From assembly GCA_002898255.1 (NCBI GenBank), contig BEIE01000002.1:1-64000 (forward strand): a DNA stretch of 64,000 nt, written 5' to 3'. The stretch comes from a bacterium HR28. Lineage in GTDB: Bacteria > Chloroflexota > Chloroflexia > Thermomicrobiales > Thermomicrobiaceae. The notes beneath the pieces were generated by a model, which was not told where the DNA came from, made no database searches, and saw only the letters and a list, made by a program, of their open reading frames with translations. Positions 1-64,000 of the stretch are shown in pieces; position 1 is the first letter of the stretch; each line of letters begins with the position of its first letter. A program made the translations under genes and the position numbers.

Positions 1-1640
<1,640 letters not shown>

Positions 1641-1735
1641 GCCGAGGCCAGTCCGTCCATCTCGGACCGTTCGGCGAACGCCGACACAGTCGAGCGGATC
1701 TTATGCAGACGAAGACCAATAGATCGCCGGCTCAC

Positions 1736-1862
1736 CCGTGCGCGTGGTCGAGAGCGGTGTGGAAACACCCCGTCCCATCCCGAACCGGGTCGTGCCCCAC
1801 ACCAGCGCCGGAGAGTACTGCGCGGGGGACCGCGCGGGAGGCGAGGCCACTGCGCGCACGGT
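1736..1862 (+). rRNA. 5S ribosomal RNA
   Basis: It lies about 95 bases after the 23S end. The 5' CCGTGCGCG pairs with the 3' CGCGCACGG to form the terminal helix, and the internal CCCGTCCCATCCCGAACCGG block is the classic 5S loop B/helix III signature. Ends are set by the terminal helix and may be off by a few bases. Confidence 0.93.
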
Positions 1863-1895
1863 TGAGCCGACGATCTAGCGCTCCGCTCGCTACGA

Positions 1896-1970
1896 CGCGG
1901 GGTGGAGCAGTGGCAGCTCGCTGGGCTCATAACCCAGAGGTCGTGGGTTCGAATCCCACCCCCGCTACCA
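1896..1970 (+). tRNA. Initiator tRNA-fMet (CAU)
   Basis: A full cloverleaf can be folded: acceptor CGCGGGG with CCCCGCT, D stem GAGC/GCTC, anticodon stem CTGGG/CCCAG with loop CTCATAA (anticodon CAT), T arm GTGGG-TTCGAAT-CCCAC, and an encoded 3' ACCA. The first base pair is a C-T mismatch and the anticodon stem carries three consecutive G-C pairs; both mark initiator rather than elongator tRNA. It follows 5S rRNA, so it is probably cotranscribed with the rRNA operon. Confidence 0.96.
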
Positions 1971-1972
1971 AA

Positions 1973-2004
1973 ACGAGCGCCCTCGGTCGTCCGAGGGCGC
2001 TCGT
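1973..2004. terminator. Hairpin terminator of the rRNA operon
   Basis: A perfect 14-bp stem, ACGAGCGCCCTCGG / CCGAGGGCGCTCGT, with a TCGT loop, starts three bases after the tRNA. A short T-containing tail follows. The next gene is convergent and ends at 2054, so the hairpin could stop transcription from both sides. Confidence 0.85.
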
Positions 2005-2053
2005 TCCGTCTCTCGATGGTACGATGCTGGAGACTCCCTCCCCCCAGGGCCGC

Positions 2054-3097
2054 TTACGGTACGATCACCGCGCGACCAAAGTACCGCCCATGCTTGAAGT
2101 CGTCGATCGCCCGGTTGATTTCCTCTAGTCGATACCGCTGCACGTACACTCGTACCAGTCCTCGTGCGGCGAGGTCCATGAGTTCGCTCAGCTCCCGATA
2201 GTTCCCTACCAGACTCCCAGCCACCGCCATTTCTTGGAAGATCATCTGCACCGTCGGGATCTCCAGCCGCCCCCCGTACCCGATAATGAGGTGGGTTCCT
2301 CCCTTTCGCAGCATCTGCCAACCTTGCTGCTCTACCCCCCGCTCCCCCACAAAGTCAAGCACAACATGGGCCCCGCCACCCGTCAGCTCCCGCACCTGCG
2401 CAACGAGCTCCGGACCGCCAGGCAGAACGTAATCGGCTCCCAGTTCCTTGGCGCGCTCCAAGGCCTGTGGCGCAATATCTACCGCCACGAGGCGTGCTGC
2501 CGACAACACGCGTAACACCTGTAGCGCCAGATGGCCAAGCCCCCCAATCCCAATCACTACTGCCCAGCCATCAGGCGGCACCAGGCGCGCTGCCCGCTTG
2601 GCTGCCCGGTAGGCGGTCAGCCCAGCATCAGCCAGCGGAGCGACCTCGACCAAATCAACCTCGGCGGGAAGCTTCACCAAGGCTCGCTCGTTGGTCACCA
2701 GATACTCGGCAAAGCCTCCATCCGAATCCAGCCCAGGGAAGCGGCCATTTGTACAGTACATGTCTTCGCCCATCCGACACGCCAAGCACACCCCGCAGCT
2801 CTTCAGCGGATGGCAGATCACCCGATCGCCCGGCTTGACGGCAGTCACTGCGCTGCCCACGGCCTCGACGATCCCGGTGTTCTCGTGCCCTGGCGTATAA
2901 GGGAGGAGCGTCCCCGCCGGATCGAGGATCTCCCGCCAGACTCCCTCGATGATGTGCAAATCGGTTCGGCAGAGTCCCGCGGCAACAATGCGCACAATCA
3001 CCTCGTTCGGATGCCGAATTTCGGGATCCGGCACCTGCTCGAGTTTGAGCTCCTCCCGCATCTCTGGGTCATACCGATAGAGTCGTGCTGCTCGCAC
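2054..3097 (-). CDS. Zinc-dependent medium-chain alcohol dehydrogenase
   Basis: 347 residues. Predicted cytoplasmic NAD(P)-dependent oxidation of an alcohol to an aldehyde or ketone. An N-terminal GroES-like domain contains the catalytic zinc region (GLCRTDLH, then GHENTG with the conserved His-Glu) and a structural zinc cluster (CGVCLACRMGEDMYC). A Rossmann domain follows, with GIGGLGHLALQ as the nucleotide-binding loop. The GTG at 3097 is chosen because AAGGGGGG lies just upstream; an open frame extending further would run into the preceding gene. It is the last gene of a set with an amidohydrolase and a MIP18-like protein, as seen downstream of propane monooxygenases. Substrate unknown. 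Confidence 0.9.
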   Translation of the reverse strand: MRAARLYRYDPEMREELKLEQVPDPEIRHPNEVIVRIVAAGLCRTDLHIIEGVWREILDPAGTLLPYTPGHENTGIVEAVGSAVTAVKPGDRVICHPLKSCGVCLACRMGEDMYCTNGRFPGLDSDGGFAEYLVTNERALVKLPAEVDLVEVAPLADAGLTAYRAAKRAARLVPPDGWAVVIGIGGLGHLALQVLRVLSAARLVAVDIAPQALERAKELGADYVLPGGPELVAQVRELTGGGAHVVLDFVGERGVEQQGWQMLRKGGTHLIIGYGGRLEIPTVQMIFQEMAVAGSLVGNYRELSELMDLAARGLVRVYVQRYRLEEINRAIDDFKHGRYFGRAVIVP

Positions 3098-3121
3098 GCT
3101 ATCCCCCCTTTTCACGACTGG

Positions 3122-3147
3122 CGGGGCCTGCCGTGTGACAGGCCCCG
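3122..3147. terminator. Intergenic hairpin between amidohydrolase and dehydrogenase genes
   Basis: A 9-bp perfect stem CGGGGCCTG / CAGGCCCCG with an 8-base loop lies in the 61-base gap between the two minus-strand genes. No T run follows on the minus strand, so it may be a processing or attenuation site rather than a full terminator. Confidence 0.5.
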
Positions 3148-3158
3148 AATGGCGTCCC

Positions 3159-4190
3159 TTAGGCTGCTTGAGCGGCCAGTTGCTGTCCGATCGGATCCTG
3201 AGCCAGCTTGGCCTTCTGCGCAGCGATGTCGATGCCGTAGAGCCGCGCCGCATTCTCCCCCAGGATCTTCCGCTTGGCCTGCGGCGTCAGATCCACGCCG
3301 TACTCCTGCTTGAGATCCTCGGGGAGCTCAAAGCGAGCAAACGCTTCCACGATCCACTTGGGGGTCCAGATGGCGTAGTCGCTGCCGAAGAGGATCTTGT
3401 CCTCCCCGACCCAGTAGAGGAGGTTGGCCATGATCTCGGCGAAGTAGCGGGGGCGGGTGGCGATGAAGGCGCTCGCCACGGCCAGTCCGGCGTAGACGTT
3501 CTTCTCCTGCTTGGCGATCCAGCAGAAGTCATCCAGCCGTGGCAAGCCGACATGCTCGACGATGAAGTTGAGGTCGGGGAAATCGGTGGCAGCGTAGTCG
3601 ATGTCATGGACATCGAAAGCGTCCTTGCTTAAGGGGTAGACGGTAGGGCCCTTATGGACATGGATGTTCTTGATGCCCAGTTCGCGGCAGAGTTCCAGGT
3701 AGCGGTAGGCCATGGGATCGGAGAGCTTCCAGCCGCGGGAGCCGTTGTACCACTCAGCGGTGTAGAGCTTGAGGCCGCGGATGGGGTATTGCTCGACCAT
3801 GCGGCGGAAGGTGTCGAACCCGGCCTCGCCCCAGCGGGGGTCGAAGGAGCCGCAGAGGATGAAGCGGTCGGGGTACTGCTGGACGAGGGCGTAGTTTTGC
3901 TCGTGGGTGTTGAAGCCGTTGGTGAAGAACTCGCGGAGGTAGGTGGAGTTGAAGATGCCCATGTCGACATGCCCTTCGAGGAAGAGGTCGCGGACGAGGT
4001 CGTCAACGCTGTACTTCATGAACTTCTCGAAGGGCCAGACGGCTTCTTTGGGGCTGAGGGCGAGATGGTAGTCGTAGAAGCATTTGATCCAGGCCTCGCC
4101 CCATTGGTTGCGCCAGTTCTGCGGGCTGCCATCCCAGAAGTGCATGTGCCCATCAATCACAAAGACCTCTTGCCCATCAATGGTAATCAC
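3159..4190 (-). CDS. Amidohydrolase family 2 protein
   Basis: 343 residues, cytoplasmic TIM-barrel metal-dependent hydrolase of the amidohydrolase-2 type. The N-terminal metal motif reads DGHMHFWD, later metal-ligand His residues sit in NIHVHKG and IVEHVG, and the terminal Asp is in FGSDYAIW. The start is placed at a GTG at 4190: an AGGAGG lies 7 bases upstream, and this codon overlaps the upstream stop as GTGA, which implies translational coupling. The ATG two codons earlier sits only one base from AGGAGG and is less likely. Homologues occur beside propane monooxygenase genes; the reaction is not known. Confidence 0.88.
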   Translation of the reverse strand: MITIDGQEVFVIDGHMHFWDGSPQNWRNQWGEAWIKCFYDYHLALSPKEAVWPFEKFMKYSVDDLVRDLFLEGHVDMGIFNSTYLREFFTNGFNTHEQNYALVQQYPDRFILCGSFDPRWGEAGFDTFRRMVEQYPIRGLKLYTAEWYNGSRGWKLSDPMAYRYLELCRELGIKNIHVHKGPTVYPLSKDAFDVHDIDYAATDFPDLNFIVEHVGLPRLDDFCWIAKQEKNVYAGLAVASAFIATRPRYFAEIMANLLYWVGEDKILFGSDYAIWTPKWIVEAFARFELPEDLKQEYGVDLTPQAKRKILGENAARLYGIDIAAQKAKLAQDPIGQQLAAQAA

Positions 4191-4936
4191 TGCCATACCT
4201 CCTTCCGCTCGCTCTGCCACCACTGTTGCCGACTATGCAAGAGCGCCTCACACAGTGCTGTGCTCGCTCGCAGATTGACGACGGTCGCGCGCAGGCGACG
4301 GAGTTCCTCGGTCAACCGCTCGCGAGCGATCGGCTGCCCATCGGCGAGCAGGAGTAGTGGTGACTCGGGCAGCATCGGCAACCCCAACTCCGCACGCCGG
4401 ACGAGGTACCGTTCGACAATGCGACCACGCACCGGACCACGACGCCGATCGTCAAGGACAAGCCAGGCGAGATCTCCCGTGTGCTCGAGCTGCCCGAGCG
4501 AGGACTCGACAAGCTCGTCATCGCTCGCGCCAGCGGAGCGCAATGCCTGGACGAGAACCAGGAGCCGGCTCGCATAACCCTTCACGAGAAACCGGTACCG
4601 GAGTTCGTCCAGTTCTTCCTGGGCCTCGGTTGGGAAAAGTTCGCGGAACGATCGGCCGGAGGTTACGCCACTCGAGATCTCTTCACTGGCGAAGTGTTCC
4701 TCGAGCTCGACCCGCACCGATTCAATTCCTGGGAGTTCAGTCAACACCCGCCGTACTCCATCGGCCATAAGGTAAACAAAGTTTGGCGAGCACCAGTAGG
4801 TTGGGAGACGAAGGACCACCCGGACAGAGCTGCCATCCTGCTCAAGTCGTCGCACGAACCCCAAGCGAACAATCGACTCATCAAGTTCTGGGTCGAGCAC
4901 ACGCTCAAGCTGTGCCCAGAGCGCGGACTGCTCCAT
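4187..4936 (-). CDS. MIP18/PaaD-like (DUF59) protein, putative iron-sulfur assembly factor
   Basis: 249 residues. The first 100 or so resemble the MIP18 family (VLDPELDESIVRLGFV, then LPTYWCSPNFVYLMADGVR with a cysteine at the place expected for metal-sulfur chemistry). Proteins of this family help deliver Fe-S clusters or metals. The remaining 150 residues are arginine- and leucine-rich and helical, not recognised. The start at 4936 has AAGGA eight bases upstream; a longer reading frame exists but lacks a site. It is coupled to the amidohydrolase by a GTGA overlap. No obvious client enzyme is encoded here. Confidence 0.78.
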   Translation of the reverse strand: MEQSALWAQLERVLDPELDESIVRLGFVRRLEQDGSSVRVVLRLPTYWCSPNFVYLMADGVRRVLTELPGIESVRVELEEHFASEEISSGVTSGRSFRELFPTEAQEELDELRYRFLVKGYASRLLVLVQALRSAGASDDELVESSLGQLEHTGDLAWLVLDDRRRGPVRGRIVERYLVRRAELGLPMLPESPLLLLADGQPIARERLTEELRRLRATVVNLRASTALCEALLHSRQQWWQSERKEVWQ

Positions 4937-5044
4937 CGGCCCGTCCTTACCGTTGGGATCAGCAACTGTTCTGGTGACGAGCGTACTCCGATGGACCGCG
5001 CGCGCACAAGGCTTGTCGGCGCTTTTGGCAGTATGTGCCAAAAA

Positions 5045-5818
5045 TCACTCTTCATTGGGAGATGAGAGTCCCTGCGGCAGTGAGAGCTGCCGCAGGAGCG
5101 CGACCAGCATGTCGCGCTCGACCTGGAAGCGCCGAGTCGGAACGCTGATCCCAAGTGCTGCCTGCGCAATGCCCTCCGTGGTTCGCAAGGGAACAGCAAT
5201 ACACGTGGAGCCGAGAGCGTATTCCTCGCGGTCAAAGGCGACGGCACTTGCCCGGACCATTGCGAGTTCTCGCTCGAGCACGGCTCGCCGGCAGAGCGTG
5301 TACGGCGTGAAACGAGGCAGCGACTCGTTGAGGAGATACGGAGGCCATTCGACCGCTGTTCGACCAGCGAGCAGGATCTTGCCGAGGGCGAGTGCGTGCG
5401 CTGCGCCGCGGAAGCCACGAGTGAGTCCAGGGAGTTCCCGAACACCGCGGCGTCCGTGAATATAGACAACTTCAACGTCCCGATCCGACCACGTCGCAAG
5501 GTACGCTCGGCATCCCGTCATCCGCCCGACCTCGTCGACGAGTGGGCGGTACCCTTCCAGTTGCGTGGGGCGAGGCTGCATGTGCTCCAACAAACGAAAT
5601 AATACCGGGCCGGGACGCAGACTCCGATGCGGCTCCGCAACGACGTAGCCGGCAGCGACCAGCGTGTGAACCAGGTGATACGCTGTGGACAGGCTAACCC
5701 CGAGTTCCATTGCCAGCTCTTTGACAGAAATATCGGGCTGTCGTTCGACGATCAACTGGAGCGCACGGAGGATGCGCTCGCCGGTGCTGAGAGTGTGAGT
5801 TGGGCTAGACTGGCGCAT
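5045..5818 (-). CDS. IclR-family transcriptional regulator
   Basis: 257 residues. An N-terminal winged helix (residues about 10-75, ISVKELAMELGVSLSTAYHL) is followed by the IclR effector-binding domain, recognisable by GCRAYLATWSDRDVEVVYIH, AHALALGKILLA and the late FDREEYALGSTCIAVPL segment. It lies first in the minus-strand set and probably controls the MIP18, amidohydrolase and dehydrogenase genes that follow, from a promoter in the gap before 5818. The start at 5818 has AAGGG about ten bases upstream; 17 further in-frame codons are possible. Confidence 0.9.
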   Translation of the reverse strand: MRQSSPTHTLSTGERILRALQLIVERQPDISVKELAMELGVSLSTAYHLVHTLVAAGYVVAEPHRSLRPGPVLFRLLEHMQPRPTQLEGYRPLVDEVGRMTGCRAYLATWSDRDVEVVYIHGRRGVRELPGLTRGFRGAAHALALGKILLAGRTAVEWPPYLLNESLPRFTPYTLCRRAVLERELAMVRASAVAFDREEYALGSTCIAVPLRTTEGIAQAALGISVPTRRFQVERDMLVALLRQLSLPQGLSSPNEE

Positions 5819-6236
5819 GATGGACAAGCCCTTGCTGCGCTGAATCCTCTTGAGACTGTATTGCCACAATATCCTGCGGTGCCTCGACCGTCAAGAGGGT
5901 GGCACGGTGTATTGTCTTCCGGCGAGGCTCGCACAGGATGTGTGGTCCTACCCGTGTTCTCGCGACCGGTTCTTGGGTTCGTGCTTGGCGCTGCGGTGGA
6001 GGCGCAAGCGGCGGGTGTCAACGATACAACGCGGCGACGTGGTCGCATGCTACGAGACTTATCTCCTTGCGTGGTCCACTCTTGACCCGTGCCGTCGGAG
6101 AGGGCGATTGTCACCCGGACGCGTTCCGGCTCTTCCACGACACAGTCATTGCGGGCGGACCCAACTGCAGGCCAACACAAGGCCATATCCCCAAAGCGCA
6201 AAAACCTGCGCTACTGCCTGTTGGTAGCGAATTCTC
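5819..6236. other. Divergent intergenic region, no gene seen
   Basis: About 420 bases between the IclR gene and the iron transporter promoter. It must hold the promoter of the leftward genes. Reading frames here have no ribosome site and no recognisable motif. Confidence 0.5.
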
Positions 6237-6266
6237 TTGACATCGGCGTGTCCGTACACCGAGAAT
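6237..6266 (+). promoter_or_regulatory. Candidate sigma-70 promoter of the iron ABC transporter operon
   Basis: TTGACA at 6237-6242 matches the -35 consensus exactly. GAGAAT at 6261-6266, 18 bases on, is a fair -10. It leaves a leader of about 110 bases before the ATG at 6381. No convincing Fur or DtxR palindrome was found. Confidence 0.5.
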
Positions 6267-6380
6267 AAATCCGACTGTGATGGTCGGGATTCTGCGGTGG
6301 CCACCGAGCCCGAACCAACGGTCGCTCCGGAAGGAGCAAGGCTGGACGGAGAAGACACGACGACAGCGAAGGAGGAAAGG

Positions 6381-7526
6381 ATGCGTCGCCGCGATCTCCT
6401 CCGCCTCGGTGGGTTTGGGCTCGCCGCTGGCATGACGGTGCTTGCCGCCTGTACTAGTGGCTCGCAAAGAGCTACGCCAACTTCTGCCCCTGCAGGATCG
6501 CTTCCGACACCAACTGCCGGGACGGAAAACACTCCAGCCACCATGCCGCTCACTCCAGCACCGTCTTCTGGCACGTCGACTCCGGCAACACGCACTGGGA
6601 CCGTCACTGTGTATTCTGGGCGCTCCAAGTCGCTCATCGGCCCTCTCCTTGACCGCATTGGCCAGGAGCTGGGGTTGGACGTCCGTGTCCGCTATGGAGA
6701 TACCGCCGAACTGGCAACAGCAATCTTAGAAGAAGGGGAACGCTCACCGGCAGACCTGTTCTTTGGCCAGGATGCTGGTGCACTCGGTGCCTTGGCCAAG
6801 GAGGGGCGACTGATGCAATTGCCATCGGAGCTCCTTGAACGTGTCCCCGAGCCCTATCGATCGCCGCAGGGTGTGTGGATTGGGGTGAGTGGCCGCGTCC
6901 GCACTGTGGTTTACAACACGGAACGAGTGCGACCAGAAGAGATCCCGGACTCGATCCTCGATTTTGCTGGGAACGAGCGCTGGCGCGCGCGGCTTGGTTG
7001 GGCTCCGACGAACGGGTCGTTCCAGGCCTTCGTGACTGCGCTGCGCCGTCTACGCGGAGAGGACACGGCGCGGGCTTGGCTAGAGGGGATCAAGGCGCTC
7101 GACCCGCGAGTGTTTCCCAACAATTCGAGCATTGTGCAGGCGACAATCAAGGGGGAGATCGAGGCAGGGTTCGTCAACCACTACTACCTCATGCGGGAGC
7201 GTGCGCAGGCAGGCCAGCCGCTGCCAGCGGAGAACTATTTCTATACCAACGGCGACCCTGGTGGTCTGGTCAACGTCGCTGGCATTGGTATCCTCGCCAG
7301 CAGTCGCGCGCCGGATCTCGCATTGCAGCTGGCGGACTATCTGTTGAGCGAACCGGCGCAACGCTACTTCTCTGAGCAGACGTTTGAGTATCCACTGCTC
7401 AAGGGAGTACCAGCGCATCCAGACTTGCCGCCGCTCGAGCAACTCAATCCACCGGCGATCGACCTTTCCGATCTCGATGATCTTCGCGGCACGTTGGCAC
7501 TCCTTCAGGAGGTCGGACTCCTGTGA
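6381..7526 (+). CDS. Fe(III)-type ABC transporter substrate-binding lipoprotein
   Basis: 381 residues. A twin-arginine-like start (RRRDLLRLGG) leads into a hydrophobic stretch and the lipobox LAAC, so it is probably a lipoprotein. A Thr/Pro/Ser-rich linker of about 60 residues follows. The mature part begins TVTVYSGRSKSLIGPLL, typical of FbpA/AfuA-like periplasmic binding proteins, and later has NHYYLMRE, with the paired tyrosines that bind ferric iron in this family. ATG 6381 follows GGAGGAAAGG. The stop overlaps the permease start as GTGA. Iron as substrate is inferred from family resemblance. Confidence 0.88.
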   Translation: MRRRDLLRLGGFGLAAGMTVLAACTSGSQRATPTSAPAGSLPTPTAGTENTPATMPLTPAPSSGTSTPATRTGTVTVYSGRSKSLIGPLLDRIGQELGLDVRVRYGDTAELATAILEEGERSPADLFFGQDAGALGALAKEGRLMQLPSELLERVPEPYRSPQGVWIGVSGRVRTVVYNTERVRPEEIPDSILDFAGNERWRARLGWAPTNGSFQAFVTALRRLRGEDTARAWLEGIKALDPRVFPNNSSIVQATIKGEIEAGFVNHYYLMRERAQAGQPLPAENYFYTNGDPGGLVNVAGIGILASSRAPDLALQLADYLLSEPAQRYFSEQTFEYPLLKGVPAHPDLPPLEQLNPPAIDLSDLDDLRGTLALLQEVGLL

Positions 7527-9160
7527 GGGTACAGGTGAGCGGGCCCATGCTTGAACAGCCAGTCATCCTCCGGCGACAGCACCGAACGCTGGCGTTGGAC
7601 GAACTGTGTGCCGTTGTCATCGCGCTCATTGCGCTGGGCCCGCTTGCCTACCTTCTCTGGCGTTCCTGGCAAGGGAGCGAGAGTGCGCTCGCTGCCCTGC
7701 AGCATCCACGAACCGTTACGCTCCTCTTGCGCAGCCTCGGTTTGGCCGCAACAGTGGCGCTGACGAGTGCCCTGCTGGCTCTGCCGCTCGCCTGGCTGAC
7801 AGAGCGGGTCGCCCTCCCGGGCCGGCGTGCCATGGCCATCCTTTTCGCGCTTCCCATGGCTGTCCCCAGCTACCTCACAGCCTATGCGGTCGTGGCGACG
7901 CTTGGCCCACGTGGTGCACTGGCTGGCCTTGCTGAGCGGGTACTTGGTATTGAGCGGTTGCCAGAGATCTACGGCTTCTTTGGTGCTTGGCTCACGTTGA
8001 CCTTGGTGACCTACCCATATGTGTATCTGGCGGTGCGCGCCAGTCTGCGTGGACTTGACCCCAGCTTCGAGGATGCGGCACGCACGCTGGGGCACACCCG
8101 CTTGGCGACCTTTTGGTTTATCACTGTACCCCTGCTCCGGCCAGGACTTGTCTCTGGTATGTTGCTCACGGCACTGTATGTTTTGAGTGATTTTGGGGCA
8201 ATCGCGATTCTGCGCTATCCGACATTGACCTACAGCATCTACAACCAGTATCGACTCTCGTTTGATCGGGCGGCGGCTGCCGCGCTGGCGTTACTTCTCG
8301 TTGCACTTACCGCCGTCTTGGTTCTCGCTGAGCGACAGTGGCGCCAGCGTGCGACCTTCTTTCGCACAGCGGGATCGAGTCGGCCAGCGCCCCGGGCACG
8401 TCCGAGTGTCTGGGCCTGGTTCCTGGCGGGTCTTGGCGTGCTGGTCAGCGGGGGGGCCCTCGGCTTACCAGCTGGTGTCGCGCTGTATTGGTGGTGGCGG
8501 GCACGCCGTCTTGGCGAGGTGCTGCCGGGTGTGGGCGATCCGTTTCTGCACTCACTCGTGGTCAGCCTGGCTGCGGCAATCGTCACCGTGGCTCTCGCCT
8601 TTCCTGTAGCGCGAGCAGTCATACGAGGGACAAGTCGCCTGACAAGACTTATCGATCTCCCACTGTGGATTACCTACAGTCTGCCGGGCATTGTCCTTGC
8701 ACTGGCCCTTGTCTCACTCTCGGCGCAGTTTTTCCCGCCTTTGTATCAGACGCTGCCGTTGCTCATCATTGGTTACGCCCTACGCTTTCTTCCGGAGGCG
8801 GTGGGGACAGTCCGTGCGGTACTCGTGCAGCAGAGCCCGCGGTGGGAGGAAGCGGCCCGGACACTGGGGTTGCGGCCCTGGCGTACTTGGCTCCGCGTCC
8901 AACTCCCACTCGCACTCCCAGGGACGCTCAGTGCCATGCTCCTTGTCTTCCTAACGACCGTGAAGGAGCTCCCGGTCACCCTGTTGCTGAGCCCCATTGG
9001 ATTTACGACCCTGGCAACAACGATCTGGAATGCAACGGCGGATGCATACTGGTCACATGCCGCGCTGCCGACGTTGCTTTTGCTCGGCACGGGAGTAATC
9101 CCAATGGCACTCTTCAGCTGGTGGGAGGAGCGGACGGTGCGGCGCGGGAGGGAGGCATAG
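7523..9160 (+). CDS. Fe(III)-type ABC transporter permease, fused double domain
   Basis: 545 residues with about 12 hydrophobic segments in two homologous halves, as in FbpB/AfuB. Each half carries an EAA-type cytoplasmic loop that contacts the ATPase: LDPSFEDAARTLGHTRLATF near residue 175 and SPRWEEAARTLGLRPWRTW near residue 440. It starts with GTG at 7523, sharing GTGA with the binding-protein stop, with CAGGAGG about ten bases upstream. With the flanking genes it forms a complete importer. Confidence 0.92.
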   Translation: MRVQVSGPMLEQPVILRRQHRTLALDELCAVVIALIALGPLAYLLWRSWQGSESALAALQHPRTVTLLLRSLGLAATVALTSALLALPLAWLTERVALPGRRAMAILFALPMAVPSYLTAYAVVATLGPRGALAGLAERVLGIERLPEIYGFFGAWLTLTLVTYPYVYLAVRASLRGLDPSFEDAARTLGHTRLATFWFITVPLLRPGLVSGMLLTALYVLSDFGAIAILRYPTLTYSIYNQYRLSFDRAAAAALALLLVALTAVLVLAERQWRQRATFFRTAGSSRPAPRARPSVWAWFLAGLGVLVSGGALGLPAGVALYWWWRARRLGEVLPGVGDPFLHSLVVSLAAAIVTVALAFPVARAVIRGTSRLTRLIDLPLWITYSLPGIVLALALVSLSAQFFPPLYQTLPLLIIGYALRFLPEAVGTVRAVLVQQSPRWEEAARTLGLRPWRTWLRVQLPLALPGTLSAMLLVFLTTVKELPVTLLLSPIGFTTLATTIWNATADAYWSHAALPTLLLLGTGVIPMALFSWWEERTVRRGREA

Positions 9161-9162
9161 CG

Positions 9163-10317
9163 GTGCATTCGGTAGCAGTCCGGCTGGCCGGGGTGTGGAA
9201 GTGGTATCCCGGTCATCAGGATCCGGCGGTGCATGATCTCTGGCTTGAGGTGCGCGTTGGGGAACTCCTCGCTATTCTGGGTCCAAGCGGCTGTGGGAAG
9301 ACGACAACGTTGCGGCTGATCGCCGGGTTAGAGCGACCAGATGCGGGGTCGATCGAGATCGCTGGGGCGTTGGTGGCTGGGGGCGATCGGTTCCTCCCGC
9401 CGGAGGAACGGGGCATTGGACTGGTTTTCCAGGACTATGCACTCTTCCCGCATCTGACGGTGGAGGAGAACATTGCTTTCGGACTCCATCGTCTGGGGCG
9501 TAGCGAGCGACGGGAGCGTGTCGAGGAGCTCCTGCAACTTACTGGACTAGGGCCCTTCCGGAAGCGCTACCCGCATCAGCTCTCTGGAGGGCAGCAGCAG
9601 CGGGTCGCGATCGCCCGCGCACTCGCCCCGCGACCGTCAGTGCTGCTCTTGGATGAACCGTTTGCCAACCTGGACGTGGAGCTCCGGCAGCGGATGCGGG
9701 AAGAATTGCGGCGGCTGCTGCGGGAGCTTGGTGCGACGGTAGTGCTTGTGACGCACGATCGTGACGAAGCGTTGTCGTTGGCGGACCGCGTCGCGGTCAT
9801 GCTCGGTGGGACAATCGTGCAAGTAGATACACCGGAGCGGGTATATCACGAGCCGAAGACCCGGGAGGTGGCGCGGCTGCTTGGACAAGCAACCTTCGTT
9901 CCCGCCCGGGTGCTCGGGACGATCGGTCGCAGTGACCTCGGAGCCTTTGCACTGGAAGGGGACCGAGCGGCTGTGGAGCAGGTGGAGCTCCTGCTTCGTC
10001 CACGAGACGTGGTGTTGGAGCCGCATCCGGAAGGGCTCGGGGTTGTGGTCGACCGGCGATTCGTAGGGGCCGAAACGGTGTATCGAGTGCTCCTGCGCTG
10101 CGGCATCACGGTGGAAACGAGCCAGCCGCCTTCCGTCGAGTTGGCAGTAGGGGAGCGGGTCGAAGTGCGATGCAACCGGGCGCGGCTGGCTGCGTTCGCC
10201 GGAAGTGAGCGGATTGGCCTGGCAGCGCTTTTGGAGCGCGTTCGCGAAGGGACCGACGGAGCAGCCGGACTTGATGGCCGTCGCGCGAATGCCGCTGTGC
10301 CACCGGGAGCAAGCTGA
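9163..10317 (+). CDS. Fe(III)-type ABC transporter ATP-binding protein
   Basis: 384 residues. The nucleotide-binding domain has Walker A GPSGCGKTT, the Q-loop in VFQDYALFPHLTVEEN, the signature LSGGQQQRVAIARAL, Walker B VLLLDEPFANLD and the switch histidine in VLVTHDRDEAL. A C-terminal TOBE-like domain (about 245-350) is present, as in the FbpC/PotA group. The GTG at 9163 is chosen as start: it lies two bases after the permease stop with GGGAGG about eight bases before it. The open frame continues upstream through the permease gene without meaning. Confidence 0.93.
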   Translation: MHSVAVRLAGVWKWYPGHQDPAVHDLWLEVRVGELLAILGPSGCGKTTTLRLIAGLERPDAGSIEIAGALVAGGDRFLPPEERGIGLVFQDYALFPHLTVEENIAFGLHRLGRSERRERVEELLQLTGLGPFRKRYPHQLSGGQQQRVAIARALAPRPSVLLLDEPFANLDVELRQRMREELRRLLRELGATVVLVTHDRDEALSLADRVAVMLGGTIVQVDTPERVYHEPKTREVARLLGQATFVPARVLGTIGRSDLGAFALEGDRAAVEQVELLLRPRDVVLEPHPEGLGVVVDRRFVGAETVYRVLLRCGITVETSQPPSVELAVGERVEVRCNRARLAAFAGSERIGLAALLERVREGTDGAAGLDGRRANAAVPPGAS

Positions 10318-10433
10318 GGTTGCTGGCGAGGTGACCCAGGGGTGAAAGCGCCGCCGCAAGCACAGTCGCCTCGTCGTGTCTGGCGACGGTGTAGCACAGG
10401 AGCCAGATTGCCGCTGGTGTTCACCTCCGGCGG

Positions 10434-10463
10434 TAATACGCATAAGCGCACTTATGCGTATTA
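10434..10463. repeat. Perfect 13-bp inverted repeat
   Basis: TAATACGCATAAG and CTTATGCGTATTA are exact reverse complements separated by CGCA. The arms are AT-rich in a GC-rich genome and no T run follows. It could be an operator for the surface-protein gene, or a terminator of the iron transporter operon. Confidence 0.75.
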
Positions 10464-10465
10464 TC

Positions 10466-10526
10466 CCGGGGCGTGCGAGCGGAACCGATTTTCTTTCCCG
10501 ACGTCCCCTGTCGAGGATCATCCTTG
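10466..10526 (+). repeat. Dispersed repeat, copy 1
   Basis: Begins CCGGGGCGTGCGAGCGGAAC and ends GGATCATCCTTG. It matches 14215-14270 apart from a 5-base insertion after the TTTT and one substitution. The two copies are in the same orientation and bracket the surface-protein gene. Confidence 0.85.
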
Positions 10527-10861
10527 TAGGAGGATACGGGCAAAGCCAAGAGTCACTACCCACTGATACTCGTCCCTGGATCGCTTGGCAATTCACGCTA
10601 TCCGCGGGTTACCGGCTTAAGTTGAACAGTCTCTACATTGCCGGATTCCGCCAATCCTGTGGAACTGGTGTTGCACCCCGCCGTACTGTTACGTTACTCA
10701 TACCTTCTTCGGCCTCTAGTAGCCCTACCCGTGACCCTTCTCGGTGCACTCGTTCTAGTAGTACAAGTTTCACTGCACCTCATGCGAAGACGGTTCTTGA
10801 CTGAGTAGGAATAGTGTGCTACCAATGTCATAGCGGCCCTCGAGAAGGAAGGGGTGGGTGG

Positions 10862-13633
10862 ATGCGCCCTTTGAAGCGCCTCTTTCTTGTAGGAGTTCTC
10901 GTCATCACGATGCTAAATAGTCATGTGTTCGTGGGTGAAGTTGAGTATGGCGTGCGTCCTGCAAGAGCTGAGGAGTCTTGCATATATTTCCCTGAGACCA
11001 GACACTATCTCTGCCACGGCTTCCTTTCCTACTGGAGAGCGTTTGGCGGCTTACCCATCTTCGGTTACCCGCTTACTGATGAGTTTGTGGATCCGGCGAC
11101 AGGGCGGGTGACCCAGTGGTTCGAGCGGGCTCGTTTCGAGTGGCATCCAGGAACGTGGCCAGAGCGTTACGATGTGCTTCTCGGACTCCTCGGATCCGAA
11201 CTATCCCGTGGACGCGAAACGGAAGAGCCGTTTCTGCCTGCGCAACCAGTTTCAGGGTGCGCTTACTTCTCGGAGACAGGGCACAACTTATGCGGTCGTT
11301 TCCGCTTCTATTGGGAGAGATTTGGAGGACTACCAATTTTCGGATACCCTATTAGCGAGGAGTTTGTTGAGATCAATCCTGATACCCGTCAACCCGTTCT
11401 CGTACAGTACTTTGAGCGACAGCGGTTTGAATACCACCCTGGGAGCTGGCCAGAGCGACTGGACATTCTCTTGGGTCGCCTCGGTGCCCAGGTTCTGGAA
11501 GAGCCTCGACCACGACAACCTGCTCCAAGTCCAGCACCGCCACCACCTACTCCGACACCCAGTCCGCAACCGCCACCAACGCTGACACCTGGGCCTACAC
11601 CGACACCGGTCCCATCGCCGACCCCACCGCCTTTTATGGGTCGTGGGTGGCAGGTTCAATTCGTCCTCCCCGGAGGTTGGAGGGCCCTGGAAGGATATGC
11701 ACGCTACGGTCAGGTCGATGTGGTTGTCGCGGTTGGTCGGGATGGTGTTGCTGTAGCTGATATCCAGGTCCTGTTCCAGGTAAGTAGCGGACCTAACCAG
11801 ACCCCAAGCTGGGTTGGGCGCGACCGTACCCGCTGGGGTACCGGCTACGCCTATTGGACCTACTCAGGAACTCGGGCCGGACGAGATATCGTCGAGGCGT
11901 GCGCAGATGTTAATCGCAATGGTAACTGCGACGCTGGCGAGGCACGTGCAAGTCGATCGGTCTGGGTGGGGGTAGAATTAACGGTCACTTTCTCGACCGG
12001 CAGCGCGACACAAGTCCGGACTGAGCCACTTGACGTTCTTGCACGGCTTACCCTCGGCGGTCAGCCCTGGGCAAATCGCCGAGTAGTTTTCCACCCGCTG
12101 CGCGGTAGTCCATGGGTACGCATGACAGACGCAGCCGGTCAAGCGAGCGTTACTGTCACTCAGGAGAATGGTGATTTTCTGACCGTGTGTCTTGACGAAA
12201 ACCAGAATGGCCAGTGCGACGGTGACGATGTCTTTCGACAAGGTTGGTACATCAGCTGGACAGAGCCGCGATCCTACAGCTTTGGCGTATACCCGCTGCG
12301 GGCTGCACTACCCCTAGGTGGGAACACCACGATCACTGCGTGGTTGCGGCAAGGCACGACTGGCGCTGCCGGTGTACCGGTTCTCTGGCGTGTCTTCTCT
12401 GGACCTGGCGCCTTCGCTGGTTGGCAGCCCGCCGGAACGACGAACGGCCCGGGGCAGGTAAACTGGACGTTCCGCGCCCACGCCAGCGAGAGCGGCATCG
12501 CTCGCCTGGAGGCATGTGCTGACCTCAACCGTAGCGAAGGCTGCGACGCCGCCGAGCCCCAAGCCACGACCGATATCTGGGTTGGGTACGAGGATGCGCT
12601 TGAGTCATCGACCGAGGCCCAGGTCTTTGGGGAATCAGTTCAGGTTCGCTACCGGGCAACACTTGGTGGGAGAGCGGTACCAGATTTGCCAGTACTCTTC
12701 GAGGTGCGGCCACCACAAGGGATTAGCGTTAATCCGGTGTCAGCGACTGACGAGACTGATAGTGACGGTGTTGCAGAAATCTCCCTGACTGCTCAGAACA
12801 CGATGACTGACCCGTCATATCGCTGGGTTGAAGTCGTCGCGTGTGCTGACCTGAACCGGAGCGGGCGCTGTGACGGGGGAATCGAGGTTCCGGCAGAACC
12901 GCAGCGAAGCCTCTTTATCGGGTGGGGGTTCTCCTCGGAAGTGCGGCTCTCCCCATGGCCTGGCCCCGCTTTTGCGTACCTCCGCGCCGGGCAAGACGAA
13001 CGGCAGTTTACGGTGACGGTCGAACTCGTCGATCCCCGCAACAATGTGTGGGGAGGTGTGGCTGGGCAGCAGGTGGTTGCCGCAGCGACCGGTGCTAACG
13101 CTTGGTCCGGGGTCAGCGTGAGTACTCAGGACGGTACCGCGACCTTCTCCTACCGGGGCAGTGAAGCCGGTGAGGATCGGCTCGTCATTTGCCTAGACAG
13201 CAACGAGAACGGGATGTGCGAGGCGACAGAACAGACCATCGCTTATTGGAGGACGGTATGGGTCAGTAGCGTCACGGTCTCGTATGAAGGTGCCGCCGTC
13301 GATGAAGTCAGTGACCCAAACTGGACCGCGGGTGACACCGCGGTCGACCTCCAGCTCGTGCTGCAGGTTTCTCCCCATGGTATCTCAGCACCGCTCATCG
13401 TTGAGCTAACTCCAGCAGCGGACAACGGGGCGACGGTGGGCTTTGATCCTACTGGAGCCGTGCGGAGTACCCGCGAGTGGACCTCATCTAGTGGAGTATC
13501 CCTCTCAGTATACGTGGTCACGGGAGCCCCTGGTCGACGCTTCATCGTCAAGGTCTGGCTGGATCGCTTCGAGGATGGACTTGCAACTGGGGATCCGCTC
13601 GTCAGCGAGGTCGAGATCACGCTGACAGAATAG
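10862..13633 (+). CDS. Large secreted surface protein with LGFP-like repeats and Ig-like domains
   Basis: 923 residues. A signal peptide (KRLFLVGVLVITMLN, cleavage near PARAEE) is followed by two 65-residue repeats with the pattern YFPETxHxLCxxFxxYWxxFGGLPIFGYP and a following WFERxRFEWHPG segment, a type common in Chloroflexota exported proteins. A Pro/Thr-rich linker at about residues 220-260 leads to six or so beta-sandwich, Big-like domains. Five of these end in a Cys-x-Asp-x-Asn-x-x-Gly-x-Cys-Asp-like motif that looks like a calcium loop closed by two cysteines. ATG 10862 follows GAAGGAAGGGG. Likely extracellular or cell-wall associated; ligand unknown. Confidence 0.85.
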   Translation: MRPLKRLFLVGVLVITMLNSHVFVGEVEYGVRPARAEESCIYFPETRHYLCHGFLSYWRAFGGLPIFGYPLTDEFVDPATGRVTQWFERARFEWHPGTWPERYDVLLGLLGSELSRGRETEEPFLPAQPVSGCAYFSETGHNLCGRFRFYWERFGGLPIFGYPISEEFVEINPDTRQPVLVQYFERQRFEYHPGSWPERLDILLGRLGAQVLEEPRPRQPAPSPAPPPPTPTPSPQPPPTLTPGPTPTPVPSPTPPPFMGRGWQVQFVLPGGWRALEGYARYGQVDVVVAVGRDGVAVADIQVLFQVSSGPNQTPSWVGRDRTRWGTGYAYWTYSGTRAGRDIVEACADVNRNGNCDAGEARASRSVWVGVELTVTFSTGSATQVRTEPLDVLARLTLGGQPWANRRVVFHPLRGSPWVRMTDAAGQASVTVTQENGDFLTVCLDENQNGQCDGDDVFRQGWYISWTEPRSYSFGVYPLRAALPLGGNTTITAWLRQGTTGAAGVPVLWRVFSGPGAFAGWQPAGTTNGPGQVNWTFRAHASESGIARLEACADLNRSEGCDAAEPQATTDIWVGYEDALESSTEAQVFGESVQVRYRATLGGRAVPDLPVLFEVRPPQGISVNPVSATDETDSDGVAEISLTAQNTMTDPSYRWVEVVACADLNRSGRCDGGIEVPAEPQRSLFIGWGFSSEVRLSPWPGPAFAYLRAGQDERQFTVTVELVDPRNNVWGGVAGQQVVAAATGANAWSGVSVSTQDGTATFSYRGSEAGEDRLVICLDSNENGMCEATEQTIAYWRTVWVSSVTVSYEGAAVDEVSDPNWTAGDTAVDLQLVLQVSPHGISAPLIVELTPAADNGATVGFDPTGAVRSTREWTSSSGVSLSVYVVTGAPGRRFIVKVWLDRFEDGLATGDPLVSEVEITLTE

Positions 13634-13738
13634 GAGCCGTTGGTGACACTCTAGCGTATTTTTTGGATCTCGAACCAAAGAACACACCGGCCAAAGTAGC
13701 TGAGTGGTGCTGCGAGTAACAGGGGCAGGTGGTCGCTA

Positions 13739-13764
13739 AGCCGATTGCCCGTTCGCAATCGGCT
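13739..13764. terminator. Hairpin downstream of the surface-protein gene
   Basis: Perfect 10-bp stem AGCCGATTGC / GCAATCGGCT with a 6-base loop, 105 bases after the stop codon. No T run follows, so termination is possible but not certain. Confidence 0.5.
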
Positions 13765-14536
13765 AACCATGCTGTGTTCACCCTCGTCGCTGACGAATTT
13801 CCGGACGACGCGTTGCGCCAGCAGTCGGTCATATGTGGCCGTCGTTGCTCACAGGAGCGGTTAGGATTCAGTGTTGCGGTTCGGCCGCGACCTCCTGACC
13901 GGGTCTAATTGTTTGCTCACCCTTGCCCGGGATCGGCTCCAGCATTGGAATGCATGCTGGACCTCTCCTCGGGAATACTGCCGGTGATAAAAGAGACTCG
14001 CAGAGCCGCCATGCGGTGTTCCGGCATGCCAGGCGTGGCGGTACTGGTCACAGATGTCCGAACACACTATTGCCGTGGTCACATGTTGGTCACGCGGGCT
14101 AGTAATTGCCGGCATCGGGACGCACAGATAGGTCGGGCAATCTTTACATTGTCGTATACGGGTGCACCGAACAACACATCACATGCCCGGTTACCAGGTG
14201 ACCCGTCCGAGTCTCCGGGGCGTGCGAGCGGAACCGATTTTCCCGACGCCCCTGTCGAGGATCATCCTTGGTGACTTCTGTCGCTCGGAGTCTGCGGTCC
14301 ATCGACTCCGCCGGTGGTTTCTGGTACGAAATGAATGAAAGAATCCTCGCAGGCCCTGCCAACTTGGTGCGTCTGGTCGCGCCGGTCAACGTTCATAACA
14401 CGGCACGCCAAACCCGCTCGGCTTTGTGACGAGCAACAGCGAGGCGAAGCCCCACTTGTTACCGATTTTGTCACACACCTCTGAGATGTTCGTTCGGCAA
14501 AGACAAGCGCTGCCGTTGATGCACGTGTGGTATCCC
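13765..14536. other. Intergenic region, mostly empty
   Basis: About 770 bases with no supported gene. It holds the second copy of the dispersed repeat at 14215-14270. Reading frames on both strands lack start signals and recognisable motifs. Confidence 0.45.
14215..14270 (+). repeat. Dispersed repeat, copy 2
   Basis: Second copy of the element at 10466-10526, five bases shorter and with one substitution. Located in the gap between the surface-protein gene and the copper region. Confidence 0.85.
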
Positions 14537-14752
14537 CTATTCGTGATGCGGGCAGGTTCCCGTAGTGGCCATCGTGCTGACGCACTCTCCAAACAACCGG
14601 CCATGTGTCCGCGGATGATCGGGCGCCATGCTGGCGATGTGCTGCCCGAACGGAGTTCCTGCATGAGGAGACGGTGTCTTGGTAGCTACGACGTTCGGTC
14701 CAACGGCAGCCAGGGCCACGGCAAGCAGTGCAACGATGATTCGTCTACGCAT
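14537..14752 (-). CDS. Small secreted protein with conserved Cys-Pro-His-His tail
   Basis: 71 residues: a signal peptide (RRRIIVALLAVALAAVGPN) and a mature peptide of about 45 residues rich in histidine, ending FGECVSTMATTGTCPHHE. Two cysteines and clustered His/Met residues suggest metal binding, in line with the adjacent copper genes; this is inference. ATG 14752 has GGAGG eight bases upstream, while an in-frame ATG three codons earlier fits less well. It is separated by 70 bases from the start of the neighbouring cupredoxin operon's last gene and may be transcribed with it. Confidence 0.7.
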   Translation of the reverse strand: MRRRIIVALLAVALAAVGPNVVATKTPSPHAGTPFGQHIASMAPDHPRTHGRLFGECVSTMATTGTCPHHE

Positions 14753-14822
14753 TTCTGACACCTCCGTACAGACAGTAACCTAACGCACAGTATCTTATCC
14801 ATCTTCCTAGCCCATATATTCC

Positions 14823-15200
14823 TCACTCCACGATCAACTTACCACGTAACATGCCCATCTGGCATGTGAACTCATACTCACCAGGCTGCTCAGGAAGGAA
14901 TTCGATCGGCACGGTTTCGCCCTGCGGCAGCTTCGCGCTCTTGCCAAAGTCCGCGAGCACTACCATCTCCGAGCAGACTGCGGATTCCTCCCGGCGGAAG
15001 TTGAGCCGCACTGGCTTGCCGTGCTCGACGACAACGACGTCAGGGGTATAGCCGCCTTTTACCAGAATCATCACCTCCTGGTAGCCGCTACTCGTGATCG
15101 GCGCACGGTAGCCACCCCGACGCGGTCCCCAAAAGAACCAAACGATGCCGACAATCAAGCTCAGGCTTACAGCGAGAACCACGAGCTGGTCTGTGCTCAT
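14823..15200 (-). CDS. Membrane-anchored cupredoxin
   Basis: 125 residues. One N-terminal membrane helix (about 5-25) anchors a cupredoxin domain outside the membrane. Candidate copper ligands are the cysteine in ESAVCSEM and the C-x-M-x-M cluster in [11 protein letters not shown]; the histidine of classical blue copper proteins is not at its usual place. Start ATG 15200 shares ATGA with the copA stop, so the two are translationally coupled. It probably buffers or hands over copper on the outer face next to the ATPase. Confidence 0.88.
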
Positions 15201-17866
15201 ACCGGTAGCTCCTTCGGCTTCCAGCGCTTCAGCCGGTTCGCATTCGTAACGACAGTGACCGAGCTAAGGCTCATGGCCAGCGCGGCCAGGATCGGGCTGA
15301 GCAGGATCCCAAAGAAGGGGTATAGGACGCCCAGCGCCACCGGAATGCCAAGCGCGTTGTAAATGAAGGCTCCGAAGAGATTCTGGTAGACGTTGCGCAG
15401 CGTGACACGAGAAATCTCGATCGCTAGCACCACCCCGCGTAGACTCCCGCTGATCAAGGTGACGTCTGAAGCCTCGATAGCCACATCCGTGCCCGAACCA
15501 ATGGCGAAGCCAACATCAGCCTGGGCCAGCGCTGGCGCGTCGTTAATCCCGTCGCCTACCATGCCAACCTTCTTGCCCTCCAGTTGAAGCTTCCGGACCT
15601 CTCGTGCCTTGTCCTGGGGCAGTACTTCGGCCAGTACCCGATCAACTCCAACCTGACGAGCGATAGCTGCGGCGGTGCGACGGTTATCGCCTGTCAGCAT
15701 CGCAACCTCGAGGCCCATCTGCTTTAGGCGCGTAATAGCGGCAACCGAGTCCTCCTTGATAGTGTCAGCCACAGCGACGAGGCCGGCAGCTACACCATCG
15801 ATGGCGACAAACATCGGCGTCTTGCCCTCGTCGGCCAGGCGAATCGCTTCTAGCTCCAATCGGCCAAGTGTCACGCCGCGCTCAGTCAGGAGCTTCGCAT
15901 TGCCCAGCAGCACATGGTGGCCTTCGACCTGGGCCTCCACTCCATGGCCGGGAATGGCGCTGAAACGTGCAACGTCCGGCAACGTCAGTCCACGCGCCCG
16001 AGCTCCTTCGACAATGGCTGCTGCCAGGGGATGCTCGGAACTTCTCTCAACTGCTGCCGCCAGCCGAAGCACCGCGTCCTCCTCGAAGCCACGATCAGCT
16101 AGCACGTCGGTGAGCTCCGGCTTGCCTCGGGTGATCGTGCCAGTCTTGTCAAGGATGATGGCCTGAAGCTTTGCAGCGGCCTGTAGGGCGTTGCCCGAGC
16201 GAATGAGAATCCCGTTCTGAGCTGCTAGGCCAATCCCTGTGGTCAAGCTCATTGGCGTGGCCATGCCCAGTGCGCACGGGCAGGCAATAATGAGGGTGGT
16301 CACCCCGACAATTAGTGCGTAGACCAGCCGTGGTTCGGGACCGAAAAGGTACCAGATGTCAAAGCCAAGGATAGCTAGGATCATGACCGCCGGAGTGAAA
16401 TAGCCGGAGACCACATCGACAACGCGCTGGATCGGCACCTTTGATGCCTGGGCGTCCTGCACCAGGCGGATGATATTTGCTAGAGCTGTGTCCTTGCCGA
16501 CCCTAGTGGCGCGAAAGCGGAAGCTACCCGTCTGGTTGATGGTCGCGCCGATCACCTCGTCGCCAGGATGCTTTTCGACCGGGATCGACTCACCGGTGAT
16601 CATGCTCTCGTCGACCGAGGAGCTACCTTCCAGTACCACGCCGTCCACCGGGATTTTTTCTCCAGGCCGCACCACGACGATGTCACCGACCAGCACCTCC
16701 TCGACGGGGATTTCCAGTTCCTGCCCGTTGCGTACCAAGCGGGCCGTCTTGGCTTGCAGGCCGATCAGCTTCTTGATCGCCTCTGAGGTTCTTCCCCGAG
16801 CCTTTACTTCGAGCGCCAGGCCGAGGACGACCAAGGCAGTGACGACGACGGTGACGTCGTAGTAAACGTCAGCGAACTCCATGGCTGGCACTACCCGAGG
16901 GAAGAGCAGCACGATAGTCGAGTAGAGCCAGGCGACGCCGGTCCCGGTGGCTATGAGCGTATGCATGGTTGCCTGACGGCGCTTGAGGCCTTCCCACATT
17001 CCGACAAAGAACTGACTGCCGCTGTAGGCGAGCACCGCCAGGCTGGCGAGCCCCAGAATGCCCCAGAGTATGGTGAGCTGGAGGCTTCCACGGGGAAAGA
17101 GATCGCGCAGCCCTGGGATCAGGTAGGGGTACGAGAGGACCATGGTCGGCGCCCCTATTGCGGCACCAAACCACCACTTGCGCATCAGGCGCCGGTACTC
17201 GCGCTCTTGCTCGGCTGCTTCCTTGTCCAGAGCTGACTCGCTGGAAACGATAGAGGGTCTCGCACGGTAAGGGCCAGCAGCCTCAACAGCTTGGAGAAGG
17301 GCACTCAGCTCTACCGCGCCCGGCAAGTACTCGACCCGGGCAGTCTGAGTAGCCGGGTTCAGGGCAGCCTCGAGCACGCCCGGCGTTGCTTTCAGTTGCT
17401 TCTCGATCATGTCAACGCAGGCGGCACAATAGATGCCCTCGATGGCTAATTCGATCGTGGCGACACCAACTGTGTAGCCTGCAGCGCGAGCCTGGGCCAC
17501 AATAGCGCCCACATCAGTCTGTTCCGGCTCATACTCCACTCGGACGAGCCGAGTCTTCGGATTGGCCACAGCATTGCGTACCCCCGGTAGAGCACGGAGA
17601 CGTGCCGCAAGGAACTCGGCTCCGCGGTGTGCGTCCAGATCAACGAGTGGCAGCTCGATCCAGCGGAGCCCCGCGCCCTCCGTGACCCCAGTTGTCGCCG
17701 ACCGCACGTGCTGGTGGTCAAACAGCTCGGCGCAACGCGTGGAGCAGAAGTAAAACGTTGTATCAGCCAGGACACGCGTGGCAGCGGCAGTCAAGGGATC
17801 GATGTCCATCCCGCAAGTCGGGTCGCGCACCGTTGTTGGCTGCGCATGCGTAGGAGTTTGCGTCAT
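15197..17866 (-). CDS. copA: Copper-exporting P1B-type ATPase with N-terminal YHS domain
   Basis: 889 residues. Order: YHS/TRASH-like metal domain (DPTCGMDI, then [12 protein letters not shown]), a degenerate HMA domain without cysteines, a functional HMA domain ([15 protein letters not shown]), eight membrane segments, CPC in TM6 ([13 protein letters not shown]), phosphorylation motif DKTGTIT, ATP-domain [16 protein letters not shown], and the TM7 YN and TM8 MSLSS ligands typical of Cu(I) pumps. The start at 17866 has GGAGG six bases upstream. An 11-bp phased CTGA array lies about 60 bases upstream. Exports Cu(I) from the cytoplasm. Confidence 0.95.
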
Positions 17867-17926
17867 TGAAACCTCCAAGAAGAGCACCGAACCCTGCATC
17901 CGCTATCGGAAGTCTCACCAACGAAC

Positions 17927-17964
17927 CTGAGACCACCCTGAAGCCTGCCTGAGGAAAAGCTGAA
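17927..17964 (-). promoter_or_regulatory. CTGA array 1, upstream of copA
   Basis: Four CTGA(A/G) units start at 17927, 17938, 17949 and 17960, exactly 11 bp apart (read as YTCAG-N6 in the direction of copA). Phased direct repeats of one helical turn are typical binding sites of OmpR/PhoB-type response regulators; one is encoded at 27207-27881. The distance to the copA start is 60 bases. Confidence 0.75.
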
Positions 17965-18581
17965 GAAGCCCTTTTCGTGGCTTGAGGACATCGGCGACGA
18001 AGCCGGAGTACTCTCTGCCAGCGGACGACGCCGGAGACGAAGCCCTCGTGAATGCCAGCAACACACGTGTCGGACGGTGTGTCAATCGTGCGGTAGAAGC
18101 GGTTAAGCGTTACACCATTGAATGAACTCCAACAGTCTGGGCGATGAAGTGCCATGTGCGGCCTTCACGGTACCTGCGAACGCTGCTGCCCTGTAACCTG
18201 GCCACACTTGGGTTGCCTTCAACAGTCCAGTCGAGAAGGCGGGAGCCGTCAAGTGACAAGAATGGGCATGATCAAGCTGACGCAATCCGCGGCCTGCTCT
18301 ATGCCTGCTGACACGTCCCTGCCTCCAGGCCTGCAGATGCACTGGTCGCTCTCCGGGAGACGCACACGTGTGGCGGGCGTTGCCCGTAGAGGGTCGGTCC
18401 GGTGGGTGTTGGGTGCGGATCAGCGAAGACCAGTACGTTCGCGGCAGAGCTCTCACCCTCCAGCTTGAGCACAGCGAGCACCATTCGGCATCTGGCATGC
18501 TGGGCAGTATCCCCAGGCGCGCCCTGCCCTTCTTTCACTACGCTTTCCCCGACCGACTAGTCAACTGGATGCGCGTCGAGT
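17965..18581. other. Intergenic region, no gene seen
   Basis: About 600 bases between the copA promoter and the end of the FAD oxidoreductase gene. Frames on both strands lack ribosome sites and family motifs. It may contain a degraded gene, but nothing specific can be named. Confidence 0.4.
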
Positions 18582-19703
18582 TCACGGAGAGGGTGTTATA
18601 CCGTGCGTCAGAACCACAGGCTCGGCAAAAGGCTCAGCGACCACACGGGCAGCGAACGATCGGCAGAGTGGAATGCTCGCGAGAGCTGCGATCCACAGGC
18701 CGGGCATGGGGTAAACCAGGCGCGCGAGTAGTTGCATTCGCGCGTGGTGCGGATGCAACACTGCTTGCAGTGCTCTCCTGTAGCTGTCGAGGCTCTCTGC
18801 ATGACCATCGAGCACGGCCAGCGCTGCCTGGGCGGCGAGTCGCCCACTGACCAGAGCTGGCGCGATTCCCTCGCCAAAGAAGGGATCGGCGAGTCCTGCG
18901 CTGTCGCCAAGCAACGCTACCCGCCCGCGGGCCATCACTTGATCCCGCTTCCACAGGGGGATGAGACGTCCACTTGCCTGGTCCGGCCTGCACCTCGAGT
19001 CCTTAAACGTGAGGCCGATCTGGGAGATAAACGTATCCAGCCGGCGACGGAGTGTGGGGCCGACCCGGGACCACCACGTCGCGACCCCCACATTCCAAAG
19101 GTCACCCTTCGGGAATGCCCAGGCATAGCCGCCAGGCACGGTATAGTCGAGCACCGCGCAGTCAACCGGTACCCTCTCTGCAGAGCCTGGACCTTCGATC
19201 TCCACAGCTATGCCAGCGAGCTGCTGCGGTGGGAATCCAAGTGCTCGTCGGAACCGGGTTGATGCCCCGGCCGCAATGAGCGCCAGTGCCGCTTCGTAAC
19301 GGCCGCGAGTTGTCTGCACCACAACGTTCCCGTCACTGACGACAACGGCCGTCGCCGGCTCAGTCTCATGCAACTCCGCCCCGGCTGCAATTGCGTGCTC
19401 GGCTAACCGGCGGTCGAACGCGCTTCGTTGCACCATCCAGATGCTTGTCTCGGGTGCGCGAAGCCGCGCGCGACGGCGGCCACCGACCCAGAGTTCCACG
19501 CGATTGACCCGTGCCAGCACGAGGTCGTCGATCGGTACCTCGAGGTTGCGATATGCGCGTGGTGTCAGTCCGCCCCCACAAGGCTTATCTCGTCCAAGTT
19601 GTTCCTTCTCAAGCAAAAGCGTCCTCACACCGGCCCGGGCCAGGTACCAGGCTGCCTGGCTGCCGGCTGGTCCAGCGCCAATCACGATCACGTCATAGCG
19701 CAT
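18582..19703 (-). CDS. Geranylgeranyl reductase-family FAD oxidoreductase
   Basis: 373 residues. N-terminal FAD-binding motif VIGAGPAGSQAAWYLARAG, then DKPCGGGLTPRA with the family's CGGG loop, and a second FAD segment GRVALLGDSAGLADPFFGEGI. These place it in the GGR/ChlP-like group, which reduces isoprenoid double bonds or related lipids, or in closely related flavin oxidoreductases. ATG 19703 is preferred over a GTG one codon earlier. It lies inside the copper region, with a fourth CTGA array about 215 bases upstream in the proper orientation, so it may belong to the same regulon. The substrate is not known. Confidence 0.82.
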   Translation of the reverse strand: MRYDVIVIGAGPAGSQAAWYLARAGVRTLLLEKEQLGRDKPCGGGLTPRAYRNLEVPIDDLVLARVNRVELWVGGRRRARLRAPETSIWMVQRSAFDRRLAEHAIAAGAELHETEPATAVVVSDGNVVVQTTRGRYEAALALIAAGASTRFRRALGFPPQQLAGIAVEIEGPGSAERVPVDCAVLDYTVPGGYAWAFPKGDLWNVGVATWWSRVGPTLRRRLDTFISQIGLTFKDSRCRPDQASGRLIPLWKRDQVMARGRVALLGDSAGLADPFFGEGIAPALVSGRLAAQAALAVLDGHAESLDSYRRALQAVLHPHHARMQLLARLVYPMPGLWIAALASIPLCRSFAARVVAEPFAEPVVLTHGITPSP

Positions 19704-19918
19704 CACGTGACTGCCACCCCCTCACCCGGTCCGGGATACGCTCAAAGTCTGCTCAAAAGGATCGAGTTTGCCAACCGGTCATAACGAATATGCCTTGATG
19801 CTGCGCGTTTCTTCGCCAGAAAGACAATTCCCGGATAACGCAAGAAATCGCCAAGTTGCTACAGACACCGCATTAACGTGCCAATTTAGGGCACTCAGGC
19901 TTAGACTAACCTGAGACG

Positions 19919-19956
19919 CTGAATCCAGTCTGAAGGATGCCTCAGCGGTGTCTGAA
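19919..19956 (-). promoter_or_regulatory. CTGA array 2, upstream of the FAD oxidoreductase
   Basis: Units start at 19919, 19930, 19941 and 19952. Three are CTGAA and the third is the degenerate CTCAG; the 11-bp phase is exact. A further CTGAG at 19911 is out of phase. The array is over 200 bases from the oxidoreductase start, which would mean a long leader, or a role for the rightward gene at 20776. Confidence 0.6.
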
Positions 19957-20775
19957 AGCGAAGCTCGGAATTTCAACGTTCTGGTCGGTGATCCAGCGGG
20001 AGCCGGTTCTGGTTCCGATGCCAATGCGCGACATGTCGGCTGATCGGCTTCGGGCGTCTTACATGCAATCAAAACGCGTGCGGAGCTCAGCGCGGCTCCA
20101 GAGTACTTGCGTGGCGTCCGGCGCTTGTCGCCCTTGTATTCACGGCCCGAACCAGCTCGTCGTGGGACCCGTAGCAGCGTTCACGTGAGCAGAGTTGCAG
20201 GAACTGGACACGACAAGACGAGAACAACGAGTCGGGCAGATACCGCCTCCCTTAGCCTGAACGGGCTTTAACGCACAGGGGAGCTACCTCCGTTATGGCC
20301 TGCCAAAGGTGGTAAGCACGGTGCTTCCGCCTTGCCTTTCGGTTTCAGCATGTCCTCGGTCACCGGCCAAATTACCTCTGTGGCCTGCGTGGCGGAGCCC
20401 ACAGGTGTTTCGCCCATCGTCAGGTAGCCCTGTGACGGGACCGCACAAGTCTTCTCCGCTCGTCCATTGCCCCAGACGGTGGAGATGGTCAGGCTCCTGG
20501 GCTGTGACCGCTTGAACGCGACGTTCGATTTTGCCGACCTGCTTGTCTAGGCTACTCGTGACTGGTCATTCTTCTGACGCTGTCAGCTCAGTAGGATAGA
20601 ACCGGGGCTGAGATGAGGCTGCAGGTTTGCTCAGAGCCCACTTCCGGCCTTTCGGCGCAGGATCGATAATCTGCAGCCATCTCTTTGGCTTGCTTCCGGG
20701 AAGTTCTCGGTCGGACTAGGTGCGCTCGGTGCGAAGATCCACGGAGACACAGGCATCCAGCACTCAGGAGGCTCA
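19957..20775. other. Intergenic region, no gene seen
   Basis: About 820 bases before the UbiB-like kinase gene. No frame is supported by start signals or motifs. It should hold the promoter of the rightward gene; none is obvious by eye. Confidence 0.4.
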
Positions 20776-22449
20776 ATGAGCGATCACACCGCTGGCGTCC
20801 GAGCGAGCCGTGGCCGGCAGATCGCTGAGGTGCTTGGTCGCCACGGGCTGGGCTACCTTGTGGGGATGCTTGGCCTTGAGCGCTTCGTTCCCTTTCACCA
20901 TGGCCTGCTCGGTCACCCCCGTCGTCTCGAGCCTTACACCCGCCCGGAGCACATCCGGATGGCGCTCGAGGACCTCGGTGCCGCTTGGATCAAGCTTGGT
21001 CAGATCCTCTCCACACGCGCCGATCTTCTCCCGCCGGAATACCAGGCCGAGCTGGCGAAGCTTCAAGATGCTGCTCCGCCGGTGCCGGTTGAAGCTGTGC
21101 GAGCAGTCATCGCGTCCGAGCTCGGTCGACCGCCAGAGGAGATATTCGCCAGCTTCGACCCAACGCCGCTGGCCGCCGCCTCGATTGGTCAGGCACACGC
21201 GGCGACCTTATTCGACGGCACTGAGGTAGTAGTCAAGGTGCGGCGGCCAGGGGTGGTGGAGCAGGTGGAGCAGGACCTCGAGCTCTTCCTGAACTTGGCA
21301 GCGGCGGCCAGCCGGCGCTGGGAACTTGCTGAAGAGTACGACCTCGTGGGCCTCGCCCAGGAATTTGCCCAGACCCTACGAGCCGAACTCGACTATCTCC
21401 GCGAGGGCCGGAATGCGGAGCGCTTCGCCCAGAACTTCGCTAGCGACCGGACGGTCCATATTCCGCGCGTCTTCTGGGAGACGACGACCTCCCGAGTGCT
21501 TACCTTAGAGCGGATTCGCGGGATCAAGATCAACGATTTGCCAGCCCTTGAGGCAGCTGGTGTGAACCGCTCGGCGCTGGCCGAACGTGTCGCCCGGATC
21601 CTGCTCAAGATGGTCTTCGAGGACGGGTTCTTCCATGCCGATCCTCACCCCGGTAACGTTTTTGTCGAGTCTGGCGGTCGAATCGGGTTGATCGACTTCG
21701 GAATGGTAGGCACCGTTGACGAGTCTACCCAGGAACGACTAACGGCGTTGCTGCTCGCGGTGACGAGTCAGGACCCTGATCGGCTCGTAGATGCCTTCCT
21801 CGACTTAGGTGTCGCCCGTCGTCGAGTCGATCGAACGAGCCTCCGTGAAGACCTCAGGCACCTCACCGCACGGTACTATGACCGCCCGCTCGGTGAGATC
21901 GCGGTTGGGCCACTGCTTACCGATGCCCTGGCGATTGTTCGTCGTCATCGCTTACACCTGCCTTCCAACCTGGCACTGCTTTTGAAGACGGTGATGATGG
22001 CCGAGGGACTGGCGGCCCAGCTCGACCCCGATTTCCGGCTGACGACTGTTCTTGTGCCCTACGCCGAGCGGCTGGTGTGGCGCCAGTATTCCCCGCGACG
22101 CTGGGTGCGTCGCCTGGGCACTGCTGGACTGGAAATGGCCGAACTTGGAGTCGAGCTGCCGCAACAACTGCGGCGCCTGATCCGGGAGTTAGAGCGGGGC
22201 GAGCTTCAGTTCGGCATGCGGCCGGAAGGATTCGAGCCACTGATGAGGCGCCTCGAGCGGCTGACCAACCGTTTGGTGCTTAGCATGCTTGCCTCGGCCT
22301 TCATCGTTGGCCTCGCGGTGCTGATGGCCACTTTCCATCCGCCTGGTGCTGAGCGTCTGGTTGGCCCTGCCTTTGGACTGGGCTTTGTCGCTGCGGCGCT
22401 CCTCGGGATTTACCTGGCCTGGACCATCCTCCGCTCAGGACGAGGCTAA
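20776..22449 (+). CDS. UbiB/ABC1/AarF-family atypical kinase
   Basis: 557 residues. Family motifs in order: KxGQ in AWIKLGQILSTRADLLP, the alanine-rich loop AAASIGQAHAA in place of a glycine-rich loop, VVVKVRRPGV with the ATP lysine, catalytic FFHADPHPGNVF and the metal motif LIDFGMVG. Two C-terminal hydrophobic segments (about 495-550) anchor it in the membrane. Members support biosynthesis or distribution of quinones and other isoprenoid lipids. ATG 20776 has CAGGAGG six bases upstream. It is the only rightward gene in the copper region and stands near the isoprenoid-reductase-like gene. Confidence 0.92.
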   Translation: MSDHTAGVRASRGRQIAEVLGRHGLGYLVGMLGLERFVPFHHGLLGHPRRLEPYTRPEHIRMALEDLGAAWIKLGQILSTRADLLPPEYQAELAKLQDAAPPVPVEAVRAVIASELGRPPEEIFASFDPTPLAAASIGQAHAATLFDGTEVVVKVRRPGVVEQVEQDLELFLNLAAAASRRWELAEEYDLVGLAQEFAQTLRAELDYLREGRNAERFAQNFASDRTVHIPRVFWETTTSRVLTLERIRGIKINDLPALEAAGVNRSALAERVARILLKMVFEDGFFHADPHPGNVFVESGGRIGLIDFGMVGTVDESTQERLTALLLAVTSQDPDRLVDAFLDLGVARRRVDRTSLREDLRHLTARYYDRPLGEIAVGPLLTDALAIVRRHRLHLPSNLALLLKTVMMAEGLAAQLDPDFRLTTVLVPYAERLVWRQYSPRRWVRRLGTAGLEMAELGVELPQQLRRLIRELERGELQFGMRPEGFEPLMRRLERLTNRLVLSMLASAFIVGLAVLMATFHPPGAERLVGPAFGLGFVAAALLGIYLAWTILRSGRG

Positions 22450-22520
22450 GATCTACTTGACCTGCCCCGGCGATCGCTTTTCGTCCTCGAGCCTGTGTCC
22501 CGCAGTGGTGTGTCCGGCAC

Positions 22521-22829
22521 TCAACGGTGTGCCCAGGTGTTGTACAGCGCGGCGATGGCCGCCGTCGTGAGCCACACCGCGGCAGGGAACGTGATCAACC
22601 CGATGACGAACTCGGCAGGGCGGAACCAGGTGCCCGCCGGGCGTAACGGCTCAAGTGACAGCCCATGCAGCCACGGCTGGAAGAACCAGACGAGCACACC
22701 AGGTGCGAGGGCACTCAGCACGGCGCAGATAAGGTACGCGGCCAGCGCCACCGTCGCGGCAGCGTTCGCCAGTGGTACCGTCGCTAGCCTTGCAGCCGTG
22801 CCCATAGCTTCACGGCTGACCGTGCTCAT
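22521..22829 (-). CDS. DUF5676-like small membrane protein
   Basis: 102 residues with two membrane segments (about 18-48 and 72-95). The central LRPAGTWFRPAEFVIGLITF and terminal ALYNTWAHR are the recognisable family features. Such proteins are often found beside heavy-metal resistance genes; the function is unknown. ATG 22829 has GGAGG six bases upstream. A perfect CTGA array lies 72 bases upstream, tying it to copA and the HMA operon. Confidence 0.75.
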   Translation of the reverse strand: MSTVSREAMGTAARLATVPLANAAATVALAAYLICAVLSALAPGVLVWFFQPWLHGLSLEPLRPAGTWFRPAEFVIGLITFPAAVWLTTAAIAALYNTWAHR

Positions 22830-22900
22830 GACTCACCTCCGGTGTCTCGTGGAGCCAAGAGGCTTCACTTCGATTGTCGAGAACAGATTAACCAGCATGC

Positions 22901-22938
22901 CTGAACACTCGCTGAGATGTACCTGAGGATTCGCTGAG
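22901..22938 (-). promoter_or_regulatory. CTGA array 3, upstream of the DUF5676-like gene
   Basis: Four units, CTGAA at 22901 and CTGAG at 22912, 22923 and 22934, separated by exactly six bases each. Same orientation towards the downstream gene as arrays 1 and 4. Confidence 0.75.
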
Positions 22939-23373
22939 CACTGTGTTCTGCCTCTCCAAGTTCCTCCTGACCGCTCGTCGGCTGGCTGCACCAGCACCCG
23001 GTGCGTCCTCGGCCATCAGTAGGCCAGTGAGCCGACAACGGTATTGCCGCTCCTGGCACCTCGCCGGCGGTGCAAAGCGAGGCCTCACATGCACGCCGCA
23101 CAATGGATCGCTCATCTGCCGTTGAGCGTCTGACTGTGCTGTAGGTGCCGCAATACCGGAAGAAGTGGCCCACTCGGCGCCGGCCTCGACCGACCCGCTG
23201 GGTAGCCCGCGAGGGTGCGAGCGCGGCTTTAGCACTACTCCGGCCGCCGTGGCGGTGGGACGAACCGAGTAGATCGAAATGGCGTCCGCATGATACTTCA
23301 TGCGGTCACGTATTGTCTTGAGTGAGCGGATTCGTGGCCCGGCCTTCTGCTCGTGTCACGCCATGCGTGTGCG
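22939..23373. other. Intergenic region, possible degraded gene
   Basis: About 430 bases. A minus-strand frame beginning near 23115 reads MSDPLCGVHV, reminiscent of the start of a YHS domain, but the second cysteine pair is missing and no ribosome site is seen. Nothing else is supported. Confidence 0.3.
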
Positions 23374-23727
23374 TCACGCGGTATCTCCTGCCTGACTGGA
23401 GCTGTCTGGAGTAGCCATTGCACCCGGGCTCACGTTCGCTGGCTGGGCTGTCGACGCGAAGAACAGGCCCGCCAGGATCCCGAACAGTGTCACGAGACCA
23501 ATGGCCTTGCCCGGCGGTCGCTGGCGGATCGGCGGCTCAGCGACTGTGAGCGACACTATCGAGGTGCCTACTCCGCCAGCCGCGACCAGGTTGCTACTGG
23601 CCACCACCGGTACCGGACCGATCACCCGCACAAGGCAAGTGTCCGGCGTCAGCGCGGTGGGCAGCCGGACTCGGGCGGTCAAGTCACCCACAGGCGTGGC
23701 TGGAGCGTCCCGTATTGCCCTGGTCAA
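23374..23727 (-). CDS. Hypothetical protein with beta-rich domain and C-terminal membrane helix
   Basis: 117 residues from a TTG at 23727, 12 bases after the YHS gene stop. Residues 10-65 look like a small beta-sandwich (DLTARVRLPTALTPDTCLVR, later GTSIVSLTVAEPP), and a membrane helix follows (AIGLVTLFGILAGLFFA). No ribosome site is visible, so it could be the remnant of a larger gene or a coupled short gene. No family is recognised. Confidence 0.35.
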   Translation of the reverse strand: MTRAIRDAPATPVGDLTARVRLPTALTPDTCLVRVIGPVPVVASSNLVAAGGVGTSIVSLTVAEPPIRQRPPGKAIGLVTLFGILAGLFFASTAQPANVSPGAMATPDSSSQAGDTA

Positions 23728-23739
23728 GCAAGAGGCCAG

Positions 23740-23892
23740 CTACGAGACGTACTTCTGCGGATCCTTTTCGAAGGCTGCCTTGCAACCCGGCGAGCAGAAG
23801 TAGTAAGTCTTCCCCTGGTACTCTGTCTTCCCCGCTGCCTGCTGAACCTCGATCTCCATCCCGCAAACGGGATCTTTTACCTTCTCGGCCAT
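23740..23892 (-). CDS. Small YHS-domain metal-binding protein
   Basis: 50 residues, a stand-alone YHS domain: MAEKVKDPVCGMEIEV at the N-terminus and TYYFCSPGCKAAFEKDPQKY at the C-terminus, so both cysteine pairs are present. YHS proteins bind copper or related soft metals and often accompany CopA-type ATPases; the same domain is fused to the N-terminus of CopA here. ATG 23892 has AGGAGG about eight bases upstream. No CTGA array precedes it. Confidence 0.88.
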   Translation of the reverse strand: MAEKVKDPVCGMEIEVQQAAGKTEYQGKTYYFCSPGCKAAFEKDPQKYVS

Positions 23893-24325
23893 CGGGTCTT
23901 CCTCCTTCGTGAAGGGCGTTCTTCGAGTGTGCGACCATCAACGGTTCACGTTCGGTACGCTCAGAGGCATTGTCGTGGCTCTGCCTATTGGACCCCCGAA
24001 TCGGACGAGTTCCGTATAGACACGTGGACGCTGAACAAGAGCGTGCCGGTGCCATGTCGCACAGGATAGAGCTCTGGAATCATCAGCCATAGGCGCCAGA
24101 TCGATCTGGTGTGGGCTAACCACCGGCCAATCGCGTGGAGCGGGCGCACCGAGTTGGTCATCCGGGGTGAGCCAGGTCGGCAGCCTGCCGCCCAGGCTCT
24201 GCGTGCACCGAGTGAGAGACCGGTCACAAGCCCCACCAGCACGGCTGTTGTGGCAGCGTGCGAAAAGGCCCGGATAAGGAAGCGGTGAACGCGGAGCGAT
24301 CACGCCTTGCCCCAATCAGTCGCTC
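23893..24325. other. Intergenic region, no gene supported
   Basis: About 430 bases upstream of the YHS gene. A minus-strand stretch near 24243-24160 encodes a hydrophobic run (TTAVLVGLVTGLSLG) without a ribosome site and may be a decayed membrane-protein gene. The YHS promoter should lie here. Confidence 0.3.
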
Positions 24326-24883
24326 CTACTGGCAGCTCCCCCCAGCGGGGTTGGCGCGTAGATGGCGCCGTGCCTGGCGTACCAGCCGTAAACTCAGCGC
24401 GATGCCGATCAGGTTTACCACAATACCCAGGCCCATCAGCGGAACCCGCCATTCAGCCAGAAAGCTGGCCGCACCAGTGACTGCTGAAAGTCCCAAGATG
24501 GGAAGGACGTCGGTTGCGTGATGCACGCAGCAGGCGACCATCGCGACGGTGGAGGTTCCGGTCCCAACGCCGGTGGTGGCCCCAGCCACTGCACTTGGCG
24601 CTCGGGACAGGCCGCGTAGATAAGCGTAGAGGCCAACTTGCGTGCCAAAGCCGGCAGCGAGTGCCGCGACGAAGGGCCAGTCGGTGGCAAGCAGCTCCAA
24701 CACGTGGTCAAGCGACCGTGAGGCGCCGCCGACGATAGCGACGTAGAGGAGCAGGAGCGCCGTCGCACCTATCAGCCCCCAGACCACCGCAGGTACTCGC
24801 CTGCTGATCGCAAACACCTTCCGGCTTGGTAGCTGGGTGGTCGGCTTTGCTGTCTCGGACCCCGTTCTGAGTCTAGCCCGCAC
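24326..24883 (-). CDS. Integral membrane protein of the copper operon
   Basis: 185 residues with four or five membrane segments. The most distinctive part is VAMVACCVHHATDVLPILGLS, where CC-x-HH sits at the start of a helix and could bind a soft metal. It starts with GTG at 24883 behind AGGGGGAGACA, nine bases after the lipoprotein stop, so it is the third gene of an operon with the HMA protein. I do not recognise the family with certainty; a role in copper transport or sensing is inference. Confidence 0.72.
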   Translation of the reverse strand: MRARLRTGSETAKPTTQLPSRKVFAISRRVPAVVWGLIGATALLLLYVAIVGGASRSLDHVLELLATDWPFVAALAAGFGTQVGLYAYLRGLSRAPSAVAGATTGVGTGTSTVAMVACCVHHATDVLPILGLSAVTGAASFLAEWRVPLMGLGIVVNLIGIALSLRLVRQARRHLRANPAGGSCQ

Positions 24884-24892
24884 TGTCTCCCC

Positions 24893-25387
24893 CTATCGTT
24901 GGAACTCAAAGCTAAGTGTGCGCTCAGCTACACCGGCCAGATTCCGTACTACCAGCGTCACGCGCTCTTGGTTGGTGTCGGAAGACAGGGCCGGAAAGCG
25001 CACCACACCAGACCGATGGTGACTATCTCGTCGCTCGTCCTGCCAGCTGCTCACTGCCACCTCGGTGCCACGCTCGTCGCGGAGAGTCACATTTGTGGCG
25101 ACGTCAAAGGACGTGAGATCGACCGAATGAGTGTCGAGTGTCAGCTTAATGGCGATCGTACCATCTGCCTGCCGACCAAGCCACGTCGCTTCGACTGTAA
25201 CCCCACCAGCTCCGCTATCGCGCACCGTCGATTTGATCGGGCGAGCGACATCGTTTGTGGAGCTGGGGGATTGCGTTGGTATCGCTGTTAGCCTCGCTTC
25301 GGATGCGGTATCGGCGCCTGCCTGGCAAGCTGCCAGCAACAGAATTACGGTTGTCGCGAGGTACAGTGCCACCTGAGGGAGACGCAT
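24893..25387 (-). CDS. Secreted lipoprotein, function unknown
   Basis: 164 residues. Signal peptide with lipobox LLAAC, a Ser/Thr-rich linker, then a beta-rich domain of about 110 residues (VTVEATWLGRQADGTIAIKL, later ATNVTLRDERG and ERVTLVVRNLAG). ATG 25387 is placed five bases after GGAGG; a GTG two codons earlier is less well spaced. Second gene of the HMA-led operon. No metal-binding motif is obvious. Confidence 0.72.
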   Translation of the reverse strand: MRLPQVALYLATTVILLLAACQAGADTASEARLTAIPTQSPSSTNDVARPIKSTVRDSGAGGVTVEATWLGRQADGTIAIKLTLDTHSVDLTSFDVATNVTLRDERGTEVAVSSWQDERRDSHHRSGVVRFPALSSDTNQERVTLVVRNLAGVAERTLSFEFQR

Positions 25388-25469
25388 TTTCACCTCCTGT
25401 GACGAGCGCCCTAGTCACAGGCCAATCGATTGCCGCTCCCACTGGCACGCCCGTAGCCTGTAGAGAGCC

Positions 25470-25700
25470 TCATCGGACCATCGGCTCGCTGGCTCGAAAG
25501 CCGACGCTTTCGACCGCGGCCGCTAATTGCTCCCAGCTCAGCCGCGACGGGTCGTACTCGATATAGGCCATCTCCGTCGCTGGGTTGACATACACGCGCA
25601 CGACGCCAGGCAGCTTTGCTAAGGCACGCTCTACAACGAGGGCGCCGCCACCTCCGCAACTCAACCCGGAGATTGCCATTGTCAACCGTGCGGTGCTCAT
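25470..25700 (-). CDS. HMA-domain protein lacking the usual CxxC
   Basis: 76 residues, a single ferredoxin-like HMA fold (LAKLPGVVRVYVNPATEMAY, then SWEQLAAAVESVGFRA), the length of a CopZ copper chaperone. The metal loop reads GLSCGGGGA, with only one cysteine where chaperones have C-x-x-C. It may bind copper as a dimer, use glutathione, or have lost transport function. ATG 25700 has AAGGAGGG upstream and a CTGA array 39 bases upstream. Confidence 0.85.
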   Translation of the reverse strand: MSTARLTMAISGLSCGGGGALVVERALAKLPGVVRVYVNPATEMAYIEYDPSRLSWEQLAAAVESVGFRASEPMVR

Positions 25701-25738
25701 GCTGCCCTCCTTGTCGTAACAGAGTCTAGGCCGGCCTG

Positions 25739-25776
25739 CTGAAGCGTCCCTGAAGGGAAGCTGAGAAAATCCTGAG
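25739..25776 (-). promoter_or_regulatory. CTGA array 4, upstream of the HMA-protein operon
   Basis: CTGAA at 25739 and 25750, CTGAG at 25761 and 25772, each followed by six other bases. It lies in the 82-base gap between the histidine kinase gene and the HMA gene, giving the latter its own promoter. Confidence 0.78.
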
Positions 25777-25782
25777 GAATGT

Positions 25783-27210
25783 TCAAGGGCCGAGAGGCAG
25801 CCGAACGCTGACCGTGGTGCCGACTCCCAGGCTGCTCTCGATCGTGATCTGGCCGTCGTGTTGCTCGACGATCCATCGGGCGATTGCGAGCCCAAGGCCG
25901 GAGCCGGCAGGGTCCCGACTCCGCGCGGGATCCGCACGGTAGAAGCGATCGAAGACATGCGGAAGATCCTCCGGCGCGATCCCAATTCCAGTGTCGTGCA
26001 CCAGGATCTCGGCGTGGGTACTGCTGCGCCGCAGCTCGAGAGTGATGCGTCCCCCGTCCGGGGTGTACTTAATTGCATTGTCCAGGAGAATGAGTGCGAG
26101 CTGCTTAATCCGATCTGGGTCACCAGTGATCATCGCCGGCTCCAGCCGGGTAATCTCGAGCCGCTGACCACGGGCCAGCTGACGCGCTTCAGCGAAGGCT
26201 TCCAGGAGCAGCCGATCCAATTCCATACGCCAACGGCGTAGCGGGAGGCCAGCATCGGCCCGCGCGAGTACCAGCAGATCCGCTACCAGCCGGGCTAGCC
26301 GGCTTGCCTCGCGGCTCGCTTCAGCGATTGCTATATCCCGCTCGGTGGCCGGTAGATCCGGATGCCGGCGCACGAACTCCAGGTTAGCTTGGATAGCCGT
26401 CAAGGGTGCGCGCAGCTCGTGCGAGGCGTCGGCTACAAACCGTTGCTGCGCCTGGTAGGCCTGGTGAAGACTTGCCAGCATGGTGTTGAGCGTTGCTGCG
26501 AGCCGACCGAGCTCGTCACGACGTTGAGGGTCAGGCACGCGACGAGCAAAGTCGCGTGAGCGGGCGATTGCGTCCGCGGTCTCGGTGAGCGTCGCAACCG
26601 GACGAATGGCGTGTCCAGCTAACAGGTAGCTGGCTAGCAAAGCGCCCATGGTACCGAGGCCCGCCAGCAGCGGCACAAGGTGACGGAAGAGTCTTGTTGC
26701 GGTGTCGACGCGATCGAGCGACGTGGCCGCGAGCAACGCCCGTCCATCACGCAGCGGTAGAGCGTAGAGGCGCCAGCGTGTACCACTCGGACCGATCGCG
26801 ACCCCTAGTACCCCGGGTTCTGGGTGGCTTGGCATAAAAGAAGGAACCAAGCCCACAAGTGGGTCGAATGGTGGGACTGAGGGACCGGCCAAAAGAGTCC
26901 ACGGTACGGCTTCCGGGGCAAGCGCAGCATTTGGGGAGGCTGCTACAAGCCGACCGTCTGCATCGTAGACGCGCAGCACGAGGCCCGGGGCAGGCGGAGT
27001 AGTGACAATGCTGGTACCAGTGGATGCGCTCGAGGCCTCAACCTCTTGGGCTACGTGCTGTGTGGCGCTGACAAGTGTGTGATCGAGGTCGTCGTAGTGA
27101 CCGCGGGTGTGCAACGCATAGGTGAGCAGCATCACCAGCACAAGCATCAGGCCGGCAAGCAGGCCATACCAGAGGGCAAGGCGCAGCCGGAGAGACATGG
27201 TTCGCCTCAC
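25783..27210 (-). CDS. Sensor histidine kinase
   Basis: 475 residues. Two membrane helices (about 8-30 and 180-205) flank an extracytoplasmic sensor domain of about 150 residues rich in proline. Then HAMP (residues 205-255), HisKA with VADASHELRAPLTAI (phosphorylated His), and HATPase with N-box LALILLDNAIKYTP, DTGIGI and GSGLGLAIA. It starts at GTG 27210 overlapping the regulator stop as GTGA; an ATG four codons later is also possible. The sensor domain has few Met/His residues, so copper as signal is inferred from gene context only. Confidence 0.93.
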   Translation of the reverse strand: MRRTMSLRLRLALWYGLLAGLMLVLVMLLTYALHTRGHYDDLDHTLVSATQHVAQEVEASSASTGTSIVTTPPAPGLVLRVYDADGRLVAASPNAALAPEAVPWTLLAGPSVPPFDPLVGLVPSFMPSHPEPGVLGVAIGPSGTRWRLYALPLRDGRALLAATSLDRVDTATRLFRHLVPLLAGLGTMGALLASYLLAGHAIRPVATLTETADAIARSRDFARRVPDPQRRDELGRLAATLNTMLASLHQAYQAQQRFVADASHELRAPLTAIQANLEFVRRHPDLPATERDIAIAEASREASRLARLVADLLVLARADAGLPLRRWRMELDRLLLEAFAEARQLARGQRLEITRLEPAMITGDPDRIKQLALILLDNAIKYTPDGGRITLELRRSSTHAEILVHDTGIGIAPEDLPHVFDRFYRADPARSRDPAGSGLGLAIARWIVEQHDGQITIESSLGVGTTVSVRLPLGP

Positions 27211-27881
27211 TCCTCGCGGAGAACATACCCGGTTCCGCGCAACGTATGGATGAGCCGCGGTTCCCCGTTGGCCTCAAGTTTTTGACGGAGCTGCTTAACG
27301 TAGACCTCCAGTACATTCGTGTTGCCGCCGAAGTCGTAGCCCCAGACCCGCTCCATAAGGAACTCCTTAGGCAGTACGCGCCGCGGATGCCGGAGAAACT
27401 GCAGGAGAAGGTTGTACTCGGTGGTTGTGAGATCGATCTCCCGGTCTCCACGACGCGCCCGTCTAGTACCAGTATCAAGGCTCAAGTCGGCGAATCGCAG
27501 GACTGGCGGGTGTTCAGCCTCGTGGCGACGAAGCAGTGCTCGTATCCGCGCCAACAGTACCTCGAAGGTAAACGGTTTGACGACGTAGTCATCAGCTCCC
27601 TCTTCGAGTCCCTGCACCTGGTCCAGCGGGGAGTCTTTGGCCGTCAGCATAAGGATCGGAAGGTGCGGATCGGCCGCGCGCAGTCGCCGTAACACCTCGA
27701 GGCCATCCATGCCTGGCAGCATGATGTCGAGAATGACCAGATCTGGAGTCTGGGTACGGGCGAGGGCAAGTGCTTCGGTTCCAGAGCTGGCTGTGTCGAC
27801 GACAAAACCCTCGTAAGCGAGACTTCGCTTGAGGACGCTGGTCACGGCCGGGTCATCATCGACCACAAGGATGCGCCGCAT
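27207..27881 (-). CDS. OmpR/PhoB-family response regulator
   Basis: 224 residues. Receiver domain with acidic pocket (ILVVDDDPAV), phosphoacceptor Asp in LVILDIMLPGMDG, Thr/Lys switch residues (MLTAKDS, VVKPFTFEVL), then a winged helix ending in TNVLEVYVKQLRQKLE and LIHTLRGTGYVL. The stop is coupled to the kinase, and the start (27881) lies one base after the stop of the HTH-NosL regulator. It is the best candidate to bind the phased CTGA arrays. Confidence 0.94.
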   Translation of the reverse strand: MRRILVVDDDPAVTSVLKRSLAYEGFVVDTASSGTEALALARTQTPDLVILDIMLPGMDGLEVLRRLRAADPHLPILMLTAKDSPLDQVQGLEEGADDYVVKPFTFEVLLARIRALLRRHEAEHPPVLRFADLSLDTGTRRARRGDREIDLTTTEYNLLLQFLRHPRRVLPKEFLMERVWGYDFGGNTNVLEVYVKQLRQKLEANGEPRLIHTLRGTGYVLREE

Positions 27882-27882
27882 G

Positions 27883-28461
27883 CTACTCGCCCTTTCCGCT
27901 CGCCAGTCCCATTGCCTCAAGCCACTCGACCGCTTGCTGGAAAGTGGCCAGGCGCCCACCGAAACCAGCCTGGAAGCGCACTGCATCCTCACGCCGAGCG
28001 AAGGCCAGCAAGCTGGGTGCACAGCACGGCGTAGCGGTGCTCTCGACCACATAGACAGCCGCGCGTGCATTCACTGGTTGGCGGGTCACAAAGTCAAAGG
28101 TGACCGCTGACTGTACCTGTGCACCCAAGCGCCGGACAAGCAACAGGCCACAGTGTGGACAACAAGCGACAGCTCGAGTGCCGTCTCTTGTGTGAACGGT
28201 AAAGTCGAGCCGCTTCTCCGGCAAGGTGCCGCAAATGGTACAGTGCGGTTGCACTGCGAGCGACTCAACGGCAACTGCCCCGCCGAAAACCTTGCGCACA
28301 AGGCCCTCCGCTGCGAGCCGGTCGAGGTCTCGATGAATCGTCATTTCTGAGACGCCGAGGCGCCTGGCAAGATCAGCAATGCGAACTGCACCGTGAGTGC
28401 GTACTTCATCGAGAATTTGTTTTCGGCGCTGTGCGGCTAGCAGTGTCACGTGCATACCCAT
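27883..28461 (-). CDS. DeoR-type HTH regulator fused to a NosL-like domain
   Basis: 192 residues. An N-terminal DeoR-type helix-turn-helix (RRKQILDEVRTHGAVRIADL, then RRLGVSEMTIHRDLDRLAAEG) is followed by a cysteine-rich centre (CTICG, later CCPHCG) and a C-terminal part resembling NosL copper chaperones (NARAAVYVVESTATPCCAPS, then LLAFARREDAVRFQAGFGG). The usual sugar-phosphate sensor domain is absent, so it may sense copper directly. Starts at 28461 and 28455 are both possible. A strong inverted repeat lies immediately upstream, suggesting autoregulation of this three-gene operon with the kinase pair. Confidence 0.78.
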   Translation of the reverse strand: MGMHVTLLAAQRRKQILDEVRTHGAVRIADLARRLGVSEMTIHRDLDRLAAEGLVRKVFGGAVAVESLAVQPHCTICGTLPEKRLDFTVHTRDGTRAVACCPHCGLLLVRRLGAQVQSAVTFDFVTRQPVNARAAVYVVESTATPCCAPSLLAFARREDAVRFQAGFGGRLATFQQAVEWLEAMGLASGKGE

Positions 28462-28469
28462 ACCAGCTC

Positions 28470-28504
28470 TGTGATAATCTGTGACCCTTTGACAGACTAT
28501 CACA
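28470..28504. promoter_or_regulatory. Inverted repeat, putative operator of the HTH-NosL regulator
   Basis: TGTGATAATCTGT and ACAGACTATCACA form 13-base arms around a 9-base centre; 11 of 13 positions pair (TGTGATA and CTGT match their partners). It begins 9 bases upstream of the start codon. DeoR-type repressors bind such sites; which protein binds here is inference. Confidence 0.7.
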
Positions 28505-28833
28505 TCTTCCCACGCGGTACAAGCCGCAGTACCCCACTGCTTCCAGGTGCCATCCTCTCCGGGCAAGTAGGACGCTCTTCGAGGATGGTGTGAGATGCGG
28601 CATTCAGTGGCTGACGTCGGTTCAGTAGCCGAAGGGCGTCTGGTTTTTTGTAGCGGGCTGTGGCATCCCGTTGGTGTTGGCCATACTGACATCCAGTGCT
28701 CAGGAGAATGCGGCGAATGGCGAGTCGTTGCACCACGGGCACGGACCGGAAAGCGATCTCGCCGCTACTGAGAGCTGTGACCGTACGTAAGAGAGGATTC
28801 TGTCGATCGGCTGAGACCTCAGGGAGGACAATG
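28505..28833. other. Divergent intergenic region between copper and hydrogenase-maturation operons
   Basis: About 330 bases without a supported gene. It must contain promoters for the leftward regulator operon and the rightward hyp operon. No clear -35/-10 pair was identified. Confidence 0.4.
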
Positions 28834-29226
28834 GTGCATGAGCTGTCGCTCGCTCACAGCTTAGTCGAAATCCTTGTCGAGCAGTTCCGCGAGCGGCCAA
28901 ACGTGCGAATCACCACGGTCTATCTCCGCCTCGGCCCTCTTGCCGGAGTCGTTGAATCGGCGCTCAAGGCTGCCTTTGCGGTCGCGGCGCTCGGCACCCT
29001 CGCGGAAGGTGCCTGCCTTCGCATCGAGCATGCGCCTGCTGTCGTCCGTTGTCGTTCCTGCGGTCAGGAGCAATCTTTCCCTACCAACGCCGAGACTGAT
29101 CATGATATCCTTCTGTCCAGTCTCGTCACACTCCCGACCGTATGCCCGGCGTGCGGCGCTCTCTCACTAGACCTCGTGCACGGCGACGAGCTCGAGCTCG
29201 TCGCCGCGGAGGTGGTCGATGGCTAA
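28834..29226 (+). CDS. hypA: Hydrogenase maturation nickel metallochaperone HypA
   Basis: 130 residues. It inserts nickel into [NiFe] hydrogenase together with HypB. The zinc ribbon is seen as CRSCG and CPACG. GTG 28834 is preferred as start over the ATG one codon earlier, because GGAGG is then six rather than three bases away and the protein begins Met-His-Glu-Leu-Ser; His2 beside the N-terminus is the conserved nickel ligand. The stop overlaps hypB by 8 bases. Confidence 0.93.
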   Translation: MHELSLAHSLVEILVEQFRERPNVRITTVYLRLGPLAGVVESALKAAFAVAALGTLAEGACLRIEHAPAVVRCRSCGQEQSFPTNAETDHDILLSSLVTLPTVCPACGALSLDLVHGDELELVAAEVVDG

Positions 29227-29950
29227 GGAACTGGTCGTCCTCGAACAGCGCCTCCTGGAACGCAACGACACTCGTGCCGCAGAACTCCGCCGGCGGTTCA
29301 AGGAGGCTGGCGTCCTAGTTGTCAACCTCATGTCTAGTCCCGGGGCCGGTAAGACCACACTTTTGACGGCAACGTTGCCTGCCCTCTCCCCTGAGCCAGC
29401 AGCCGTGGTGGTCGGTGATCTTGCCACCGATAACGATGCGCGACGACTCTGCACGGCCACGCCGTGGGTGCGCCAAATCACAACCGGGACCGTCTGCCAC
29501 CTGGAGGCAGCGATGGTGGAAGAAGCCATCGCGCGGTGGGACTTGACACAGCTGCGCTATCTCTTCATCGAAAACGTGGGAAATCTGGTCTGTCCAGCCA
29601 GCTTTGACCTCGGCGAAGCGGCACGGGTCGTGCTCTTTGCCGTGACTGAAGGGGAAGACAAGCCGGAGAAGTATCCACCCATTCTGCACCGAGCGGATCT
29701 CGTCCTTTTGACGAAAAGTGATCTTCTTGCTCCTCTCGGCTTTGATGTCCAGCGGTTCGTCGCCTCAGTCCATCGCGTCAACCCGAAAGTTCCCATTCTC
29801 CCCGTCTCAGCGCGCACTGGCGAGGGGCTTGCCGCCTGGCTTGACTGGCTTCGTGTTCTGCGTGGAGCTTGGCTGTCTGGGAGCGACGAGCGTGTTCGAG
29901 CGAGGTTGCAGCTGCCCGAACGCGTGAACCACGAAGACCAAAGGAGTTGA
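29219..29950 (+). CDS. hypB: Hydrogenase maturation GTPase HypB
   Basis: 243 residues. GTPase of nickel insertion. P-loop SSPGAGKTTLL, the switch region FIENVGNLVCPASFDLG with the conserved Cys of the G-domain metal site, and the guanine motif LLTKSDLL. The histidine-rich N-terminal nickel store and the CxxCGC motif of some HypB proteins are missing, so this is the short form. It overlaps hypA by 8 bases and is followed by hypC after three bases. Confidence 0.94.
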   Translation: MAKELVVLEQRLLERNDTRAAELRRRFKEAGVLVVNLMSSPGAGKTTLLTATLPALSPEPAAVVVGDLATDNDARRLCTATPWVRQITTGTVCHLEAAMVEEAIARWDLTQLRYLFIENVGNLVCPASFDLGEAARVVLFAVTEGEDKPEKYPPILHRADLVLLTKSDLLAPLGFDVQRFVASVHRVNPKVPILPVSARTGEGLAAWLDWLRVLRGAWLSGSDERVRARLQLPERVNHEDQRS

Positions 29951-29953
29951 CCG

Positions 29954-30229
29954 ATGTGCCTTGCCATTCCTGGTCAGATCGTCGCACTCGAACCAGAAAC
30001 ACACCTGGCGCTGGTCGATGTCCTCGGTGTTCGGCGTCGAGTCAACGTCGATCTGGTTTGGGATGAAGGACTGGCTGAGGGAGACTGGGTTTTGATTCAC
30101 GTCGGGTTCGCCTTGAGCAAGGTCAGCGAGCAGGAGGCGGCTGCGCAACTTCGGCTCCTACAGGCACTTGGGGAAGATGAACAGGCCATGGAGGAAGTAC
30201 GGGGGTATCTCTTCGATGTGTCCGAGTGA
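29954..30229 (+). CDS. hypC: Hydrogenase maturation chaperone HypC
   Basis: 91 residues. Starts with the invariant MCLAIPGQI, whose Cys2 binds the Fe(CN)2CO precursor with HypD, and continues with the OB-fold features VNVDLV and GDWVLIHVGFALSKV. Complete length for the family. The stop overlaps the second hypC-like gene by 14 bases. Confidence 0.95.
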   Translation: MCLAIPGQIVALEPETHLALVDVLGVRRRVNVDLVWDEGLAEGDWVLIHVGFALSKVSEQEAAAQLRLLQALGEDEQAMEEVRGYLFDVSE

Positions 30230-30506
30230 CGTTCACCCGGAACTCGCCCAATACGGGAGCTGCACGCTCGATCAGGATGGTTGTGTGACGTGCGGTGACC
30301 TCGCTGTCCCGGTCATCGTGCTGGCAATTGAAGGCCAAGAGGCCGTCTGCGAGGATCGTTGTGGGCAGCGTGCCCGTGTCGCTCTCGACTTTCTCGAGGA
30401 TGTTCGCGTCGGAGATATCTTGCTCGTCCATCTTGGGGTCGCGCTGGCACGGATTCAAGGGGGCAACTCATGCGCTACGTCGATGAGCTCCGTGATCCGC
30501 GACTGA
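30216..30506 (+). CDS. Second HypC/HupF-like chaperone with CxTCGD motif
   Basis: 96 residues. A HypC-like OB fold (LAVPVIVLAIEGQEAVCED, later GDILLVHLGVALARI) preceded by CVTCGD instead of the usual MCLAIPG. Paralogues of this form accompany hypC in hydrogenase clusters of several high-GC bacteria. It could be dedicated to a different hydrogenase large subunit, or act at another maturation step. It overlaps both hypC (14 bases) and hypD (37 bases), so expression is tightly coupled. Confidence 0.85.
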   Translation: MCPSDVHPELAQYGSCTLDQDGCVTCGDLAVPVIVLAIEGQEAVCEDRCGQRARVALDFLEDVRVGDILLVHLGVALARIQGGNSCATSMSSVIRD

Positions 30507-31588
30507 TCCGTGCTGTGGCAGCGGAGATCGCTCGCCTGGTCGATCCCGATCGCCACTACCGGATCATGGAGGTCTGTGGCGGGCACACCCATGCCATCTA
30601 CCGGCACGGGCTAACCGAGCTGCTCCCACCAAACATCGAGCTCATTCACGGGCCCGGCTGTCCCGTCTGTGTCTTGCCGATGGGACGCATCGACGATGGC
30701 CTGGCGCTGGCTGAGCAACCGGACGTCATCTTCACGGCTTTCGGGGATATGATGCGTGTGCCCGGTCGCCGAGGAACACCTTTGGAGTATCGAGCTCGCG
30801 GCGCTGACATCCGCATGGTCTATTCACCGCTCGATGCGCTCAAACTTGCGCAAGCTCACCCCGATAAGCATGTCGTCTTCTTTGCCATCGGCTTTGAGAC
30901 CACCGCACCCGCAACCGCACTGACTCTTATGAAGGCAAAGGCCCTCGGAATTCGCAACTTTTCCGTGTTCTGTAACCACGTCCTCATCGTGCCGGCGATC
31001 CGTGCCATTCTCGACTCCCCTGACATGCGTCTGGATGGTTTCATCGGGCCAGGACATGTCTCGACCGTGATTGGCTGCCGCCCGTACCTCTTCGTGGCGC
31101 GTGATTATGGCAAACCGCTTGTGGTGTCTGGCTTCGAACCCCTTGATATTCTCCAGTCGATCCTCATGATCCTCCGTCAGCTCGCTGAAGGGCGTGCAGA
31201 AGTGGAAAACCAGTACAGTCGCGTCGTTCCCTGGAATGGGAATCGTGCGGCACTTGCGGCGATGGCCGAAGTCTTCGAGCTCCGGCCGTACTTCGAGTGG
31301 CGTGGCCTCGGGTTCATCTCCCAGTCAGCCCTCAAGATCTCAGAGGCGTACGCTGACTGGGACGCCGAGCGGCGATTTGATGTCCCGGGTGTGCGCGTTA
31401 CCGATCCCAAAGCAGCACAGTGTGGCGAAGTGCTCAAGGGCGTGCTCAAACCGGCACAGTGCAAGCTGTTTGGTCGCGAATGTACACCGGAACATCCGAT
31501 CGGTGCGCTGATGGTGTCCAATGAAGGCGCCTGTGCAGCCTACTATCACTATGTCCACCGCTTGGCCGCCGCGGGGAGGGACGACTGA
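30470..31588 (+). CDS. hypD: Hydrogenase maturation protein HypD
   Basis: 372 residues. Iron-sulfur protein that assembles the Fe(CN)2CO unit with HypC. Motifs: MEVCGGHTHAIYRHG, HGPGCPVCVLP, GFETTAPATA, GPGHVSTVIG, and the C-terminal cluster cysteines in KGVLKPAQCKLFGREC and NEGACAAYY. The stop overlaps the hypE start as TGATG. Confidence 0.96.
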   Translation: MRYVDELRDPRLIRAVAAEIARLVDPDRHYRIMEVCGGHTHAIYRHGLTELLPPNIELIHGPGCPVCVLPMGRIDDGLALAEQPDVIFTAFGDMMRVPGRRGTPLEYRARGADIRMVYSPLDALKLAQAHPDKHVVFFAIGFETTAPATALTLMKAKALGIRNFSVFCNHVLIVPAIRAILDSPDMRLDGFIGPGHVSTVIGCRPYLFVARDYGKPLVVSGFEPLDILQSILMILRQLAEGRAEVENQYSRVVPWNGNRAALAAMAEVFELRPYFEWRGLGFISQSALKISEAYADWDAERRFDVPGVRVTDPKAAQCGEVLKGVLKPAQCKLFGRECTPEHPIGALMVSNEGACAAYYHYVHRLAAAGRDD

Positions 31589-32628
31589 TGCGTGAGACGT
31601 CGGCGCAGCCTACGTTCCACGATGCCGTGATCGAGTTGGTACACGGAGCAGGCGGCAAAGCGTCGCGCCGGCTGATCGAGGGCTTGTTCCTACCCCTGCT
31701 TGCCAATCCGGCTTTGATCCCCCTGGAAGATGCAGCAATCATGTCGATTGAAGGGTTGCGCCTTGCGTTGACCACCGATGCGTTCGTCGTCAAACCGTTG
31801 CGGTTCCCCGGTGGCTCTATCGGCGAATTGGCTGTGAATGGAACCGTCAACGATCTGGCAGTGAGTGGTGCTCGTCCCCTTGGACTCCTCGCGGCTTTTA
31901 TCGTGGAGGCGGGACTACCGAGCGAAGTGCTTCGGGCGGAGGCCGAAGCACTTGCACAGGCAGCGCGTCGTGCTGGGGTGTCGGTCGTCGGTGGCGACAC
32001 CAAAGTAGTGGAACACGGGAAGGCCGATGGACTCTACATCGTGACCGCAGGAATTGGGCTGGTTGACCCGCGGGCTGAGCTTGGTGTTCACCGCGTCCGC
32101 CCTGGCGATCGGATACTTATCAGTGGCCCAATTGGGGATCATGGGATCACTGTGCTGCTGGCGCGCGGGGAACTCGACCTCGAAGCCGATCTCGTTTCCG
32201 ACACGCGGCCGCTGACGCCGTTCGTCGAGGCGCTGCTCGAGGCGGCGAGCCCTGGCCTTCACTGGATGCGGGATCCAACGCGCGGTGGGGTGGCCACCGC
32301 ACTGAATGAGCTCGCGCGGGATGCTCGCGTGGCGATCACGCTTGCCGAGGAAGCGATTCCCGTCCGCGATGCGGTCCGTGGAGCCTGCGAGTTGCTTGGT
32401 CTCGACCCGCTCTATATTGCGAATGAGGGGCAACTCCTCGCGGTGGTCGATCCTGCATGGGCAGACACCGCCCTCGCAGCACTCCAGCGGGTGCCAGGTG
32501 GTGAACAGGCAGCCTGTATTGGGGAGGTTCAGGAGCAACCTGCCGGTGTTGTCATCGTGTCGACCCAGTATGGTGGCCAGCGGGTAATCGACATGTTGGT
32601 GGGAGATCCTTTGCCGCGCATCTGCTAA
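31588..32628 (+). CDS. hypE: Hydrogenase maturation protein HypE
   Basis: 346 residues. Dehydrates the thiocarboxamide on its own C-terminal cysteine to thiocyanate, the donor of the cyanide ligands. The AIR synthase-like ATP domain is seen in VHGAGGKASRRLIE, TTDAFVVKP and MRDPTRGGVATALNE. The C-terminus ends PRIC, with the essential last cysteine intact. Coupled to hypD by TGATG. Confidence 0.96.
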   Translation: MRETSAQPTFHDAVIELVHGAGGKASRRLIEGLFLPLLANPALIPLEDAAIMSIEGLRLALTTDAFVVKPLRFPGGSIGELAVNGTVNDLAVSGARPLGLLAAFIVEAGLPSEVLRAEAEALAQAARRAGVSVVGGDTKVVEHGKADGLYIVTAGIGLVDPRAELGVHRVRPGDRILISGPIGDHGITVLLARGELDLEADLVSDTRPLTPFVEALLEAASPGLHWMRDPTRGGVATALNELARDARVAITLAEEAIPVRDAVRGACELLGLDPLYIANEGQLLAVVDPAWADTALAALQRVPGGEQAACIGEVQEQPAGVVIVSTQYGGQRVIDMLVGDPLPRIC

Positions 32629-32660
32629 GCCACGCGCCACCAAGACGAGGAGTCACCGCC

Positions 32661-33848
32661 ATGAGCACGACGCTCACCTCGCTTGTCCGACAACGGCTCA
32701 GCGAGCGCAATGCCTGTTCACGGGCCTTTTTCCCTCGCGAAGCGCCACGTCTGGCGACCATCTGCCGGAAAATGGCCGAGCGTTTCCTCGAGGGCGGCCG
32801 CCTCCTCGCCTTCGGCCGCGGCCCCTACGCCACCGATGCCCAACATGTCTCAGTCGAATTCATCCATCCCGTGATCGTCGGCAAGCGTGCCTTGCCAGCA
32901 CTCGATCTCAGCCTCGCGTTCCCGGAATGGAGTACCGCGGTTGCTCAACCGACAGACATGGCTATGGGGTTTGGACCACCTGATGGGGACAAGCTTGTCC
33001 ATGCATGTCTTCAGGAGCTCTGGACACGTGGAGTCCTCACTCTCGCCTTGCCCGGTGAGGCGGGTACGGCCGATTATGCTGTCCAAGCGCCCTCAGGTGA
33101 TCCGTTTGTCCATCAGGAGCTGATCGAGATCCTCTACCACACTCTGTGGGAGACTGTCCACGTCTTCTTCGAGCATCGCCAGCTTGCGGGACACGATATC
33201 GGCGAAATGGCGACCCTCTACCCCTTCCTTGGTGGCGAATCAGTCGACCTGCGTTCTGTCGAGCCTGAGGTTGCCCGATCCATTGTGGCCAAGGCTGAGG
33301 AGGATGAACGCCTGCGAGAGGAACTTGCCAGCGAACAGGCTGAGACGATCGCCCGAGCTGCCACAGCGATCGCGGAACGGATCGAGCGTGGCGGAAAGCT
33401 GATCTGCTTTGGGAATGGTGGTTCGGCGACTGATGCAAATGACCTGACGCTTGATTGCGTGATCCCTCCAGCCGGCCACCATCCGATCCCGGCAATCTCG
33501 CTCGCGCTTGAACCAGCCAATCTCTCCGCAATTGCCAATGATGTTGGCCAGGAAGTGATGTTTTTGCGCCAGTTGATTCCCCACGCCCAACCCAACGATG
33601 TGGCGATCGGGATCTCAACGAGTGGAGGGTCTCCTAACGTCATCGTTGCGCTAGAGGAAGCGCGGAAACGCGGCCTTTTGACCATTGGGTTGCTTGGTTA
33701 TGACGGTGGGGAGATCGTGCGCCGACAGCTCGTCGACTACGCGATCGTCGTCCACTGCGACTACATCCCACGGATTCAGGAAGTACAGGCTTCAGCCTAT
33801 CACATCCTCCGTGAGCTCCTGGAGGTCCTCCTCTATGGCACGGCTTGA
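32661..33848 (+). CDS. Tandem SIS-domain protein (GmhA-like) of the hydrogenase operon
   Basis: 395 residues with two sugar-isomerase domains. The second has the intact phosphosugar loop GNGGSATDAND and STSGGSPNVIVALEEARKRG. The first is degenerate (GRGPYATDAQHVSVEF). Resembles phosphoheptose isomerase, but no heptose pathway genes are nearby. SIS-domain genes are known companions of group 1h-type [NiFe] hydrogenase clusters; the role there is not established to my knowledge. GAGGAG lies upstream of ATG 32661. Confidence 0.82.
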   Translation: MSTTLTSLVRQRLSERNACSRAFFPREAPRLATICRKMAERFLEGGRLLAFGRGPYATDAQHVSVEFIHPVIVGKRALPALDLSLAFPEWSTAVAQPTDMAMGFGPPDGDKLVHACLQELWTRGVLTLALPGEAGTADYAVQAPSGDPFVHQELIEILYHTLWETVHVFFEHRQLAGHDIGEMATLYPFLGGESVDLRSVEPEVARSIVAKAEEDERLREELASEQAETIARAATAIAERIERGGKLICFGNGGSATDANDLTLDCVIPPAGHHPIPAISLALEPANLSAIANDVGQEVMFLRQLIPHAQPNDVAIGISTSGGSPNVIVALEEARKRGLLTIGLLGYDGGEIVRRQLVDYAIVVHCDYIPRIQEVQASAYHILRELLEVLLYGTA

Positions 33849-34062
33849 ACTCTACGGGACGCGGTGGTGTCCGTACACTGCTGAGGTGCGAGAAGACCTT
33901 GAATGGCGCGGCATTGCGTTTGTCGAGTACGACGTCGAGCTCGATGCCGCGGCACGGGAGCGCCTGCTCCGCCTAACGGGAGGACGACGCGCGGTGCCGG
34001 TGCTTGTCGAGGATGGCCAAGTGATCCGCATCGGGTGGCAAGGTCGTGTTTGCACCTTTTGA
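33835..34062 (+). CDS. Glutaredoxin-like protein
   Basis: 75 residues: a glutaredoxin fold with active site WCPYT, the cis-proline segment GGRRAVPVLVEDG and the usual compact length. Overlaps the SIS gene by 14 bases and hypF by 17 bases, so it is translated as part of the hyp operon. It could keep thiols of the maturation proteins or of the hydrogenase reduced. Confidence 0.88.
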   Translation: MARLELYGTRWCPYTAEVREDLEWRGIAFVEYDVELDAAARERLLRLTGGRRAVPVLVEDGQVIRIGWQGRVCTF

Positions 34063-36334
34063 ACGACTGTCACAACTCACAGCCTGCTACGTCCGTGTAA
34101 CTGGCATCGTGCAAGGGGTGGGCTTCCGTCCCTTTGTCTATCGCTTGGCCACGACCTGTGGTCTAAGCGGTTGGGTGGCCAATGGCGAGCATGGGGTCGA
34201 AATTGTTGTCGAGGGCAGCCACACAGCAATCGAGGCGTTTCTCCATGAGTTGACCACCCATCCACCACCAGCCGCCCGGATCGATCAGATTGTCGTCCAG
34301 CCGATCCAGCCCAGCGGTCTCGAAACATTCACGATCCGCGAAAGCCAGCGGCGCGAGCGCCCAACCACGCGCATCGCACCAGATCTTCCGGTCTGCGCAG
34401 ACTGCCTACGTGAGCTCTTCGACCCTGCCAATCGCCGCTACTGGTATGCCTACATCAACTGCACGAACTGCGGGCCACGCTACAGTATCGTGCTCGGTCT
34501 TCCCTATGACCGGCCGCGCACGACCATGAAAGACTGGCCACTGTGCTCAGACTGCGCCCGCGAGTATCACGACCCAGCTGACCGGCGCTTCCATGCACAA
34601 CCGGTGGCCTGCCCCGTCTGTGGCCCACAGTACCTGCTCGTCGATGCGCAACGGTTGCAACAGGCGCGCGGTGCAGCAGCAATCCAGAAGGCAGCAGAGT
34701 GGCTCCGTGGGGGACGAATCGTCGCAGTTAAAGGGATCGGCGGCTATCACCTGGCCTGTGACGCCCGAAATGTCGCCGCTGTCCAGGCGCTGCGCGAACG
34801 CAAGTTCCGGAAGGAAAAGCCGTTCGCTCTGATGGTTGCCAACCTTGCAGTCGCCGCCGAGTTGGTGGAGCTCAACGACGCAGCCCGTGACGTATTGACC
34901 TCCCCAGCTCGGCCGATCGTGTTACTTCCGGCGCGTGTGTTTCTCCCCGGCGTTGCGCCGGAAAATCGCGAACTTGGGATCATGCTGCCCTATGCTCCAC
35001 TGCACTATCTGCTCTTTGCAGCCGGTGCGCCAGCGGTTCTCGTGATGACGAGTGGGAACCGCTCCGAAGAACCAATTGCCTTCACCGAGGACGACGCCTT
35101 CATCCGCCTCAGTGGCATTGCTGACGGGTTCCTCGTCGGCGAACGGCCGATTGCACGTCGCGTCGATGATTCCGTTGTACGGATGACGGTCCTTGGACCA
35201 GTCATCGTGCGCCGGTCACGCGGGCTTGCTCCGAGCGTGGTCGCAACGCTCCCCACAAGCCGACCGATTCTGGCTGTGGGTGCCGATCTCAAAAACACGA
35301 TCACCGTGGTGATCGAGGGACAAGCGTTCGTGAGCCAGCATATCGGTGACCTGGACCACTGGCCGGTCGTGGAGGCGTTCACGGCCACCATTCGCGACCT
35401 TTGTGCAATGTATGAGGTGGACCTCGAGCAGGCGGTTGTTGCGCATGATGCGCACCCAGAATATGTCTCGACGAATCATGCGCTCACATTGCCTGGTCAG
35501 CATCTGGCAGTGCAGCACCACCGTGCACACATCGCGAGCGTGCTGGCTGAGCGTGGCTGCTGGACCGAACGCATCGTTGGTCTGGCCTTTGACGGCACCG
35601 GTTACGGTGATGACGGATCGATTTGGGGTGGTGAGGTATTCGTGGGGTCACTGAGCGAAGGGTTGCAGCGTGTTGCTCACTTGCGGCAAGCGGTGCTTCC
35701 TGGTGGCGATGCGGCAGCCCGATGGCCGGTTCAAGCAGCGGCGGGGTTTTTAGTCGCCGTTGAGGACCTCCCTGACCTAACTGCGTCACCCTTCTGCTTC
35801 CCGGAGCAGTACGACAAGGCACGTGAGGTCGTGGCTCGCGGACTGCGTTGTTTTCCCACCACCTCAATGGGACGACTCTTTGATACAGTTGCGGCGCTTT
35901 GTGGCTTTACCCGATCGATCAGCTTTGAGGGCCAAGCTGCCATGTGGTTGGAGCACCTCGCGCAGAAGTCACCGCCGGTGCAGCCCTACCCCTTCCCATT
36001 GACTGAGGGAGAGCTGGACTTCCGCCCACTCCTTGCTGCGGTTGTTGAGGATCGCTGTCGAGGACGGGATGTGACAGAGATTGCGCGGGCATTCCATGAG
36101 GCAGTCGCAGCAGCTGTCGTGACGGTTGCTGTGGAGTACTGTGCGGCGTTCCGCGCGCAACGGGTCGTTGTCTCAGGTGGTGTGTTCCAAAATGCTCTCC
36201 TGCTTGAGCGGGTTGCGGAGCTTCTGCGGCTCCACCGGCTTGAGCTGTGGACCAACCGCGCCGTACCACCGAACGACGGTGGCATCAGCCTGGGACAAGC
36301 AGCCATCGCCGCCTGTGCTGGTATCGCCAAGTGA
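34046..36334 (+). CDS. hypF: Carbamoyltransferase HypF
   Basis: 762 residues, full length. Provides the carbamoyl group that becomes the cyanide ligands. Order: acylphosphatase domain (GIVQGVGFRPFVYRLA), two zinc-finger pairs (CADC...CTNCGPRYS and CSDC...CPVCGP), YrdC-like domain (KGIGGYHLACDARN), Kae1-like domain (VVAHDAHPEYVSTNHA, GLAFDGTGYGDDGSIWGGE, VVSGGVFQNALL). GTG 34046 is used as start, with AAGG just upstream and a 17-base overlap with the glutaredoxin gene. Last gene of the operon. Confidence 0.95.
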   Translation: MFAPFERLSQLTACYVRVTGIVQGVGFRPFVYRLATTCGLSGWVANGEHGVEIVVEGSHTAIEAFLHELTTHPPPAARIDQIVVQPIQPSGLETFTIRESQRRERPTTRIAPDLPVCADCLRELFDPANRRYWYAYINCTNCGPRYSIVLGLPYDRPRTTMKDWPLCSDCAREYHDPADRRFHAQPVACPVCGPQYLLVDAQRLQQARGAAAIQKAAEWLRGGRIVAVKGIGGYHLACDARNVAAVQALRERKFRKEKPFALMVANLAVAAELVELNDAARDVLTSPARPIVLLPARVFLPGVAPENRELGIMLPYAPLHYLLFAAGAPAVLVMTSGNRSEEPIAFTEDDAFIRLSGIADGFLVGERPIARRVDDSVVRMTVLGPVIVRRSRGLAPSVVATLPTSRPILAVGADLKNTITVVIEGQAFVSQHIGDLDHWPVVEAFTATIRDLCAMYEVDLEQAVVAHDAHPEYVSTNHALTLPGQHLAVQHHRAHIASVLAERGCWTERIVGLAFDGTGYGDDGSIWGGEVFVGSLSEGLQRVAHLRQAVLPGGDAAARWPVQAAAGFLVAVEDLPDLTASPFCFPEQYDKAREVVARGLRCFPTTSMGRLFDTVAALCGFTRSISFEGQAAMWLEHLAQKSPPVQPYPFPLTEGELDFRPLLAAVVEDRCRGRDVTEIARAFHEAVAAAVVTVAVEYCAAFRAQRVVVSGGVFQNALLLERVAELLRLHRLELWTNRAVPPNDGGISLGQAAIAACAGIAK

Positions 36335-36354
36335 GACAGCCAAGCGTCCACTCT

Positions 36355-37545
36355 CTACCCGAAGAGGCTGTGCCGGAGAAAGCCGATCGAGCCGCCAACG
36401 ATGAGTAGCCAGACTGGGTTTACTCGGAAGCGGACGAGGGCAAGCCACGCACTGAGCGCGAGTACGGCGGTGAGCAGATCGCCGACTGCGATACGCGCGA
36501 GCTGCCAGAGGACTCCGGCCATCAACGCGACTGCTGCGACGTTCAGCCCATCGAGGAGCGAAGAGAGCCATGGTGAGCGACGGAGCTGAGGCGCGAGTGG
36601 CCGGATGGCTGCGACGAAGACGAATGCCGGCAGGAAGATTGCGACCGTTGCGAGCAGTGCACCTGGCAGACCAGCGACAAGATACCCAACAAAGGTTGCC
36701 GTGGTGAAGACCGGTCCTGGTGTGATCTGCCCAACAGCCATCGCATCCAGGAGCTGGTGATCAGATAGCCAGCCGAGCCGCTCAACGAAGTCGCGTCGGA
36801 GGAAGGCGAAGAGGACGTATCCACTTCCGTACAGCACCGAGCCGATTTTGAGGAAGGTGAAGAACAAGTGTGTGAGGCTAATCGGTACTGCTGTCTCGGG
36901 TGAAGCGACGAAGGGCAGCGTGCCGAATGGCGCCAACCCGAAAAGGGGGAACGTTCTTCGGCGAACTGCTTCCAGCATCAGGCTGATCAGCGCCGCGCCT
37001 GCCAAGAGGAGCAATTCGTGGACACCGGCGAGGTAAAGCACGAATGTGGCGAGACTGAGGACGAAATGGCTGACCTGGCGGACGGCGATGCGGCTTAAGC
37101 TCCAAATGGCCTGTCCGATCACAGCAAGGAGCACGGGCTGCAGACCAGAAAGGAGCCAGGTCGCTTCGGGCAACGCGCCCCACCGTGAATACATCCAGGC
37201 CAAGAGAAGGACGAGTGTCGCCGCTGGTACGATGAAGAATGTGCCGCTAAGGAGGAAACCCGGCCAGCCAGCGCGCCGGTAACCGCAGTGAAGAACCATC
37301 TCCGTCGAGTTTGGACCAGGGATAAGGTTGGTCACACCGAGAAGATCGAGAAACTCCTGCTCGCTCAACCAGCGTCTCCGCACGACGACTTCCTCGCGCA
37401 GCAGAGCGATGTGCGCTGCTGGCCCACCAAAGGCGAGACAACCGAGCTTCAGGCTTACCCGGGCGACCTCTCTGAGCTCGGCTGGCAACAGACGAGTTGC
37501 CCGGCCGCCTGTGGGCGCTTCTTGGTACTGACGGGACCCTCGCAT
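36355..37545 (-). CDS. chrA: Chromate transporter, two-domain ChrA
   Basis: 396 residues with about ten membrane segments in two homologous halves. N-terminal half: LAFGGPAAHIALLREEVV and LLGVTNLIPGPNSTEMVL. C-terminal half: GSGYVLFAFLRRDFVE and MAVGQITPGPVFTTATFVGY. Both halves keep the GGP/PGP signatures, so it is the long-chain form that exports chromate, or sulfate-like anions. It is convergent with hypF, with only 20 bases between them. Start ATG 37545 has only a weak ribosome site. Confidence 0.92.
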   Translation of the reverse strand: MRGSRQYQEAPTGGRATRLLPAELREVARVSLKLGCLAFGGPAAHIALLREEVVVRRRWLSEQEFLDLLGVTNLIPGPNSTEMVLHCGYRRAGWPGFLLSGTFFIVPAATLVLLLAWMYSRWGALPEATWLLSGLQPVLLAVIGQAIWSLSRIAVRQVSHFVLSLATFVLYLAGVHELLLLAGAALISLMLEAVRRRTFPLFGLAPFGTLPFVASPETAVPISLTHLFFTFLKIGSVLYGSGYVLFAFLRRDFVERLGWLSDHQLLDAMAVGQITPGPVFTTATFVGYLVAGLPGALLATVAIFLPAFVFVAAIRPLAPQLRRSPWLSSLLDGLNVAAVALMAGVLWQLARIAVGDLLTAVLALSAWLALVRFRVNPVWLLIVGGSIGFLRHSLFG

Positions 37546-37601
37546 GCTTCACCGATCCTTCACTCCCCACGACGCCCCACTGCTCGGGTGGGTCCGAGGG
37601 T

Positions 37602-37859
37602 ATGCACCGGAAGTCTGGCAGGTGTGAAGGGAGGATAAAAGAGGCGGAACCACGCCCGTGCAAGCGTTGTGCCGCCTCCCTTGAAGTGCCTGCCGGCTAC
37701 TCAGCAAGAGCCAAGCGCGTGCTTCCCCTGTGTCTCAGCTGCGTACTTCGGTATGACAGCTGTCGGGAGCACGATCGGCAGAAGGTGACGCCGCACAACT
37801 CGTGCAGCAGCGAGCGGCACGCCAACACGCCAAGAAGGGTGGCTCAGCCAACTCCGTGA
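37602..37859 (+). CDS. Putative small zinc-ribbon protein
   Basis: 85 residues if ATG 37602 is the start. The core CKRCAAS and, 20 residues on, CLSC give a C-x-x-C...C-x-x-C spacing like a zinc ribbon. Residues 16-45 are encoded by the 90-bp segment repeated at 42043. A GGGAGG lies inside the frame at about 37630 without a usable start behind it, so the real start is uncertain. It could be a genuine short gene or the remnant from which the distal copy derives. Confidence 0.45.
   Translation: MHRKSGRCEGRIKEAEPRPCKRCAASLEVPAGYSARAKRVLPLCLSCVLRYDSCREHDRQKVTPHNSCSSERHANTPRRVAQPTP
37647..37736 (+). repeat. 90-bp direct repeat, copy 1
   Basis: Identical to 42043-42132 except for A37713 versus G42109. 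It encodes the cysteine-containing core of the putative zinc ribbon. The two copies, in the same orientation, enclose 4.3 kb of accessory DNA. Confidence 0.92.
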
Positions 37860-38697
37860 CGAATACTGCAGAGGATGCGAGTGCGATCTCAGGGGTGATC
37901 ATTGCGGGCTGATCGGTAAGTGCTGACTCGCGATCGCTTCTCGCCATGCCACCGCCGCTCCACCGCAGCTGTGGCCAGGCTTGACCTATTTCCTCATTTG
38001 TGCCTTGGATCTACTGCACCATGGGGCACGAGGAGGCGCTCGAGCTGGTGCTGCTCCTGTCCTGCTGGGGACCGAACAGACTCAGGAGATGGGACTCGTG
38101 CGGCGAGCGGTGCTACTGAAGCAGCTGAATTTGGTGCTGACCCAAGAGGTTTCTCGCTGCTGCTCGATCCAAGGACAGTTGGAGCTGGACGGATGTCTCG
38201 CGACTGCGGAATGGGATTTCAGAAGACATGTGACTACTTGAGCACGAATCCGGCTGGTCTCGTGCGTGAGCGAGGGTTGATGGGTGTATTCAACCACTTT
38301 TTCGATACCAACAACCAGAGACGGCGGAGCCTGATTCCTTTGCTTCCGCCTCATTACAGACTGATGCGGGCACAGCTGTACCCAGACAACACCACTCTAC
38401 GCACCCTGGAGGTGAGGCCTTGGCTCCAAGGTGGCTTTCCCCTGCCTCCATCCTGGCCACTAGAGAGCCACCACACATCCCGGCGATGATTGGCAGCTGT
38501 CGTCCGCGCGCCGGAGCATAACTTCGACAAGAGGGTATACTCTCGCTCGAGGCATTCGCGGGATCTTAGCCTAAACTTCATCATATTTGGCAGCTGCCGC
38601 TTCTCGCGCTCCTCTGCTAAGAGTGTGTTCCTGGCACAGGCAGAGCGCCGAGGGGAGCGGCCAGGAAGCCGAGGGAATTGACCAGTGAGGTGTGCCG
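37860..38697. other. Gene-poor stretch upstream of the LuxR-type gene
   Basis: About 840 bases. A plus-strand frame from a TTG at 37981 (86 residues) has no ribosome site and no recognisable motif. A candidate promoter-like TATACT lies near 38538, but the -35 is poor. No gene is supported. Confidence 0.4.
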
Positions 38698-39392
38698 ATG
38701 GAACCACGGCCGGTGCTGCTGATCCACTCGGGCGAACTCGGCTGGGGTGATCTGCGTGCCCTTCTGCGGTCAATCCCAGACCTGATGATCGTCGGTGAGG
38801 CCCGCAACCGGGAACAGGCATTTCAGCTGGCTGCGAGTCATCCCCCAAGATTATTTTCATCAGTGAGACAGTGGAGGGCGCCTGTGCTGCCTCACTCGTC
38901 GCCGCGCTGCAGCGTGGTCCCTGTCCTGACAGCGTGGTCATCGTTCTCGCCCAGCGGGTCGACCCAGACAACCTGCGGAAGTGGGTAAGCCAGCAGGTCA
39001 GCGTCTCTGCCTACCTGCTCTGGAGTGAGCTTAACCAGGAGTTGCTCAAGCGTTGCTTGGCAGTCGCCTTCTCAGGAGACACCCTCGTCATCAGCCGGGC
39101 GGTTGCTGCAGCCGTGATTGCGCTGCTGCAGGGAGAGACACGGCTGGCCGGGCCGGCGCGCCGGCTCACCCCGCGCGAGCGCGTGCTGCTGTCCTGGTTG
39201 GCTCGCTGGGACCTGAGTTACAAGGAGATCGCCACCCAGCTTGGGGTCCAGGAAGGCACGATCAAGGCGCACGTTCGGCACATCGGCGAGAAACTCGGCG
39301 CCAGCGGAGGCCGCGCGGCAGTGGTGGAGGCGGCCCGGACGCTCGGCCTGCTCCCTGCGACCGGACGGGGTAGCACGCAGGGCGGCTGGTGA
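38698..39392 (+). pseudogene. LuxR/NarL-type response regulator with pseudo-receiver, frameshifted
   Basis: ATG 38698 opens a receiver-like domain (PVLLIHSGELGWGDLRALL, then LMIVGEARNREQAFQLAAS) that runs into a C5 tract at about 38849-38853. There the frame must move by one base to continue as KIIFISETVEGACAAS and reach the intact LuxR helix-turn-helix RLTPRERVLLSWLARWDLSY and LGVQEGTIKAHVRHI. The beta-3 position of the receiver reads FISETVEG, without the phosphoacceptor aspartate, so it would be phosphorylation-independent. The shift could be a sequencing error in the C tract or true inactivation. It probably controls the downstream peptide locus. Confidence 0.72.
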
Positions 39393-39789
39393 GGCGGTAG
39401 GCCAGTAGGCTCCCGGCTCGCCTGGCGCAGCGTGGCCCTGAACCAGCCAGGTGCGCTCGCTCGCGCATGAGAGCTTCGCTCACCCCGCGCGGGGTGAGGG
39501 AGCGACTCAGTGTGACGACCATGCCTCTGTCCTGTGCCCGCGACGCTGCCCTCCTGTCGCTGTGCCTGATCAACGACGACCTAGCCACTGCCCGGCGCCT
39601 GCGACGCCACCAGCAGGGCGGACGCTCGGCGCCCGCCGGTGGATGAGTGCACCCTACTCCCAGGGCGTACGCTGGTGGTTGCCCAAAACTCACCCCGAGA
39701 GGGAATAGCCATGTACACCCATCCCTCACTATCCTGAGGTTGAAGATCGGAGACGGCTAAAGCCCTTGGGAATGGGAAGGAGACCGGCA
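39393..39789. other. Intergenic region before the peptide-precursor gene
   Basis: About 400 bases. The only candidate is a 59-codon frame, listed separately at 39467-39646. The promoter of the peptide gene should lie here. Confidence 0.4.
39467..39646 (+). CDS. Possible short protein, unknown
   Basis: 59 codons from ATG 39467. The central part (ARDAALLSLCLINDDLATAR) could form a helix, and the composition is arginine- and alanine-rich. No good ribosome site and no family match in memory. Listed only because of its place between the regulator and the peptide precursor. Confidence 0.2.
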   Translation: MRASLTPRGVRERLSVTTMPLSCARDAALLSLCLINDDLATARRLRRHQQGGRSAPAGG

Positions 39790-40822
39790 ATGGCGGGGCC
39801 ACTCTGGATCCTGGGCTTCGACGGTGACTGCCTCACCTGCCGCCAGCTCGCTGAGGAGGTGGCGCGGCTCGCCGGTGAGCGTCTTGAGGTCCGCAGCCTG
39901 CGCGCGCCGGAGGTGGCGGCCTGGCGCACGCGGGCGCTGGGGCCGGGTGCCCCCTGGACCCCGACGCTGTTGCGGATTGAGGGGGAACGGGTGCAGGCCT
40001 GGACCGGCCGGCGGCTGGCCTGGCAGTTGGCCCGGCTGCTCGGTCCCGGCCGGGCGCTGGCCCTGGCCGAGCGGCTGGCAGCGCTGGGCCGCGCTCCGCG
40101 GTCAAATACCGCTGGGGTGACGCGCCGTGGCTTCCTCGGCAAGCTGGGGGCAGCAGCCTTTGCCTTCGGCCTTCTGGCCAATGGCAAGCTGGCGCTGCCG
40201 GCTGCAGCACGGGGCGGGAGAACGCCCGCTGGCTCTGTCCCCTGGTGGGCGGTGGAGTCTCTCCGGCAGACCCCGATTGAGGGCGCAGCCAAGCAAGCCC
40301 TCTTGGGGCAAGCCCTCGCCGCAGCTGAGACCCAGGCGGTGCTCCAACCTGGGCCTGTCCTCCTCTCGCTGACTGGGACGCAGGCTGCCGAGCATGTGCT
40401 CGCCGATGGGCGGACGCTGCGGGCTCTCGCCCTGGGAGTGGGCAATGACAAGGTGCTGGTTTACTACGAGGACAATAACGGCCAGCGGGCAGCGCTGCGG
40501 TATCGAGTAGTGACGCAGGGCGACAAACCACAGCTCAGGCTCGTCGCTGCGACGGATGAAGCACTGCCGACGCCGGCGGTCAGGCACAGTGAGATCCTCC
40601 TAGCAAACCTGCACCCCGCCCCTCATCCCGTGCTTCGCCTGCTGCCAGTTCGACTGGGGCAGGTTCCTGGATTGCTGTGGTTGGACCTGCTTCTTTGTCT
40701 GTGGTGCAGGCCCATCTTGGCTCTGCGCTGCATGCATCTTGGCTCGATGCCCTTGGTGTATATATACCTCGTGCCCCGGTGGCTGGTCCTGTACTACGTG
40801 TTGCGCCGAGCCAGGAACATGA
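39790..40822 (+). pseudogene. Thioredoxin-Tat-Cys-rich peptide precursor, bacteriocin-like (one frameshift)
   Basis: ATG 39790 follows AAGGAG. Residues 1-100 form a thioredoxin-like domain with DGDCLTC and the cis-proline region APWTPTLLRI. At about 114-145 comes a textbook twin-arginine signal (TRRGFLGKLGAAAFAFGLLA), then about 125 residues of mature propeptide. At the AAA of 40605-40607 one extra base moves the frame. Read one base later, the sequence continues from 40607 to a TGA at 40820-40822 as 71 residues with 16 cysteines (starts TCTPPLIPCFACC, ends WSCTTCCAEPGT). A Tat-exported precursor with a Cys-rich C-terminal peptide recalls halocin C8-like bacteriocins. Uncorrected, the frame runs on as cysteine-poor sequence to 41106. 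Confidence 0.65.
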
Positions 40823-40883
40823 GTGAGAAAGGGGTGAGTGCTCGCGTCCTTGCCCTGAGCCGTCCAGAGGTGGAGGTATCGTT

Positions 40884-41222
40884 ATGCACTGGGCAACCAT
40901 CCATTGGATCCTCTGGCTGGTCATGCTGCTCTGCGTCATCCCGATTCTGGCAACTGGGCTCTTCCTCGGGCGGCGCCCTGACCAGACCGGTCCGGGTCGC
41001 TGGCACTGGCGCCTCATCGGGGGCTTCGGAAGCATTCTCGGTCTCGGTCACCTTCTCTACACGCTACGCACTGGCCCCCAACCGTACATGGATGATCCCT
41101 ACCTGACACTCCTCCAGACAATATTCACCGGCGCCTTTCTCTGGTACTGGATTAAGCTGGGAGTGCGCTATCGAGCCCACCGTGCCAGCAACAACGGGTC
41201 CACCGTCGACATGGCTGGATAA
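40884..41222 (+). CDS. Small membrane protein of the peptide locus
   Basis: 112 residues with three membrane segments (about 8-28, 43-62 and 74-94). ATG 40884 has GGAGG seven bases upstream. It lies 61 bases after the corrected end of the Cys-rich precursor. By position it could be an immunity or export partner of the peptide; no family is recognised. Confidence 0.68.
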   Translation: MHWATIHWILWLVMLLCVIPILATGLFLGRRPDQTGPGRWHWRLIGGFGSILGLGHLLYTLRTGPQPYMDDPYLTLLQTIFTGAFLWYWIKLGVRYRAHRASNNGSTVDMAG

Positions 41223-41448
41223 AGCGACATCTCTTCGAGGTAGGCAGTGAGGACAAGGTGGACGTCGTTTAGCACCATCGGTTGCCGCAAAGAATCCAAT
41301 ATTCGTGATTTTGACAATGTCTCATCCCGGGCGACTACCACTGTACTTTGCTTGGCACGCTCGTGCGTCTGGTGATGCCATTGCTGCCGGCAGGAACCTC
41401 CATGGGGCCATTAGCGAGACGCTCGGCGTCGAGTGAGGAGGAATCAGG

Positions 41449-41943
41449 CTGCAGTGGGACGAGTGGTACCCACTCTTCTCTGCGATCGCCTACTTCGGCG
41501 GCCTTACCCTCCGAATCGTGGTCAGCATCCTCTGGAGCGTCCGGCGCTATCGTCACTTTCGGCCGCTCGATTGGGCCGACGGACTCTTGGTCGCTTGGCT
41601 GTTCGCAGCAGCCCTCTGGCTGGGGATCCACCAGGGATCTGTCTGGGATACCGAGTTCGCGTGGATTCCCATCTGGGTGCGTAGCCTCGTTGCGCTCGTC
41701 TGGGCAGGCGGCTCGGTCGCCGGTGCCTGGTGGGTGGTCAGGCGATCCCGCCGGCCAGCGCGGGCAGAAGACCAGGGGGAGCTGCAACGGACAGGAAGGG
41801 TGCCGTCTTGGGCTTGGCATGCTGGGTCAGGGCGCGGGGACAAGCCTGGGTGCAAAAGCACGCGTCGTCTCCCTGAACCGCGCGAGCCCTGGCTCATGCA
41901 GAGCGAGGAACGTGCGGTTGTTGGAGGACGATTCAAGAGTTGA
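41449..41943 (+). CDS. Holin-sized membrane protein, probable CTG start
   Basis: About 164 residues with three membrane segments (RIVVSILWSV; GLLVAWLFAAALWLG; VRSLVALVWAGGSVAGAWWV) followed by a basic tail. The hydrophobic first segment begins upstream of the first GTG (41518), and the only usable codon between the preceding in-frame stop and that point is CTG 41449, which has GAGGAGGA seven bases upstream. The size and layout resemble holins or small immunity proteins. The tail of about 60 residues is low in motif content. Function unknown. Confidence 0.5.
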   Translation: MQWDEWYPLFSAIAYFGGLTLRIVVSILWSVRRYRHFRPLDWADGLLVAWLFAAALWLGIHQGSVWDTEFAWIPIWVRSLVALVWAGGSVAGAWWVVRRSRRPARAEDQGELQRTGRVPSWAWHAGSGRGDKPGCKSTRRLPEPREPWLMQSEERAVVGGRFKS

Positions 41944-42042
41944 AGATGCGCTAGCGACCGCAGGAGAGTTGACGCGATGCGAGATCACTGTGCCTGACTA
42001 TGGGGAGTTGCCCTGGTTTAGGGCACAGTGATCAGCCTGGTT

Positions 42043-42132
42043 GAACCACGCCCGTGCAAGCGTTGTGCCGCCTCCCTTGAAGTGCCTGCCGGCTACTCAG
42101 CAAGAGCCGAGCGCGTGCTTCCCCTGTGTCTC
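42043..42132 (+). repeat. 90-bp direct repeat, copy 2
   Basis: Second copy of 37647-37736 with one substitution. Here the zinc-ribbon frame ends soon after the repeat, so only the CKRCAAS half and a single further cysteine remain. It ends 12 bases before the -35 box of the imuA promoter. Confidence 0.92.
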
Positions 42133-42143
42133 TTGGGCAACTC

Positions 42144-42172
42144 TTGACTGCGAACGAGTGTTCTACTACTAT
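42144..42172 (+). promoter_or_regulatory. SOS promoter of imuA-imuB-dnaE2 with LexA box
   Basis: TTGACT (42144-42149) and TACTAT (42167-42172) are spaced by 17 bases. Inside the spacer, CGAACGAGTGTTCT (42151-42164) is a GAAC-N4-GTTC LexA box of the Gram-positive type. LexA bound here would block polymerase. Transcription should start near 42179, upstream of the chosen imuA start. Confidence 0.82.
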
Positions 42173-42221
42173 GAATCCGAACGAATGTGCGAGATACAGC
42201 AGGGCACGGAAAGGGGGACAC

Positions 42222-43313
42222 GTGCCAGGGGTCGAGGCTACTCCGTTGCGAGCGAACACTCGGGCGGACAGCACCCCGCTTGCACCAGGGACATCGACCA
42301 GTGTGGACGCAGCTGGCACGCTGCCCGCAGTCGATCCTCGCCGCGAGCGGATCGCCTCCCTCCGCCGGCTGCTCGTTGAACGGTTCGGACCGCATGTCCT
42401 ACTTGACTGGACGCAGCCTTCTTCCTCATTCTCGGCGTGCGCTGAGTGTGTCCCCACACAGTGCGCCCTGAATCCGCGTGCTCTGCCGACCGAGCTCCTG
42501 GGGCTCGACCTCGCGCTCGGTGGCGGGATCCCACGCGGGCGACTCACTGAACTTGCTGGCCCACCCTATTCCGGGAAGCGGACACTCGCGAGCTGGCTTG
42601 TGCGGACCACACAGCGAATCGGTGGCTGGGCAGCATATCTCGACGCTGCGCACGGTGCCGACTTCGATCGCCTACATCGCTGGGGTGTCAACCTACGCGA
42701 GTTCCTTATCGCACTACCGCGCTCACTCCCTGAGGCATTGGAACTTGCTCGCCTCCTTCTCCTCGCTGATGCTCTTGATCTTGTTGTGCTTGACCTTCCT
42801 CCGCACTGGGCAACTCGCTCAGAACTTGAGCGTGGACTCCGGCAGCTCCGCCCGCTCCTGCGCGGTCGGTCAACCGCTCTCGTCGTTGTCCGCGACCGGG
42901 AGAGCGGGCCCGGGCTTGCGGCAGCCCAGCTACGCTTGTGGCTTGAGCCACTCGCACAACTCGTTCTGCCGAATCCATTCGGCTCGACCATGCTGCCCAG
43001 TGGGCTCCGCGTCCGCATCCATGTGGAGCGGAGTCACCGTTGGCCGTTGTGCGAGCCGCCTGTCCCGGTCGAGTTCAGCGAGCGCGAGGGAGTCCGTCTT
43101 GCTCTTGAGCGGATCGATCTCGCGCTCGCCGGGGGGATCATTGTCCAGCACCCACTCGGCTTGATCTTCGCTAACACCGTGCTCGGCCGGAGTCGCGAGG
43201 CGGCGGCAGCGCGACTCGCAAGTGATCCTGCGCTCTGGTCACAACTCGAGGAGGAGCTCCGTGCGCGTTGGCTATCTCTGGCTCGACCGCTTACCAAGCG
43301 TCTCACTCGCTGA
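42222..43313 (+). CDS. imuA: ImuA-like RecA-fold protein of the mutagenesis cassette
   Basis: 363 residues. The RecA-like core has LLGLDLALGGGIPRGRLTEL, a P-loop-like AGPPYSGKRTLASWLV and the Walker B-like strand LDLVVLDLPPHW. Partner of ImuB and DnaE2 in SOS-induced translesion synthesis. GTG 42222 with AAGGGGG is preferred; an ATG at 42171 lies inside the promoter, upstream of the likely transcript start. The last 53 bases overlap imuB. Confidence 0.82.
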   Translation: MPGVEATPLRANTRADSTPLAPGTSTSVDAAGTLPAVDPRRERIASLRRLLVERFGPHVLLDWTQPSSSFSACAECVPTQCALNPRALPTELLGLDLALGGGIPRGRLTELAGPPYSGKRTLASWLVRTTQRIGGWAAYLDAAHGADFDRLHRWGVNLREFLIALPRSLPEALELARLLLLADALDLVVLDLPPHWATRSELERGLRQLRPLLRGRSTALVVVRDRESGPGLAAAQLRLWLEPLAQLVLPNPFGSTMLPSGLRVRIHVERSHRWPLCEPPVPVEFSEREGVRLALERIDLALAGGIIVQHPLGLIFANTVLGRSREAAAARLASDPALWSQLEEELRARWLSLARPLTKRLTR

Positions 43314-44490
43314 GGTACTCACTCCACTCACTCCGGCTGTACAGCTGGACGAGGATCGGACCGGTGTTTGGTTCGAGGCGAGTGGTGTCCGGCTCCTCTA
43401 CGGTGACGAGCAGCGTTATGGGCAAGCAGTGCTTGCCGCACTCGCAGCAGCTGGTGGGGCTGGCCGACTTGGCATCGCAGCAACACCGTGGGTCGCTCGC
43501 CTCGCAGCACGGCTCGCGGTGACTGGAGAGGTCACGCTTGTCCCGAACAGCGAGACAAGCACATTTCTGCGTCCGCTTCCACTTGAGTGGCTGCCACTCC
43601 CAAGGCGGGTACTGGCACGACTTCGCGCGCTCGGTGTTTCGACAATTGGCCAGTTCGCTGACTTGCCACCGGGAAGTGTTCAGCGACGCTTCGGCAAGGA
43701 GGCACTCGCGGCATACCGCCTCGCCCATGGTGACGACCCTACCCCGTTCCGGGGACGCGCGCCAGTTGAGCCACTCTGTTTTGAACGGACGCTCGAGCCG
43801 CCAGCTGTAACGAGTGACGCGCTCGCGGTCGCGCTGCACGCATTGGCGGCGCAGGCGATGGAGGCGCTCAATCGGCTCGGTCACGTCGCCTGGCGCCTGC
43901 GGCTCGAACTTGTCGCTGAGGATGGGCGGAGTACGTCGCGTCGTCGACATTGCCCATATCCGCTGCGGACGGCGGAGGAGCTCGCTGCAGTTGCTCGTGC
44001 GCTCGCACTGCGTTGCGCGCTTGCCGGGCCGGTCGCACTTCTCCGACTCGTCATCGACGAGCATGGCACCGTCACAGCGCACCAGCCGGGGTTGCTCCTT
44101 GAAGCCCCGAATCGGCGCCAAGAGCGCGAGCGAATCTTCGAGCTTGCACGGCAATATGTGCCGGGACGTGTCGTCCGGGTCGTTGAGCATTGCCCAGCTG
44201 CCCCGCTCCCCGAGCACCGCTGGCGCCTGGAGGGGATCACAAGCGAGAAAGCACATCCATCGCGCGGCGAGCCAGTGCGGTTGATTCGGCGCGCACAAAG
44301 CTGGTGGCTGGAAGTTGCTGGGCAGCGCCTGCGTGTCATTCGGAGTGGCCCCTGGGAGCGGATCGATCTCTGGTGGCCAGAGAGACAGCATCGCCGGACA
44401 GGATGGGTAGAGCTCGCTGACGGCCAGCGCCTGCTCCTCATGTGGACTGGGCCTGAAGGCCAGTGGCGGCTGGTCGGTCGCCTCGATTGA
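43261..44490 (+). CDS. imuB: ImuB-like Y-family polymerase homologue
   Basis: 409 residues. Recognised by the Y-family fingers/thumb part: GIAATPWVARLAARLA, then LRALGVSTIGQFADLPPGSVQ and the little-finger region up to about 300. The N-terminal catalytic palm is shortened: the protein begins close to the LDEDRTGVWFEASGV strand, and the active-site acidic residues of true polymerases are missing, as expected for ImuB, which acts as an adaptor to the beta clamp. GTG 43261 has GAGGAGG just upstream. Followed by dnaE2 after 14 bases. Confidence 0.85.
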   Translation: MRVGYLWLDRLPSVSLAEVLTPLTPAVQLDEDRTGVWFEASGVRLLYGDEQRYGQAVLAALAAAGGAGRLGIAATPWVARLAARLAVTGEVTLVPNSETSTFLRPLPLEWLPLPRRVLARLRALGVSTIGQFADLPPGSVQRRFGKEALAAYRLAHGDDPTPFRGRAPVEPLCFERTLEPPAVTSDALAVALHALAAQAMEALNRLGHVAWRLRLELVAEDGRSTSRRRHCPYPLRTAEELAAVARALALRCALAGPVALLRLVIDEHGTVTAHQPGLLLEAPNRRQERERIFELARQYVPGRVVRVVEHCPAAPLPEHRWRLEGITSEKAHPSRGEPVRLIRRAQSWWLEVAGQRLRVIRSGPWERIDLWWPERQHRRTGWVELADGQRLLLMWTGPEGQWRLVGRLD

Positions 44491-44504
44491 GGAGAAGAGA
44501 AGCG

Positions 44505-47500
44505 GTGACCGCACTGTACGCCGAACTCCATGTGCACTCCTGCTTCTCACTGCTGGATGCACCTTGCCAACCCGAGCATCTCATCGAGCGGGCTGCCGCG
44601 CTGGGCTATCAGCATCTCGCACTCACCGACCACGATGCGCTGCACGGTGTCGTTCGCTTTGTCCGTGCTGCTGAGCGTGCAGGGATTCATCCCGTTGTCG
44701 GGGCAGAGGTGACCATGGAGGACGGGAGTCATCTCACACTCCTGGCTGAGAATGACCGCGGTTACGCGACGCTGGCGCGCCTCCTCTCGGCGGCTCGCCT
44801 TGGATGGCCGACTCCTGATGGCCCTGAATCGACCGGCACGCAGCTCGCTCTTGAGGGTTCACCTGGACGGCGAGCGGTTGCACTTCCCTGGCAGTGGCTT
44901 GCTGAGTGGCACGACGGGCTCATCATCCTCACTGGCTGCCGAGAAGGGCCGATTGCTCGCGCTCTCGCCCGTGAAGGACGAGCCGCAGCATGGACCTGGG
45001 CTACCCGTCTGGCCCGCCTCTTTGGCCCAGAGCGCTGCTTTGTTGAGCTCGAGGACCACGGTGAGCGTGGCGATCGCCAGCGGGTGAGCGAGCTGGTTAA
45101 TCTGGCCGAAGCCACCGGCCTCTCAGTCGTCGTGACTGGTAATGTCCACTATCTCGATGAGCAGAGCTGGCGTTTGCAAGACGTGCTTGTCTGCATTCGG
45201 GAGGGCATTACCGTCGATACCCCACACCCAGCCCGCAAGACCTCTTCAGCCTATCGACTCGTCGCACCGGCGACGATGGCTCGCCGGTTTCGCCACCTGC
45301 CGGAGGCTCTGGTCAACACGGTGCGCCTCGCTGAGCGCTGCCAGGTCTCGCTCGATTTTCGTCAGGTCCGCTTCCCACCACTCCCCCATTTAGTTCCGCC
45401 TGGTGAAACACCGATGCAGGTCTTACGTCGCCAGGCCTACGAGGGAGCACAACGCCGCTACGGCATGCTCTCCGAGCCGGTCGTGCGGCAGCTTGAACAC
45501 GAACTCGGCGTCATTGAGCGGCTCGGCGTCGCTGAGTTCTTCTTGATCTGCGCCGATCTCGCCAATCGCTTCCGCGGACGCGGGCGCGGCTCAGCAGCTG
45601 ACTCGCTCGTCGCCTACTGCTTGGGGATTACGCAGGTCGATCCGCTTGCCCACCGCCTACTCTTCGAGCGCTTCCTCAACGAAGAGCGCCCCTCAATGCC
45701 GGACATCGATATCGACTTTGGTCTCGAAGACCGCGAGCGAGCCATTGCCTACGTCTATGCCACCTATGGCGTCGAGCATGCTGCCATGGTCTGCAATTAT
45801 GTCACATTCCAGGCCCGTAGCGCGATTCGTGACCTAGGGCGCGTTCTTGCGTTGCCACCAGAGCTTGTCGACGAGCTCGCCAAGAGCCAGGGACGCCTCG
45901 GCGAGCCGCTCGCAGCAGTTGCTCGCACGCTCATGCCGCGTCTGAACGAGGAAGAACAGCGCCGGCTCAAATGGCTCGTGCGTCTGGCTCCAGCGTTGGA
46001 AGACATTCCACGTCATCTCTCTGTCCATGTCGGCGGCATGGTCATCACCGGCCGGCCGGTTGTGGAGCTGACCACCGTCGAGCCCTCGCGAATGCCGGGA
46101 CGGATTGTCCTGGGCTGGGACAAACGGGATATTGAGGAAGCGGGACTGATCAAAACCGATCTGCTCTGCGTGCGTGCCATCTCGGTTGTTCATGAGGCGG
46201 TTGAACTGATTGAGCGGGTGAGCGGCATCCGGATCGATCTGGAACATCTACCGCTCGACGATCCAGCTGTCTACCGGCAGCTGCAGGAGGCGGACACGAT
46301 TGGGACGTATCAGGTCGAGAGTCGCGCACAACAGCAGAGCTTGCCGCGCACACGCCCCGAACGATTCGAGGATCTGATCGCCCAGGTGGCGATCATTCGG
46401 CCCGGCCCGATCCAGGGTGGCATGGTGCATCCCTATATTCGCCGCCGCCAAGGACTTGAGCCGGTCCGGTATCTCCATCCTAAACTCGAGCCAATCCTGC
46501 GCGAGACGCTCGGTGTCATCCTCTACCAGGAGCAAGTCTTGGAAGTTGCCATGGTCATCGCCGGGATGACAGCTGGTCAGGCTGACGCCTTCCGGCGCGC
46601 GATGGGGAGCAAGCGCTCACGTGCAGCGATGGAGGCGTTACGCGGTGACTTCCTCGCTGGAGCCGAACGCAACGGGGTTCCGCGGTCGGTTGCCGAGCGC
46701 ATCTTCGCTCAGATGGCGGCATTTGCCGAGTTCGGCTTTTGTAAGAGCCATGCTGCAGCGCTGGCTCGCACAGCCTACGAAACGCTTTGGCTCCGCGCAC
46801 ATTACCCGGCTGCTCTCCTCTGCGCTCTCTTGAACAACCAGCCGATGGGCTTCTACGCGCCGGAAGTACTCGTCTGGGATGCACTGCGTCGCGGTATTCG
46901 TGTCCTGCCACCAGACGTCGTACAGAGCGAGGTGCGAGCAACGCTTGCCGGTGATCCAGTGTACGGCCCGGTGCGGCTCGGCCTTGCTAGCATCCGTGCC
47001 ATTGGGCGAACCGCAGCGGAACGCATCGTCTCGGAGCGGGCAAGACAGCCGTTCCGGGACCCAGCTGACGTCGTCCGGCGGGCCGCGCTCACTGCGGAGC
47101 AGGTCGAAGCCCTGGTTCTGGTCGGCGCTTTTGCGTCGCTCGCCCCTGGACGAGGCCGTCGCGAGCTCCTGTGGGAACTCCTGCGGGAAGTAGCGGAACG
47201 CACGACACTGCCGCGCTTCATTGAGGCTCCCGAGCCGGCCGTTGCACTGACCGAGCCGGATGCCGTCGAGCAGACGTTGCTGGACTATGCCATCCTCGGC
47301 TTTTGCCTCGATCGTCACCTGATGGAGCTTTATGCACGCCAGCGACAGCTCCTGCGTGTCGTGCCAGCTGCGCGGCTGCGGACGTTGCCACACGGCGCGA
47401 CAGCCCGCGTCGCTGGGCTCGTCGTGTGCCGGCAGGCACCGCCAACGGCGCGCGGTGTCCTTTTCCTGACCCTCGAGGATGAGACTGGACTCGTCAATGT

Positions 47501-47690
47501 GATCGTTCCGCCCCCGGTACGCGAGCAGTACCGAGCGCTCCTGCGCCGCCAACCTGTGCTTGTGATCGACGGGCGAGTTGAGCGCGAGGGATCACTGGCC
47601 AGTCTGGTCGCCGACGAAGTGCGTCCGCTCGGGCGACCAGCGCTCCCGCTCACCGCACGTGCCGGCACTCTGTCGCACGACTTCCGGTGA
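44505..47690 (+). CDS. dnaE2: Error-prone DNA polymerase III alpha subunit DnaE2
   Basis: 1061 residues. N-terminal PHP domain (AELHVHSCFSLLDAP), C-family palm with PDIDIDFGLEDRERAIAYVY, fingers with TYQVESRAQQQ and RRAMGSKRSRAAMEALRGDF, and a C-terminal OB domain (TARVAGLVVCRQAPPTARGV). The length matches DnaE2 rather than replicative DnaE1. GTG 44505 follows GAGGAG and lies 14 bases after imuB. It makes the polymerase of the imuA-imuB-dnaE2 mutasome. The 3' end overlaps the convergent channel gene by about 100 bases. Confidence 0.94.
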   Translation: MTALYAELHVHSCFSLLDAPCQPEHLIERAAALGYQHLALTDHDALHGVVRFVRAAERAGIHPVVGAEVTMEDGSHLTLLAENDRGYATLARLLSAARLGWPTPDGPESTGTQLALEGSPGRRAVALPWQWLAEWHDGLIILTGCREGPIARALAREGRAAAWTWATRLARLFGPERCFVELEDHGERGDRQRVSELVNLAEATGLSVVVTGNVHYLDEQSWRLQDVLVCIREGITVDTPHPARKTSSAYRLVAPATMARRFRHLPEALVNTVRLAERCQVSLDFRQVRFPPLPHLVPPGETPMQVLRRQAYEGAQRRYGMLSEPVVRQLEHELGVIERLGVAEFFLICADLANRFRGRGRGSAADSLVAYCLGITQVDPLAHRLLFERFLNEERPSMPDIDIDFGLEDRERAIAYVYATYGVEHAAMVCNYVTFQARSAIRDLGRVLALPPELVDELAKSQGRLGEPLAAVARTLMPRLNEEEQRRLKWLVRLAPALEDIPRHLSVHVGGMVITGRPVVELTTVEPSRMPGRIVLGWDKRDIEEAGLIKTDLLCVRAISVVHEAVELIERVSGIRIDLEHLPLDDPAVYRQLQEADTIGTYQVESRAQQQSLPRTRPERFEDLIAQVAIIRPGPIQGGMVHPYIRRRQGLEPVRYLHPKLEPILRETLGVILYQEQVLEVAMVIAGMTAGQADAFRRAMGSKRSRAAMEALRGDFLAGAERNGVPRSVAERIFAQMAAFAEFGFCKSHAAALARTAYETLWLRAHYPAALLCALLNNQPMGFYAPEVLVWDALRRGIRVLPPDVVQSEVRATLAGDPVYGPVRLGLASIRAIGRTAAERIVSERARQPFRDPADVVRRAALTAEQVEALVLVGAFASLAPGRGRRELLWELLREVAERTTLPRFIEAPEPAVALTEPDAVEQTLLDYAILGFCLDRHLMELYARQRQLLRVVPAARLRTLPHGATARVAGLVVCRQAPPTARGVLFLTLEDETGLVNVIVPPPVREQYRALLRRQPVLVIDGRVEREGSLASLVADEVRPLGRPALPLTARAGTLSHDFR

Positions 47691-48443
47691 GGCTGGGCTA
47701 CTTGCGGCAAGTTCGTGCCCCTCGTTCGCCAAGATCCAAAGCATGGCGGCCAGGCGGCGCTGTTCGGCAGTGTCCAGTTCGTCCCACACCGCCAGGCGCT
47801 CGCGAACATGCTCGACGGTCGGATGCTGCGCACGGTGCCGCCCACCAAGGAAGTAGGTTGCCAAGCTACTCGTCACCATCCCAATGACGCCGATACCCAC
47901 GAACATGAGGGCGACCGCGACAATTCGCCCGGCAACTGTCCGCGGTGCGACATCACCGTATCCGACGGTCGTCACTGTGACCACTGCCTACCAGAGTGCC
48001 TCACCGTAACTACCCACACCTGGCTCAACAAAACGGAAGATCGCACTCCCGAGAAGGACGATACCGCTCGCGACCGCAAGCACATAGCCAAGCCCATTCT
48101 GGCGCGCAATGGCCCGGAGTTCACGGCTGGCTCGCCAGAACCACACGCCGGCACGGAGAACGCGGAGGAGGCGGACAAGGCGGAGCAGGCGTGCTGCCCG
48201 GAGAACATCCCACGGGAGAATTGCGACCAGCTCGATTACATGTTCGCGGATAAAGCGACGGCGATCGGATGCTCGCGTCAACCGAACCGCGTAGTCTGCG
48301 ATGAAGATGATCCAGATTCCATAGCTCACCAGCTCTCCTTCGGGTGACGGCGGCAACGTGAGGAGCCAGACGGAGAGGACAGCTAGTGCTCCCATCGCCG
48401 CCTCGTAGAGCCACGCGCTCCTTGCGCGTCGAGATGGTCCCAT
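47592..48443 (-). pseudogene. Voltage-gated K+ channel with in-frame amber codon
   Basis: A six-helix channel in one frame of 284 codons. S4 is recognisable from its regularly spaced arginines (RAARLLRLVRLLRVLR), and the pore has TVTTVGYGD. The codon at 47985-47987 is TAG: the protein reads GEALW, stop, AVVTVTTVGYGD, where relatives have a second Trp (TGG). The stop removes the pore helix, selectivity filter, S6 and the C-terminal domain. A single G-to-A change would account for it. A cytoplasmic helical tail follows the pore. Start 48443 follows a G-rich site. Confidence 0.85.
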
Positions 48444-48640
48444 TGATCCCCCCGCCTTATGCGTGCTTCGATACCATGAGTATCGCCGAATGGTCATGGT
48501 CTGACGAGTACACTGCCCTTGAGCAGCCTCTTGCCCTCGCATCCGCCCTGTGTCTGCCATGCTGGCACCCAATGCTCACTTCTTAGACCGACCTTCAGGA
48601 AGAAGGGACTGGACATCACCTGGCGATCAGAGAGTGTCCA

Positions 48641-48675
48641 TGCAGCGAACCGGCACGTTTCCGGAGTTCGCTGCA
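48641..48675. repeat. 10-bp inverted repeat in the channel/rrf2 intergenic region
   Basis: TGCAGCGAAC and GTTCGCTGCA are perfect reverse complements separated by 15 bases. It lies between the divergent channel gene (start 48443) and the rrf2 gene (start 48782), so it may be an operator or an RNA hairpin. The rest of this 338-base gap shows no gene. Confidence 0.65.
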
Positions 48676-48781
48676 CGGTCGCGAGTCAGTCTTTGTGGAC
48701 AGTTTGGCAGCGACAGCAACCGGAACACTCTTGTTTTCTTCATGAAGATATGAGATAATCCGGCCAGAAAGGACGCGGGGT

Positions 48782-49255
48782 ATGCTCTCGCAGACGAGCC
48801 GCTATGCCTTGACCACTGCCATCGCCCTCGCTCAGCGTCCGGATCGCTGGGTACGGGCACAGGATCTCGCCCTCGAAACCGGTATTCCCGCCAACTACCT
48901 TACAAAGATCCTCCACACCATGGCGCGGGCGCGTCTTCTCCGGTCCCAGCGTGGCCGTCAGGGTGGCTTCCGCCTTGCTCGTCGGCCCGAAGCAATTTCC
49001 CTGCTCGAGGTCGTTTCGCTGTTCGAGGAGCCTCACTTTCTGAGCTACTGTCTCCTCGGTACTGGGAGTTGCCCGGCGGATCGGCCTTGTCTGGCTCATC
49101 AGCGTTGGCTCGCGGCAGTTGAGGCAATCTCTCGGTTCCTCGACGGCACCACTCTGGCCGACATTGTCACCACGCCCGATGGGAGCCCAGTCGGTCCGCT
49201 CACCGTTCAGTGGCCAGAAAGTGCATGGCGAACGGCTGTCGGTTTTGAGGAATAG
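48782..49255 (+). CDS. Rrf2-family transcriptional regulator, putative Fe-S sensor
   Basis: 157 residues. Winged helix at the N-terminus (MLSQTSRYALTTAIALA, GIPANYLTKILHTMARA, RGRQGGFRLAR) and, at about residues 90-105, three cysteines in CLLGTGSCPADRPC, the place where NsrR and IscR bind an iron-sulfur cluster. Together with the hemerythrin and NnrS-like genes that follow, it may respond to nitric oxide or iron-sulfur damage. A TATGAGATAAT stretch about 30 bases upstream could hold the -10. Confidence 0.9.
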   Translation: MLSQTSRYALTTAIALAQRPDRWVRAQDLALETGIPANYLTKILHTMARARLLRSQRGRQGGFRLARRPEAISLLEVVSLFEEPHFLSYCLLGTGSCPADRPCLAHQRWLAAVEAISRFLDGTTLADIVTTPDGSPVGPLTVQWPESAWRTAVGFEE

Positions 49256-49264
49256 GAGGAATCT

Positions 49265-49903
49265 ATGCGCCTGACCGCTGAGGAGATTCGGCAGCATCAT
49301 CGGGCACTCTACGAGCATCTCATTGCGCTCGTGCCTGAAGACGACACGGTCCCTGATCCTGAAGGCCTCGTGCGCTTCCTTCGTGAGGAACTACTGCCGC
49401 ATGCCCAGGAAGAGGAGCAGGAGCTCTACGACCGGATCGAGTCCCTCATCCCGCCCGGGGAAGCGACCCGGACCATGCGCCTCGACCACGAGGCAATTGC
49501 GTGGTACACCGAAGAACTCGCTCGGCTTACTGCGACACTCGCATCTGCCCCTATGGACGAGCGTGCACAGTATGCTCGGCAATTTGTACGCCGGGCCCAC
49601 GAACTCGCAGCGATCGTCCGTCTGCATCTCGAAAAGGAAGAACGGGCGTACTTGCCGCTTTACGACCGGCTTACCCAGGAACGCGTACTCGATGTTCGCA
49701 CAGTTCCACCCCCACAGCGTCATCCCCTGATCTTCCAGACCTTTGAGTCTCTTGCTCCGGGTGAAGCCTTTATCTTGGTCAACGACCACGATCCAAAGCC
49801 ACTGTATTACCAGTTCCAGGCCGAACGCGCTGGTACCTTCAGCTGGGACTATGTGGAACGCGGTCCTGAGGTCTGGCGTGTCCGCATCGGAAAGGTCGCC
49901 TAG
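49265..49903 (+). CDS. Hemerythrin-like protein with C-terminal DUF2249 domain
   Basis: 212 residues. The first 140 form a hemerythrin four-helix bundle with candidate di-iron ligands in IRQHHRALYEHL, EELLPHAQEEEQELY, MRLDHEAIAWY and VRLHLEKEERAY. The rest is a DUF2249 domain (LDVRTVPPPQRHPLIFQTF, GEAFILVNDHDPKPLYYQF), often found in proteins linked to denitrification and nitric oxide. AGGAGG lies just upstream of ATG 49265, nine bases after rrf2. Probably an oxygen or nitric oxide binding or repair factor. Confidence 0.88.
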   Translation: MRLTAEEIRQHHRALYEHLIALVPEDDTVPDPEGLVRFLREELLPHAQEEEQELYDRIESLIPPGEATRTMRLDHEAIAWYTEELARLTATLASAPMDERAQYARQFVRRAHELAAIVRLHLEKEERAYLPLYDRLTQERVLDVRTVPPPQRHPLIFQTFESLAPGEAFILVNDHDPKPLYYQFQAERAGTFSWDYVERGPEVWRVRIGKVA

Positions 49904-49925
49904 GCTTCGCATCAGGAGGTGAGCC

Positions 49926-51143
49926 ATGATCGCGGGCACGTCGCAGCGCCTTCCGCGGTGGGTTCCACGACTCGCCCTCGCTGCCGGCGCGCTGCTCGCA
50001 GCACTTGGTGTGCTCACCGGTCTTACTCGCATGGGATGGAATATCCCCCTTCCGCACCGCGCGCGGCTCACCGTCGAACATGGCCCGCTCTTGGTCGTCG
50101 GCTTTTTTGTAACGCTGATCGGCCTGGAGCGGGCCGTCGCGGTGGGCCGACGCTTCATGCTGCTTGGGCCAGTGGCAGCTCTCGCAAGTACGGTTGGCCT
50201 CGTGCTTGCTGCGCCGCCACTGGCCGTCGATAGTCTGCTCTTGCTTGCCTACCTGGGCTTTGCGGCTACTTTCGGCTATCTCCTGTGGGTGGCACGCACG
50301 GCGCATCACACCGTGATGTTCGCTGGCGCACTTGCCTGGCTCGCCAGTGGCTTGCTTTGGACAAAGGGATTCTCCCTACCAACCATAGTCCCGTGGTGGA
50401 TCACCGGCTTTGTTCTCATTATCACCGGCGAACGACTCGAACTGGCACGTGCCCTTCGACCCGATCGCCCCACCCGCATCTGGTTCTTTACGGCGATAAC
50501 GCTGTTATTGGTCGCGACTGGGATTGAACTTGCGTTCCCAGAATTTGGGGCTCGACTTCGTGGGGTCGCGCTTCTGCTTCTCGCTGCCTGGCTCCTGCGT
50601 TGCGATGCCGCACGGCGTGGACTGCGCCAACATGGAGTTCATCGCTACAGCGCTGTCTGTCTCCTGCACGGGTATGCCTGGCTCGCCGTCGGAGGTTTGC
50701 TCGCGCTCGCCTACGGGCACCAGCAAAGCGGCTTCCTCTACGATGCCGAGATCCATGCTGTCCTGCTCGGCTTCGTCTTCTCGCAGGTTTTCGCCCACGC
50801 GCCAATCATCCTCCCTGCCGTCGCGGGTCTGCGTCTCGCGTTCCGCCGGTTCGCCTATGGGGCCCCGCTTGCTCTCGGCCTCTCGCTCGCGGTACGGCTC
50901 GCAGGCGATCTGCTCGCTGATTCGGAACTTCGTCGACTCGGTGGGCTGGGTAATGCGCTTAGCCTTGCCCTTTTCGCCGTTACGACTGTTCTTGCTACCC
51001 TCCTCGCGCAGCGGGACGTCTCCCCGGATCGCTTGATCTCCGCTAGACTGGCCCTGCAGTCGGCCGGTGCGGGTGGCGAGCAAGGGGGGAATGACGATGC
51101 GCGTCTGTCTCGGCGACCGGTTATGGACGAACGATGGCCATGA
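49926..51143 (+). CDS. NnrS-like multi-span membrane protein
   Basis: 405 residues with about twelve hydrophobic segments. Conserved-looking intramembrane residues include VEHGPLLVVGFFVTLIGLER and EIHAVLLGFVFSQVFAHAP, with histidines near the membrane faces as in the NnrS family of haem-copper-containing nitric oxide response proteins. Family assignment is by pattern and operon context, not by search. AGGAGGTGAGCC precedes ATG 49926. The C-terminal tail after residue 370 is hydrophilic and overlaps the next gene by 47 bases. Confidence 0.65.
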   Translation: MIAGTSQRLPRWVPRLALAAGALLAALGVLTGLTRMGWNIPLPHRARLTVEHGPLLVVGFFVTLIGLERAVAVGRRFMLLGPVAALASTVGLVLAAPPLAVDSLLLLAYLGFAATFGYLLWVARTAHHTVMFAGALAWLASGLLWTKGFSLPTIVPWWITGFVLIITGERLELARALRPDRPTRIWFFTAITLLLVATGIELAFPEFGARLRGVALLLLAAWLLRCDAARRGLRQHGVHRYSAVCLLHGYAWLAVGGLLALAYGHQQSGFLYDAEIHAVLLGFVFSQVFAHAPIILPAVAGLRLAFRRFAYGAPLALGLSLAVRLAGDLLADSELRRLGGLGNALSLALFAVTTVLATLLAQRDVSPDRLISARLALQSAGAGGEQGGNDDARLSRRPVMDERWP

Positions 51144-51741
51144 AGCAGGAACGGTCGAGTGGATGCTGCTGGATCCGACGGCGCACCGCGTAAATGCCGT
51201 GGTCATCCGGCGGGGATTGATCCTTCGACACAGCCTCGTTGTCCCACTGGTAGAACTACAAGTCGTCAAGACAGCGGGGCAAGAAGAGCGGCTTATTGTC
51301 CGTCGCTCGCGTGCCGATCTGGATACACTCCCGGAGTTCCAACGCGAACTCTTCACTGGCGAGTTGGCTTGGCAACTGACCGGTGAACGGGCGACTCCCT
51401 TCTTCATTCCCGGTTGGTTACCGCCAGCTTCTCTGCAGGAATCTCCACCGTCGACCGAAGTGATTGAACTCGGCGAGCTGGTGCGAGCGATCGACCAGGC
51501 GAATGCGGTGTTGCATCGTGGTGCGGCCATTGTGACCGCCGAGGGGGAGCGGGTCGGCCACCTCCAGGAGCTCTGTGCGTCGCTGCCAGACGGTCAGGTC
51601 GTCCATGTTACGGCCCGACATGGCCTTCCTCCGCATGAGATGGAAATCCCGGCTGAGGCCATAAGCGGGGCGGATGACGGTATGCTCTTTCTCCGTTGGT
51701 GGCGCCAGGACGTCGAGCAGGCGATTCGCTCTGCCCGATAA
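51097..51741 (+). CDS. PRC-barrel domain protein
   Basis: 214 residues with two PRC-barrel-like modules: residues 1-80 (VCLGDRLWTNDGHEAGTVEW, then VNAVVIRRG) and 125-210 (LHRGAAIVTAEGERVGHLQE, then HEMEIPAEAIS). PRC barrels serve as protein- or RNA-contact modules. ATG 51097 is spaced seven bases from AAGGGGGG; an ATG two codons earlier is too close. Overlaps the NnrS-like gene, so it is probably in the same operon. Confidence 0.82.
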   Translation: MRVCLGDRLWTNDGHEAGTVEWMLLDPTAHRVNAVVIRRGLILRHSLVVPLVELQVVKTAGQEERLIVRRSRADLDTLPEFQRELFTGELAWQLTGERATPFFIPGWLPPASLQESPPSTEVIELGELVRAIDQANAVLHRGAAIVTAEGERVGHLQELCASLPDGQVVHVTARHGLPPHEMEIPAEAISGADDGMLFLRWWRQDVEQAIRSAR

Positions 51742-51784
51742 CCGCCACGGTAGCGATCCTGCCTGAGGAGGGAGGCTACACTGC

Positions 51785-52747
51785 ATGAGCTCTCAGGATG
51801 TTCGCGGGATCGTCGTCGGAAGTCGCAACGCTGCAGTTGGGTTTCCGGCGGCGATCCGGATCCTTCGTGCTGGTGGTTCTGCTGTCGATGCCGCAATCGC
51901 CGCGGTGAAAGCGGTTGAGGATGATGTTCGTGATCAGGGTGTAGGAACCGGTGGCATTCCAAATCTGCTCGGTGAAGTTGAGCTTGATGCCAGCATCATG
52001 GACGGACGAACATTGGCCGCCGGTGCCGTCGGCGCAGTCAAGCACTATCCGCATCCGATCGAGATCGCACGGCGTGTAATGGAGTGCACGCCGCACGTCC
52101 TCTTGGTCGGTGATGGTGCCGAACTCTTCGCTCGCACCCACGGGTTCGAACCGGCCAATCTGCTCACCCCCGAGGCCGAGGCAGTCTGGCAGGCCGTCAT
52201 CCACGGTGAACGTGCCCCAGAACAGAACGTTTACGAGGACCGATACCAGCTCTACATGTCGGTCGTCCGTCGCTGGACGGAGCTCCTACACCGAGAACTG
52301 TTCGGTACAACCAATGTTATCGTGCGGGATCTTGATGGGAATATCGCTTGTGCGGTCTCCACAAGCGGCTGGGGCTTCAAGTGGCCTGGGCGGCTCGGTG
52401 ACTCCCCGATCATCGGGGCAGGGAACTATGCCGACAACCGCTACGGTGCCGCTGCCTGTACCGGCCGTGGCGAAATGGCAATCCGCTGTGCGACAGCTCA
52501 TAGCGTCGTGATGTACCTCCGCTTCGGACTGCCCCTTGAGGATGCACTTCGACAAGCTATGCTGGATCTCCGACACCTTGAAGATCCATATGCTGAGGCC
52601 GAGACAGTCATGAATATTGTCGCTATGGATCGCAATGGCAACGTTGCAGCTGCTTCGACCTCCCCTCATGCCACGTACATTGTGCAGACTCTCGATATGG
52701 AGACCTACGAGGAGCGGCCCCGTCTGTATGTCCCGCTCCGTGAGTGA
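51785..52747 (+). CDS. N4-(beta-N-acetylglucosaminyl)-L-asparaginase-like Ntn hydrolase
   Basis: 320 residues, isoaspartyl peptidase/glycosylasparaginase family. It would be made as a precursor that cleaves itself before a threonine; the likely site is FGTTNVIVRDLDGN near residue 180, after which come GRLGDSPIIGAGNYADNRYG and CTGRGEMAIR, which match the substrate pocket of glycosylasparaginases. The usual residue order is kept. ATG 51785 has GGAGGGAGG upstream. Cytoplasmic or exported cannot be decided; no signal peptide is seen. Confidence 0.87.
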   Translation: MSSQDVRGIVVGSRNAAVGFPAAIRILRAGGSAVDAAIAAVKAVEDDVRDQGVGTGGIPNLLGEVELDASIMDGRTLAAGAVGAVKHYPHPIEIARRVMECTPHVLLVGDGAELFARTHGFEPANLLTPEAEAVWQAVIHGERAPEQNVYEDRYQLYMSVVRRWTELLHRELFGTTNVIVRDLDGNIACAVSTSGWGFKWPGRLGDSPIIGAGNYADNRYGAAACTGRGEMAIRCATAHSVVMYLRFGLPLEDALRQAMLDLRHLEDPYAEAETVMNIVAMDRNGNVAAASTSPHATYIVQTLDMETYEERPRLYVPLRE

Positions 52748-52888
52748 GCATGTTTCGAGCCTTCTCTAGCCACCCGTTGGTGAGTGCTGGGTTATCACAT
52801 TGCCCCCTGCTGTGAGTACTGTTGTCAAAGGCAAGGGTAATGGACCTGATGCCGTAGGCGAGTCGATGATTCGCGAAAAGGGGACAAT

Positions 52889-54283
52889 GTGAAACAGACA
52901 ATAACCGTCCGCACGCGGGACGGAAAACAGCGTGACCTTCCGCCCGACCAAGTCAATCGTCTCCGTGCATCGTTAAGCGGTTCACTTTTGGATCGGAACT
53001 CGAGCGGCTATGAGGAGGCTCGCCGCGTCTGGAATGGCATGATCGACCGTTACCCTGCGCTGATCGCGTGCTGTACAAGCACCGAGGATGTGCAGCGTGT
53101 CGTCACCTTTGCTCATGAGCACCAGGCGATCCTTGCAGTGCGAGGTGGTGGACACAGCTTCCCAGGCTACTCCACGTGTGACGATGGCATTGTCTTGGAT
53201 CTCTCACCAATGCGCCAGGTCTACGTGGACGCGGTCAAGAGGACAGCACGGGCCGAGTCCGGCCTCCGCTGGGGCGACCTCGATACAGCCACTCAGCAAC
53301 ACGGACTGGTCCTTACCGGTGGTCAGATCTCACACACCGGCATTGCTGGCCTCACACTTGGCGGTGGTATAGGCTGGCTGGCACGAGCGTTTGGCCTCAC
53401 CATCGATCACCTCCAGGGCGCAGATGTTGTGACAGCTGACGGCCAGCTGCGCCGCGCTGCACCAGATGCGGATGCCGACCTCTTTTGGGCAATCCGGGGC
53501 GGCGGCGGGAACTTTGGCGTGGTTACCGCGTTCGACTACGCGCTGAACCCGCTAGAGCCTCAGGTTACCGTGCTCCAAATAGCCTTTCCGATTCACGAAG
53601 CAGCCAATGTGTTCCAAGCAGGCGAGGCACTTCTTGCCGCCGCTCCCGATTCAGTGTCTGCCACCTTTGCTTTTGTGAGAACACCGGAGGGCATGCCACT
53701 CGCTGCATTGACAGTCGTGGCCATAGACCCGCCGGACGATGCAGTGCAACGACTCGAGCCGTTTCGCCATATCGGGCCAGCAGTCTTCGAAGAGATCGTC
53801 ACTACACCCTATACCGCGCTGCAGCGTATGCTCGATGAGGTCGCTGCGGTAGGACTCCGCTACTATGGGAGGAGTAACTTCCTTATGAATCTAACTCCAG
53901 AGGTCGTTGGGCCGCTGGCCGCTCATTATGAGGAGGCACCATCACCGGGGAGCCTTGTTCTCTTTGTCAGGCTGGGTGGCGCCGTTGCACATGTAGCACC
54001 AGAGGAAACCGCATTTGCGCATCGCTCCTTTCCATGGTCTTTGACTGCCCTCGCGATCTGGCGGGATCCAGGAACAGATGAGGCAAATCGCAACTGGATC
54101 GAACGGACATGGAGCAGCTTACCCGCGCTTCCACAAGCAGTGTATGTCAATGAACTCGAGGAGGAAGGATCAGCGAGAGTTCGTGCTGCCTATGGCATGA
54201 ACTACGCACGGCTAACCGCACTGAAGAAACGATACGATCCCGATAATCTTTTCCGCCGAAACCAAAATATCCTCCCTGCCTGA
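52889..54283 (+). CDS. FAD-linked oxidase of the BBE type
   Basis: 464 residues. PCMH-type FAD domain with VRGGGHSFPGYSTCDDGIVL, where the histidine of GGGHS is the usual covalent FAD attachment, and GIAGLTLGGGIGWLARAFGL. A C-terminal BBE motif, YDPDNLFRRNQNI, closes the protein. The cysteine of the second FAD link in berberine-bridge-type enzymes is missing (GGQISHTGIAG), so a single covalent bond is expected. Substrates of the family range from sugars to alkaloid-like compounds and cannot be predicted. Confidence 0.9.
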   Translation: MKQTITVRTRDGKQRDLPPDQVNRLRASLSGSLLDRNSSGYEEARRVWNGMIDRYPALIACCTSTEDVQRVVTFAHEHQAILAVRGGGHSFPGYSTCDDGIVLDLSPMRQVYVDAVKRTARAESGLRWGDLDTATQQHGLVLTGGQISHTGIAGLTLGGGIGWLARAFGLTIDHLQGADVVTADGQLRRAAPDADADLFWAIRGGGGNFGVVTAFDYALNPLEPQVTVLQIAFPIHEAANVFQAGEALLAAAPDSVSATFAFVRTPEGMPLAALTVVAIDPPDDAVQRLEPFRHIGPAVFEEIVTTPYTALQRMLDEVAAVGLRYYGRSNFLMNLTPEVVGPLAAHYEEAPSPGSLVLFVRLGGAVAHVAPEETAFAHRSFPWSLTALAIWRDPGTDEANRNWIERTWSSLPALPQAVYVNELEEEGSARVRAAYGMNYARLTALKKRYDPDNLFRRNQNILPA

Positions 54284-54320
54284 AGTTACGGGCTGGTTCT
54301 TGGTAGTGCTGATGCTCCTT

Positions 54321-54356
54321 GGCTGATTCTGGGAGGGAGCTCCCCCAGAATCAGCC
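54321..54356. terminator. Bidirectional hairpin terminator
   Basis: A 13-bp perfect stem GGCTGATTCTGGG / CCCAGAATCAGCC with a 10-base loop lies between two convergent genes. The right arm includes the stop codon of the ferritin-VIT1 gene. Confidence 0.8.
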
Positions 54357-55484
54357 GCCAAGTGCCACGCCAAAGAGTCGGCCGACACCAAACGTGATTG
54401 CTGCCGCTGTGAGTCCAATGAGTACCTGTCGCAGTCCTGAGCGGAGCGCGCTCCGACCAGTGATGACGGTGATGCCCGCACCTAGCGCGAACAGGGCGAT
54501 CGCACTCAATGCCACGCTCACGGCAGCAGCCTGAAGTCCGCCCATCAGGAGATACGGAAGCACCGGCACAATTGCACCGACCGAAAACAGCGCAAAGGAG
54601 GCGACAGCGGCCTCCCATGCCGAGCCTCCGAGTTCCTCCGGATCGATGGCCAGTTCCTCGCGCACCAGCGTCTCGAGGGCTGGTGCGCCTTCCCGGATTA
54701 AGCGGTCAGCCAGCTGGCGAGCTGTCTCGACTGGAACCCCTTTGGCCCGATAGATGAGTTCGAGTTCCTCTCGCTCCTCTTCCGGGAACGCGATCAGCTC
54801 CTCACGTTCAATGCGGATCTGATGCTCGTAGAGTTCTCGCGCGCTCTGCACCGAAAGCCATTCCCCCATCGCCATCGAGAGTGAACCTGCCAGTAACCCA
54901 GCAATCCCAGTAAGCAGGATGGTGCGTGGAGCAAGATCGGCTCCTGCCACGCCCATCACGAGACTCAGGTTCGACACCAAGCCATCGTTTGCGCCGAGCA
55001 CGGCTGCGCGGAGTGCGTTTCCTCCAATCGCGCGGTGCCGTCCCTCCAGCACAGCCAGCGCACTCCCTGGCAACCCGCTCGGTCGCTCGCGTCCAATCAG
55101 CTGCAAGATGCGAGCATGCTGGTGTTCCGCCTCGGGAAGGCCTGTGTTTGCGGCTTCTGCTTGTGCGTCATACTTCGCCTGGTCTGCCCACTCCCGAGCG
55201 GTCACGGTCGGCAGCACAAGAGCGGGACCAAATCGCCGCGCAATCCAAATCAGTACACGCGTCCGCCAGCTTGGACGGGCGGTGGGGATCGCAAGCCCCG
55301 CCTCCGAGAGTTTCTGCCGCCAGAACTCAGCGTGCTGTTGCTCCATCTCTGCGAGGCGGCGAAAGACTTCGCGGAGTTCTGGTGAGGTCTCTGTCTCTGC
55401 CAGCGCCAAGTACAGGGCGGCGCTGTCCACTTCGTCTTGGAAGTTCCGGCGATAGCGCGCAATTGCTGCGCGATCCCATTCCAT
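54351..55484 (-). CDS. Ferritin-like/VIT1-CCC1 fusion metal transporter
   Basis: 377 residues. Residues 1-130 are a rubrerythrin-like di-iron domain (NFQDEVDSAALYLALAETE, then RRLAEMEQQHAEFWRQKL). The rest is a VIT1/CCC1 transporter with GANDGLVSNLSLVMGVAGA, SMAMGEWLSVQSARELYEHQ and four or five membrane helices. Such fusions (MbfA type) export iron or manganese. ATG 55484 follows GGAGGGTGGAAGCG. The neighbouring DUF554 gene is divergent, 73 bases away. Confidence 0.93.
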   Translation of the reverse strand: MEWDRAAIARYRRNFQDEVDSAALYLALAETETSPELREVFRRLAEMEQQHAEFWRQKLSEAGLAIPTARPSWRTRVLIWIARRFGPALVLPTVTAREWADQAKYDAQAEAANTGLPEAEHQHARILQLIGRERPSGLPGSALAVLEGRHRAIGGNALRAAVLGANDGLVSNLSLVMGVAGADLAPRTILLTGIAGLLAGSLSMAMGEWLSVQSARELYEHQIRIEREELIAFPEEEREELELIYRAKGVPVETARQLADRLIREGAPALETLVREELAIDPEELGGSAWEAAVASFALFSVGAIVPVLPYLLMGGLQAAAVSVALSAIALFALGAGITVITGRSALRSGLRQVLIGLTAAAITFGVGRLFGVALGG

Positions 55485-55557
55485 CGCTTCCACCCTCCCT
55501 CCAGTCGCCCGTTTCGACAGTACCATTGGCCGGGCGTCGTGTGGAGTGTGTACCCGA

Positions 55558-56316
55558 ATGGGGGAGGGGATGGAGCTCGCTGACTTTTGGACGCGGACGA
55601 GTGGGACATGGATCAATGCGGCAACCGTCGCGCTTGGGACCACGTTTGGCCTGCTCCTGCACGGTCGGCTTCCCGAGCGGATGCAGCGGATCACCGTCCA
55701 AGGAGTGGGGCTCGTCACCGTCTTCATCGCGCTCTCGATGGCCGGAAGTCTCGCCCGTGCGACGGTAGGACGACTCGATGGTGTCGTGCTGGGGCTCCTG
55801 ACATTGGTCATCGGGGGGCTCCTCGGCGAGTGGTGGCGCCTTGAAGAAGCGCTCGAAGGACTCGGGAATTGGATCAAACGGCGAGTCGGTGGCAGCGGGG
55901 CCTTCACCGAAGGCTTTGTCGCTGCCAGCTTGCTCTTCTGCGTCGGCCCAATGACCTTGATCGGTTCGCTCAATAACGGTCTCACCGGCGATGCGACGCT
56001 GCTCGTCATTAAGGCAACATTGGACGGGCTATCGAGTGTCGCGCTTGCCAGTGCCTACGGTATTGGTGTTGGTTTTTCTATTCTGGTCATCCTTCTGTAC
56101 CAAGGTGGAGTCTCGCTTGCCGCCGGTGCGTTGGCACAGGTGCTCCCCGATCCGGCCAACGACCCTCGTATCCTCCTCGTTACAGGGGTTGGAGGAATAA
56201 TGATGATCGGTATCGCCATCAATCTCCTTGGTCTGGGTCGGGTTCGCGTTGCCTCATTTTTGCCGGCGCTCGCTCTCGGTCCATTTATTTCGACGATTGC
56301 ACGTTGGTTCAACTGA
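55558..56316 (+). CDS. DUF554 (YdfK-like) membrane protein
   Basis: 252 residues from ATG 55558; an ATG at 55570 is also possible but sits directly on GGGAGGGG. Seven or so membrane segments. Family landmarks: GTWINAATVALGTTFGLLLH, ALSMAGSLARA, LLFCVGPMTLIGSLNNGLTG and SSVALASAYGIGVGFS. Function in the family is not established; transport has been suggested. Divergent from the VIT1-type gene. Confidence 0.9.
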   Translation: MGEGMELADFWTRTSGTWINAATVALGTTFGLLLHGRLPERMQRITVQGVGLVTVFIALSMAGSLARATVGRLDGVVLGLLTLVIGGLLGEWWRLEEALEGLGNWIKRRVGGSGAFTEGFVAASLLFCVGPMTLIGSLNNGLTGDATLLVIKATLDGLSSVALASAYGIGVGFSILVILLYQGGVSLAAGALAQVLPDPANDPRILLVTGVGGIMMIGIAINLLGLGRVRVASFLPALALGPFISTIARWFN

Positions 56317-56338
56317 TCGCGCCCCCAAGTCATCGCGC

Positions 56339-57781
56339 TCACTGCGCATAGATCGTCACTGTCGCGAGCGCAATCCACGGTTCGGCCCCAAACTCGCCGG
56401 GGGTCGCGAGCGACAAGCTGACTTGGAGTTGCGGGCTATCGAGCAAATATGGCTTGTCGATCACCCATGCGACCGTTGCCCATTCGCCGTGTGGGAAGGG
56501 ACTCGTCCCTTCCCACACCGTGAGCCCGTTGATCCCGATCCGTAGCACTGGCACGAGCCGCCCTGGGTTAGTCATCCCCTCCGCGACGATGACCAGTCGC
56601 TGCGCAGGTGTGGGAGTATTTAGCCAGATGCGCCCGTTACTGGCACCGCTCTGGAGCCCGTAGAGGACGCCAGCGTTGGCAGGTAACCCGAGCTCTGCTG
56701 TTGCGCCGCTACCCGCTGGTGCAGATCCTGCAAGCCCATTTCCAGGGAACGGATACGCGGTCATTGCGCCCAGCAGCCCGCCGACTGTCGACACCGGCAC
56801 AGGCTGCCCTGCACGTGCCATCGGGGGCAAGGCTTGCCACGGATCGGGTGTCGGCGATGGGGTCGGAGTTGGCGTGGGGACCGGCGATGGAGTAGGCGTT
56901 GGCGATGGCCACAGCGAAACGGTCGGTGTCGGAGTGGGTTCCGACGAAGAACTGCGTCCCGCTTCAGAAACAGGTGAGGGCCAACTGGTCACGGGAGTCG
57001 GTGCTGGAGCAACTGGCACGACCGGAGAACTTGGTACAGGCGAGGTCGCTACCGGCACAGTCACAGTGGGTGTGGCAGTTGGCGTTCGTTCGCGTGTCGG
57101 CGTTGGCGAGGGATGTGGAGCAGGGGTCGGTGTGGGAGCGGTGGCACGACTGACCGATAAGCCGGGAAGCTGCGGCAGTTGTGCTGGGGCAGGGAATGGA
57201 GTAGGTGTCGGCGTCGTGCGCTCGGTGCGTAGCGTGAAGGCCGGTGCGGAGGCGGTAACGCGTTGTCCCGCGTCAGCGGTCGGTCGGTTGCCACCGAGCG
57301 TACCGGCCAGCGCGATCCCGGCCCAGAGTCCCCCGATGAGCGCGGCCGTCGTCACTGCTACAGCAATGGGACGTCGCACCAATTCGGCAAGACGTGCGGT
57401 GAATCCTGGATGCTTGGTGGATGCCCGGGGAGGACCCCCTCCAGAAGACTCATAAGGTGACTTCGCTCTTGGCGCATGTGGAGATTGTGGCAGCGCTTGC
57501 TCACGCTGAATCTGCTGCTGTGCAAGCAGTTCCAGAAGGTGGGTTCCCGCTGCTGGTGTGGGCTGCCCACGCGCGCTCCGAAAGTGCGGGCAGCGCTCGT
57601 AGGATCCGAGGCAGTAGGATGCTTGCCAAGCCAGATCCGACAAGGGCCGATGATCGGCGCGGCAGAGTCGTTGTTGCCCAAGTGAGAGAGCGTGCGCTTC
57701 AGGATCGGCCAGTAATCGGAAGTACGGGCAGGCTGGCCGTCGCTGGGCCGCCGGATCATCGTGCTGAGCCTCAGCGATCAT
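56339..57781 (-). CDS. Membrane-anchored proline-rich protein with N-terminal Cys domain
   Basis: 480 residues. The cytoplasmic N-terminus has a cysteine module (ACPYFRLLADPE, RLCRAD, YCLGSYERCPHF) of a kind recurring in Chloroflexota exported proteins, perhaps a zinc site. One membrane helix at about 138-160 (VAVTTAALIGGLWAGIALAG) is followed by some 150 residues of Pro/Thr/Ser repeats (TPTPTP-rich) and a C-terminal beta-rich domain of about 130 residues that may bind a ligand (LRIGINGLTVWEGTSPFPHG). Probably crosses the wall to present the C-terminal domain outside. The repetitive linker gives long open frames on the other strand. Confidence 0.78.
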   Translation of the reverse strand: MIAEAQHDDPAAQRRPACPYFRLLADPEAHALSLGQQRLCRADHRPLSDLAWQASYCLGSYERCPHFRSARGQPTPAAGTHLLELLAQQQIQREQALPQSPHAPRAKSPYESSGGGPPRASTKHPGFTARLAELVRRPIAVAVTTAALIGGLWAGIALAGTLGGNRPTADAGQRVTASAPAFTLRTERTTPTPTPFPAPAQLPQLPGLSVSRATAPTPTPAPHPSPTPTRERTPTATPTVTVPVATSPVPSSPVVPVAPAPTPVTSWPSPVSEAGRSSSSEPTPTPTVSLWPSPTPTPSPVPTPTPTPSPTPDPWQALPPMARAGQPVPVSTVGGLLGAMTAYPFPGNGLAGSAPAGSGATAELGLPANAGVLYGLQSGASNGRIWLNTPTPAQRLVIVAEGMTNPGRLVPVLRIGINGLTVWEGTSPFPHGEWATVAWVIDKPYLLDSPQLQVSLSLATPGEFGAEPWIALATVTIYAQ

Positions 57782-58220
57782 CCTGCTGTCCCTTCAGCGT
57801 CGACTCGTGGTTCACGACCAACATGCTACGCTCCGTTCTCTCCCGGGTGTACTGTGCCGGTGTCTTGGTCGGAAGGGGACTCCGGTCCCAAAACGAGCCG
57901 TGACGACGGGCTCGCTGAGCATGTACCGATTGGTATGGTGGTCAACGTCAATAAAGATGTTTGGTGACCGTCATGTGCCGACCACGCCGGGAGTGCTAAG
58001 GGCCCTATAAGTGAGCCTTTCGCCCACGTCTTCGATGTCGCTGCACCGATCTCCTCGTCAGTGAAGTCGGTGAGCCCCCCGCTTTCGGCCACGTCTTCGA
58101 TGTCGCTGCGCTCAGGCGTGATTCCTCGGCCAACCGACTTGCCGTCTGGTCAGGAGCGGGTAGTCTCTTTAGCGCTCAGCCTGTCACCATATGCGAATCG
58201 AGAGCCAAGAACCCAATGCC
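57782..58220. other. Intergenic region with a tandem repeat
   Basis: About 440 bases between the proline-rich protein gene and the end of the hydantoinase B gene. No coding frame is supported. The tandem repeat at 58018-58109 is the only structure seen. Confidence 0.45.
58018..58109 (+). repeat. Tandem direct repeat (27 bases, period 65)
   Basis: The 27-base unit containing CCACGTCTTCGATGTCGCTGC occurs at 58018-58044 and 58083-58109 with one mismatch. Both are preceded at a similar distance by GTGAGCC. Confidence 0.75.
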
Positions 58221-59825
58221 TCACTCCACGGTGCCCCAGCCACCGCCACCAGGGGTTTCGATGCGGATCCGGTCGCCCCGGCGGACCGTCAGGCGCTGCT
58301 TGCCACGCAGGGTGATGGTGTCCTCGTTACCGTTGGCATCGCGGCGGATCAAGAGGTTACGCCCGGTCATACCTGGCTCTCCTCCCTGCAGGCCCCACGG
58401 GGCGAACCGACGGCGTTCGGTGAGCAAGGTCACCTCCGCCTCGGTGAGAAACTCAAACTCGCGGATCAGACCGTCGCCTCCTCGGAAACGACCGCGCCCA
58501 CCGGAGCCCTCACGGAGCGCGTACTGAGTGACTCGAAGCGGGTAGGCATATTCCAGTGCTTCTACCGGCGTGTTCCGCGTGTTGCTCATGTGGACATGGA
58601 CGCCGGAAAGACCGTCCAATCCTGGCCGTGCACCCATCCCACCGCCCAGGGTCTCGTAGTACGCGAACTGTTGTCCATTGCGCGGATCGATTCCGCCGAT
58701 CGTCACGTTGTTCATCGTTCCTTGACTAGCTGCTGGGATCAAATCGGGGAGAGCCTGGGCGAGTGCCCCAAAGAGAACATCGACAATCCGCTGGGAGGTC
58801 TCGACATTGCCGCCTGCGACGGCGCGCTGCGGTCGCGCGTTGACCACGGTGCCGCGTGGCGCGATGACCCGTACCACGCGGAAGACACCATGGTTCATTG
58901 GCGTATCCTCCGGCATCAAGCAGCGGAGGACGTAATACACCGCAGATTTGGTCACCGTCTCTACCGTGTTGATGCTTCCTGGTCGTTCGGGAGCCGTTCC
59001 CGAAAAGTCGACCACGAGCGTCTCGCCGTCGACCGTCACTGTGACCGTAATGGGGACAGGCTCATCGCTCGTCCCGTCGTCGTCCAGATAGTCAGTGAAG
59101 CGGTAGGTACCCGGTGGAATCGAACGGACGGCCTGGCGAGCCAGTCGCTCGCCGTAATCCAGGATGGCACGGCTGAGCTCCCGGTACCGGACGGTCCCGT
59201 AGCGAGCCACTACTTCACGGAGGCGACGAATACCAGTACGGTTTGCTGCGTACTGCGCGAGGAGGTCTCCGCGACGCTCGTCTGGTGTCCGCACATTGCG
59301 CAAGATCAGAGCGAGCGCAGCCTGGTTGAGTCTGCCCCCCTCCCACAACTTGATCGGTGGGATGATGATCCCCTCTTGAAAGAGTTCAGTTGCGATCGGC
59401 ATGGAACCAGGGCTGATTCCTCCAACGTCGGCGTGGTGGGCACGGTTGGCCACGAAGCCGAGGAACTCGCTTGTGGGGTCATCGGTGAGAAAAACAGGAC
59501 TCACCATCGTAATGTCGGGGAGATGATTCCCCCCGAGATAAGGGTCGTTGACGATCACGACGTCCCCCGGAACGAACGGCGCGCACTGCTCGAGTACGGC
59601 GCGAACGGAGTCGGGCATGGAGCCCAGGTGTGCCGGGATGTGCGCGGCCTGGGCGATCATCTGACCTTCAGGATCAAAGACAGCACAAGAGAAGTCCAAA
59701 CGTTCCTTGATATTCGGCGAGTAGCTAGAACGCTGCAGTGCTGCCCCCATCTCTTCGGCAATCGCACTGAGCGCTGCACTAAAAACGGCGAGCGAAATCG
59801 GGTCGACCGTATCAGAATCCACCAT
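58221..59825 (-). CDS. Hydantoinase B/oxoprolinase family subunit
   Basis: 534 residues. Family features: IAEEMGAALQRSSYSPNIKE near the N-terminus, DFSCAVFDPEGQMIAQAAHI, GDVVIVNDPYLGGNHLPDIT with metal-binding residues, GFVANRAHHADVGG, and the C-terminal YPLRVTQYALREGSGGRGRF and GGGGWG tail. Works with the A subunit in ATP-dependent ring opening of hydantoins, 5-oxoproline or in acetone-type carboxylation. ATG 59825 has GGAGG seven bases upstream and overlaps the A-subunit gene by 14 bases. Confidence 0.94.
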   Translation of the reverse strand: MVDSDTVDPISLAVFSAALSAIAEEMGAALQRSSYSPNIKERLDFSCAVFDPEGQMIAQAAHIPAHLGSMPDSVRAVLEQCAPFVPGDVVIVNDPYLGGNHLPDITMVSPVFLTDDPTSEFLGFVANRAHHADVGGISPGSMPIATELFQEGIIIPPIKLWEGGRLNQAALALILRNVRTPDERRGDLLAQYAANRTGIRRLREVVARYGTVRYRELSRAILDYGERLARQAVRSIPPGTYRFTDYLDDDGTSDEPVPITVTVTVDGETLVVDFSGTAPERPGSINTVETVTKSAVYYVLRCLMPEDTPMNHGVFRVVRVIAPRGTVVNARPQRAVAGGNVETSQRIVDVLFGALAQALPDLIPAASQGTMNNVTIGGIDPRNGQQFAYYETLGGGMGARPGLDGLSGVHVHMSNTRNTPVEALEYAYPLRVTQYALREGSGGRGRFRGGDGLIREFEFLTEAEVTLLTERRRFAPWGLQGGEPGMTGRNLLIRRDANGNEDTITLRGKQRLTVRRGDRIRIETPGGGGWGTVE

Positions 59826-61860
59826 CGGGGTACCTCCCTCTCGCACCCGTGTGCCGCTCGGCTTCAACCTCGCGACTCCGGAGCACGATGTTCTCGTTTC
59901 CATCAACCACACCACGCCAGCCTGGTGGGATGACAACGGTCGTGTCGTACTGTGTCACGAGAGCAGGGCCGACGAGAATGGCTCCGGGGCCCAGTTGCTC
60001 ACGCTCAAAACGTGGTACGCGTGTGCGCACAGGGCTGCCACGGAGCTCGAACACAACGCTGCGCTCATCGACGGGGGTCGGTTCCCAGGGATGGGGTGTG
60101 GCGGCTGGTTCGGGAGAGATTCGACGTGCCGGGACGATGACGCGGAGTCGTACATTGACCACGGTGACTGGTTCAGTCACCTGGGCGTAGCCGTAGAGTC
60201 GTTCATGGAGCTTGTGGAAGTCACGGATGGCTGCGTGCAAATCTCCGCTGAAAGGGACGGTCAGTTCATAGGATTGGCCGCGATAACGAAGGTCGAGTGC
60301 AGGCTGAAAGGTGGCGTCGCTCGGGAGGATTCCGTCCTGGGAAAGGTCACGGACTGCCTGAGTGGTGAGATCGGCCAGCGCCGAGTGGAGAGAAGCATCG
60401 GCCGATTCTGTGGAGACCATCAGGGTGCGCAAGTAATCCCGGGTGAGGTCGGCGGTGAGGAGGCCGAGTGCCGAGAGGACTCCCGGGGTGGGCGGGATGA
60501 TCACGACTGGGATATGTAGCTTGGAGGCGAGCCGGCACCCCACCATCGGCCCCGCTCCCCCAAAGGCCACCAACGCATACTCTCGCGGATCTTCCCCACG
60601 CGCTACCGAAACGACCCGTATCGCTCCCTCCATGTTCGCCTCGGCGACTTCCATGATCCCTAGCGCCGCTTCTTCCTCTCCTTTCCCCAGCACCTCTGCT
60701 ATCCGCCCGACTACGCGCCGTGCCGCGTCTACATCCAGTTCCATCGCTCCACCAAGGAATGCATCCGGTAACAGCCACCCCAGCACGACCGCTGCATCGG
60801 TCACCGTCGGCTCTTCTCCGCCCCTTCCGTACGCTGCTGGACCAGGATTTGCGCCAGCCGATTGCGGTCCGACGCGCAACACCCCACCCCCATCGAACCA
60901 CGCGATCGAACCACCGCCAGCTCCAACCGTATGAATATCAAGCATCGGCATACGCACAGGAAAGTCACCAATTGTCCCCTCGCTCCGCTCGCGCGGTACT
61001 CGATCAATGAGACACACGTCGGTCGACGTGCCTCCCATGTCAAAGCTAATCACCCGATCGTAGCCAGCACTCCGCGCCACCGCACGGGCCCCTACCACCC
61101 CGGCGGCTGGTCCCGAGAGCAGCGTGCGGACCGCCTCCCGCGCCGCTGTCCGACTGTTCAGGACACCACCATTCGATTGCATGACATGCAACACAACACG
61201 CGGCGGAAGGGCGCTTGCTAACCGCTCCAGGTACCTTCCCATAAGCGGGCCCACGTAGGCATTCAGCACCGTCGTCGACGTACGCTCGTATTCTCGATAC
61301 TCTGGTAAAACCTCATGTGATGCCGAGACCCAGAACCCCGCCTCACGCAGTAACTCGGCAGCTCGTCTCTCGTGCGTCGGGTTGGCAAATGCGAAGAGGA
61401 AGCAGATCGCGACGGACTCGACCCCAGCGGCGCGGAACTCCCCAATCGCTCGCCGGACGTCTTCCTCTTCAAGCGGAACAAGCACTCGCCCGCATTCGTC
61501 CAGCCGTTCCCGGACCTCAAGCCGCCATTCCCGAGGAGCGAGCGGTGGCGGCTTGACCTGTCGGAGGTCGTAGAGTCGTGGTCGATTTTGTCGGCCAATC
61601 TCCAGGACATCGCGGAATCCGGCAGTAGTCAACAACCCAGTCCGCGCTCCTTTCCGCTCCAACACCGCATTCGTCGCCACCGTCGAGCCGTGCACGAGCA
61701 GTTCGAGCCGCTCGTGCACGCCAAGCGCTGCCAGTCCGCGGAGAATCGCACGGACTGGATCGTCCGGTGTCGACAGCTCTTTGTGCACAACAACCCGCTC
61801 ACCATCCAACACGACAAAGTCAGTGAATGTTCCCCCTGTGTCAACTCCGACGACGACCAT
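59812..61860 (-). CDS. Hydantoinase A/oxoprolinase family subunit
   Basis: 682 residues. The actin-like ATPase fold is visible in GVDTGGTFTDFVVLD, VHGSTVATNAVLERKG, SNGGVLNSRTA, LLSGPAAGVVGA and SFDMGGTSTDVCLID. Partner of the B subunit downstream. ATG 61860 is preferred; a GTG two codons upstream is possible. Which substrate is used (hydantoin, oxoproline, acetone or acetophenone) cannot be told from sequence alone; no carboxylase gamma subunit follows. Confidence 0.94.
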   Translation of the reverse strand: MVVVGVDTGGTFTDFVVLDGERVVVHKELSTPDDPVRAILRGLAALGVHERLELLVHGSTVATNAVLERKGARTGLLTTAGFRDVLEIGRQNRPRLYDLRQVKPPPLAPREWRLEVRERLDECGRVLVPLEEEDVRRAIGEFRAAGVESVAICFLFAFANPTHERRAAELLREAGFWVSASHEVLPEYREYERTSTTVLNAYVGPLMGRYLERLASALPPRVVLHVMQSNGGVLNSRTAAREAVRTLLSGPAAGVVGARAVARSAGYDRVISFDMGGTSTDVCLIDRVPRERSEGTIGDFPVRMPMLDIHTVGAGGGSIAWFDGGGVLRVGPQSAGANPGPAAYGRGGEEPTVTDAAVVLGWLLPDAFLGGAMELDVDAARRVVGRIAEVLGKGEEEAALGIMEVAEANMEGAIRVVSVARGEDPREYALVAFGGAGPMVGCRLASKLHIPVVIIPPTPGVLSALGLLTADLTRDYLRTLMVSTESADASLHSALADLTTQAVRDLSQDGILPSDATFQPALDLRYRGQSYELTVPFSGDLHAAIRDFHKLHERLYGYAQVTEPVTVVNVRLRVIVPARRISPEPAATPHPWEPTPVDERSVVFELRGSPVRTRVPRFEREQLGPGAILVGPALVTQYDTTVVIPPGWRGVVDGNENIVLRSREVEAERHTGARGRYPDGGF

Positions 61861-62632
61861 TGCCACCCCATCTTTCGCTCACCCACTGCAGCTGGTTCGA
61901 TCTCCCTGCCTGCTACCACAGGGACCCTCGCACCGCAACGGTACCATTGTTCGCCCCATTTTCCGGCGAGAGCGCGGACAAATTCACAAAGACCCAGCCC
62001 TTCTCTGTCGCACAGAAAGTCGATGCAGTTTATATCACCATTGATATCTACCTTCTCTTCAACATGATAAAGCGTCATGTGCGTATTTTCGGACAAAGTA
62101 GGCCTCACGCTCTTGGGCACAAATCCGGTGGAGGACCACTCCAAGCATCTGGGGACAACCGAGACACTTGGCCGACGACTGTACATCCTTACTTACAGTC
62201 GGGCACCAGCATCCTGATATTCGGATCAACTTCGTCATGCAGCTCCCCCCACATTGTCAGATGGTGAACATACCGAAAACACGACTGGTCTTCCCCCTCC
62301 GATTGCGTCTCTGGCAAATCCTGCTGCACGTATACTCATCACTCCAACAGTTTCTGCGAAACAGTGATCCTTACCACCCGCCATAATCACTCTCGGCTCG
62401 CCGTGCAGTACCGCGGCTCCCTGGACGAGGGCCAAAGCGCCCGCCGATGGTCCTGCCACCCCGCGATCAGATCGCGGCATACTCCTGAGGTACCGGTAGA
62501 TCCGGAGGCTGTAGCCACTTCTGGCGGACAACCTGGTCGCGTCAGACGAGCTCGGTCCACCGTTCCGAAGACCACGTGAAAGCGCTACAATGACCGCAGT
62601 GAACCATCCGTACGACGAGAAAGGGAAGCACG
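61861..62632. other. Divergent intergenic region
   Basis: About 770 bases between the hydantoinase operon and the nitrilase-family gene, with promoters for both expected. A small inverted repeat ACATGA-N7-TCATGT lies at 62062-62080 in an AT-rich patch and could be an operator. No gene is supported. Confidence 0.45.
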
Positions 62633-63475
62633 ATGGGCGATACGTTGCGAATCGGCTTGATCCAGATGAATTCACGGTCCGACAAGGCAGAGAACCTCGC
62701 CGTCGCTGAACGCTTGATTGCCCAGGCGGCTGCACAAGGCGCGGAAGTTGTTGCACTCCCTGAGTATGTCAACTTCCTGGGTCCACGCGAACTTCATGAG
62801 GCGAACGCTGAGCCGATCCCTGGCCCGACAACCGAGCGATTCGCCGCCGCAGCGCAGCGCTACGGCATCTACCTCCTCGGCGGCTCAATTCTCGAGCACT
62901 CCGATGTCCCAGGGAAATACTTCAATACGAGCGTGCTCTTCGCACCGACTGGCGAGATTCTCGCTACCTATCGGAAGATTCACCTGTTCGATGTCGATCT
63001 CACCGGGAACGTCACGAGCAATGAGTCAGCGACGATTCTCGCCGGCGACCGTATCGTGACCGCGGAGATCGCTGGTCACACAGTTGGACTCACCATCTGC
63101 TATGATCTCCGTTTCCCCGAACTGTACCGACTACTCGCACTTGCCGGGGCCGAGCTCGTCTTTGTCCCTGCGGCATTCACTCTTTATACGGGGAAGGATC
63201 ACTGGCATGTCCTGCTCCGTGCCCGGGCCATCGAGAATCAGTACTACGTTGCTGCACCGGCACAGATCGGGCCACATGACCCTGGTCAGCAGTGCTATGG
63301 CCATGCACTCGTTGCTGACCCGTGGGGCACGGTCATCGCTGAGGCTGTCAACCGTGTCGGTGTCGTGGTGACGACGATTGACTTTGCCTACCTCCGAGAG
63401 GTCCGTGCCCGGCTTCCTTCGCTCGCTAACCGCCGCCCCGAGGTTTACGGAAGTCTGGCACTCGCACCCTCGTGA
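62633..63475 (+). CDS. Carbon-nitrogen hydrolase (nitrilase superfamily amidase)
   Basis: 280 residues, full length. The catalytic triad is visible as Glu in VVALPEYVNFLG, Lys in TYRKIHLFDVDL and Cys in LTICYDLRFPELY. The pattern resembles the Nit2/omega-amidase and deaminated-glutathione amidase branch, with YHS-free GKDHWHVLLRARAIENQYYV and a C-terminal NRRPEVYG. ATG 62633 follows AAAGGG. A link to the divergent hydantoinase genes (amide metabolism) is possible but unproven. Confidence 0.93.
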   Translation: MGDTLRIGLIQMNSRSDKAENLAVAERLIAQAAAQGAEVVALPEYVNFLGPRELHEANAEPIPGPTTERFAAAAQRYGIYLLGGSILEHSDVPGKYFNTSVLFAPTGEILATYRKIHLFDVDLTGNVTSNESATILAGDRIVTAEIAGHTVGLTICYDLRFPELYRLLALAGAELVFVPAAFTLYTGKDHWHVLLRARAIENQYYVAAPAQIGPHDPGQQCYGHALVADPWGTVIAEAVNRVGVVVTTIDFAYLREVRARLPSLANRRPEVYGSLALAPS

Positions 63476-63961
63476 GGGCGGTCACCTGATACTGTGCAGG
63501 GACCATACTCAGCTTGACCAACCTACCTGCCGAGGTTGGATGCTGCTGAGCTGCGCCACTGACCCATGAACGGAGCGTCTGTCTCCGAGGACAACCGCTC
63601 TGTGCAAGGAGTCGTTGCGCAGTGTCGCACGCCGACGCATGCTATCGTCTCGGCAGGCTCAAAAGATGCGCATCTGCCGCGCTGCAGGAGCCGACTAGTG
63701 AAGGATGAGATACCGCAGCACCATCGACCAACCTTTGCACTGCCGACCCGGACGTGACTGCACTACTGGTTCGGCGGCAGCACATGACCGTCACGGATTG
63801 CGGAGCTCGGCATAGGCGCGAGGTTCGTCTCAGAGTCTTCACCGAGGTCGGCACGAGACGTAAAGATCCGTAGCCGTGCTTCCTTCCCGACTGGCGAGGG
63901 ATGGCCACGGAGGAATTTTCCACTGGGCTCGCTTCACGGCATGGTTCCGGAGAGGAAAGTT
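63476..63961. other. Intergenic region, no gene seen
   Basis: About 490 bases after the nitrilase gene. Short frames on both strands lack start signals and motifs. Confidence 0.4.
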
Positions 63962-64000
63962 GTGCTCTATCCTGATATTGATATTGCAGTCCGTGTCCAA
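63962..64000 (+). CDS. Possible start of a further gene (cut by window edge)
   Basis: GTG 63962 with GGAGAGGAAAG just upstream opens a frame reading LYPDIDIAVRVQ to the edge. An ATG at 63941 in the same frame is an alternative. Too short to assign. Confidence 0.35.
   Translation, partial: MLYPDIDIAVRVQ

Follow-up and report, generated by a model that had tools for sequence, protein, structure and literature searches.

A probable Tat-exported, cysteine-rich bacteriocin precursor with a thioredoxin-fold leader, most likely recently inactivated in bacterium HR28

The window analysed here, a stretch of 64,000 nucleotides from bacterium HR28 (Chloroflexota, Thermomicrobiaceae; contig BEIE01000002.1), contains a gene in which a thioredoxin-fold domain (henceforth the leader), a twin-arginine (Tat) signal, a propeptide and a cysteine-rich C-terminal peptide follow one another, with the peptide displaced into another reading frame (Table 1). 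The same order is found intact in relatives, in which the leader is fused to different tails, some of them related to fulvocin C, and in which open reading frames (ORFs) with several transmembrane segments are linked to the precursor genes. We consider it probable that this is a polymorphic Tat-exported, disulfide-rich bacteriocin with a separate membrane protein for immunity, and that the copy in the window has recently been broken.

Table 1. Features of the precursor locus (positions are those of the window)
Feature	Position	Strand	Basis or remark
LuxR-type response regulator, frameshifted, upstream of precursor	38692..39392	+	tblastn
N-terminal thioredoxin-fold (DCC1-like) domain with CLTC, about residues 1-104	39790..40101	+	AF2, Foldseek, PF04134 matches of relatives
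Internal twin-arginine (Tat) signal, TRRGFLGKLGAAAFAFGLLANGKLALPAAAR	40117..40212	+	Sequence; RR (near-)invariant in 17 relatives; TatC in genome
Variable propeptide	40213..40603	+	3' end holds the frame lesion, about 40595-40610
Cys-rich C-terminal peptide, 71-72 aa, 16 Cys, +1 frame	40604..40822	+	Stop 40820-40822
Small hydrophobic membrane protein, 112 aa, candidate immunity	40884..41222	+	Homologues after matching tail in G002, G006
Second Cys-rich tail remnant with internal stop: CLARSCVW, stop, CHCCRQEPPWGH, stop	41340..41405	+	Matches L002/L057 orphan tail
Second small membrane protein, orphan immunity candidate	41452..41943	+	CTG at the start codon used by relatives

Read as an ORF, frame 0 starts at the ATG at 39790 (MAGPLWILGFDGDCLTC...) and stays open through 41106 with no recognisable end, its first part (39790-40605) encoding the CxxC thioredoxin-fold domain and then the twin-arginine signal. 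Past a TAG at 40601-40603, the +1 frame runs for 72 codons with 16 cysteines to a TGA stop (translation QTCTPPLIPCFACCQFDWGRFLDCCGWTCFFVCGAGPSWLCAACILARCPWCIYTSCPGGWSCTTCCAEPGT), and among all 71-residue open stretches in the six frames of the 64 kb this tail has the highest cysteine count (16; the next has 12). An initial annotation had proposed that a shift at the AAA triplet at 40605-40607 uncovers a 71-residue tail with 16 cysteines that ends at 40820, and the coordinates are as it gave them. It had also staked this reading on orthologues ending in the cysteine frame and on relatives conserving the cysteine pattern, both of which we find. The whole protein lies in one frame in Thermomicrobium roseum DSM 5159 (megaplasmid NC_011961.1, 677026-678045, annotated 'hypothetical protein') and in L002 of genome G001, which is listed in the same genus as the window; in L006 of genome G002 the propeptide and cysteine-rich tail share one frame and a contig edge cuts inside the leader. 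As G001 has a uracil phosphoribosyltransferase with 95% identity to that of T. roseum, the window very probably belongs to a Thermomicrobium. Across the Tat signal and propeptide, identity to the window is 45% for L006 and 44% for L002, and at the junction the frame of the window lacks two bases compared with L006. The tails of the window and L006 are 77% identical (dN 0.126, dS 1.09, dN/dS about 0.12), and across seven aligned tails 11 columns are invariant, of which ten are Cys and one is Trp. Such conservation indicates that the frame of the tail is truly coding, and we call the window copy frameshifted because relatives in the same genus use a single frame and the dN/dS of the tail is about 0.12. 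Searched alone, the tail gave no match to Pfam or NCBIfam profiles (for the window tail, no NCBIfam family at E≤10).

The leader is best described as a thioredoxin fold. An AF2 model built from 17 sequences has a pLDDT of about 84-96 per 10-residue block over residues 1-100 and the element order b-a-b-a-b-b-a-a, so that the b-a-b-a-b-b-a thioredoxin core is present; the top Foldseek matches of the model are PDI and thioredoxin domains with modest TM-scores, and VIA-align gave middling Z-scores of up to 7.4 against GST/SspA-type thioredoxin-fold chains. The DCC1-like family (PF04134, DUF393) matched 11 of 17 relatives at E≤1 (best 4.9e-5, with the scores shown below the gathering cut-off) and did not match the window protein itself. 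Like these thiol-disulfide oxidoreductases, the leader has thioredoxin topology with a CxxC after the first strand (DGxC in the family; CLTC, residues 14-17, in the window), the first cysteine being invariant and the second at least 90% conserved among 17 relatives; unlike them, it is fused to a Tat signal and a secreted cargo, and a few of its members have lost one or both cysteines. Searching PDB sequences with the leader profile returned ParB matches only, which we judged to be chance. Both CLTC and the Tat motif TRRGFLGKLG lie where the initial annotation had placed them. The window signal alone falls under the NCBIfam cut-off of TIGR01409 (8.5 versus 16.7 bits), but in an alignment of 17 relatives the first of the twin arginines does not vary and the second is at least 90% conserved. 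The window genome encodes TatC (E 5e-60), so that a twin-arginine signal and a Tat system occur together. Tat signals usually adopt an N-in topology, and because the thioredoxin domain precedes the signal, it would be expected to stay in the cytoplasm.

The surroundings of the precursor are damaged at several points. The upstream regulator, whose split was seen by tblastn with the intact regulators of T. roseum and G001, consists of a receiver part (38692 to about 38855) and, in another frame, an HTH C-terminal part (about 38880 to 39392); its T. roseum counterpart, annotated 'response regulator transcription factor', stands directly before the precursor. The remnant of a second tail corresponds to the terminal part of the orphan tail that comes second in L002/L057 (CLIRACVWWCDCCWQDPPWGP, then a stop), and the second membrane gene starts with CTG in the window versus ATG in G003. 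In this sister genome the leader and the regulator are deleted (window 36600-40677 is missing), and of the tail the final 47 residues survive, minus one cysteine, while other relatives carry an in-frame TGA (G006), a shift further upstream (G007) or a deletion (G015). Since the adjoining response regulator is frameshifted too, the locus appears to be decaying rather than misassembled, and this, together with the deletion of the leader in G003, argues for a real lesion over a base-calling slip. Because the frameshift adjoins both the frameshifted regulator and the wrecked second tail, the window copy most likely represents a cassette that was inactivated recently and in which the immunity gene persists. 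The 'corrected' frame of the initial annotation stands insofar as the cysteine frame codes, and the shift is better explained by a lesion than by a slip in the sequence. That the gene is functional after all and the frameshift a sequencing or assembly error is possible but doubtful. An ORF of 1 kb that is clean apart from one shift speaks for it, as does a count made by eye over the last 47 tail residues, polarised with L006, of about 1 unambiguous amino-acid change on the window branch versus 4 on that of the dead G003 copy, from which it follows that the window tail was constrained until recently. It has to accommodate, however, the second frameshift in the adjoining regulator, the changed start codon of the second membrane gene, main genes that are long and open elsewhere in the window, and a shift site that is just AAA and no long homopolymer.

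Of 400 genomes sampled from the phylum, 13 contain the leader, with a maximum of ten copies per genome. It also occurs in 22 contigs of named assemblies, which comprise Thermoflexus, Roseilinea, Roseiflexus, Herpetosiphonaceae, Anaerolineae and other Chloroflexota MAGs as well as one unclassified bacterial MAG and the actinomycete Rhizohabitans arisaemae; Streptomyces and Rubrobacter plasmids carry it likewise. The order of thioredoxin domain, Tat signal, propeptide and cysteine-rich peptide had initially been described as unusual, and so it is; it is not unique to the window genome, recurring in Chloroflexota and actinomycetes before many different cysteine-rich tails. In the literature searched, no paper on such a layout was found. 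These tails are of several unrelated types with 8-22 cysteines, and orphan tails occur in G001, G002 and G006. Because most tail types seen here matched no curated family model, bacteriocins of thermophiles with up to 22 cysteines appear to have gone unannotated, and the leader offers a handle for finding further precursors of this kind. Since some leader proteins carry cargo without cysteine enrichment (in Thermoflexus and Roseilinea), the leader is not specific to bacteriocins. This cargo is conserved across seven of the loci (L026, L028, L030, L040, L042, L045, L046) as WEGFLLLPPGAPLPxWV...PxYPxPYPVWPV..., and in L042 no Pfam or NCBIfam domain was found apart from a weak DCC1-like match. 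One further leader protein (L024; G265:C1, about 2401669-2402916) is split by an in-frame TAG and has a long tail with more than 20 cysteines (CGTCNLARSDQAAWPAMDTCGCCTWNCCDC...), which by eye resembles the methylamine dehydrogenase small subunit, a resemblance for which no such model matched. In L031 and L039, leader fragments run into a zinc-protease-like frame (VITHEFGHALGL) with its own Sec-type signal, and are probably leader debris beside another gene.

Small membrane proteins adjoin the cysteine-tailed precursors. We scored the next ORF after each precursor as positive when it encoded 60-270 aa with at least two hydrophobic segments and started within about 320 nt, a crude test based on Kyte-Doolittle transmembrane counts and ORF lengths only. 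By this measure a multi-transmembrane ORF came next in 17 of 23 cysteine-tailed precursors versus 0 of 9 leader proteins without cysteine-rich tails, with controls of 1 in 45 after long window ORFs and 4-17% at random positions. Most of the 17 counted ORFs encode small membrane proteins, those of L067 and L036 being ABC-transporter genes. The 112-aa protein of the window falls under the threshold and so went uncounted; it is homologous to one that passes, and the G003 genome, with its leader deleted, keeps a homologue 94% identical to it. In T. roseum the precursor is followed by five consecutive small hydrophobic genes, and the protein hp2 (WP_012642418.1) of this species is 49% identical over 105 aa to the second membrane protein of the window. 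Across genomes the same type of tail pairs with the same type of membrane protein (0.87/0.78 for G001a-G002b, 0.81/0.56 for window-G002a), and adjacent cassettes within one genome differ; over all pairs the tail/membrane correlation is weak (Spearman 0.29, p 0.03, the pairs not being independent), and the gene that immediately follows the precursor in T. roseum is no orthologue of the one beside the matching orphan tail in G001. A role of the thioredoxin domain in immunity, which had been suggested at the outset, gives way to the separate membrane protein encoded just downstream of the tail as the more likely candidate. ABC transporter ATPase and/or permease genes follow the cysteine-tailed precursors L067, L063 and L036, possibly with a role in export or immunity.

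A likely function of the tails is suggested by the family of fulvocin C-related bacteriocins. Its model, NF033852, matches the tail of L021/G406 (E 8e-31) and those of two precursors on Streptomyces plasmids (L098 and L100, E 3e-29 and 4e-30), and two of the matching records are annotated as fulvocin C-related by NCBI. These three proteins share the thioredoxin-fold leader, which the model itself does not include, and fulvocin C-related proteins resemble the window precursor in having a cysteine-rich C-terminal peptide behind a propeptide. The window tail differs in lying outside the model, with more and differently spaced cysteines, and tails of its type matched no bacteriocin model, NF033852 included; a search of 301 genomes of the phylum with NF033852 gave no match, nor did control genomes, which makes that search uninformative. 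Because fulvocin C-related tails share the leader and small membrane proteins adjoin, a bacteriocin role is likely, and to this extent the bacteriocin reading of the initial annotation is retained. It is unlikely that the tail is instead an exported structural, metal-binding or redox peptide with the small membrane protein as its membrane partner: 16 cysteines in 71 residues would suit metal binding too, and the linked membrane proteins could serve as receptors or anchors, but the diversity of tails goes far beyond a single conserved function, modules are found orphaned and repeatedly lost, and the tail of three relatives belongs to a family named for bacteriocins.

A part of the initial reading that is not retained is the kinship with halocin C8. 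HalC8 is a 76-aa cysteine-rich peptide from the precursor ProC8, which is exported by the Tat system (PMC11509114). The window precursor shares this outline with ProC8 (TIGR04449) and with the Gram-positive C8-like proteins (TIGR04450), since here too a cysteine-rich C-terminal peptide of about 70 residues (70-76 overall) stands behind a Tat signal. It differs in having a thioredoxin-fold domain ahead of that signal, in the lack of any sequence match and, where halocin C8 carries HalI in the same precursor, in an immunity function that apparently resides in a separate candidate membrane protein. Neither model matched the window tail at E≤10, and the best values among relatives, E 0.71 (TIGR04449) and 0.54 (TIGR04450), both fell below the cut-off; as no halocin model matches it, the window peptide is by sequence not a member of the halocin C8 family. 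The common outline notwithstanding, we therefore regard it as improbable that the gene encodes a bacterial halocin C8 relative in which the thioredoxin domain has replaced HalI, all the more as that domain would be cytoplasmic and the separate membrane gene is the likelier source of immunity. Least credible of all, and rejected here, is programmed frameshifting, by which the two frames would be joined and the tail produced under certain conditions only. While the shift lies exactly at the boundary of propeptide and tail, the intact relatives L002, L006 and T. roseum have the tail in one frame, and the lesions of G006, G007 and G015 lie elsewhere and are of other kinds.

A bacteriocin with exchangeable parts would have counterparts in known toxin systems. 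CDI and Rhs polymorphic toxins consist of a conserved N-terminal delivery part and a variable C-terminal effector with adjacent cognate immunity, and orphan modules lie downstream. The family described here follows the same logic, with a conserved leader, exchangeable effectors and candidate immunity adjoining, and differs from CDI and Rhs systems in that its product would be a small disulfide-rich peptide exported by Tat with no large scaffold.

In the proposed mechanism, a single precursor would comprise the cytoplasmic DCC1-like leader, the Tat signal, the propeptide and, at the C-terminus, the disulfide-rich peptide with its roughly 70 residues. Only folded proteins pass the Tat system, and the cargo would be exported already folded and oxidised, after which signal and propeptide would be cut away to release the cysteine-rich peptide. 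Once released, the peptide would kill close relatives, with the membrane as its probable site of action, and the producer would be shielded by the small membrane protein whose gene lies just downstream. Recombination may exchange tail-plus-immunity modules under the conserved leader and so give rise to orphan tails and orphan immunity genes. The layout also poses the question of whether the CxxC domain ahead of the Tat signal oxidises its own cargo before export. We offer as a tentative possibility, less probable than the bacteriocin reading as a whole, that the leader is a built-in cytoplasmic folding catalyst, which would make or shuffle the disulfides of its own cargo before Tat export and then be cut off. 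Against a strict need for the leader CxxC stand the leaders on cargo without cysteine enrichment and the loss of cysteines in a few members (L018/L049, L009). If true, such a cis-folding leader would give disulfide-rich bacteriocins a new maturation route, and would place a catalytic domain ahead of a Tat signal, which is rare.

As a candidate processing protease we considered an S8 serine peptidase encoded near the precursor in T. roseum (L097:1630-3681) and Rubrobacter radiotolerans (L099:525-1922), and rejected it; the linkage is weak because in T. roseum and G001 the S8 gene belongs to a upp-S8-MFS block and the closest homologue in the window genome lies elsewhere on the contig. Downstream of the cassette, at 42126-47690, the window contains what by eye resembles a mutagenesis-type operon encoding a recombinase-like ImuA, an ImuB-like Y-family polymerase and a DnaE-type polymerase III alpha subunit.
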